From Gammaproteobacteria bacterium (GTDB lineage Bacteria > Pseudomonadota > Gammaproteobacteria > Chromatiales > Chromatiaceae), in assembly GCA_011390365.1 (NCBI GenBank), contig JAABSM010000038.1:1-35187 (forward strand): DNA of 35,187 bases, read 5' to 3'. The notes beneath the pieces are model-generated. The model made no database searches, was not told where the DNA came from, and saw nothing but the letters and a program-made list of their open reading frames with translations. Position 1 is the first letter of the stretch; each line of letters begins with the position of its first letter. The position numbers and the translations under genes were made by a program. Shown here piece after piece: positions 1 through 35,187 of this stretch.

Positions 1-40
1 ACCCACGAAATGAGGCGCATCATTCCCGGAGAATGCCACG

Positions 41-400
41 ATGGCTTATCTTAATGACGTTGACTGCGCCCCCATCATCCGCTGGCTGCGGAACGTCCAA
101 CCCGAGGTGGCCGCACCGTGCATCCTCGAAAGCGGCGCTGAAATCGCCGACGGTGATAGTCTGCTGCAAGAACTCCACGACGCCTGGCTGCCGCGACTCC
201 TGGACGAACCGCAACCCGAGGCCCTGGCCGCCATCGGTCGCGCTTTGGGCCTCCTGGGGCTGGATGATCGCAAGGGGATTGGCCTCACCGCCGACGTTCC
301 GCCGGACATCGATTGGGCCAAGATCCCAGCCAGCGAATTGCCCTGGTTGCCAAGCGCCGCTTGGCAACCCGGTCTTGGATGCGCCGCATCCCGGGTCTGA
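41..400 (+). pseudogene. Fragment of a STAND/NACHT-FGE (SUMF1-like) protein, cut off by a hairpin array
   Basis: The frame encodes 119 residues. Residues 1 to about 85 look like the helical stretch that precedes the formylglycine-generating-enzyme-like (FGE) domain in NACHT/STAND-FGE proteins. The entry motif is visible as RKGIGL, then PPDIDWAKIP at about residues 87-96. The nSTAND gene on the opposite strand has the parallel RPGVGV...PDILWCAIP, which supports the assignment. FGE homology stops just after this point. From base 345 the frame only translates hairpins (WLPSAAWQPGLGC) and ends at 400, so the roughly 200-residue FGE domain is missing. The frame is open back to a stop at 11-13, and the N-terminal ATPase part is absent or lies outside the window. 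GGAG at 28-31 could serve the ATG. I read this as an internal remnant, not a working gene; a short uncharacterised protein cannot be excluded. Confidence 0.5.
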
Positions 401-580
401 CCGCGACGCGGTCAAGACCGCATTCCCATGTGACACAGGGGAACGAGGCAACTATGCCCGGCGGGAGGGGTTATCGAGGTGGACCTGGCTTGGTGACGGC
501 TTGGCTTGGCGCAGCGCGCCGCTGCTGCATCCCCACGCGGCGCGTGGGGGACGAGCGAGCGACCGCGGTACGCGCGGTCT
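345..580. repeat. Hairpin array 1: composite palindromic element with 3-nt loops
   Basis: This is a run of short perfect hairpins. At 345-369 the arms GGTTGCCAAGC and GCTTGGCAACC enclose loop GCC. At 370-420 an outer stem CGGTCTT/AAGACCG encloses GGATGC-GCC-GCATCC (377-391) and GACCGC-GAC-GCGGTC (399-413). At 420-448 a module opens with GCATTCCCA and ends GGGAACGAGG. At 511-525 GCAGCG-CGC-CGCTGC follows. At 527-556 a second GCATCCCCA...GGGACGAGC module contains CCCCACGC-GGC-GCGTGGGG. At 561-579 GACCGCG and CGCGGTC flank five bases. The same module order recurs at 11.58-11.71 kb. The array lies between two convergent FGE-type genes and terminates one of them. Confidence 0.85.
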
Positions 581-624
581 CAGTGGGTCAGAGGACCAGC
601 GGCCAGAGACCTGCAATTCAGCGG

Positions 625-2778
625 TCAGAATGGGGGGGGTACACATAACACCCGAAACCCTAGATGGTCCCTGAGGTAAGGTGCGCTCTGGTCGCGGGTT
701 CCGGCATGCGCGAAATCCAGAGGGTAGCTCCAAGAGCCGCCGCGGACCGCGCGCATATCACCGGCCCTCCCCTTTAAGCCGCGTGGGTTCCCATGCTTGT
801 TACGGCACCACTCTCGAACATTGCCGATAAGATCGTAGACCCCTTGCTCATTCCTCCCACCGGGATATACGCCGACGTCTGTGGTTCGCCCGATCCCTTC
901 CTTTTTTGTGTTGGCAACTTCCTCCCTCCAGTCTTCTCCCCAGGGGTAGTCGAACCCGGCTTGGGCGCTCTGGGCCGCCCACTGCCGCTCCCATTCGTCG
1001 GGTAGTCGCACCTCATGGCCCAGCCGCTGACTGAGCCAGCGACAGAAGGCGGTGGCGTCGTACCAGGAGACGTAGTCCGCCGGATAGCTGGCGTAGCGCC
1101 GCAACTGCGCGCCCGGTTCCTCTTCGTGCTTGAGATCCTTCCACCAGGCCCCGCTGTGGTATCCCTCCTTATCATCCAGGAAGGCCCGGTATTGGGCATA
1201 GGTCACCGGGTAGGCGGCCAAATAAAATGGTGCCACCTTGAAGGTCCCATGCTCTTCAATCTCGACGCTGCCCCCGGGGATCGCACACCACAGTATATCC
1301 GGAACACCGTCGATAACTCCCACGCCAGGCCTCGAGCAGCCCTCACTAATTTCCGATAGGCGCATTCCGATCCTTTCACGCCGGTCATGATCGGTTCCAC
1401 TGCAAAGCAGTTTGGCAAGCATCAGCTCCGCTTCCGGCACCAGGAAGTCGGCGAGTTCCGGATCCTGTTCCAGATCACCGAGCAGATTGGCCTCGTACAA
1501 CAGGTCACGGGCTGGCTGGAGCCGTTCATGCCCCCAGTGCCTATAATCCGGGTGACCCTGCTCCACCCAGACGCGGCACTCTTCCTGAATCAGGTCCCGC
1601 AGGCGCAGCGCCGCCTGACAGTCCCCGATCCAGTCTCGCAGTACATCCCACTCCCTGAGCAGGGCCTCGTGGGCCACCTCCAGGGTAGCGCCACGGTCCG
1701 AATCGCTGTTCTCTCTGGCGATCACCAACAGGCGGGTATCGCGGTCGGTGAACGCGTCGATCAGGCATAGAGCCGCCGGGTCATTGGTCCAGGCCTCCAG
1801 AAGTTCACGGCGGCGGGTCGCCGTGTCATCGGCCTGCACCGTCACCAGCCTTGAGAAGACCCGCGGCAGGGCCGCCCGCCCCTCATCCCCCGCCTGCTCC
1901 AGGGCGGCATCGGCGCGGCGCTTGAGCACCCCCTTCAGGCCGCCCACTTTTTCGTGGCGATAGGCGGCCAGGTCCATGGTGGTGCGCCGTTGCTCGGCGC
2001 AAAAGCTGTAGAGATCCTTCAGCGCGAAGGCGAGCAGGGCGAGGCCGCCGGGCTCATTGAGCGCCTCGGTGACCAGTCGGGCCTCCAGCTCGGGATCCAG
2101 CTCCATCGGGGTTGCCAGGTCGAGTTCCTGGACCGGGCCGGTGATCATGCGGGAGAGGGCCTGGGGGCCTGGCGCGGGCAGCCCGTAGTGGCCGCCGTTG
2201 TTCTGGATCTCGCTCAGGCCCGGGTGGGCCACGCACTGGTCCAGGAAGTCGGAACGGATGGTGGCGATGATGCGAAATCGGGGTTGCTCCGACGCCTCCA
2301 GCAGCAGATCCAGGAAGGGTTCCCGGTGTTGCTCGCAGGCCGGGGTGAAGAGCTCTTCCATTTGATCGAGGATCAGCAGCCACTCCCCATGGGGCGGCAA
2401 TTTTTCATGAACCCGTCGCAGCAGATCCGGGAAGGCCGCCGCGCCATCCCGCAGCTTGTCGGCCTCCTGCTCCAATCTCCACAGGTCAAAGCGCCGCTCC
2501 CGGTCCCTGCCGAGGCTGTTGGCGAGTGCAAGGAAGGGATCCTTGCCCGGGACCATGTCGGTGATCAGCCAATCCCCGCTGTTCGGCAGTCTCGACGCCC
2601 GCCCCTCTTCCAGGGCGGGCCAGACCCCGGCTCGCACCAGCGAGGACTTGCCAGAGCCGGATGCCCCGGTGACCAGCAGAAACCGCTCGCCCTGCTCGCT
2701 GGAGAGCCGCCGCAGCAAGGCGCGGGTCTCGGCGCTGCGGCCGAAGAAGATGGGCGCATCCGAGCGGCTGAAGGCCAT
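625..2778 (-). CDS. nSTAND NTPase with C-terminal FGE-sulfatase domain, N-terminally truncated
   Basis: The product is 717 residues from the first available ATG. The N-terminal part is an nSTAND-type P-loop NTPase: FFGR at 11-14, Walker A GASGSGKSS at 38-46, and Walker B LLILDQMEELF at about 134-144. The last roughly 230 residues form an FGE/SUMF1-like domain, entered by RPGVGV...PDILWCAIP, with NVREWC, AVRGGSW and a terminal LGFRVLC. Such proteins are sensor/effector-type STAND ATPases, often antiviral. The family's usual domain opening (PYPGL before AFSRSDAP) is encoded just upstream of the ATG, in a frame that runs back to a TGA at 2863-2865 with no ATG, GTG or TTG. The natural start and any effector domain (for example TIR, protease or kinase) are therefore missing. 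An 8-C run lies just before the stop codon. I am sure of the domain assignment but doubtful that the gene is functional. Confidence 0.8.
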   Translation of the reverse strand: MAFSRSDAPIFFGRSAETRALLRRLSSEQGERFLLVTGASGSGKSSLVRAGVWPALEEGRASRLPNSGDWLITDMVPGKDPFLALANSLGRDRERRFDLWRLEQEADKLRDGAAAFPDLLRRVHEKLPPHGEWLLILDQMEELFTPACEQHREPFLDLLLEASEQPRFRIIATIRSDFLDQCVAHPGLSEIQNNGGHYGLPAPGPQALSRMITGPVQELDLATPMELDPELEARLVTEALNEPGGLALLAFALKDLYSFCAEQRRTTMDLAAYRHEKVGGLKGVLKRRADAALEQAGDEGRAALPRVFSRLVTVQADDTATRRRELLEAWTNDPAALCLIDAFTDRDTRLLVIARENSDSDRGATLEVAHEALLREWDVLRDWIGDCQAALRLRDLIQEECRVWVEQGHPDYRHWGHERLQPARDLLYEANLLGDLEQDPELADFLVPEAELMLAKLLCSGTDHDRRERIGMRLSEISEGCSRPGVGVIDGVPDILWCAIPGGSVEIEEHGTFKVAPFYLAAYPVTYAQYRAFLDDKEGYHSGAWWKDLKHEEEPGAQLRRYASYPADYVSWYDATAFCRWLSQRLGHEVRLPDEWERQWAAQSAQAGFDYPWGEDWREEVANTKKEGIGRTTDVGVYPGGRNEQGVYDLIGNVREWCRNKHGNPRGLKGRAGDMRAVRGGSWSYPLDFAHAGTRDQSAPYLRDHLGFRVLCVPPPF

Positions 2779-3158
2779 CAGGCCCGGGTAGGGCGGCCCC
2801 GTCCAACGTGGTGTGTCAGAGGAACCGGGTGTGAAGGCATGATCACCTGGATGTACTGCATATCAACTCGAATGCTCCCCAACTGCCATCGGTGCCGATG
2901 CTGACCGTTCGATCGGCACTCGATCTGTGATCATCTCGGATCACCCGGTCGGAACGTTTGGATATACAGCGGGTTATGGGAATAATCCGCATGGGTGGGG
3001 AGGCAAAGGCAGCGGTCGCGGGTGCGACCGGCGATAGGAGTGGCGGTCCTTGAAGGAGTGCCGCTTCTTCGGTCGATTCATTTTCCGGGGGGTGGCGAAC
3101 CACTCCATGATCGTTAGTCCGGGACATTGCGTCCTGAGCGGCGGTCCGGGGTCTCGCC
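2779..3158. other. Gene-free stretch upstream of the nSTAND gene
   Basis: No convincing coding frame is seen. The 2779-2862 part continues the nSTAND frame without a start codon. Two small palindromes are visible: CATCGG-TG-CCGATG at 2887-2900, and GTGATC/GATCAC around six bases at 2927-2944. No terminator, promoter or homologue of an effector domain could be recognised. Confidence 0.5.
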
Positions 3159-3989
3159 CTATTGCGGGTTGGCGCTTGCCTCTTCCATGGGGGGGACCAG
3201 CAGTCCGGGGTCGATGCGTGCCTCGCGCAGGTTCATGCGCCAGTCGAGGTGGGCGCCGGTTACCCGTCCGGTGGCGCCGACTTCGGCGATGATGTCTCCC
3301 TTTTTGACGATGTCGCCCTCCTTGACCAGGATCTTGTCCAGGTGCAGGAAGCTGGAACTGAGCTTGTGGCCGTGGTCGAGGATGAGGGTGCCGCCGGAGA
3401 AGAACATGTCGTCATGGACGAGGGTGACGACGCCGTCGGCGGGGGCGAGCACGGGGGCGCCGGTGGCGGCGGCGATGTCGATGCCGTAGTGGGGGCGGCG
3501 GGGTTCGCCGTTGAGGATGCGCTGGCTGCCGTAGACGCCGGTGATGGGGCCGAGCACCGGCCATTGCCAGCCACTGAGGAAGTCGGTGCGGGGGGCGTCG
3601 ATGGCGCGGGCCTTTTTGGTGGCGGCGATGTCGGCGCGGATGCGGCGCAGGTCCTCTTCGCCGCGGGGGGTGACCTTGGCGGGGGGCAGGCCGTCGATGC
3701 GCTGGATCGGATAGTCTCGCTTGGCGATGTCGAGCACCCGCTGTTCGGTGACGCCGTTGGGTTTGGTGATCCTGAGGCGGGCGCTGTCGTCCTGGTCGCG
3801 GTGAAAGCCGATGACGAAGTAGCCCTCGGCGGAGACGCGGATGGATTCGCCGTCGACGCTGACCCGGCTGCCGGGGTCGGTCTGGCCGATCAGCATGCCG
3901 CCTTGGACCATCTCGCCCTGGAGGGTGGTTGCGGCGACCGGAGGCAGGGTGCAGAGGGAGAGGAGCAGCAGCAGGGTTCTGTAGAGCAT
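3159..3989 (-). CDS. M23 family metallopeptidase (LytM domain)
   Basis: This 276-residue protein has a signal peptide (hydrophobic residues 5-20, likely cut after PVAA) and is probably a periplasmic zinc peptidase or regulator acting on peptidoglycan crosslinks. After a beta-rich N-terminal region and a short charged helix (about 108-130), the LytM domain covers about 140-265. The metal motif HYGID gives H167 and D171. The second motif reads AHLDW (H247, D249) where many M23 enzymes have HLH; the HLDW form is, to my knowledge, common in one gammaproteobacterial subgroup, so activity is plausible but not certain. The gene is last in a same-strand block with a lipoprotein, a TgpA-like transglutaminase and a DUF58 protein, 63 bp after the lipoprotein gene. 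No terminator is evident downstream. Confidence 0.88.
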   Translation of the reverse strand: MLYRTLLLLLSLCTLPPVAATTLQGEMVQGGMLIGQTDPGSRVSVDGESIRVSAEGYFVIGFHRDQDDSARLRITKPNGVTEQRVLDIAKRDYPIQRIDGLPPAKVTPRGEEDLRRIRADIAATKKARAIDAPRTDFLSGWQWPVLGPITGVYGSQRILNGEPRRPHYGIDIAAATGAPVLAPADGVVTLVHDDMFFSGGTLILDHGHKLSSSFLHLDKILVKEGDIVKKGDIIAEVGATGRVTGAHLDWRMNLREARIDPGLLVPPMEEASANPQ

Positions 3990-4052
3990 GGGTTCACCAG
4001 TCGGGATTGAACGAAGCGAATGGGCGGGCGTGGTAAGGCATCGGCGTGGATA

Positions 4053-4757
4053 TCAGAAGCCCGGGACGTATCCGTAGAGGGCGCTGAGGTGGTGGAGGAG
4101 GGCGTGGCGACCGTAGCCATGCCAGTCTTGGGTGATCTGGTCCTCTACGCGCCGATAGTGTTGGGCGAGGGCGTTGAGGTTGTCTTCGGGCGGGGGCAGG
4201 TCGCGGTGGTGCTGTTCGACCTGCCCCAGCCAGAAGCGGCTGAGGCCGTGGATGAAGTAGGGCCAGGAGCGCTGGATGCGTTCGGGCCACATGGGGTCGC
4301 TGGTGGAGGCCATCCATTTTCCATTGTCACGGCCGTAGGGTTTGCAGCGAAAGGTTTCCACCACGTTGGCTTCGAGCAGTCGTTGCAGCATCGGCGAGGC
4401 CTCCAGCCTTTGGCACCAGTGACTCGCCGTTCGATCGCTGACCAGGAACAGGAAGCTGAAGCCGTGGCCGGCGTGGTCGCGGGCCGCGCGGCGGTGAAAG
4501 CGCCACAGATAGGGTTCGGTTTCACTGCGCAGCAGTGGTGCGACGACCTGGTGGGCGATGAGGGTATCGGTGGAGAGGTCGACCGCTTCCCCTTCCGGCC
4601 AGGCGATGCGAAAGCGGGCGCGATACCAGCGCATGCTGGGTTCGGCGTGCTGGGGCAGCTGGCTGGCGCCAAGGGGCAGGTGCTTGGGGCGCGGCGAGGC
4701 GCAGCCGGCAAGCCACAGGATCAGGAGGGCCAGCACCAATAGGGTTCGCGGGTTCAT
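4053..4757 (-). CDS. Predicted lipoprotein of unknown function in the TgpA/DUF58 block
   Basis: The product is 234 residues. The N-terminus is a lipoprotein signal, with a hydrophobic stretch ending in lipobox LAGC (Cys at about residue 18), so the mature protein should be anchored in a membrane facing the periplasm. The rest is soluble and rich in Trp, His and Arg; I do not recognise a family. The ATG at 4757 was chosen because it overlaps the TGA of the transglutaminase gene as ATGA, implying translational coupling; the frame extends further upstream but only inside the transglutaminase gene. Position between TgpA-like and M23 proteins suggests a role in envelope maintenance, which is inference from neighbours only. 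Confidence 0.75.
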   Translation of the reverse strand: MNPRTLLVLALLILWLAGCASPRPKHLPLGASQLPQHAEPSMRWYRARFRIAWPEGEAVDLSTDTLIAHQVVAPLLRSETEPYLWRFHRRAARDHAGHGFSFLFLVSDRTASHWCQRLEASPMLQRLLEANVVETFRCKPYGRDNGKWMASTSDPMWPERIQRSWPYFIHGLSRFWLGQVEQHHRDLPPPEDNLNALAQHYRRVEDQITQDWHGYGRHALLHHLSALYGYVPGF

Positions 4758-6715
4758 GAGGGAAACTCCCGGATCGACTGCTTCAGTTCGTCGAGGTGTT
4801 GTTGTGTCGTCTCGCGGCCGCCATAGCGCAGGGCGATGTATTGATCGGCGATGCGCTTTGCGGATTGCGCCTTGTCGGGGTAGTGGTTGGCGATACGCTG
4901 GGCGTAGTCGCGCGGGCCTTCCCCGGGGGCGCGGGGGAGTTCGCGAAGTTGCGATAGTGCGCAAAAGCGGTCGTAAAGGCGACGCTCGGGGTCGACGGCG
5001 GTGCGGTTGCGGCGGGCCATGTGCCATGCCAGCAGCGCGAGCAGCGCCAGCGGCAGTATCGCGGAGAGCATCATCAGGCCGCTGTGCTTGATGAAGTCAA
5101 GCCCGAGATTGTAGAGCAGCAGGGTCTGGCTGGAGTTGTTGTAGGAGATGATCCAGAGCTCCCAGCGGGCATTGATGGCGTCGGCAAGGAGGTTGACGCG
5201 GTGCATGAAGTCGAGCGTGCCGGCGCCGCCCTCGCGAAAGGCGATCTCTTCGCCAGGGTTGAGGAGGTCGTAGTCGATGCTGCGCTGGATGCGGCTGGGT
5301 GCGACCGCGGCGGTGGGGTCGATACGGGTCCAGCCCTGGTCGTCCAGCCAGACCTCGGTCCAGGCGTGGGCGTCGGATTGGCGCACGATCAGATAGTCGC
5401 CCAGGGTGTTGAATTCACCGCCCTGGTAGCCGGCGACGATGCGGGTCGGTATGTCGGCGATGCGCATCAGGGTAGCGAAGGCGGCGGCGTAATGTTCACA
5501 AAAGCCGCGCCGGGTCTCGAACAGAAACTGGTCGGTGGGATTTTGCCGCAGCAACGGGGGTTCCAGGGTGTAGTAGAAGGGTTGCTCGCGAAAGTAGCCG
5601 AGCGCCCGCTCGATGACCTGGCGGGGGTCGCTGGCGCCGTGTTGCCACTCGGCTACCAGTTCGCGCATGCGCGGGGTGACGTTTTCGGGGAGTTGCAGTC
5701 CCAGCTCCCAGCCGCGGGCGGTCAGGTCCTCCATGCGATAGGTGGTGTGGGACACCATCTCATAGCGTTTGCGCGAGTGGATCTGATGGTGACTGATGAG
5801 CTGAAAATCGTGGGTCAGGGTCGCGTCCGGGATGGGGCCGGCGGGTAGGTCGAGCGCCAGCAGGCGGCGACTGCGGGTGGGTTCGAGGATGATCTGGTAG
5901 GAGACGGGCTCGCTCTCCGGGATGACGTCGGGCGGGCCGCGCCAGTCATTTTGGACGCCGCTCCAGGTGCGACCGTCGCTCTGCCACATCACCGGGCCGC
6001 GCCAATAGCGCTGTTCCGGTGGCGGCGGCGGGCCGTCGAACATGGCGCGAAAGGCGATCTCCCGGGACTGAACCAGGCGATCGAAGCTGCCGGGGGAGAG
6101 CTGATCGGAGAGCCCGCTCTGGGCGGTGGAGTCGAGGCGCATGCTCCATAGCGGGCCGTCGAGGCGGGGGAACACCACAAACAGGATTGCCATGATCGGA
6201 ATAGATTGGAGCAGCATGGCGCCGGAGACGCGCAGGGCGTCGCGGTCGGTCGTGCGCTGCACCTGATTGACGGATACCAGTAACGCGGTCAGCCCCCACA
6301 CCACCGCCAGCAGATAGAGGGTGAGCAGGATGGTCTGGCTGAACAGGAATTGGGTGATGATCAGGAAATAGGTCAGAAACAGGGTCAGGTAAAGGTCGCG
6401 CCGGGTCTGCAATTCCATGGTCTTGAGACCCAGCATCAGGGTCAGCAGCGCGCCGCCCGCGATATGGCCGGCGATACTGCCATAGTTGAGGTAGACGACG
6501 GCGAAGCCGGCCAACGCGAGCAGCACCTTGAGCCAGCGACGGGGCATGCCGAGCCCCTTCTGACTCAGCCACAGGCGAATCGCGAGCATGATGAAGAAGG
6601 CGATCATGACCGCCATGGCCAGGTTGTTGAAGTGGGGCAGGGCGGCGGCCCCCAGCAGCAGGGTCAGGCGGCTGATCTGGGATTGGGGGAGGTCGCTGTC
6701 GAGTAATTGGCGCAT
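4754..6715 (-). CDS. TgpA-like membrane transglutaminase (DUF3488 + transglutaminase core)
   Basis: This 653-residue protein matches the usual TgpA layout. About five or six hydrophobic segments occupy residues 15-185 (DUF3488). A periplasmic region follows, then a transglutaminase-like core with GFCEHYAAAF (C406), SDAHAWTEVWL (H450) and TRIDPTAA (D466), the expected Cys-His-Asp triad. One more membrane segment lies near 550-570, before a cytoplasmic tail. In Pseudomonas TgpA is essential and has periplasmic transglutaminase activity; the substrate is unclear. The gene starts 9 bp after the DUF58 gene and overlaps the lipoprotein gene by ATGA, so it is surely cotranscribed. The MoxR-type AAA ATPase that normally opens such operons is absent here. 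Confidence 0.9.
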   Translation of the reverse strand: MRQLLDSDLPQSQISRLTLLLGAAALPHFNNLAMAVMIAFFIMLAIRLWLSQKGLGMPRRWLKVLLALAGFAVVYLNYGSIAGHIAGGALLTLMLGLKTMELQTRRDLYLTLFLTYFLIITQFLFSQTILLTLYLLAVVWGLTALLVSVNQVQRTTDRDALRVSGAMLLQSIPIMAILFVVFPRLDGPLWSMRLDSTAQSGLSDQLSPGSFDRLVQSREIAFRAMFDGPPPPPEQRYWRGPVMWQSDGRTWSGVQNDWRGPPDVIPESEPVSYQIILEPTRSRRLLALDLPAGPIPDATLTHDFQLISHHQIHSRKRYEMVSHTTYRMEDLTARGWELGLQLPENVTPRMRELVAEWQHGASDPRQVIERALGYFREQPFYYTLEPPLLRQNPTDQFLFETRRGFCEHYAAAFATLMRIADIPTRIVAGYQGGEFNTLGDYLIVRQSDAHAWTEVWLDDQGWTRIDPTAAVAPSRIQRSIDYDLLNPGEEIAFREGGAGTLDFMHRVNLLADAINARWELWIISYNNSSQTLLLYNLGLDFIKHSGLMMLSAILPLALLALLAWHMARRNRTAVDPERRLYDRFCALSQLRELPRAPGEGPRDYAQRIANHYPDKAQSAKRIADQYIALRYGGRETTQQHLDELKQSIREFPS

Positions 6716-6724
6716 GGTCGTTGT

Positions 6725-7711
6725 TCAGAAGCGGGCAAGGGCCGCCAGACAGGCGTGCTTGTGTTTTTCACCATGGGATTCGGCAATATGCACGCCGGGA
6801 AGTTTCAGGGCATAGTGCTGCTGCTGGCTATCGGCCAATAATACGAAGCGACACAACAGGGAGAGCCGGGTCTCGGTGTCGATGCCGGGCAGCAGCTCCC
6901 AGTCGAGGGCGATGCGGCGGGTCTGGTCGCCGCCGAACTCCTTGCTCACCAGACCCCGCTCGCGCGCCAGCGCCTTCCAGTCGATCTGCTTCAGGGAGTC
7001 GCCGGCGCGGTAGGGGCGCAGGCCGAGGAAGTCGTCGACGCCATGTCCCTTGCCGCCGGATTCGTTACCGCCGGGGACCTCCTGTTCCGGCGGATCGCCG
7101 ATTGGCGCGGGGGTCGGGTAGACCAGGCATTCGATGCCGGTGTCGACATAGCCCCAGGCGCGAAACAGGCCCAGCGGGTAGAGGGTGGAGAGGGTGATGC
7201 GTCCGGGACGGAAGACCCCCCTGCGGCGCGCCCCGGCATGCAGGAAGAGTCGCGCCGAGTCATTGGCGGGAACATCCTCGACCATGCCGGCGGCCTCGGG
7301 GGCGTCGGCGCGGATGGCCTGGCGCGGGCGTTTGCCGCGGTTATCCAGATAGAGGGGGAAGCACGCCTCCTGGCCGACGAAGACCGGCTCGGCGCGCCCG
7401 CCATGCACCGCCAGGCCGAGCAGGTTGCGCCAGGTGTGGACCATGGCGACCAGACCCAGGCCGGTGAGCAGGAAGGTCAGCATGTAGCCCAGATTGTTCT
7501 GATAGTTGATGGAGCCGATCAGCATCAGCAACAGGCAGCCGGCGTAGACCAGGCCGTAGCGGGTGGGCAGGATATAGACCCGGCGATGGCCGAGCACCGC
7601 CGGGTCGCCGCGCAGCCGCGGTGTCGGCATGCGGGCGCGCAGCCAGGCGCTTGCTCTGGCGCCGAGGCTGGCGAATGGGGTATCGGGTGTGATGGGATTC
7701 GTAGCTTTCAT
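6725..7711 (-). CDS. DUF58 domain-containing protein
   Basis: This 328-residue protein has two hydrophobic segments near residues 55-100. The DUF58 signature follows, GLRPYRAGDSLKQIDW and KALARERGLVSKEF, at about 230-260. DUF58 proteins occur in MoxR/DUF58/transglutaminase operons, where the ATPase is thought to act as a chaperone on a VWA- or DUF58-type partner; the biochemical role is not settled. It is the first gene of the minus-strand envelope block and is followed 9 bp later by the TgpA-like gene. No strong Shine-Dalgarno sequence stands before the ATG. The gene upstream is divergent, so moxR is not adjacent and, if present, lies elsewhere. Confidence 0.88.
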   Translation of the reverse strand: MKATNPITPDTPFASLGARASAWLRARMPTPRLRGDPAVLGHRRVYILPTRYGLVYAGCLLLMLIGSINYQNNLGYMLTFLLTGLGLVAMVHTWRNLLGLAVHGGRAEPVFVGQEACFPLYLDNRGKRPRQAIRADAPEAAGMVEDVPANDSARLFLHAGARRRGVFRPGRITLSTLYPLGLFRAWGYVDTGIECLVYPTPAPIGDPPEQEVPGGNESGGKGHGVDDFLGLRPYRAGDSLKQIDWKALARERGLVSKEFGGDQTRRIALDWELLPGIDTETRLSLLCRFVLLADSQQQHYALKLPGVHIAESHGEKHKHACLAALARF

Positions 7712-7955
7712 GATCCGGGTTAAAGGAATGCTCCAAAGCGATGCGCGTCATCGCGGATGGCCCATTGTTCCGTGCTATAGTGTCAAGTGCAAGGGTTGTG
7801 GCGCGTTGGTGAGATTCCATCCCCTTTTGTGGATACCGCCGACGGACGGAAAATGAAAAATGTGAGGAAAGAAGTGGGTAAAGATTGCGCGCATTCCGCA
7901 TTGGCGGGATTGCGGCATATCGTTACTTTGAATAGTGATGAAAGGAGGTGTGGAG

Positions 7956-8495
7956 ATGAAATCCGACGAATCGAAGAGCACGCTGGAGCGTCTGGCCGAG
8001 GCCTATGATCGCATGTTGCAACGGGTGGACGAGGCGATGGATCGGGCGGAACACGCCGCCTCCGACAACTTCGGCAAGGCGGTGGACTATGCCCGGGAGA
8101 AGTCGGTGGAGTTCGAGGAGCTGAGTCGCGAGGAGGCGGATCGGATCAGCGAGTATCTGCGTCGGGATGTCAACGACGCCGCCCGCTACCTTGCCGACAC
8201 CGGCGAAGAGTTTCGTCAGTGGTTGCGCCTGGACATCCAGCTGATCGAGAGCCGGCTGTTCGAGGCCTTCGCCTCGGTCGCGGACAAGACCCGGGTCGAG
8301 CTGGATCAGTGGGCGGAGGCGGCGCGCCAGGCCTCGGTCTACCGTACCGGCGAGATGACCGGGCCGGGCGCGCTGATGTGCGAGGCCTGCGGCAAGGCGC
8401 TCCACTTCCACAAGGCCGGCCATATTCCGCCCTGTCCCGCTTGCGGCAATACCCGCTTTCGCCGCGAGGAGGACGATCATCAGGCGGATGAGTGA
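7956..8495 (+). CDS. Zinc-ribbon protein, DUF1451 (YbeL-like)
   Basis: The product is 179 residues. The N-terminal 140 residues are highly charged and helical, probably coiled coil. The C-terminus is a zinc ribbon with paired cysteines CEAC and CPAC separated by the basic KALHFHKAGHIPP segment. This is the DUF1451 arrangement (E. coli YbeL); the function is unknown. The start at 7956 is set by a very strong Shine-Dalgarno sequence, AAGGAGGTG at 7942-7950; an in-frame ATG 21 bp upstream has no such site. The gene is divergent from the DUF58 block. A repeat hairpin just after the stop could end transcription. Confidence 0.85.
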   Translation: MKSDESKSTLERLAEAYDRMLQRVDEAMDRAEHAASDNFGKAVDYAREKSVEFEELSREEADRISEYLRRDVNDAARYLADTGEEFRQWLRLDIQLIESRLFEAFASVADKTRVELDQWAEAARQASVYRTGEMTGPGALMCEACGKALHFHKAGHIPPCPACGNTRFRREEDDHQADE

Positions 8496-8529
8496 GATGG
8501 CGTCTGGGTATCCGAGGGAGCGCCGCAAA

Positions 8530-8567
8530 GGCCCTTCTCCCCGCGGGAGAGGGGTGAGGGGGAGGGC
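8530..8567. repeat. Palindromic repeat (CTCCC-CGC-GGGAG core) after the zinc-ribbon gene
   Basis: A hairpin with arms TTCTCCC and GGGAGAG around CGC is followed by a G-rich tail (GTGAGGGGGAG). Repeats of this look are scattered in spacers of many proteobacteria. It could act as a transcript end but lacks a T run. Confidence 0.5.
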
Positions 8568-8600
8568 GCAAAGTGAAACACGGCAGGCCCCCGGATCCAT

Positions 8601-8637
8601 CGCCCCCGTTCGCGAAGGGGGGGCGGGGGGGATCTTC
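8601..8637 (+). repeat. Degenerate copy of the CCCCC-TTCGCRAA-GGGGG repeat family
   Basis: CCCCCGTTCGCGAAGGGGG is followed by GGCGGGGGGATCTTCG. The layout is the same as the copies near 30.17, 30.60 and 30.75 kb (C run, TTCGCRAA, G run, GGGGGGATT, TTCGAA). It lies immediately upstream of the VanZ-like gene, and the open frame that includes it translates it as PPFAKGG, a typical artefact of this repeat. Confidence 0.65.
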
Positions 8638-8644
8638 GGGACCG

Positions 8645-9919
8645 ATGGATAGCCCGTCCCCGCCACGCTCGGCGCTGACCGGCAGCGGCCTGCTGCTAGC
8701 TGCGGTGGTGTTGCTCGCGCTGGCGCTGCCCCTCTCCTGGCATCAACCCTACCAGCGCGTCGGCGGCGATCTTCTCGCGGCGGTCGAGGCGCAGTATCAG
8801 TTTGCCTCCGGGAGCGGCGTGGTTGGCGATTTCGAGCAACTCTTTCGGCGTTTTGGCGATACCCGGGAAGACGGCGTCGCCTGGCTCTCCCTCGCCCCGG
8901 GCGAGCGGATTCGCGGCTATCTGCCCGGTCCCTTCGCGGCGGGACATGTGATGGTCTCGGTGCGGGTCGCGGCCCAGGGACTGGAGCGGGGGGAGCTCTC
9001 CTGGACCGATGGGCGGGTCGGACTGGTGGGGATCGATGAAGGGGGGCGTCGCCTGTACGATGCCGCCAGCGTGGTGTGCGGCGTGCATGGCGATCATCCC
9101 GCGAGCGAGTGCCGCACCATCCTGGCGCTGCCGGATGAGGCCCGTGAGGCGCTGCTGGTGCTCGGCCACTGGGGGCGTAGCGGCGAGATGCGCGTGGCGC
9201 GGCCCGAGCTGTGGTCGGTGCGCACGACGCCAGTCGCCGATGGCCTCTACCTGCTGGCGGCGGCGCTATGGTTGGCGCTGGCGCTGGCGCTTGCCCGTCG
9301 CTTTCTGGGGCGTCCCCTGCACATTCTGATCTATCTGCTGTTGGTGGTGGTTGTCATTCACACGATGTTGCCGATGGAGCGGTTCAAGCCGCTGTTGGTC
9401 GATCTGCGCGCCGGGCTGATACAGGCGGCGGATGAGCTGGAGGCGGCGCGGGCGCTCCCGGGTGGCGATGAGGCCGGTGATGAGGTTGGCAAGGAGACGA
9501 CGGCAAAGGTCGCCGATCTGTCCCAGGGTGAAGACCCTCCCGCCAACGGCCCCAGCGAGAAACGCGCAGCACCTCCGGTGGCAAACCCGGAGCGAGAGGC
9601 GCTGGTCGACTGGGGCGTAAATCAGTTGCAGAAGTGGGGGCACCTGGCCGCTTTCGCCCTGTTGGGGGCGCTGGTGACCGCGGCATGGTATCGCCAGGGC
9701 ACCGGCGGCTGGCCCGGATTGGCGGTGAAGCTGGGCTGGCTGGTCTGGTTCGCCGCCGCGACCGAGGTCACCCAACTGGCGATACCGACCCGCAGCGGCG
9801 CCCTGGCGGATTTTGTGCTTGATATTAGTGGTATTGTCTTGGGCGTGGTGCTGATCGTGCCGTTGCTGTTGCTGGCAACGGTGGCCGGACGTGTGTTGAA
9901 ATTCGGTCATCCGGGTTGA
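8645..9919 (+). CDS. VanZ-like family membrane protein
   Basis: The product is 424 residues from the chosen start. A membrane segment lies at about residues 13-32. A large extracytoplasmic region (35-195) follows, then two segments near 200-245, a charged linker rich in Glu, Ala and Pro, and a C-terminal VanZ-like module with three hydrophobic stretches carrying QKWGHLAAFALLGAL and EVTQLAIPTRSGALADF. VanZ itself lowers teicoplanin susceptibility; most VanZ-like proteins have no assigned role. I prefer the ATG at 8645 over the ATG at 8573 because the extra 24 residues are translation of a repeat. The extracytoplasmic domain is unusual for a simple VanZ protein and may sense envelope components. 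Confidence 0.75.
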   Translation: MDSPSPPRSALTGSGLLLAAVVLLALALPLSWHQPYQRVGGDLLAAVEAQYQFASGSGVVGDFEQLFRRFGDTREDGVAWLSLAPGERIRGYLPGPFAAGHVMVSVRVAAQGLERGELSWTDGRVGLVGIDEGGRRLYDAASVVCGVHGDHPASECRTILALPDEAREALLVLGHWGRSGEMRVARPELWSVRTTPVADGLYLLAAALWLALALALARRFLGRPLHILIYLLLVVVVIHTMLPMERFKPLLVDLRAGLIQAADELEAARALPGGDEAGDEVGKETTAKVADLSQGEDPPANGPSEKRAAPPVANPEREALVDWGVNQLQKWGHLAAFALLGALVTAAWYRQGTGGWPGLAVKLGWLVWFAAATEVTQLAIPTRSGALADFVLDISGIVLGVVLIVPLLLLATVAGRVLKFGHPG

Positions 9920-10026
9920 TCAACGCACTCTCGCCCAAACCTAGAGCCTGGAAGTTGTCCTGTCCGCGGCTGTCTGAATAGCGGCCCGCGGGCCTTCACG
10001 AACCCATCGTCTGGAGCAAAATCATC

Positions 10027-10641
10027 ATGAAGGTCGCCATCGTCAGCGGTAGTCATCGCCAGCCCTCCCAAAGCATCAAGGTCGCGAAGTTGATCCGGCG
10101 GCGCATCGGCGAACGCTTCGCTGGCGCCCAGGCCGAGATCATCGACCTGGGCGGCAATCCCTATCCGTTGTGGGATCAGGGCATCTGGGATGGGGATCCG
10201 GCCTGGACGGAGCGATTGGCGGAACCCAAGCGTATCCTGAACGAAAGCGATGCGCTGGTGGTGGTGAGCCCCGAATGGCATGGCCAGGTCCCGTCAGGGC
10301 TTAAGAACTTCTTCCTGCTGTTCGGCCCCAAGGAGCTTGGGCACAAGCCGGGGATGATCGTTACCCTGTCCGCCAGCGAGGGCGGCAGTTATCCGGTCGC
10401 CGAGTTGCGCATGAGCAGCTACAAGAACAACCGACTCTGTTACATCCCCGAGCATGTGATCATCAAGCATGTGGAGTCGGTGCTCAACGATGACCCCGCC
10501 CAGAACGACGCGGAGCGGGATACCTATCTGCGCGGGCGTATCGACTGGACCCTGGGGATACTCAACGAGTACGCCAAGGCGTTGCGGCCGGTGCGGGAGA
10601 GCGGCGTCACCGCCTCGCCCGACTTCCCCTTCGGCATGTGA
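10027..10641 (+). CDS. NAD(P)H-dependent FMN reductase family protein
   Basis: This 204-residue protein has a flavodoxin-like fold. It opens with MKVAIVSGSHR, the phosphate-binding loop of the family, and has SPEWHGQVPSGLKNFF at about residues 79-94, the flavin-binding and dimer region. Members reduce FMN, quinones, azo dyes or chromate; the substrate cannot be deduced. The length is slightly above the usual 180-190 residues because of a C-terminal extension. Its stop codon lies 17 bp before the next gene, suggesting cotranscription. Weak GGAGC precedes the start. Confidence 0.85.
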   Translation: MKVAIVSGSHRQPSQSIKVAKLIRRRIGERFAGAQAEIIDLGGNPYPLWDQGIWDGDPAWTERLAEPKRILNESDALVVVSPEWHGQVPSGLKNFFLLFGPKELGHKPGMIVTLSASEGGSYPVAELRMSSYKNNRLCYIPEHVIIKHVESVLNDDPAQNDAERDTYLRGRIDWTLGILNEYAKALRPVRESGVTASPDFPFGM

Positions 10642-10658
10642 AGCAAGCAAGGTTTTCC

Positions 10659-11438
10659 ATGTTCGACTGGTTCAGCAAAAAGCCGCTCTTCGACGACGCG
10701 ACCACCGACTGGATGTTCGAGGTCTTTCGCTGGGCGCTGGAAAATCTAGAACGGGAGGTCTTTTACGCCCACACCCAGTTGGTGCTGCCGGATGACGGCT
10801 TTTTCCCCGGTCGCGCCGGAAACCCCCAGGAGATGGCCGAGCTGGTCTTCGGGCGGGTGCGGGAATACGCCGGCATGAGCCACTGGCCCTGTCAGGTCTT
10901 CAATGCCTCGGCGGTGCGGCCCATGCCGGTGCAGCGGGAGATGTCCGGACCCTTGCGCTTGCCCGGTCAGCATCCGCCGGCCCAAGGGGCCGCGCCGCTG
11001 CCGATCCTCTATGACCCGACCCTGGTCAACAACCCGGAGGCGTTGATCGGCGCTTTCGCCCAGACCCTCGCCTGGCATCTCACCGGCCAGCTGACGATCC
11101 CCGGCGGCGAAGAGAATCGCCCCCATGCGGCGGAACTGGTGGCGGTCTTCCTCGGCTTCGGCCTGATGATGGCCAACAGCGCCTACCTCGCCCCCAAACG
11201 CTCCTGCGGCAGCTGCGGCGGCCCCAGCGCGACCCGCCAGAGCTTCCTCTCTCAGTACCACATGACCTATGCCCTCGCCATCTTCTGCGTATTGAAAGAG
11301 ATCCCGGCGCGCCAGCCGCTACCCTTTCTCAAGTCGCCGCTGCGCGGCCACTTCAAGCGCGCCATGAAAGAGGTGGCGAGGGATGAAGGGCGGCTGGGAT
11401 CGTTGCGCGGTGGAGCCGTTAGACCGCAGCCGGCATAA
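10659..11438 (+). CDS. Conserved-looking protein of unknown function with CGSCGG motif
   Basis: The product is 259 residues and not a family I recognise. It starts MFDWFSKK, has a helical acidic N-terminal half, a proline-rich middle (about 105-125) and a hydrophobic helix (FLGFGLMMANSAYLA) followed directly by KRSCGSCGG, which could bind a metal. The last 60 residues are basic. No signal peptide is evident. The ATG at 10659 was preferred over a GTG at 10638 because AAGG precedes it at a reasonable distance and the GTG overlaps the previous stop. The preceding gene encodes a flavin reductase, so a redox or metal role is possible but unproven. Confidence 0.65.
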   Translation: MFDWFSKKPLFDDATTDWMFEVFRWALENLEREVFYAHTQLVLPDDGFFPGRAGNPQEMAELVFGRVREYAGMSHWPCQVFNASAVRPMPVQREMSGPLRLPGQHPPAQGAAPLPILYDPTLVNNPEALIGAFAQTLAWHLTGQLTIPGGEENRPHAAELVAVFLGFGLMMANSAYLAPKRSCGSCGGPSATRQSFLSQYHMTYALAIFCVLKEIPARQPLPFLKSPLRGHFKRAMKEVARDEGRLGSLRGGAVRPQPA

Positions 11439-11576
11439 GGACTCTCACGGAGGCACGGAGATCACGGAGGGGGGCTTCGGCGGCCTCAGCCGTAGGGTGC
11501 GTTAGGCGCGCTTCCCCCATGGTTTCGGTTGTCCGCCAGACTTTGCGCGCGCCGTAACGCACCATGGCGGGATTAT
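11439..11576. repeat. Mosaic of two repeat families after the CGSCGG gene
   Basis: At 11446-11470 stands a CACGGAG-type repeat (three CACGGAG units), relatives of which occur at about 15616-15647 and 25094-25126. At 11496-11563 an inverted repeat has arms GGTGCGTTAGGCGCG and CGCGCCGTAACGCACC, with a single extra G, around about 37 bases. Neither encodes protein. Together with the hairpin array that follows they fill most of the gap before recB. Confidence 0.7.
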
Positions 11577-11577
11577 G

Positions 11578-11706
11578 GCTCGTTCCCAAGGTCTCCTTGG
11601 GAATGCAGGTCTTGCTAGCTCTTGCCTGCCTTCCGGCTATTCGGGTAGCTACAGCTGCCAAGACTGGAGCCCCCAAGCACTGGAGCCCCCCCCAAGCGGG
11701 AGCTTG
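11578..11706 (-). repeat. Hairpin array 2, inverted copy of the array-1 composite
   Basis: Read on the minus strand, the module order equals array 1. A CAAGC-TCCC-GCTTG hairpin (11693-11706) comes first. A junction with outer stem GTCTTG/CAAGAC continued by TAGCT/AGCTG (11609-11620 with 11653-11664) follows. Last is GCATTCCCA...GGGAACGAGC (11606-11578) with internal perfect arms TTCCCAAGG and CCTTGGGAA around three bases. The junction text AAGACC(T)GCATTCCCA is shared with array 1. Two direct CTGGAGCCCCC units (11664-11674, 11680-11690) are extra. Bases 11707-11895 hold no gene that I can see. Confidence 0.8.
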
Positions 11707-11895
11707 AGGACTCGCCAATCTATTCGTAATCAGCCTGACAAGCCGGGTGGCAAGGAGCGGACCCGACCACCACCACAGTCCACCAGTCAATCGACGCCAA
11801 GCAGTACCGTACCCAAGTTACCCTGTCGTCCCAATCTGGCTGGGTAATTTCCCCGCATAGTGGCGACACGACTCGGGGATCAACGCCTCGCGCCC

Positions 11896-14800
11896 TCACT
11901 CCGAAGTCTCAAGTACCGGGCCGTCCAGCAACTCTTCCAGCGCCCTGATCACCCCCTCCGGCGGCTTGTCAAAATAGACCCCCTGGCGGTCGCCGTCGGC
12001 GGCGCGGACGCCGCGCAGGAAGAGGTAGTAGACGCCGCCGAAGTGGTCGGCGTAGCGGTAGTCGGGCAGGCGTTGGCGCAGGTAGCGGTGGAGCGCGAGG
12101 GTGTAGAGCAGGTATTGAAGGTAGTAGTGGTGTTCCGCCATGGCGGTGAGTAGTTGCGTTGGGCGGTAGTTCTCCAGCCGGTCCCCGAGGTGGTTGGATT
12201 TGTAGTCCGCGAGGTAGTAGCGGCCGTCCAGTTCGAAGATCAGGTCGATGAAGCCGTGCATGAAGCCTTCCGCGGTTGCCTGGGCGGAGGCGAGTCCGGC
12301 GAGGGCGTCGGCGAATGGCGCGGGCATTTCGGGCCAGTGGGACTTGATGGATCGCCAGAGCTTGCGCTGGGCCGCCGAGCGCCAGGGGAAGTGAAACTCC
12401 ATCTCCACCAGTCGGTTTCTGGGAGAGACCCGGTCGAGGCGGGTTTGTCTGCCGTCAAGCGGGGTCGCCAGGACCTCGGCCGCCATGGCCGTGATCACGT
12501 CCCGCCATTCGAGCTCGAAGCCGAAGCGTTCCAGGGAGCGTTCGGCCTGGGTTGCGATCTCTGCGGAAGAGGCGCGAAAGTCGATGTTCTCGAACAGGTG
12601 GTGGAGGCAACTGCCGGCCTGGGCGCCGCGGGGGAAGGCCATGATATCGCCGGCGGGGGAGACGGGGATGCCTTCGGCCTCGGGACCCGCGATCGGTTGC
12701 GGGTCGTGGTCCGGCAGCTCCGGGTCGCCATGGCCGTGGCCGCGGGTGAGGGCGGTGAAGCTGGTCAGGCGCTGGCGGGCCTCGACCCGGCGGGCGGCGG
12801 TTCGGGCGTTGCCCGCCAGCGCCGGTTGCGCCATGGCGATGGCGCGGGCGTGGGGCGGCGTGGTCTCCAGGCGGCGGATGGCGATCGCCCCCGGGGCGGC
12901 GCTGTGTAATGCTTCGAGACGGGCGTAGAGGGTGTCGTCGTCCATGCCGGCGAGGCGGTTGAGGAGGGCGTTGTGCCACTTCTCGGTGGTTGGGGGGAGT
13001 TCGTCGTGGAGCAGCAGCCCAAGGGGCGAGGCGCCGTTGCCGGAGATGTTGCCCCAGGCCAGGTAGCAGCGATGCTTGGCGCGGGTGACGGCGACATAGA
13101 GCAGGCGCAGCGACTCCGCCAGCTCCTCCTTCCAGTGTTGGATGCGCGCCTGGTCATAGGCTTGTGAGCCGAAGTCCAGGGTGGCGGCGTATTCGTCCTC
13201 CGGGTCGTGAAAGATGATCGGATCCCCGTTCGGGTCGCCGAGCCGGCCGTCCCACAGGTGGGGGCAGAAGACTATTGGGTACTCCAGCCCCTTGCTTTTG
13301 TGGATGGTGACGATCTGCACCAGGTGTTCGTCGCTCTCCAGGCGCAACTCCGCCTCGTCCGTCTCGCCCGCCCCCTGGCGTTGGCGGGAGAACCACTTGA
13401 GCAGTCCCTGGGGTGAGGGGTGTTCGTTGCGGTGGTGGTCGTGGAGCCGCTCGCCCAGGTGACGCAGGTTGGTCAGGCGACGTTCGCCATCCTCCAGGTC
13501 GAGCAGTCGCTGGCTCACCCCATCGCCCTCCAGCAGGTGGTGGAACATGGCGTGAAAGCCCCGCTCCCGCCAGCGCTGGTGGAGTTCCGTGAAGCCCCGC
13601 AGATGTTGGGCGAGACCGGCCTCGTCGCCGGTGAGGCGCTCCAGGGCGTCGGCATCAAGGCCGAAGAGGGGGGTTGCCAGCGCGCCCCGAAGCAGCCCCT
13701 CCTGGTGGGGGGCGTGAATGGCGTGCAGTACCTGCTCCAGCTGTGCCGCCTCCGCGGTTTCGAAGACGGAGTCGCGGGCGCCGCGGACGCCGCGAATCCC
13801 CCATTGTCGCAGTACCTCCAGCATCTCCTCCGCCTGGGCGTGGGTGCGCACCAGGATGGCGATGTCGCCGGCGCGCAGGGGGCGCTTGGGCAGATGGACT
13901 TCGTTTTTCTGGCCTCCTTGCAGCAGCCTCGCCACCTCGGCGGCGCAGTGGCGGTGGATCAGGTGGCGGGCGTCATCCTTGGTGTGGGGCTTGTCCCGCT
14001 CGCCTTTGGGCAGAAACCACAGATTGAGGGTGGCGCGATCCTCGTCGGGATCGATCAGGGGAAGGACCGGTTGCTCGCGGTTGGGCCGTGCCTCCTGGAA
14101 CGGGATTTCGGCGAACAGAAAGGGCGTTGGCGACTGGTCGAACAGGCGGTTGCACCCTTCGACCACGCCCGCCTCGGAGCGCCAGTTGGTGGTCAGGGTA
14201 AAGCGGCCCTTGGCGTGATCCCGGGCGGTGAGGTAGGCGAAGATGTCGGCGCCGCGAAAGCTGTAGATCGCCTGTTTCGGGTCGCCGACCAAAAATAATA
14301 TGTGATCAAGGCCGAAGAGGGTGTTGAAGATGGCGTATTGCAGCGGGTCGGTGTCCTGGAATTCGTCGATCAGGGCGGCCTGGTAGGCGTTGGCCATGGC
14401 CTTGGCGGCCTGTTCGCCCGCCTCGCCCGCGAGGGCCTGATGGACCCGCAGCAGCATGTCGTCATAGGCGAGCAGGCCGGCCTCTTCCTTGCGACGCCGT
14501 AGCTCCGTTTCAAAGAAGTCTCGGGCCATTCGCAGCAGCCGGGTCATCAGCTCGGCGCGGGCCTGGATCCAGCCTGTATACCCTGACCAGGCCGCATCCC
14601 AGGCTTCGAAGAAGGGGTGCTCGGGGGCGGTTTTGCCCTTGTTGACCTTGGTCGCCATGAAGGAGGCGGCGAAGCGCTGGAGCTTGTCGTCGAGGGCGGG
14701 GAGTTGCTGGCCCACGGCGTGATCAAGCTGATCCAGCAAGGGGGCGATGACGGCCGGCTTGTAGCTGGTCTTGTTGAGGCCCGAGGCGTTGAGCAGCAGC

Positions 14801-15498
14801 TCGCGGATCTCATCACCTTCCCGTTTCCATAACTCCCGGGCCGCGTCTAGGGCTTCGGCATAGGCCCGTGCTTGCTCGGTGGCCGCTTCGGGGTCGCCCT
14901 CGCCGCCGCGCACCTTGAGGTAGGGTTTGGCGAGCAGGTTGCGCAGCTGACCGGCAAGGGATTCGGGGGAGAGGCCGTCCTGGCGCAGGCCGCGGATGAG
15001 TGGCGGCGGCAGGTCCTGGATATGCCGTCGCCAGAAGTCGTTGGCGATCTCGTCCAGCAGCTCCTCCTGATCGGCGAGCACCTCTTGCTCGAAGGGCCCG
15101 CCGCTCTCGAAGGCGTGGTCGCGCAGGATGCGCTGGCAAAAGCCGTGAATGGTATGGATGGCGGCGCGATCGAAGTTGAGCAGGGCCTGGCGCAGGCGGC
15201 GGGCATCGGCGGCGGGGTCGTGGCTGGCGTCGAGCAGCGGTCCGAGTAGCGGGTCTTCGCTGTTGCCGATGGTGAAGGCGCGCTCCGCCTCGGCGAGGCG
15301 ACCGCGAATGCGCTCCCGCAACTCGGCGGTCGCCGCCTCGGTAAAGGTGACCACCAGGATCGATTCGACCGCGAGTTGTTTTTCCAGGATCAGACGCAGG
15401 AACAGGCCGGCGATGGTAAAGGTCTTGCCGGTGCCGGCGCTGGCCTCAATGAGGTTGCTCCCTTGCAGGGGCGTGGTGGCGAGGTCGAGCGGGTTCAT
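11896..15498 (-). CDS. recB: RecB, beta subunit of exodeoxyribonuclease V
   Basis: The product is 1200 residues, normal for RecB, the 3'-5' helicase and nuclease subunit of RecBCD in double-strand-break repair and foreign-DNA degradation. SF1 helicase motifs are in order: Walker A EASAGTGKT (18-26), DEFQDTDPLQY (motif II), GDPKQAIYSFRGAD (III), LTTNWRS (IV), TIHKSKGLEYP (V) and LLYVAVTRAKHR (VI). The C-terminal nuclease shows GFIDLIFELDGRYYLADYKSN with the catalytic D...DYK. The ATG at 15498 gives the usual MNPLDL-type opening; an upstream ATG adds eight atypical residues. recC and recD, usually adjacent, are not in the window: upstream lies nspC and downstream only repeats. Confidence 0.96.
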   Translation of the reverse strand: MNPLDLATTPLQGSNLIEASAGTGKTFTIAGLFLRLILEKQLAVESILVVTFTEAATAELRERIRGRLAEAERAFTIGNSEDPLLGPLLDASHDPAADARRLRQALLNFDRAAIHTIHGFCQRILRDHAFESGGPFEQEVLADQEELLDEIANDFWRRHIQDLPPPLIRGLRQDGLSPESLAGQLRNLLAKPYLKVRGGEGDPEAATEQARAYAEALDAARELWKREGDEIRELLLNASGLNKTSYKPAVIAPLLDQLDHAVGQQLPALDDKLQRFAASFMATKVNKGKTAPEHPFFEAWDAAWSGYTGWIQARAELMTRLLRMARDFFETELRRRKEEAGLLAYDDMLLRVHQALAGEAGEQAAKAMANAYQAALIDEFQDTDPLQYAIFNTLFGLDHILFLVGDPKQAIYSFRGADIFAYLTARDHAKGRFTLTTNWRSEAGVVEGCNRLFDQSPTPFLFAEIPFQEARPNREQPVLPLIDPDEDRATLNLWFLPKGERDKPHTKDDARHLIHRHCAAEVARLLQGGQKNEVHLPKRPLRAGDIAILVRTHAQAEEMLEVLRQWGIRGVRGARDSVFETAEAAQLEQVLHAIHAPHQEGLLRGALATPLFGLDADALERLTGDEAGLAQHLRGFTELHQRWRERGFHAMFHHLLEGDGVSQRLLDLEDGERRLTNLRHLGERLHDHHRNEHPSPQGLLKWFSRQRQGAGETDEAELRLESDEHLVQIVTIHKSKGLEYPIVFCPHLWDGRLGDPNGDPIIFHDPEDEYAATLDFGSQAYDQARIQHWKEELAESLRLLYVAVTRAKHRCYLAWGNISGNGASPLGLLLHDELPPTTEKWHNALLNRLAGMDDDTLYARLEALHSAAPGAIAIRRLETTPPHARAIAMAQPALAGNARTAARRVEARQRLTSFTALTRGHGHGDPELPDHDPQPIAGPEAEGIPVSPAGDIMAFPRGAQAGSCLHHLFENIDFRASSAEIATQAERSLERFGFELEWRDVITAMAAEVLATPLDGRQTRLDRVSPRNRLVEMEFHFPWRSAAQRKLWRSIKSHWPEMPAPFADALAGLASAQATAEGFMHGFIDLIFELDGRYYLADYKSNHLGDRLENYRPTQLLTAMAEHHYYLQYLLYTLALHRYLRQRLPDYRYADHFGGVYYLFLRGVRAADGDRQGVYFDKPPEGVIRALEELLDGPVLETSE

Positions 15499-15689
15499 CC
15501 TGAATCCGCCAGCGAAAGCCACGCAGGCACCGGGCCCACGGAGTGAAAACAGAGCGTTGTATGACCTTTTGGAGTAACCTCCCCGGTGCGAAAGGCCGGG
15601 GCGGTAACTTGTGGAAAACTCTCCGTGTGCGCTGTGTCTCCGTGGCTAACGGCTGTTTTTCGGTTCATGGGGGCGGTTACGGTTGCGGG
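15499..15689. other. recB-nspC spacer with CACGGAG-type repeat
   Basis: Bases 15616-15647 are a copy of the repeat also seen at 25094-25126 (both contain CTGTGTCTCCGTGGCT). A more diverged copy lies at about 15519-15553. A CCCCGG/CCGGGG hairpin sits near 15579-15600. No open frame of interest is present; the recB promoter could not be located. Confidence 0.55.
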
Positions 15690-16820
<1,131 letters not shown>

Positions 16821-17050
16821 GGCGTGATCATACTCGGTTGGCGGGGGGGCGACTACCGCGTAACTCTTGCGAGCATGGGGAGGTTAAGTCTGGCGGGGCG
16901 ACGACCTGACAGCGAGGGAGTCCGGCCCCTCGCGAGAGGGCGGGACGCCTTTTCTCCCAAGGTGGCGGTGCGAGCTCCACCGCAATTCGGGTTGGATGCG
17001 CCGTTCTCGATCCAGCGCGGCTTCCCCTTGTACGACGCGCCCAAAGAAAT

Positions 17051-17127
17051 TGGCGCCCCCGGCGCGATTCGAACGCACGACCTTCCGCTTAGGAGGCGGA
17101 TGCTCTATCCTGCTGAGCTACGGGGGC
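17051..17127 (-). tRNA. tRNA-Arg (anticodon CCT)
   Basis: The 77-nt cloverleaf includes an encoded CCA end. The acceptor stem is GCCCCCG/CGGGGGC with discriminator G. The anticodon stem TCCGC/GCGGA encloses loop CTCCTAA, giving anticodon CCT, which reads the rare arginine codon AGG. The T loop contains TTCGAAT. Such tRNAs are frequent integration sites, but no attachment-site duplication or integrase is seen here. Confidence 0.97.
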
Positions 17128-17337
17128 GGCGAATGGGATTGTAAGGGATTTTGCGTTTCGATGGTACCTCGATTCCTGAAGAACCCGAGAGCGACGTCGC
17201 GATGGTACTCATATCCCCATCTTCTGGCCCCGAAAAGCAGTGCGGCGGTGGAGGGGTACGCTATGCTCGCGCAATCTTCGCGACGGGTGCAGCCGATCGA
17301 GGCCGCATCCGCCGGCGACGGCCATACCCCCGCGGGA

Positions 17338-18030
17338 TCAATAGCCGCCCTGAGGAGAGCGATAGGCCTCTGCTTCGTTTCCCTCGACGATGGGCTTGAG
17401 GTAGATCTCGACCCTGCGATTCAACTGGCGTCCCGCTTCGGTGGCGTTGGAGTCCCGGGGTTGCGTCTCGCCCCGACCCTCGGTGCGGATGCGTTGGCTG
17501 GGGACGCCATGGGCAAGGAGGTGGTCGCGGACGGCGTCGGCCCGCTGTTCGGAGAGGCGCTGATTGTAGGCGGCGGCGCCGGTGCTGTCGGTATGGCCGA
17601 TAATGTGCATCACGGTACGGGGGTAACGAATCAACACCTCCGCCAGTTTTCCCAGCGATGGCTCGAATGCGGGTTTGATGCGATAGCTGTCGAGATCGAA
17701 GGAGACCTCGCTGTCCAGGCTCAGGCGCAGGGTATCGTTCTCCAGGCGTTCGATCTCCAGTTCGTTGCGCCTCTGTTCCTCGGCCATGGTGGTTTCGAAT
17801 GCCCGCTCCTGCTCATCCATATAGTTGCCGACCGCCGCGCCGGCGAGGGCCCCCACCGCCGCGCCGACGAAGCGACCGGCGTCGTCATCGAGTTGATGGC
17901 CGGTCACCGCGCCGACCACGGCGCCAATGGCGGCCCCGGTCTTGGCGGAGCGGTTGGGGTCGTTGGTGGCGCAGCCGCCAAGCAGGATCAGGGCGGTGGC
18001 GGAAGTGAGCGTCACGATCTTGTTCATCAT
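17338..18030 (-). CDS. OmpA-family lipoprotein with glycine-zipper segment (YiaD-like)
   Basis: The product is about 230 residues. A lipoprotein signal ends in LLGGC (Cys 19 or 20). A glycine-zipper region (GAAIGAVVGAVTG and VGAAVGALAGAAVGNY) spans about residues 32-70. A short charged helix follows, and the C-terminal OmpA domain carries the peptidoglycan-binding pattern (HIIGHTDSTGAAAYNQRLSEQRA, then LNRRVEIYL). The domain order is that of E. coli YiaD-type outer-membrane lipoproteins that grip the cell wall. Two adjacent ATGs (18030 and 18027) follow GGAGG, which lies 5 or 8 bp away, so either can start. The gene is probably independent of the zinc-ribbon gene 94 bp upstream. Confidence 0.88.
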   Translation of the reverse strand: MMNKIVTLTSATALILLGGCATNDPNRSAKTGAAIGAVVGAVTGHQLDDDAGRFVGAAVGALAGAAVGNYMDEQERAFETTMAEEQRRNELEIERLENDTLRLSLDSEVSFDLDSYRIKPAFEPSLGKLAEVLIRYPRTVMHIIGHTDSTGAAAYNQRLSEQRADAVRDHLLAHGVPSQRIRTEGRGETQPRDSNATEAGRQLNRRVEIYLKPIVEGNEAEAYRSPQGGY

Positions 18031-18124
18031 AAGGTCCTCCGGAAAAGTCTGCTCGACGAAAGGGCCGAGCCTGATGGGTGGTGTTGCGAACCGCAACCTT
18101 GGAGTGAAAGAAGTGGGAGAGAGT

Positions 18125-18682
18125 TCACCCGTCCGACTCCTGGAGAAGAAAAAAGTAATCCCACCTTCCGCGGATGAGTCTGGACATGTCGTTGAGAAAC
18201 TCTGGTGTCGGAATCGCCTCTCCTGGGAAGATGTTGTGGATTTCGACAAACAATCGAGCGGCGCCCGCGTTGTGTTTCCAGTCGAGCTGCTCCAGGGTGT
18301 TTCTCTCGCCGCATTTGGGACATGGCAGCGCACCTGAAAAATCATGGTGCTGCCCGTTGACTATGGGTTTGCGACAGTGGTGACAGAGGGGGGGGCGCGT
18401 GTTGCTTCCATGGCGCAAGAGGGGGGATGGATGGGGGCCGCAAAGGGTGAGGTAGCAGTAGCCATCGTCATCCGGCGATTCCGGTTCGAGCCGGATATGG
18501 GGCGAGCAGCCCATGAAGGTTACCAGGCGCAGAAATCGCTCCCCCGGCAACAGCTGCTCGGGATGGTAAGGCGAAGGGGCTTGGGTTGCGCCAAGGGCAT
18601 TCAGGTGTTCCGCCAGCTGTCGACGTGCCGGAAGCTCACTCGGTGTTGAGGCGGGATGAAGGAGAAGTTTACCGTTGTTCAT
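18125..18682 (-). CDS. Small zinc-ribbon protein of unknown function
   Basis: The product is 185 residues. The central region carries CHHC (CHHCRKP) and CPKC (CPKCGE) pairs about 25 residues apart, a classical zinc ribbon. The N-terminal part has a [19 protein letters not shown] segment, and the C-terminus is helical with many aromatic residues. I do not recognise the family. The ATG at 18682 overlaps the end of yidD by 14 bp, so the two are likely transcribed together. Confidence 0.7.
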
Positions 18683-18929
18683 CGTGCTGGTCTTCCAGAT
18701 AGTGCTTTTCCATCTCGGAGCCCGGTACCGGGTCAATTCCACCTTCGTGAAAAGGGTGGCAGCGGCCAATCCGTCGCAGACCCAGCCATAGGCCGCGCCA
18801 GGGTCCGTGAATCTCGATTGCCTCGATCATGTAACTCGAGCAGCTGGGATAGTAGCGGCAATGGTTGCCAAGGACGGGACTCAGGAGGAGCTGGTAACCC
18901 CTGATTAGTGTTGTCAGAAAAGATTTCAT
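18669..18929 (-). CDS. yidD: Membrane protein insertion efficiency factor YidD
   Basis: This 86-residue protein has the family hallmark of cysteines in a short span: [21 protein letters not shown], then the downstream [20 protein letters not shown]. YidD helps YidC insert inner-membrane proteins and is a peripheral membrane protein with an amphipathic N-terminal helix (here residues 4-18). The canonical location is between rnpA and yidC; here it stands with a zinc-ribbon gene beside an exopolysaccharide export pair, so it is either relocated or a second copy. The ATG at 18929 gives the normal length. Confidence 0.93.
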
Positions 18930-19254
18930 CTTCAGAATGTGTAAAATGTCCGGAGAATGTAACAATGGTCGCAACCAGGAGGGTGCGGTTCAGCGGTCTG
19001 TTGATCAAGAGTTTCTCTTTTGGATTTAGCCGGATAGCCGTTTCCACAAAAGTTTTTTTGATAATCTCCAATTTGACGCTTTCGATCAAGCGATGTGGTT
19101 GCATTCGGCGTGTCGAAACGCTATATTACGGTGCTAATCGGGTGATTTACTGGTGATATACCGGGTCGTCAGGGAGCGATGGCCTGACGGGGGGGCTCCC
19201 TCTCGATACACCGGGAATCTTCGCGGCTCCATAACGGGATTCGGGTTTAAAGAC
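18930..19254. other. Divergent spacer between yidD and the outer-membrane barrel gene
   Basis: These 325 AT-richer bases contain no gene. They hold a probable plus-strand promoter (listed separately) and a 5' leader of about 125 bases. No inverted-repeat operator or riboswitch fold was recognised. The lower GC than in surrounding DNA fits a double promoter region. Confidence 0.5.
19099..19127 (+). promoter_or_regulatory. Candidate sigma-70 promoter for the barrel/export pair
   Basis: TTGCAT (-35, 3/6 match) and TATATT (-10, 5/6 match) are separated by 17 bases. They lie upstream of the barrel gene in an AT-rich spacer. Confidence 0.4.
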
Positions 19255-20586
19255 ATGCAAAAGAAACGTTTAGTGGTTTACCTGTCGGCGGCTTTGGGTG
19301 CGACGGTTACAGCGGATGTGTCCGCATTGTCGGACAAGACCAATATCGGAGACTCCTGGAAGGGGTGGGGTCTCTCTCAATCGCGGGCGGTTGAGGGCTC
19401 GGTGCAGTTCGAGTTGTCCGAATCCGAATCGGTGGAGGCGTCCGTCTCGGCCGGTACCTTCGCCTGGATGTACCCGTCGATCACCTTGAAGATGGTTGTG
19501 GATGACAACTATTACAACACCGACGATGAAAACCAGGTCAGAAAAGAGAGCAATATCGATGTCAATGGGGGGCCCTCAATCGAGATCAACCCAAGGGCCG
19601 CGCTTGAGTATGAGGGAGAGGCCAGTTATGCCCGTTTCTCGGGTGAGCTGGTTGGTGATGTCAGTCTGGGCGATTTCAATGATACCCTCTGGAACACGGT
19701 CGTCGTCGCCGAACTGGGTTGGCTGCCAACGGAGAAACTGAGCCTCTGGGGCGGCATTGGCTGGGAATACGGTTTCGAGGAGTATGGTCAAGGCTTGGCA
19801 AGCGGCCCCAACGTCGTGCTGTTTCCCGATCATATTGAGTACGACATCTGGTCCGCAAGGATTGGCGGTACCTACGGGGTAGACGAGCACGGCGCGCCGA
19901 AGCTCAACTTCGAGGCCTCTCGTGAAGAGAAGTACTATCAGAACTACCGCCAGTACACCGCCGACCGCGACAGCGTGATCGATACCATTGGCGGCGGGAT
20001 CGACTTCTGGGTTCAACCTAATACCGCTGCGGTATTTGATGTCCGATATTCCGATTCGGAATACGGCGACAGTCTCTTCGATAACACCCAGTGGCGTTAT
20101 TTGCTTGGGGCGAAGTGGTATGCCACCTATCAGACCCAGGGCTATGTCAGGTTGGGCTGGACGGAGAAGGAGATGAATGGGTCGGCGCAGGTCGAGGATG
20201 CCTCGGAGGCGAGTTGGGAGGTGGGAGCGGACTGGAAGCCGTCGCCTTTTGCCAATGTCGCCGTTTCCGCCTCTCGTGACCTGGTGGATGAGTACTTTTC
20301 CGGCTATATGGATGTCAAGGAGTATCGTGCAACCTGGCGGCATCAGTGGGAATCCCATCTGGCCAGCCGCCTGACCTACAATATCGGGGAAAGGGATTAT
20401 CCTGTATATGTCGGAACTGACCGCTTTGATGACTACTGGGATATCGAGTTGGCGATTGACTACGAATTTCGTCCCTGGCTGAATTTCGGTGTATCGGCTC
20501 GGCACACGGATCAGGATAGCAATACCGCGGGGTATTCCTATAAGGAAAACGTCTATACCTTGCAGGTTGACATGAGTTTTGATTGA
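19255..20586 (+). CDS. Outer-membrane beta-barrel protein, probably of exopolysaccharide secretion
   Basis: The product is 443 residues. It has a signal peptide (basic KKR, hydrophobic VVYLSAALGATV, probable cut near residues 20-25), then alternating aromatic/polar strands to the end and a final LQVDMSFD with terminal aromatic F, the usual signal for barrel assembly. I count roughly 16-20 potential strands. It resembles the outer-membrane beta-barrel proteins found beside Wza-like proteins in exosortase-type or EpsL-like polysaccharide loci (the barrel BBP2 group), but the match is by pattern, not a motif. The ATG at 19255 fits the signal peptide best. The Wza-like gene follows 42 bp later. 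Confidence 0.72.
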   Translation: MQKKRLVVYLSAALGATVTADVSALSDKTNIGDSWKGWGLSQSRAVEGSVQFELSESESVEASVSAGTFAWMYPSITLKMVVDDNYYNTDDENQVRKESNIDVNGGPSIEINPRAALEYEGEASYARFSGELVGDVSLGDFNDTLWNTVVVAELGWLPTEKLSLWGGIGWEYGFEEYGQGLASGPNVVLFPDHIEYDIWSARIGGTYGVDEHGAPKLNFEASREEKYYQNYRQYTADRDSVIDTIGGGIDFWVQPNTAAVFDVRYSDSEYGDSLFDNTQWRYLLGAKWYATYQTQGYVRLGWTEKEMNGSAQVEDASEASWEVGADWKPSPFANVAVSASRDLVDEYFSGYMDVKEYRATWRHQWESHLASRLTYNIGERDYPVYVGTDRFDDYWDIELAIDYEFRPWLNFGVSARHTDQDSNTAGYSYKENVYTLQVDMSFD

Positions 20587-20628
20587 ACTTGGATCTTCCG
20601 AACGGTTGGAAGAGCGAAAGGGTAGCGA

Positions 20629-21228
20629 ATGCAGCGGGTGTCGCGAGTGGTGAGGTCGATGTTTATGGGCTTATTGCGAACGGCATTGTCGATTCTGGTC
20701 TGGGTTCCGATTCTCTTTGGCGCCGTGCAAGCGGCAAACGAAGAAGGAGAAACGACCGGCTATCGCATGGGCCCGGGAGACAAGATCTCCATCAAGGTCT
20801 TTGGCGAGAATGATCTGACCTTGGATGCTCAGGTTGGAGAGTCTGGCCTTATATCCTATCCATTTCTTGGGGAACTGGAGGCCAAGGGAAAGACCCAGCT
20901 GGAGCTTGAGAGAGAGATTAACAGCAAGCTTAAGGACGGCTATCTGGTAAATCCCGAGGTTACGGTCGTAATCACCCAGTACCGACAGTTCTTCCTTGAT
21001 GGGCATGTGAACAAACGAGGCGGTTATGAATACCAGCCGGGCATGACGGTGAGAAAGGCGATTACCGCGGCAGGGGGGTTCGGGCCGCGGGCGGATCGGG
21101 ATGATATCACCGTTGTCCGCGGAGGTAACGAACCGGGAAGAGAGGGACCAAAGAAGCCTGTGCCAATCGGGCTTGATGATCCCATATACCCAGGGGACGT
21201 GATTACCGTGGATCGCAGTTTTTTCTGA
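20629..21228 (+). CDS. Polysaccharide export protein (Wza/EpsE-type, Poly_export + SLBB)
   Basis: The product is 199 residues. A signal peptide ends at VQA (residue about 35). The poly_export domain opens with YRMGPGDKISIKVFGENDLT, the family signature, and contains GLISYPFLGEL. It is followed by an SLBB-like domain (FFLDGHVNKRGGYEYQPGMTVRKAITAAGGFG). There is no lipobox cysteine and the length is that of the short periplasmic EpsE type rather than full Wza, so it would need a partner, plausibly the barrel encoded upstream. No polysaccharide copolymerase, exosortase or glycosyltransferase gene follows. The 3' end overlaps the convergent radical SAM gene by 26 bp. Confidence 0.88.
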   Translation: MQRVSRVVRSMFMGLLRTALSILVWVPILFGAVQAANEEGETTGYRMGPGDKISIKVFGENDLTLDAQVGESGLISYPFLGELEAKGKTQLELEREINSKLKDGYLVNPEVTVVITQYRQFFLDGHVNKRGGYEYQPGMTVRKAITAAGGFGPRADRDDITVVRGGNEPGREGPKKPVPIGLDDPIYPGDVITVDRSFF

Positions 21229-21829
21229 TTACTCCATCGGGGCAGAAATCTTCCGCAAGAGGGCTGACGCCGGAAAGGGTCAGCCCTCCTTCTTTGTCGA
21301 TATGAATCTCTCCAGCAGGAATCCGTCGCAGGTCGGCGCGGCTGTAGCGGTGGCTCATCAGGTGGATGGTCTGGTTGTCGGAACCCCGCAGGTCTTCGCC
21401 AAGATGGCGCTGTTGGAGATAGGGACCGGCGATCAGGATATCGGTCTTTTCGAGGATCTTCGCGGCGAGCGGCTTCGCGGCGAGCTGATCGTAACGATAG
21501 CCGGAGAACAGGGTGACGGAGAGGGATAGCCTATTGGCTGCCTTGACCAAGGCCAGCAGCGCCTCCGGCTGGGAAAAGGGCTCCCCTCCGCTGAAGGTTA
21601 CGCCTTCGACCTTTGGGCTGAGGCGTTCGAAGTGGTCGGCGATTTCGGTGACCCTGGTCTCCGTTCCGCTGGAGAAGGGCAGGGCGTCGGGGTTGAAACA
21701 GCCGGGGCAGCGAAACGGACAGCCCTGAAACCAGATCACGCAGCGGACCCCCGGTCCATTGGCGCGGCTCGTATCCAGCATGCCATGCAGGCGGAAACGA
21801 AGGTTTTGGTTGGCTGCGTGTTTTTCCAT
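21203..21829 (-). CDS. 4Fe-4S single-cluster radical SAM protein (NrdG/activase-like)
   Basis: The product is 208 residues. The radical SAM cysteine motif is GCPFRCPGC (CxxxCxxC) near residue 37-44, followed by GVTFSGGEPFSQPEALL, the SAM-contacting GGE segment, and TLFSGYRYDQL. Size and sequence are those of glycyl-radical-enzyme activases such as NrdG. No glycyl radical enzyme is encoded nearby, so the target is unknown and a different maturation role is possible. The ATG at 21829 was chosen over an earlier one because it gives the usual family length. Its 3' end overlaps the export gene on the other strand. Confidence 0.8.
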   Translation of the reverse strand: MEKHAANQNLRFRLHGMLDTSRANGPGVRCVIWFQGCPFRCPGCFNPDALPFSSGTETRVTEIADHFERLSPKVEGVTFSGGEPFSQPEALLALVKAANRLSLSVTLFSGYRYDQLAAKPLAAKILEKTDILIAGPYLQQRHLGEDLRGSDNQTIHLMSHRYSRADLRRIPAGEIHIDKEGGLTLSGVSPLAEDFCPDGVIRKNCDPR

Positions 21830-21907
21830 CCTTGTTGAGGCGCGGCCTCTCAATGAGGGCGCGGCGAGGGTTTTCTCCGTGATGCCCGTGTCTCCGCCGG
21901 GGCCCCC

Positions 21908-23206
21908 TTACGAGGAAGGGGTTTCTCGGGCGATCGCACGATAGCCGATATCCCGACGCAGGTAGCAGTCCTGCCACTGGATTCGCTTGCCACGCTGGTA
22001 AGCCTTCTGTTGCGCTTCTCCCACACTGCCGCCCAGTGCGGTAACGCACAATACGCGCCCGCCGGCGGTGACGATGTCGCCGTTTTCGGCGATGTCCGTT
22101 CCCGCGTGGAAGACCTTGCAGTCCTTGTCATCGGCATTGTCCGCGAGGCCGCTGATGGAATCGCCCTTGCGATAACTCCCGGGATAGCCGCCCGCCGCCA
22201 GCACCACCCCCAGCGCGACCTGCTGGTTCCACCGGGCCTGTTCCTGATCGAGCTTGCCATCCAGGGCGGCGAGGCAGTGGGCGACCAGGTCGGAATCCAT
22301 GCGCATCATGATCGGCTGGGTTTCCGGGTCGCCGAAGCGGCAGTTGTACTCGATGATCTTCGGTGCGCCGTCGGCGGTGATCATCAGGCCGGCGTAGAGA
22401 AAGCCGGTGTAGGGCATGCCCTCGGCGGCCATGCCGCGTACGGTGGGTTCGATGACCTCGGCCATGATGCGCCGATACACCTCATCCGTCACCACCGGCG
22501 CGGGGGAGTAGGCCCCCATGCCGCCGGTGTTGGGGCCGGTGTCGCCATTGCCGACCCGCTTGTGGTCCTGACTGGTGGCCATCGGCAGGATGTGCTCGCC
22601 GTCGGCCATGACGATGAAGCTCGCCTCTTCCCCCTCCAGAAATTCCTCGATCACCACCCGGTGCCCCGCCTCGCCAAAGGCGTTGCCGGCGAGCATGTCA
22701 CCTACGGCCGCCTTGGCGGTATCCAGCTCCTCGGCGACGATGACCCCCTTGCCGGCCGCGAGACCGTCCGCCTTGATGACGATAGGTGCGTCAACGCGGT
22801 CAAGGTAATCGAGAGCGGGTCCCGCTTCCGTGAAGACCGCGTAGGCCCCTGTTGGAATACTGTGTCGCTTGAGAAAATCCTTGGTAAAGGCCTTGGAGCC
22901 TTCCAGTTGCGCGGCGGCCTGGCTGGGGCCGAAACACTTCAGCCCAGCCCCCTGAAAGGCGTCGACGACACCGGCGACCAGCGGCGCTTCCGGCCCGACG
23001 ATGGTCAGGCCGATCTCGGTCTCCTTGGCAAAGCGAATCAACCCTTCGATATCATCCACGCCGATGGCGACATTTTCCAGACCCTCTTCGGTAGCGGTGC
23101 CCGCATTGCCAGGGGCGACATAGACCTTCTCCGCCAATGGCGACTGGGCCGCCTTCCAGGCCAGTGCATGCTCGCGACCACCGCCGCCGACTATCAGTAT
23201 GTTCAT
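21908..23206 (-). CDS. purD: Phosphoribosylamine-glycine ligase
   Basis: This 432-residue ATP-grasp enzyme performs the second step of purine synthesis, joining glycine to phosphoribosylamine. MNILIVGGGGREHALAWK opens the N-domain; GPEAPLVAGVVD, the ATP-grasp lid KADGLAAGKGV, and NTGGMGAYSPAP then EYNCRFGDPETQ are the family signatures. It is the last gene of dusB-fis-purH-purD. The purH-purD gap of 131 bp is occupied by a long imperfect inverted repeat, unusual between two coordinately needed genes. Confidence 0.97.
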   Translation of the reverse strand: MNILIVGGGGREHALAWKAAQSPLAEKVYVAPGNAGTATEEGLENVAIGVDDIEGLIRFAKETEIGLTIVGPEAPLVAGVVDAFQGAGLKCFGPSQAAAQLEGSKAFTKDFLKRHSIPTGAYAVFTEAGPALDYLDRVDAPIVIKADGLAAGKGVIVAEELDTAKAAVGDMLAGNAFGEAGHRVVIEEFLEGEEASFIVMADGEHILPMATSQDHKRVGNGDTGPNTGGMGAYSPAPVVTDEVYRRIMAEVIEPTVRGMAAEGMPYTGFLYAGLMITADGAPKIIEYNCRFGDPETQPIMMRMDSDLVAHCLAALDGKLDQEQARWNQQVALGVVLAAGGYPGSYRKGDSISGLADNADDKDCKVFHAGTDIAENGDIVTAGGRVLCVTALGGSVGEAQQKAYQRGKRIQWQDCYLRRDIGYRAIARETPSS

Positions 23207-23234
23207 TGGATGCCTTTCGTGTCGTTGACGAAGA

Positions 23235-23328
23235 AATAGACGGGATTTACAGGATTCTTCAGGATTAACAGGATGGTTCGGATTTCATATCCTGTGAATC
23301 CTGCGAAATCCCGTTAATCCTGTCTATT
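23235..23328. repeat. Long inverted repeat of CAGGATT-type units between purH and purD
   Basis: The 40-base left arm (23235-23274) pairs with 23289-23328 in 33 of 40 positions around a 14-base loop. The arms consist of short units such as ACAGGATT and AATAGAC. This repeat type is widespread in proteobacterial spacers. In the purHD transcript it would form a large stem-loop. Confidence 0.8.
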
Positions 23329-23337
23329 ATTTTTCCC

Positions 23338-24897
<1,560 letters not shown>

Positions 24898-25033
24898 GGG
24901 ATTAGACTCCGCTGGCAATGGGTGGCGCGGGGCGAAGGCATTCGCTCCGCCTCGCGCGGGAAATATCTGGTCGGGATTCCGAGGGCCGTCTTTTTATCAC
25001 GAAATGGCGATTGAAGCCACAGACAAGCCTTAA

Positions 25034-25087
25034 GCCGCGAGCGACAAGCTTCTAGCCGCTAGGGGCTCGTCGCTCGCGGCTTTTTGC
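25034..25087. terminator. Strong hairpin with T run, between fis and purH
   Basis: The 14-bp perfect stem AAGCCGCGAGCGAC/GTCGCTCGCGGCTT is continued inside by further pairing to CTAG-CCG-CTAG and followed on the plus strand by TTTTT. As an intrinsic terminator it would act on plus-strand transcripts, yet genes on both sides run on the minus strand. It may therefore be a repeat rather than a functional terminator, or it may block antisense transcription. Confidence 0.5.
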
Positions 25088-25093
25088 CGAGAA

Positions 25094-25126
25094 AAATCTC
25101 CGTGCGCTCTGTGTCTCCGTGGCTTT
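25094..25126. repeat. Copy of the CACGGAG/CTGTGTCTCCGTGGC repeat
   Basis: Nearly the same text stands at 15616-15647 (CTGTGTCTCCGTGGCT in both). It is a dispersed non-coding repeat in the fis-purH spacer. Confidence 0.65.
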
Positions 25127-25138
25127 TACAAACAGCAA

Positions 25139-25411
25139 TCAGTGATCAATGGCATAGTGGGCGAGCTTCTTGCGCAGCGTCCCCCGGCTGATGCCCAGCA
25201 GTTCGCTCGCCCGGCTCTGGTTGCCGCCGGTATGGCGCATGACCGTCTTCAGCAACGGCTGCTCCATCTCCGCCAGCACGAACTGGTAGAGTCCGCGGAT
25301 CGATTCGCCCCGAGTCTGGTCGAGGTAGTCTCCTACCGCCTCTTCCACGCAGCGACGAAAGGGTTGTCCGAGGGCGCTTTTCGGTATCTTCAGATCGGTT
25401 TGATCATTCAT
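25139..25411 (-). CDS. fis: Fis, nucleoid-associated DNA-binding protein
   Basis: This 90-residue protein has the typical Fis size. The N-terminal helices carry the conserved SIRGLYQFVLAEMEQPLL, and the C-terminal helix-turn-helix is GGNQSRASELLGISRGTLRKKL. Fis bends DNA and regulates rRNA, recombination and growth-phase genes. The start ATG overlaps the dusB stop as ATGA, the classical dusB-fis operon of gammaproteobacteria, indicating translational coupling. Confidence 0.96.
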   Translation of the reverse strand: MNDQTDLKIPKSALGQPFRRCVEEAVGDYLDQTRGESIRGLYQFVLAEMEQPLLKTVMRHTGGNQSRASELLGISRGTLRKKLAHYAIDH

Positions 25412-26385
25412 GCCGCAAGTTCCTCTTGTTCGGCAAAAAATTCATGGATAAGGCGTTCCTGTTCGCGGGCGCTGGCGGCGTGGTTGACGGCGGCGCGAAA
25501 GCCGCTACTTACCGCCATGCCGCGGCTGTACCAGGCGATGTGCTTGCGCGCCACCCGCACGCCATGGCTCTCGCCGTAGAAGGCGTAGAGTTCCGCGAGA
25601 TGCTGCCTCAGAATGGCGCCGATCTCCCGCGGCGTCTTTGGCCTCGGGAGTTTGCCGTGCTCCAGGAAGGCCGCCATCTCGCGAAAGATCCAGGGACGCC
25701 CCTGGGCGGCGCGGCCGATCATCACCGCGGCGGCCCCGGTCTCCCGCAATACCGCCGCCGCCCGTTGCGGTGAATCGATATCGCCATTGGCGATGATCGG
25801 AATTCCGCGTTGGGCGACGATCTCCCCCAGGGTCTCGAACTCCGCCTGGCCCGAGTAGCCGCAGGCGCGGGTGCGGCCGTGAATCGCCAGCGCGGCGATC
25901 CCGGACTCCTCGGCGATGCGGGCGATGGCCGGTGCGTTGCGCTCGTCGGGGCTCCAGCCGGTGCGGGTCTTGAGGGTCACCGGCACCTCCACCGCCGCGA
26001 CCACCGCCGCCAGGATGCGACCGACAAGCCCTTCGTCCCGCATCAGCGCCGCGCCGGACTCCACCTTGCAGACCTTCTTCGCCGGACAGCCCATGTTGAT
26101 GTCGATGATCTGGGCGCCCAGATCCACGCAGCGTCGGGCCGCCTCCGCCATGCGCTTGGGGTCCGCCCCCATGATCTGCACCGAGACAGGCCCGGGCTCG
26201 TCGGCGAACGCCAGGCGGCTCATCGTCTTGCGGCTGCCCCACAGGGTGGACTCGGCGGAGACCATCTCCGACACCGCCAGGCCCGCGCCAAAGGCTCGGC
26301 AGAGCCGCCGGAAGGGCAGGTCGGTGACGCCCGCCATGGGGGCCAGAATCAGCTTGTTGGCGATGGTGTAGGGGCCGATTTGCAT
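25408..26385 (-). CDS. dusB: tRNA-dihydrouridine synthase B
   Basis: This 325-residue FMN enzyme reduces uridine in the tRNA D loop. LAPMAGVTDLPFR (FMN-binding start), DINMGCPAKKV with catalytic C100, LKTRTGW, AIHGRTRACGY and NGDIDS are family signatures. The ATG at 26385 is the normal start (MQIGPYTIANKLILAPMAG); the frame extends upstream but without homology. It heads the dusB-fis-purHD cluster and lies 68 bp after bioD, so read-through from the biotin genes is possible. Confidence 0.96.
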   Translation of the reverse strand: MQIGPYTIANKLILAPMAGVTDLPFRRLCRAFGAGLAVSEMVSAESTLWGSRKTMSRLAFADEPGPVSVQIMGADPKRMAEAARRCVDLGAQIIDINMGCPAKKVCKVESGAALMRDEGLVGRILAAVVAAVEVPVTLKTRTGWSPDERNAPAIARIAEESGIAALAIHGRTRACGYSGQAEFETLGEIVAQRGIPIIANGDIDSPQRAAAVLRETGAAAVMIGRAAQGRPWIFREMAAFLEHGKLPRPKTPREIGAILRQHLAELYAFYGESHGVRVARKHIAWYSRGMAVSSGFRAAVNHAASAREQERLIHEFFAEQEELAA

Positions 26386-26453
26386 CCTTGAAACAGCGTC
26401 CTTGGGGGTTGGGTCGTCACGGGCCGGAACGCCATAGGATAAGGCCGGTTCGC

Positions 26454-27131
26454 CTAGGGGGTAAACGCCGCAATCAGTTTGGAAATTGCCTCGGGAGAGG
26501 GGTTTTTTTGTAAAACAGGGATATAGCCGAGAAACGGAAGATCGATTCTCCGCTTCAGACTGATGAGGTTGCCTTCCACCTCCAGCATATCCTTTTCGAC
26601 CTGGTTGGCAAGCCAGCCGGAGACCGGGATTTTCCGTGCCTTCAGCGCCCCGACCGTGAGCAGGGCGTGGTTGATGCAACCCAGCTTGAGGCCGATCACC
26701 AGCAGCGCCGGCAGCTCCAGATAGTGGATCAGGTCCACCAGATCCCGCGCCTCATCCAGCGGCGCCAGCAGGCCGCCTACCCCCTCAACGATGACCCGAT
26801 CATTCCGTTGGGCAAGGGCTTGGTAGTTTTCCGCGATACGGCCGAAGTCGATGACGACCCCCGCTTGCTCGGCGGCGATGTGGGGCGCGATCGGCGGGGC
26901 GAAGGCGAAGGGATTGATCCGCTCATAGGGCGTGGCCTCGGAACAGGCGGCCTGGATGCGCAGGGCGTCCTCGTTGCGCAGCCCGTCGGCGGTGGCCTGG
27001 GAGCCGGAGGCGATCGGCTTCATGCCGGCCACCTTCATGCCCTGGTCCTGAAAGAGTCGCATCAGCCCCAGGGTGACCTCGGTCTTGCCGCAGCCGGTGT
27101 CGGTGCCGGTAACAAAGAGTCCTTTGCTCAT
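26454..27131 (-). CDS. bioD: Dethiobiotin synthetase
   Basis: The product is 225 residues. The P-loop is GTDTGCGKT (residues 9-17), characteristic of BioD, followed by GMKPIASG and VEGVGGLLAPLD. It makes dethiobiotin from diaminopelargonate, CO2 and ATP. It is the last gene of the minus-strand biotin cluster, 200 bp after bioC, with a repeat pair inside the gap. BioA, which supplies its substrate, is not encoded in the window. Confidence 0.96.
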   Translation of the reverse strand: MSKGLFVTGTDTGCGKTEVTLGLMRLFQDQGMKVAGMKPIASGSQATADGLRNEDALRIQAACSEATPYERINPFAFAPPIAPHIAAEQAGVVIDFGRIAENYQALAQRNDRVIVEGVGGLLAPLDEARDLVDLIHYLELPALLVIGLKLGCINHALLTVGALKARKIPVSGWLANQVEKDMLEVEGNLISLKRRIDLPFLGYIPVLQKNPSPEAISKLIAAFTP

Positions 27132-27159
27132 GTTTCACTATCTTTTGAGTTGATGAATG

Positions 27160-27330
27160 AACCACAGAGGGCACAGAGAAAAATGATATCGTTACCTACC
27201 AAGGGAGCAATATACCAAGTAACTCCAATAACCCCAACAAAAGAAGTCGTCGGTGTGTGGGTCTGTGCGGAGGGGCAAGAAGCCCCGCTTGCCTGGATTT
27301 CTCTGTGTACTCTGTGATCTCTGTGGTGGT
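27160..27330. repeat. Inverted CACAGAG repeat pair in the bioC-bioD spacer
   Basis: ACCACAGAGGGCACAGAGA at 27161-27179 and its inverted relative CTCTGTGATCTCTGTGGT near 27310-27328 frame about 120 bases, including a GGGGC-AAGAA-GCCCC hairpin (27273-27287). It looks like a dispersed element inserted in the operon. No gene is present inside. Confidence 0.6.
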
Positions 27331-27331
27331 C

Positions 27332-28198
27332 TTACCTTGGCTGGCTCTGCTTGACGCGTTGTAGCTTCTCCAGTGGCGCCAGCGTCTCGCCCGTGGCGGC
27401 GGGCTTGCTTCCGGCCCAGGCATGGGCGTGGATCACCTCGTAGGTCGCCGGCAGCAGGCCGTCTCGGCGAAAGCCCTCATAGGCCTGTTTGACCGCCTTG
27501 AGGCGGGCGCGTCCGGTCATGCCCGGGTTGCGCCCCTCGGCGACGCTGTGCGCCCCCAGTTGTTTGAGATCCCGCATCAGGTCTTCGGTTTCCCCATAGG
27601 TCAGGGCGATGCGGTCCACGTCCAGCACCGGTCGGGCGAAGCCGGCGCGCAGCATGGCGTCCCCCACGTCGTGCATGTCCAGGAACCGGTTGGTGTGGCG
27701 GTGGCCATCCACCCGCGCCCAGGCCTCTCTTAGCTCAAAAAGGGTATCCGGGCCGAAGGTGGTGAAGATCAGCAGCCCGTCGTCCCGCAACACCCGCCGC
27801 AACTCCCGCAGCGTGGTTTGCAGGTCGTTGCTCCACTGCACCGTGGCGTTGGAGAAGATCAGGTCGATGCTGGCGTCGGCGAGGGGGATCTGGTCCATGT
27901 CGGCGCACAGGCAGCGGGGGCGGCGCAGCCAGCGGCCGCGGCGTCTGGCCTGGCTGAGCATGGGCTGGGCGAAGTCGAGGGCGTAGAGTTCCGCGTTCTT
28001 GTATTGGGCGCGCAGTCGATCCAGGGCGTGGCCGGTGCCCGCGCCCAGGTCGAGCACCCGCTGCGGGCGGATCGAAAAGAGATCGAGACGGTCCAGCATG
28101 CGTTCGGCGATCTCCCGTTGCAGCACCGCTACCTCGTCATAACCGGGGGCGGCGCGGGAGAAGGCGGCGCGTACCCTGCGCTTGTCGACTTCGCTCAT
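27332..28198 (-). CDS. bioC: Malonyl-ACP O-methyltransferase BioC
   Basis: This 288-residue SAM-dependent methyltransferase starts pimeloyl synthesis by masking malonyl-ACP as the methyl ester. VLDLGAGTGHAL (48-59) is motif I; the sequence also shows DQIPLADASIDLIFSNATVQW, and the LIFTTFGPDTLFELREAW stretch of BioC is followed by the DMHDVGDAML region. The start overlaps the bioH stop as ATGA. The order bioF-bioH-bioC-bioD matches the Pseudomonas-type operon. Confidence 0.95.
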   Translation of the reverse strand: MSEVDKRRVRAAFSRAAPGYDEVAVLQREIAERMLDRLDLFSIRPQRVLDLGAGTGHALDRLRAQYKNAELYALDFAQPMLSQARRRGRWLRRPRCLCADMDQIPLADASIDLIFSNATVQWSNDLQTTLRELRRVLRDDGLLIFTTFGPDTLFELREAWARVDGHRHTNRFLDMHDVGDAMLRAGFARPVLDVDRIALTYGETEDLMRDLKQLGAHSVAEGRNPGMTGRARLKAVKQAYEGFRRDGLLPATYEVIHAHAWAGSKPAATGETLAPLEKLQRVKQSQPR

Positions 28199-28944
28199 TG
28201 ATACTCCGTGAATTCGCGTATGTGTTCAAGAAAGGCTTGCGGGTGGGAGAGAAACGGGGCGTGGGCGGCGCGAGGCAGTACCTGGCAACGGGCCGCGGGG
28301 AGGCGTTCTCTGACCTGTTCCGCGGCCCGTGGCGGAACCAGGGTGTCCCGCTCGCCGAACAGCCACAGGCTGGGCGGCGGCAGTTGCCCCAGCCGCGGGC
28401 GCAGATCGCCCTCCGCGAGCAGACGTAAACCGTCGCGCAGCGCTTGCGGGGTCGCCTTCGGATGCGCCGCCAGGGATCGCTTCAACTGCCGCAAACGGTC
28501 GCGAGGGCCATCTTCGCCGCGCACCTGCAAGGCGAGAAAGCGGTTGAGGGCGCCATGCTGGTCTTCGGACAAGGCTTGGGCGAAGCCATCGAGCACCCGC
28601 GGGTCCATCGCCGCGGGCCAGTCGTCATCGCGCACGAAACGGGGCGAGGCGGCAACGCAGATCAGCGCCGCGACCCGCTCGGGGGCGTCCAGGGCGGCCT
28701 GACAGGCGACCATGCCGCCCAGTGACCAGCCCAGCCAGATGGCGCGGTCCGGGGCCTGTTCGAGTACCGCGGCGGCCCATGTCGATAGCTCTGCCTTGAT
28801 CGGTTTAAGCGGTTGCCCGTCATGGCCGGGCAGCGAAATCGGGATCGGATCGTAGTGCGCCTCCAGCGCCGGCAAGAGTTGCGACCAGATGCCATTGTTC
28901 ATGCCCCAGCCGTGAAGTAGCGCCAGGGGTTGTTTAGCGCCCAT
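28195..28944 (-). CDS. bioH: Pimeloyl-ACP methyl ester carboxylesterase BioH
   Basis: This 249-residue alpha/beta hydrolase removes the methyl ester that BioC added, ending chain growth. The nucleophile elbow GWSLGG gives S74; FGERDTLVPP gives D200; and PRAAHAPFLSHP gives H228. LLHGWGMNNGIW near the start is the oxyanion region seen in BioH. It overlaps bioF by 11 bp and bioC by 4 bp. Confidence 0.95.
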   Translation of the reverse strand: MGAKQPLALLHGWGMNNGIWSQLLPALEAHYDPIPISLPGHDGQPLKPIKAELSTWAAAVLEQAPDRAIWLGWSLGGMVACQAALDAPERVAALICVAASPRFVRDDDWPAAMDPRVLDGFAQALSEDQHGALNRFLALQVRGEDGPRDRLRQLKRSLAAHPKATPQALRDGLRLLAEGDLRPRLGQLPPPSLWLFGERDTLVPPRAAEQVRERLPAARCQVLPRAAHAPFLSHPQAFLEHIREFTEYQ

Positions 28945-30106
28945 TTTCTTCCCCCTTGGGTTTCAGTTGCGACAGGCCATCCAGCAGCCGATCCACATGC
29001 GCCTCGTCGTGGGCGGCGGAGAGGGTGATGCGCAGGCGCGACGCCCCTTCAGGCACCGTAGGGGGGCGGATCGGCGTCACCAGCAGCCCCGCCTGTTCCA
29101 GTTGCGCGCTCCAGCGCAATGCCTGTTGCGCGCTACCCGTCAGCAGGGGTTGAATGGGGGTGGGCGAATCCATCAACGGCAGTCCCAGCGCTATCGCCCC
29201 TTGGCGGAAGTGTTTAATCAATGCGAACAGGTGGTCTCTGCGCCACGCCTCGTCACCAGCCAGCGCCAAAGCCGCACGGGTCGCCTCGGCAATCGCCGGC
29301 GGCAGGGCAGTGGTATAGATGTACGAGCGCGCGCGCTGGATCAGGGTCTCGATCAGCGCCTCGGAACCGGCGATGAAGGCCCCGAACACCCCCAACCCCT
29401 TGCCCAGGGTCGCCATCAGGATCGGCGCCTGATCGATGGTCAAGCCAGCGGCGTCGAGGCTACCCCGCCCCCGCTCACCCAGCACGCCCATACCGTGGGC
29501 GTCGTCCACCATCAACCAGGCATCGTGACGCCGGGCCGCCGCCGCCAATTGGGGCAGCGGGGCGATATCCCCATCCATGCTGAAGACGCCATCCACCGCG
29601 ATCAGCTTTTCGCCGCTTTCGATGGCATTCAGACGCGCCTCCAGGGCATCCATGTCGCCATGGGCGAAACGGTGCAGCCGCGCCCGCGAGAGGGTCGCGC
29701 CGTCGATCAGCGAGGCGTGGTTGAGGCGATCCTCGATCACATGGTCGCCACGTCCCAGCAGCGCCCCGATCACCCCCTGATTCGCCATGTAGCCGGTGGA
29801 GAAGAGCAGCGCCCGGGGGCGACCGCTAAACGCCGCCAACGCCTCTTCGAGTTGGTGATGGGCGCGGCCGTGGCCATTGATCAGGTGCGCCGCGCCGGAG
29901 CCCGCGCCATAGCGGCGCGCCCCCGCCTGCATCGCCTCGATCACCTTGGGGTGGTTCGCCAGACCCAGGTAGTCGTTGCTGCAAAAGGCAAGCACCTCGC
30001 GCCCGTCGATCCGCATCTCCGGCCCCTGCGGCCCATCGCTGACCCGCCGACGGCGATAGAGGCCCCTGGCTTGTTGTCGCGTCAGTATTGCTTCCAAATC
30101 CTTCAT
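28934..30106 (-). CDS. bioF: 8-amino-7-oxononanoate synthase
   Basis: This 390-residue PLP enzyme condenses pimeloyl-ACP with alanine. FCSNDYLGLANHPKV, the GAGSGAAHLINGHG segment, VDDAHGMGVLG (D201, H204) and ATLGKGLGV with the PLP lysine K236 are the expected motifs. It lies about 800 bp after bioB, because a DUF559 gene with repeats has been inserted between them. Confidence 0.96.
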   Translation of the reverse strand: MKDLEAILTRQQARGLYRRRRVSDGPQGPEMRIDGREVLAFCSNDYLGLANHPKVIEAMQAGARRYGAGSGAAHLINGHGRAHHQLEEALAAFSGRPRALLFSTGYMANQGVIGALLGRGDHVIEDRLNHASLIDGATLSRARLHRFAHGDMDALEARLNAIESGEKLIAVDGVFSMDGDIAPLPQLAAAARRHDAWLMVDDAHGMGVLGERGRGSLDAAGLTIDQAPILMATLGKGLGVFGAFIAGSEALIETLIQRARSYIYTTALPPAIAEATRAALALAGDEAWRRDHLFALIKHFRQGAIALGLPLMDSPTPIQPLLTGSAQQALRWSAQLEQAGLLVTPIRPPTVPEGASRLRITLSAAHDEAHVDRLLDGLSQLKPKGEENGR

Positions 30107-30170
30107 TGAGCATTCTTCTTGTGAAGCGCAGAATTCGTCGATTAACGTCGGTGGCCGATCGGAGCCCCGA

Positions 30171-30218
30171 ACCAGTCCCCCCCTTTCGCAAAGGGGGGTT
30201 AGGGGGGATTTTTCGAAC
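30171..30218 (+). repeat. CCCCCC-TTTCGCAAA-GGGGGG repeat, left copy beside DUF559
   Basis: The unit runs ACCAGT, a C run, TTTCGCAAA, a G run, TTAGGGGGGATT and TTTCGAAC. It overlaps the last codons and stop of the DUF559 gene (encoding SKNPP). It is the inverted partner of 30590-30634 and a near-identical direct copy of 30748-30796. Confidence 0.85.
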
Positions 30219-30579
30219 CCTGCACCAAAGTTGTTTGTTGCCAGATTGCTTCCATCACCCCGTCAATCTCGCTCAGAACTTGGCGATTGTCGAAGCGTAA
30301 AACCCGCAACCCCATGGCTTCCAGAGTCTCCGTGCGTCGCGCGTCATACCTCTCTCCAGACGCCTCAAGGTGCTGCGAGCCATCGACCTCTACCACCAGC
30401 TTCGCGGCTGGACAATAGAAATCAGCGATAAAGCTCCCTAATGGCTTCTGGCGATAAAACTGTAATCCTCGCACCTGCTTGCGGCGTAACCGCGACCAAA
30501 GAACTTGTTCGGCGTCGGTCATGTTGCTGCGCAACATGCGGGAAAGAGGCTTCAGTTTTCGGTTGTAGGGCTTAACCAT
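30199..30579 (-). CDS. DUF559 endonuclease-like protein (Vsr/PD-(D/E)XK type)
   Basis: The product is 126 residues, normal for DUF559. LRSNMTDAEQVLWSRLR is the family opening. FYRQKPLGSFIADFYCP then VVEVDGSQH gives the nuclease-like D...ExD core, and LRVLRFDNRQVLSEIDGV completes the family pattern. These proteins resemble Vsr-type or very short patch endonucleases, but their role is unknown. The gene sits between bioB and bioF with repeats on both sides in inverted orientation; the last residues (SKNPP) are encoded by the repeat itself. It appears to be a cassette foreign to biotin synthesis. Confidence 0.9.
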   Translation of the reverse strand: MVKPYNRKLKPLSRMLRSNMTDAEQVLWSRLRRKQVRGLQFYRQKPLGSFIADFYCPAAKLVVEVDGSQHLEASGERYDARRTETLEAMGLRVLRFDNRQVLSEIDGVMEAIWQQTTLVQGSKNPP

Positions 30580-30589
30580 TGGAGCGTGG

Positions 30590-30634
30590 TTCAGTAAATC
30601 CCCCCCGGCCCCCCTTTGCGAAAGGGGGGAGTGG
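30590..30634 (-). repeat. Same repeat, inverted right copy beside DUF559
   Basis: On the minus strand it reads CCACT, a C run, TTTCGCAAA, a G run, CCGGGGGGGATT, then ACTGAAC. It faces the left copy across the DUF559 gene and lies just upstream of its start codon. Confidence 0.8.
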
Positions 30635-30747
30635 TTTGGGTGCCCTTAAGTGGGCGTGTGGGGGTATCAATATGACACTGCAATTTTTGCCTATACGAAG
30701 AGTCACTGGACTCCAGGGTTACCTCTAAGTATTCATTATGCTAACGA

Positions 30748-30796
30748 ACCAGTCCCCCCCTTTCGCAAAGGGGGGTTAGGGAGGATTTTTTCGAAC
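30748..30796 (+). repeat. Third copy of the CCCCCC-TTTCGCAAA-GGGGGG repeat
   Basis: It is near-identical to 30171-30218, differing by one G/A change and an extra T in the tail, and preceded by the same CGA. Being a lone copy without an adjacent gene, it may be a leftover of an earlier insertion or the original target. Confidence 0.8.
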
Positions 30797-30863
30797 TTTG
30801 CAAGAAAGCCGATTTTCCAACTCGATCATCAGCCGTTTCCTAAATCGCGGTGACCGTGTTCCT

Positions 30864-30893
30864 TGCATCCGCGAAAATCTGCGTAATCCGCGG
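30864..30893. repeat. Palindromic repeat ATCCGCGAAAATCTGCG
   Basis: GCATCCGCGAAAATCTGCG followed by TAATCCGCGG belongs to a dispersed spacer repeat common in proteobacteria. It lies just past the bioB stop and has weak dyad symmetry (CCGCG/CGCGG). Confidence 0.45.
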
Positions 30894-30902
30894 TTCACTC
30901 TC

Positions 30903-31916
30903 TTAGGCCGCGGCTTCACTCCCCCGTCTCTTGCACTGCTTCTCCGTAGCTTGAAGCTCATTATGCTGTTCAAACGTCAACCCCAACCGATCAAATAGTT
31001 GCAAATCCCGATCGCTCTCCGCGTTGTCGGTGGTGAGCAGGCGTTCGCCGTAAAACAGGGAGTTGGCCCCGGCCAGGAAGCACAGCGCGTGCATCTCGTC
31101 GGACATCTCGGCACGTCCAGCGGAGAGGCGGACCCAGGAGCGGGGCATGAGGATGCGCGCCACGGCGACGGTGCGCACGAACTCCAGCGGGTCGATGGGG
31201 TCTTTGCCAAACATCGGGGTGCCTTCCACCTGCACCAGCATGTTGATGGGTACCGACTCGGGATGGCGGGGCAGATTGGCCAGTTCCCGCAGCATGGAGG
31301 CGCGGTCGCGGCGGGACTCGCCCATCCCCAGGATGCCGCCAGAGCAGACGTTGATGCCGGCGTTGCGCACATGCTCCAGGGTCTCCAGTCGGTCTTCGAA
31401 GGTGCGGGTGGTGATCACCTCGCCGTAGAACTCGGGGGAGGTATCAAGGTTATGGTTGTAGTAGTCCAGCCCCGCCTCCTTGAGGCGTCGCGCCTGGTGC
31501 TCGCTCAGCATGCCCAGGGTCAGGCAGGTCTCCATGCCCAGCTCGCGGATGGCGGTGACCATCTCGATCACCCGCTCCAGGTTGGTGTCGCTGGGGTTGC
31601 GCCAGGCCGCGCCCATGCAGAAGCGGCTCGCCCCTTTCTCCTTGGCCGCCTGGGCCGCCTCCACCACCTCGTCCACCGGCAGCAGGCGCTCCTTCTCCAG
31701 GCCGGTGTCGTACTTGGCGCTCTGGGAGCAGTAGCCGCAATCCTCGGAACAACGCCCGGTCTTGATGCTCAGCAGCGAACTGATCTGCACCTGGTTGGGG
31801 TCGAAGTGCTCGCGGTGGATGGTCTGGGCGCGAAACAGCAGATCGTTGAAGGGCAGCGCCAGCAGCCCTTCGATCTCTTCGATGCCCCAGTCGTGGCGGA
31901 TGATGGTTTCGCTCAT
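30903..31916 (-). CDS. bioB: Biotin synthase
   Basis: This 337-residue radical SAM enzyme inserts sulfur into dethiobiotin. [11 protein letters not shown] supplies the CxxxCxxC cluster (C56, C60, C63). [20 protein letters not shown] and the arginine/asparagine-rich [15 protein letters not shown] (second cluster environment) are conserved. It heads the biotin operon; the promoter and BirA operator lie in the divergent spacer to comF. A 323-bp repeat-filled gap follows before DUF559. Confidence 0.97.
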
Positions 31917-31987
31917 GGCATGTGCCCTCGTTCGCTATCTGAAAGTCTTTGCCTTGCCGGGTAAATCGCGACCGGCTAGGCTTGCGC

Positions 31988-32015
31988 ATCATATGATCTG
32001 AAGATTCTCTGTCAA
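31988..32015 (-). promoter_or_regulatory. bioB promoter, sigma-70 type
   Basis: On the minus strand TTGACA (perfect -35, 32015-32010) and TATGAT (-10, 31993-31988, 5/6 match) are separated by 16 bases and lie about 70 bases before the bioB start. The -35 box falls inside the BirA operator. Confidence 0.8.
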
Positions 32016-32040
32016 CCTTGAATGCGATCTCTGGTTAACA
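32010..32040. promoter_or_regulatory. BirA operator of the biotin operon
   Basis: Half-sites TGTCAACC (32010-32017) and GGTTAACA (32033-32040) are inverted, match at 7 of 8 positions and are separated by 15 bases. This fits the known proteobacterial BirA box (TGTnAACC, 14-16 bases, GGTTnACA). Biotinyl-AMP-bound BirA should block the bioB promoter. The site also covers the comF start codon (32022). Confidence 0.85.
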
Positions 32041-32768
32041 AGTTGTGGCGCGGAGCGGTGGAGCTGGTCTATCCGCCGGTGTGCGTGCTCTGCCTCGACC
32101 GGGGCGACGATGGCCGGGACCTGTGCGCCGGTTGCCGCGACGACCTGCCGCGCAACTTCATCGCCTGTCCCCGCTGCGCCGAACCCATGACCACCCGCGG
32201 CCAACTCTGCGGTCACTGTCAGCAGAGGCCGCCCGATTTCGATCGGGTTCACGCGCCCTTTGTTTACGACTTTCCCGTCGCTCAGATGATCGCCGCCCTC
32301 AAGTTCAATGGTCGTCACGGCCTCGCACCGCTGCTCGGCGAACTCCTGGCCGACGAGCTGGAGGGGCGGGTCGCCACCCCGGATGTGATACTCCCCGTCC
32401 CTCTGCATCCGAAACGACTGCGGGAGCGGGGCTACAACCAGGCCCTAGAGCTGGCCCGCCCGCTGGCGAGGCGTCGCCAGACGTCGCTGGATACCCGTGC
32501 GCTGAGGCGGGATCACGCCACCGAGGCCCTCTCCCATCTCGATCGCAAACAGCGCCGCCGGGTCATTCGCGGCGCCTTCCAACTCGATCCCGCCTTCAAC
32601 GCCCGCCACGTCGCGCTGGTGGACGACGTGGTGACCACCGGCAGCACCGTTGGCGAGATCACCCGCCTGCTGCGCCGCGCCGGCGTCGAGCGGGTCGACG
32701 TCTGGGCGTTGGCGCGCACACCGGAGGCCAGGGCGGTGAAAAAAAGTGGCATGGATGCGCGGAAATAG
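32022..32768 (+). CDS. comF: ComF family protein (phosphoribosyltransferase-like)
   Basis: The product is 248 residues. The N-terminal zinc-binding region has cysteine pairs at C21/C24, C35/C38, C49/C52 and C63/C66. The C-terminal PRTase domain has VALVDDVVTTGST (about 197-209), the PRPP loop. ComF proteins take part in DNA uptake in competent bacteria; in others their role is not defined. Placement opposite bioB is common in gammaproteobacteria. Its start codon lies within the BirA operator, so its transcription could be affected by biotin status, which is inference. Confidence 0.9.
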   Translation: MRSLVNKLWRGAVELVYPPVCVLCLDRGDDGRDLCAGCRDDLPRNFIACPRCAEPMTTRGQLCGHCQQRPPDFDRVHAPFVYDFPVAQMIAALKFNGRHGLAPLLGELLADELEGRVATPDVILPVPLHPKRLRERGYNQALELARPLARRRQTSLDTRALRRDHATEALSHLDRKQRRRVIRGAFQLDPAFNARHVALVDDVVTTGSTVGEITRLLRRAGVERVDVWALARTPEARAVKKSGMDARK

Positions 32769-32879
32769 CGGCGCCTGGTCGGAGTGGCCGGCTCTTTTGA
32801 TCTGACAACAGGATCGATACGCCGCGGTTAACCGGAAGTTTGCTATCATGCCCAGCCTTGCCAGTTAAAGGAGGCGGAG

Positions 32880-33242
32880 ATGCCGGATCGGGTGTTGATC
32901 GAAGGTTTGCGGGCCGATGCGGTAATCGGCGTCCATGACTGGGAGCGGGAGATCCGCCAGCCCATCATCTTGGACCTGGAGATGACCTGGGACTGCCGCC
33001 CGGCCGGGCAAAGCGATCGCCTGGCCGACGCCCTGGACTACGCCGCCGTCGCCGAACGCCTCACCGCCTTCATCGAGCAAAGCCAGTTCGAATTGATCGA
33101 GGCGTTAGCCGAGGCCTGCTCGCGGATCGTGCTGGAGGAATTTGGCGTCTCCTCGTTGCGACTCACGCTGCGCAAGCCCGGCGCGGTGAAGAACGCCGCC
33201 AGCGTCGGCGTCACCCTCGAAAGAAACCACCACCAGAGCTGA
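32880..33242 (+). CDS. folB: Dihydroneopterin aldolase family protein
   Basis: This 120-residue protein has FolB length. VLIEGLRADAVIGVHDWERE, LDLEMTWDC, DALDYAAVAERL and LRKPGAVKNAASVGV follow the FolB pattern (conserved active-site YAAV and LxKPxA). The usual function is cleavage of dihydroneopterin in folate synthesis. AAAGGAGGCGGAG precedes the start with good spacing, and TATCAT near 32842 could be a -10. It is not in an operon with other folate genes. Confidence 0.9.
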   Translation: MPDRVLIEGLRADAVIGVHDWEREIRQPIILDLEMTWDCRPAGQSDRLADALDYAAVAERLTAFIEQSQFELIEALAEACSRIVLEEFGVSSLRLTLRKPGAVKNAASVGVTLERNHHQS

Positions 33243-33283
33243 ACCGAACTACCACGAATCATGGCCGATACTGATCTAATTCA

Positions 33284-33538
33284 TCAGCTCGATAGGCTGG
33301 TGGTATCTGGCACCCCATCCGTGATCAGCTCAGAAAAGTGCCGCTGCATCCACTTCACCATGCCTCCGCCCCGAATCAATACCCCGAACTCCACGTTCAG
33401 ATCGAAGGCATGGCCGGTGAAGTTGGCGCTGGAGGTAAACAACAGCGAATCGTCGGCTATCGCGCACTTGAGGTGCAGCGAGCCGAATTGTCGGTGTTGA
33501 TTGCGTGGGCGGCCGTTGTCAACAAAGATGTCGTGCAT
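33284..33538 (-). pseudogene. drmC: C-terminal remnant of DISARM DrmC (phospholipase D-like)
   Basis: Only the last 84 or so residues remain. They carry the PLD motif SLHLKCAIADDSLLFTSSAN (H-x-K...D...S-x-N) and the following FDLNVEFGVLIRGG, typical of the DrmC C-terminus as I recall it. The preceding 33539-33550 continues this frame only to a TGA, so the first PLD motif and N-terminal half are gone. It follows, in a different frame, the drmA fragment. The family is recognised from memory rather than by a search. Confidence 0.7.
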
Positions 33539-34108
33539 CAGCGCTGCTCAGGATTCGAAGTAGGGAGTTGCCGTCACGGCGCAAGCGCCCTCGCACCACC
33601 ACATCCGGTTGCTCCTCGCTGACCTCCGACGGCTCGATGACGCCGGCCTTCACCCCAACCGACACCGCCCCGGCCATCGGATAGCGCCGCCAGATGGTCT
33701 TGGGGTTGCCCGCCTCGGTCAGCACATCCTCGCTCTTCTCCCGCTTGTACCAATCCCACCTGGCCGACACCCGCAGTTCCGTCGCATCGCCCGACAGGGT
33801 GAAGCGCAACCCCATGGCCGAAGGAAACAGGCTATCGCTCGGCGGTGCGGTAGGCTCCGCCACCCCCTCCTCGCCATCGCTCCTCTCCGCCACCGCCAGC
33901 TCATCCTGCAACGCCTCGCTAATCCGATCATTACGCGGCGCCAGCTTGCCCACCAGATAACGGTGATGGATCGGTTCAGGCTGGTCGATCTCCTCCCGCT
34001 CGCCCTGGGCCGGCCCCAGGATCTCGCCCAGGAACAGCGCCTCCAGCTCGTCGCGGATGCGGGCGGGGGTGGGGGGGATAGCTTTGGTGATGAGGGAGGC
34101 TTTGTCAT
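33519..34108 (-). pseudogene. drmA: N-terminal remnant of DISARM helicase DrmA
   Basis: The segment encodes roughly 190 residues resembling the start of DrmA: TPARIRDELEALFLGEILGP, then HHRYLVGKLAPR, SAMGLRFTLSGDATEL, a WDWYKREKSE region, NPKTIWRRYP, and finally PDVVVRGRLRRDG near 33575. All helicase motifs are lost; after RRDG the frame enters DNA that belongs with drmC and stops at 33519. The ATG at 34108, which overlaps the upstream short ORF as ATGA, is out of frame with the body. The shift lies near a C-rich run at about 34065-34078, hinting at a frameshift as well as the deletion. Confidence 0.7.
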
Positions 34109-34200
34109 GGTGTTTGCAGTGTGTCTCGTGGGGAGTCTTCGGGCAGATCCTGTTCATCGATGGCGTCAGGAAAGTCGGCACCTAACGCGCCAGCTAGCAT
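34105..34200 (-). pseudogene. Short-protein fragment, copy 2 (GALGADFPDAIDEQDLP)
   Basis: The 31-residue frame begins at an ATG beside the hairpin repeat and ends with the ATGA overlap onto drmA. The stretch LAGALGADFPDAIDEQDLPE resembles LAGVLGDDFPDDIDERELP in copy 1 at 34892-35035 (about 14 of 19 positions the same). The N-terminal part has been replaced by the repeat. The family is not recognised; it presumably was a small gene cotranscribed with the DISARM genes. Confidence 0.55.
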
Positions 34201-34207
34201 CAATCCT

Positions 34208-34256
34208 CGTAACACCGCTCCAGCGGTGTTACGCATCCCTCGGCGCTCCCGCGCCG
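34208..34256. repeat. Hairpin repeat A (direct partner of repeat B)
   Basis: A 12-bp perfect stem CGTAACACCGCT/AGCGGTGTTACG with two bases at the tip (34208-34233) is followed by GCATCCCT and a CGGCGC-TCCC-GCGCCG hairpin (34241-34256). Bases 34217-34255 match 34844-34882 at 38 of 39 positions. The CTCCAG tip and GCATCCC link tie it to the arrays at 0.35-0.58 and 11.58-11.71 kb. Confidence 0.85.
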
Positions 34257-34501
34257 CGTTCGATGAGCTGACTAAACCCTAAGCGTTGAATATCTTCAGC
34301 TGGTGTCGGGGCGTCTTCCCGAAGCGGAAAATCAGGAAAACGTCCAGCCAACTCAATGCAGCCTTCCGGCCATCCGTTCTGAGCCGCATACTTGCGGATG
34401 ATTTGTTCCACCCAACGACTTTGGGAGACCCCTTGGGCAGCAGCGGCTTGTTCGACCAAAGCTTGGGTGGCTTCATCAAGTTTTAGCGTGATTTGAGACA
34501 C
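34229..34501 (-). CDS. CopG-type ribbon-helix-helix antitoxin, orphan
   Basis: The product is 90 residues with a GTG start chosen because AAGGAG lies 7 bp upstream; the frame extends further but without homology. The N-terminal strand SQITLKLDEATQ and helices to about 45 (VSQSRWVEQIIRKYA) are of RHH antitoxins, and AGRFPDFPLRED is a tail segment known in that family. The usual partner is a PIN (VapC) toxin encoded directly downstream. Here the reading frame runs into hairpin repeat A (last residues ERGAGAPRDA) and no toxin follows, so the pair appears broken. Confidence 0.78.
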   Translation of the reverse strand: MSQITLKLDEATQALVEQAAAAQGVSQSRWVEQIIRKYAAQNGWPEGCIELAGRFPDFPLREDAPTPAEDIQRLGFSQLIERGAGAPRDA

Positions 34502-34547
34502 CTTGAATCTCCTTACTATTAAGCAACTAAATTCTGACACTATTCGG

Positions 34548-34790
34548 CTATGCACGCCGAACGCTGTTCAAACTGGCAGGATCAAGATCGACGGGCACTG
34601 CCTTGCGCTTGCTTTTCAGCATGCCAAAGCCGGTTTCCGGCGGAGAGACAGGCGCCTCATCGACATAAATTTCCACATGCCCCTGGACTACTGAAAGTGA
34701 GATTCTACTCCCTTTGCGAATCCCCAACTGCTCTCTTATCGCACGGGGCAAGGTGATACGCCCATCTTGACCCACTGTGAGTGTTTTCAT
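34548..34790 (-). CDS. AbrB/MazE-type (VapB) antitoxin, orphan
   Basis: The product is 80 residues. KTLTVGQDGRITLPRAIREQ is a SpoVT/AbrB swapped-hairpin domain (residues 2-45); the C-terminal part, with GFGMLKSKRKAVPVDLDP, is of the type that wraps a PIN toxin. No toxin gene follows; a second, unrelated antitoxin gene starts 47 bp later. GGGGG about 9 bp before the ATG may be its ribosome site. Confidence 0.82.
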   Translation of the reverse strand: MKTLTVGQDGRITLPRAIREQLGIRKGSRISLSVVQGHVEIYVDEAPVSPPETGFGMLKSKRKAVPVDLDPASLNSVRRA

Positions 34791-34843
34791 GCCAATTGAC
34801 CCCCGATAAAGTTCAACGAATTTCTCTCATGCCTGGTACCGCG

Positions 34844-34882
34844 GCTCCAGCGGTGTTACGCATCCCTCGGCGCTCTCGCGCC
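34844..34882. repeat. Hairpin repeat B
   Basis: It is 39 bases, 38 of them identical to 34217-34255, in the same orientation. Its left outer arm is altered (GTACCGCG), so the long stem is shortened. The two copies flank the two antitoxin genes. Confidence 0.85.
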
Positions 34883-34891
34883 ACTTTGTCA

Positions 34892-35035
34892 TCAAATGGA
34901 ATGCTGGGCAACAACAGGTAGTTCCCGCTCATCGATGTCATCGGGGAAGTCGTCACCCAACACGCCGGCAAGCTCCAATACCTTCTCCCGCCACTCAGCG
35001 GCGGCAATGGCGTCCGAGTCCGCGCTCAATGTCAT
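34892..35035 (-). CDS. Small protein of unknown family, copy 1, possibly cut by an IS end
   Basis: The 47-residue frame contains DAIAAAEWREKVLELAGVLG followed by DDFPDDIDERELP. It resembles the 31-residue fragment at 34105-34200. The first codons overlap a sequence that looks like an IS terminus, so the native N-terminus may be longer and interrupted. I cannot name a family; an acidic C-terminal tail is the main feature. Confidence 0.45.
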   Translation of the reverse strand: MTLSADSDAIAAAEWREKVLELAGVLGDDFPDDIDERELPVVAQHSI

Positions 35036-35053
35036 TTAGTTAAGCGCAAACCA
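35028..35053. mobile_element. Possible terminal sequence of an IS element
   Basis: CAATGTCATTTAGTTAAGCG lies just outside the transposase-like frame and resembles termini I associate with IS4-type elements. The other end is outside the window, so this is tentative. Confidence 0.3.
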
Positions 35054-35061
35054 ACTCCACT

Positions 35062-35187
35062 CTACGCGCAACGCTTTTTATTGTAGTGAAATTCATTTAC
35101 GCTCGACCTCCGCTTTTTCCGCGGGAATGAGCGCCCTGGCCTGACCGGCTCTACCTCCGCTACAATCTCAGTGAGTAATCGCAAAAG
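35062..35187 (-). CDS. C-terminal part of a probable transposase (IS4-like), cut by the window edge
   Basis: The open frame runs from the window edge to a TAG at 35062 and encodes 41 residues including EVEPVRPGRSFPRKKRRSS. The RPGRSFPRKKR segment resembles the basic tail of IS4-family transposases; no catalytic residue is visible. Identity is uncertain because only the tail is present. Confidence 0.4.
   Translation of the reverse strand, partial: LLRLLTEIVAEVEPVRPGRSFPRKKRRSSVNEFHYNKKRCA

Follow-up and report, generated by a model that had tools for sequence, protein, structure and literature searches.

Two hairpin arrays in a Chromatiaceae genome raise the question of why their stems pair. 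The window analysed here, a stretch of 35,187 nucleotides, carries one array near each end of its first third, and the sequence-only reading had described them as one composite element, present twice in inverted orientation, in which the order of the modules is fixed and the stems vary while their pairing is preserved. It offered selection on structure or a mobility mechanism acting on hairpins as explanations, and proposed that the module rule could be new. Our analysis makes it likely that both arrays belong to a non-autonomous, REPIN-like family of dispersed repeats, in which an inner hairpin pair is nested in some genomes.

Architecture of the two window copies

The unit is a quasi-palindrome of ~105-120 nt whose outer, mutually inverted REP-type hairpins (H1/H4) flank a second inverted pair (H2/H3) that has GTCTT/AAGAC as its closing stem. 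A single strand can fold into four hairpins; class II copies can instead form a long central arm in place of H2 and H3. Copy 1 (343-447, plus strand), a member of the GC-rich subfamily (class I), scored 56.8 bits on the plus strand and 54.4 bits on the minus strand with our search model R1. Its outer REP hairpin H1 (345-369), with the head CTGG at 343-346, has an 11-bp stem (345-355/359-369) and the 3-nt loop GCC. The closed junction GTCTT...AAGAC (372-418), also found by pattern match on the window contig (C101:372-418), has an outer stem at 372-376/414-418, which reaches 8 bp when CGGTCTTG/CAAGACCG is included. Within it lie H2 (377-391, arms 377-382/386-391) and H3 (399-413, arms 399-404/408-413), both of which are perfect, as is H1. 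The other outer REP hairpin, H4 (420-447, hairpin at 423-443; pattern match), is inverted relative to H1, contains mismatches and ends in CGAG.

Copy 2 (11579-11714, minus strand; class II) has the same module order and is decayed (83.9 bits on the minus strand, 55.8 bits on the plus strand). Its H1 region (11665-11714) is rearranged into CAAGCTCCCGCTTGGGG plus a partial repeat. The junction GTCTTG...CAAGAC (11609-11664) encloses an H2 with one mismatch (11644-11659) and a broken H3, and H4 (11579-11606; TTCCCAAGG/CCTTGGGAA, loop AGA, end CGAG; pattern match) is perfect. This copy sits between convergent ORFs. In addition, a lone REP at 34206-34235 (plus strand) shares the frame of the composite (CTCG head, TCCA loop, GCA tail) with a wholly different stem, GTAACACCGC/GCGGTGTTAC; the model matched it weakly (29.6 bits over 34206-34341).

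The DNA fold of copy 1 was better than 200 of 200 shuffles on both strands (z = -5.8 and -5.9), as was its RNA fold (z = -3.9 and -6.1). The fold of copy 2 was not significant, either as DNA (z = -1.5 and -1.9, equalled or bettered by 15 and 10 of 200 shuffles) or as RNA (z = -1.8 and -1.2). One intact class II copy gave a DNA fold z of -9.9, its minimum-energy fold being one central arm, not H2 plus H3; RNAalifold on a mixed alignment also preferred one central arm. The modules and their fixed order were thus confirmed on the sequence, and preserved pairing holds for copy 1. It does not extend to the whole of copy 2, whose fold is no better than that of shuffles.

A dispersed family in the host and other genomes

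By hand count of a model R1 search, the host genome contains about 50 composite sites, including the two in the window. The two window copies come from different subfamilies; they are separate members of a dispersed family rather than an inverted duplication. Because CTGG...CGAG copies were used to build model R1, the search is biased toward that end pair. When each place was counted once across overlapping loci, 66 host places were obtained, and the one-strand model matched both strands at 56 of them. The module order was kept genome-wide: 20 of 23 H4 sites had a hairpin 6-9 nt upstream and 1 of 23 had one downstream, compared with 68 of 2000 random positions.

The outer REPs are inverted, their heads (mostly CTGG and CTCG) lying outside and their tails (CCA and GCA) inside. 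Their loops mostly start with TC, each read from its own head. This rule was looser in the host genome (14 left and 25 right among 37 copies) and in G003, a second composite-rich genome (18 left and 18 right among 36 copies). Many of the remaining hairpins in these two genomes were too weak to place, or had GC or CC loops. An element inserted at H4, at TT^CCC, gave no Rfam match, and its interior is lost at contig ends.

Beyond the host, 31 of 38 genomes searched gave no match, and G003 was rich in copies. A class-wide sample contained relatives in 26 of 274 genomes, host genome included. From the 25 other genomes with a match, 19 examples (those returned as loci) were inspected by eye; all 19 genomes had inverted doublets, 13 of them simple and six also with the inner pair. 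Of 48 sites outside the host genome, 45 were matched by the model on both strands, and in these other genomes the loops of all 24 right REPs and of 23 of the 24 left ones started with TC. In G003, two distinct left flanks reach the unit no more than about three bases ahead of CTGG, and many copies have extended flanks in common that bear imperfect repeats at their ends.

Phage and plasmid searches with one composite gave no match, and a sequence-string literature search yielded nothing relevant among the matches listed. A pattern scan of genome contigs returned 10 stretches, six from one MAG; the other four look unrelated, lacking the TTCCC...GGGAA hairpin of the pattern used, and two Phycisphaerales matches were the same text. 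For the free-standing copies, no orthologous empty site or excision intermediate was seen. Among 22 relatives, 8 have the gene that flanks copy 2, and in both loci examined its neighbours were different.

Pairing, decay and alternative explanations

Pairing between arms of the same copy exceeded pairing between arms of different copies in all five helices of the 66 host copies (for example, 0.978 vs 0.751 in H3 and 0.940 vs 0.779 in H4), and the same was true of 48 copies from other genomes. The host copies contained 17, 11, 9 and 16 distinct fully paired arm sets for H1, H2, H3 and H4, respectively. Within G003, 26 of 42 sites were used for a covariation count, the 16 others being truncated, rearranged or of another subfamily; unpaired cells made up ~12% of 961, against 16 cells changed on both sides, and covariation inside this one amplified family was weak. 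These results show that stem sequence varies between subfamilies in a constant frame, and that resident copies decay. Variable stems with preserved pairing, as first described, stand across subfamilies genome-wide, as does the fixed module order; compensatory differences between subfamilies, one of the checks proposed there, are seen as well. Selection on resident structure is not supported, given that unpaired cells far exceed compensated ones in G003 and that copy 2 has decayed; a mobility mechanism acting on hairpins fits the data. We infer that pairing would be enforced when a source copy moves, its hairpins being recognised in DNA that is single-stranded or extruded as a cruciform, and probably not by function at each resident site.

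Three other explanations were weighed. Unrelated G+C-rich palindromes that look alike would have stems varying widely between copies, as these do, but this reading, to which we gave hardly any weight, is refuted: the four-part pattern, although picked post hoc, is expected from base composition ~4e-11 times per window; exact H4 sites (GCATTCCCA..GGGAACGAG) number 20 in the host genome and 0 for the reversed control; and E-values fall to 2.6e-20 in the host genome, where the strongest copies are themselves in the model, and to 1e-19 in G003, which is not. A structured RNA or DNA selected by the host at each site, such as a terminator, an mRNA stabiliser or a protein-binding cruciform, seems improbable. 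It could account for the strength with which copy 1 and the intact class II copy fold as DNA, for the compensatory differences between subfamilies and for the convergent ORFs around copy 2. However, the composite is patchy across close genera, and the excess of unpaired cells in G003 runs against pairing selected site by site. Nor was there a clear preference for gene orientation among 73 copies (37 host and 36 G003 copies, omitting shorter, MITE or overlapping matches): 12 lay between convergent ORFs, 6 between divergent and 34 between same-strand ones, another 19 overlapped a called ORF and 2 were at an edge, to be compared with 31 convergent, 33 divergent and 129 same-strand adjacent ORF pairs from crude ORF calls. 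Rfam at gathering score detected only tRNA in the window; one class II copy had a sub-threshold mir-22 match (25.7 vs 48 bits).

The third explanation concerns a MITE of 153 bp in the host genome, which has imperfect 25-bp terminal inverted repeats (19/25 identical) and 8-bp target duplications and contains H2-H3-H4, its own left end taking the place of the H1 region. The duplications were perfect in six of eight two-ended class I copies, and empty copies of a target repeat were present. Spread solely as cargo of such a DDE-type MITE, with free copies being remnants that lost the MITE ends, would explain these copies and the G003 copies with common long flanks and imperfect end repeats. We consider it very unlikely, as free host copies, including those in the window, carry an H1 region in place of the MITE left end, a search of the window contig with the MITE end pattern gave no match, and same-ended units recur in genomes outside the host family. 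Another subtype has these MITE ends but no composite between them, which makes it simpler to suppose that the MITE captured the composite. By inspection, the window copies showed no target duplication. A source transposon was found in part, as a TIR-bearing element carrying some modules, though not the window copies. No autonomous partner was found among 32 end matches. The element has the inverted ends and target duplications of bacterial MITEs; it differs in that only some composites are inside it and that part of a REP composite has been captured as its core.

Candidate movers and relation to known repeats

Returning to the REPIN-like family, we show that the MITE with its imperfect 25-bp ends spreads the H2-H3-H4 part to further sites; the mover of the free-standing copies may be, or may once have been, a REP-associated tyrosine transposase (RAYT). 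The RAYT-family sequences of the host genome are split or truncated remnants, three pieces falling below the NCBIfam cut-off, and G003 encodes one RAYT-family protein above it (93.2 vs 80 bits). Given these scores, PF01797 cannot be read as showing that there is no RAYT link; it detects RAYTs poorly (the G003 protein scores 28 bits with it, compared with 93 for NCBIfam), which makes Y1_Tnp negatives soft. In each of the two composite-rich genomes a single, weak Y1_Tnp match was seen (21.1 and 28.4 bits), strong Y1_Tnp matches occurred in several genomes that showed no composite (G004, G005, G009, G011, G012 and G021), and genomes with few composites had some Y1_Tnp match (G001, G008, G016 and G019). 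Among 17 Y1_Tnp loci scanned, there was one weak composite-like match (19.5 bits, E 0.03), into which RAYT homology extends 27 bases. Wider stretches at the two RAYT loci contained one clear and four weak composite matches, the nearest to the G003 protein lying ~5.7 kb from it. In these scans, weak copies lay near RAYT pieces of the host genome. Using tblastn, we detected short RAYT-like pieces near host composites or MITEs (loci L037, L023 and L201), but this nearness proves nothing because the loci were chosen for holding those repeats.

REPINs are described (PMC3116915) as pairs of REPs in inverted orientation in which stem changes compensate each other. The composite resembles them in having two inverted REPs and a spacer, a palindromic unit, compensatory hairpin changes and a dispersed distribution. 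Two inverted REPs acting as one unit were evident from the both-strand matches and the inspected doublets, and spacer pairing with compensatory changes was found, weakly so inside one family. Unlike REPINs, the composite holds an extra inner inverted hairpin pair in its spacer, its outer REPs usually do not share a head (CTGG in one, CTCG in the other), and the genomes examined yielded no RAYT gene clearly flanked by copies.

The available part of a second account (PMC3733652) describes GTAG and CGTC REPs as forming tagged dimers, the CGTC REPs, including neisserial dRS3, apparently lacking a dedicated transposase. The composite shares with CGTC REPs the TTCCC...GGGAA core, as in dRS3 (ATTCCC(N8)GGGAAT in the accessible text of PMC3898611), a mostly head-to-head dimer arrangement and the CCA tail, the last on the CTGG-headed REP only. 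It differs in its head, mostly CTSG in place of the unpaired CGTC (or its variants TGTC and CCTC), and in its stems of 9-11 bp, not 8-9 bp; for CGTC REPs, the same part of PMC3733652 makes no mention of an inner pair nested in the dimer. With the GTAG REP/RAYT REPtrons of that account, it has in common short tagged inverted palindromes and RAYT-family genes in these genomes. The GTAG-like tag is absent, however, and the examined RAYT loci have no clear flanking copies. The module rule is therefore only partly new, as inverted doublets with compensatory changes are known for REPINs and tagged dimers for GTAG/CGTC REPs in these sources.

A more specific proposal, which we put forward tentatively and regard as rather doubtful, is a two-level heterodimeric REPIN class. 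Here, usually different outer REPs (CTGG/CTCG, with a common TC-first loop) would surround an inner inverted REP pair subject to gain or loss, would owe their movement, with its fixed polarity, to an enzyme other than a classical RAYT, and would repeatedly become the core of other small transposons. The mover of CGTC REPs is stated as an open question in PMC3733652. The nested design, the polarity and the orientation-coded loop together offer a concrete recognition code to seek in a mover of non-GTAG REPs, and the MITE, which has taken up part of a REP composite and shows clean target duplications, represents one route by which such hairpins spread without a REP-specific transposase.

Composition and module order

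The composite comprises two outer, inverted REP-type hairpins (H1 and H4) and an inner inverted pair (H2 and H3) closed by a GTCTT/AAGAC junction. Copy 1 (343-447, + strand), a member of the GC-rich class I subfamily, ran from an H1 with a CTGG head through the junction with H2 and H3 to an H4 with a CGAG end. Both arrays proposed in the sequence-only reading were present in this same order, but in copy 2 (11579-11714, - strand), a class II member, H1 was rearranged and H3 broken. As the two copies belong to different subfamilies, they are not duplicates of each other. The reading had also held that pairing is preserved in both, which was true of copy 1, where no shuffle out of 200 matched the single-stranded DNA fold on either strand (z −5.8 and −5.9), but not of copy 2, which fell within the shuffle range (z −1.5 and −1.9; 15 and 10 of 200 shuffles equally good). 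RNA folding of both copies agreed with DNA folding. An intact class II copy had one central arm in place of H2 plus H3 in its minimum-energy fold, and RNAalifold preferred the same form for a mixed alignment. Adjoining copy 1, positions 625-2778 (- strand) encode an nSTAND1 NTPase fused to an FGE-sulfatase domain. A lone REP at 34206-34235 kept its head, loop and tail around an entirely different stem.

In the host genome, the pattern GCATTCCCA..GGGAACGAG gave 20 matches versus none in the reversed control, and the junction pattern GTCTTG..CAAGAC occurred at 32 places versus one in the control, comprising two main sequence classes and a few chance matches. With 150 of 2850 first-look candidates scored, R1, a covariance model built from 12 class II copies, returned at least 123 rows at E ≤ 1 and, with overlaps merged, at least slightly more than 50 sites by hand count at E ≤ 0.001.

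Module order was examined from H4 alone, using two H4 patterns and merging identical contexts into 23 distinct sites. At 20 of the 23, several of them MITE copies and hence not independent, a stem of 6 bp or more without mismatch ended 6-9 nt upstream of H4; such a stem lay immediately downstream at 1 of 23 and was present at 68 of 2000 random positions. The refuting condition named in the sequence-only reading, random module order, therefore does not hold in the host genome. The three exceptions were copy 2, a site in apparent coding sequence and a third whose stem is shorter.

Distribution and symmetry

With 99 candidates scored per genome, 7 of the 38 genomes chosen as relatives, including the host, had a match at E ≤ 0.01. 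The host and G003, the other composite-rich genome, were similar (at least 83 and 88 rows), and G001, the sole same-genus genome (89% complete), had 5. In a class-wide sample under stricter filters (13 candidates scored per genome), at least 26 of 274 genomes, again including the host, matched at E ≤ 1e-4. Phage and plasmid collections searched with one composite gave no match. By inspection of the 19 best sites from other genomes, one per genome, 13 were two-hairpin doublets and 6 had all four hairpins; the inner pair is optional outside the host genome.

H1 and H4 are inverted relatives of each other, as are H2 and H3. R1, built from one strand, also matched the opposite strand at 56 of 66 host places and at 45 of 48 sites elsewhere. 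In other genomes, 23 of the 24 left REPs and all 24 right REPs had a loop that starts with TC when read from the REP's own head; the corresponding counts were 14 and 25 of 37 for host copies and 18 and 18 of 36 for G003 copies. Host and G003 REPs without it were mostly weak hairpins or had GC or CC loops. The end pairs of 24 copies from other genomes were CTCG/CTGG (15), CTCG/CTCG (5) and others (4). The exact CTGG/CTCG pair occurred in 18 of 37 host and 23 of 36 G003 copies, and R1, which carries CTGG and CGAG ends, is biased towards such copies.

Associated elements and candidate enzyme

Class I junction-H4 copies were embedded in a MITE of ~153 bp with 7-8 two-ended copies in the host genome. 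The inverted repeats at its ends, 25 bp long, are imperfect (19 of 25 identical), the end pattern matched 32 times versus none in the control, and perfect 8-bp duplications accompanied 6 of 8 two-ended copies. A second subtype has the same ends and a different core, and therefore the MITE probably captured the composite piece. Window copies 1 and 2 lie outside the MITE. Several MITE insertions hit a TTAA-rich point within a second dispersed repeat that also exists in empty copies. This ~70-nt repeat (..CCCACGAAATGAGGCGCATCATTCCCGGAGAATGCCATGGTGGCTTAAGTTAATGACATTG) occupies window positions 1-64 and host loci L022, L032, L036, L039, L040, L048, L138, L140, L145, L147, L183 and L188, with 15 distinct contexts among the host loci examined.

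A putative insertion element starting near GTCGGGATAGAAATACGGCG abuts the REP at the foot of H4 (TT^CCC), with three left-side junctions in two MITE subvariants and one right-side junction, and abuts a CTCGTT at C156. The junctions lay on host contigs C165, C103, C56 (junction GCATT^), C105 and C156 (junction CTCGTT^), in loci L049, L041, L034, L056 and L054; the remaining match of six (C66, L055) was preceded by CCCCCGTT. The interior is lost at contig ends. It looks like a REP-targeting element. That REPs can serve as IS targets is known (PMC1525189), and the host element occupies TT^CCC of H4 on several contigs.

Many G003 copies (L097-L136) are part of a longer, mosaic repeat whose end repeats (CCTAGTRC...CGGAAAC) are imperfect. 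Two different left flanks meet the composite there within about three bases before CTGG, which supports its being a discrete unit.

With the Y1_Tnp model (PF01797), each rich genome showed a single weak match, and several genomes lacking composites matched strongly. PF01797 under-detects RAYTs here, since the NCBIfam RAYT model scored a G003 protein at 93.2 (cut-off 80); three host pieces scored 25-29. Host contig C124 carries two adjacent, decayed RAYT-family genes, one split and one truncated (L246:2924-3728 and 3742-3993). A degenerate, weak composite match (19.5 bits, E 0.03) begins one base from the ORF end of one of these RAYT pieces, although RAYT homology extends 27 bases into it; a second match (23.9 bits) lies ~0.9 kb away.

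Origin of stem pairing

REPINs consist of two REPs in inverted orientation around a spacer that pairs, and compensatory changes are common in them (PMC3116915). CGTC REPs, dRS3 among them, form mostly head-to-head dimers with CCA tails, apparently without a dedicated transposase according to the authors (PMC3733652); dRS3, whose most abundant subtype serves phages as an integration target, has the pattern ATTCCC(N8)GGGAAT (PMC3898611). Neither the consulted parts of these papers nor the listings of literature searches yielded a description of a nested inner pair, the CTGG/CTCG difference or the TC loop, which does not prove their absence from print.

Across 66 host copies, pairing per helix was 0.88-0.98 within a copy versus 0.72-0.79 between copies, in an alignment that was fitted to structure and so leans towards it, with a shuffle that ignores relatedness. 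Distinct fully paired arm sets numbered 17 for H1, 6 for the outer stem, 11 for H2, 9 for H3 and 16 for H4. The 48 copies of other genomes gave 0.84-0.98 versus 0.72-0.92. Between subfamilies, stems differ yet remain paired, as the sequence-only reading held; inside one G003 family covariation was weak. There, in 26 of 42 copies aligned without fitting to structure, 88.2% of 961 cells were paired versus 87.0% after shuffling (1 of 500 shuffles as high), and both sides had changed in 16 cells versus 6.6 (0 of 500 as high), against ~113 unpaired cells. These counts are better explained by pairing established in the source copy, with neutral decay afterwards, than by selection on structure at each resident site, one of two possibilities raised in the sequence-only reading.
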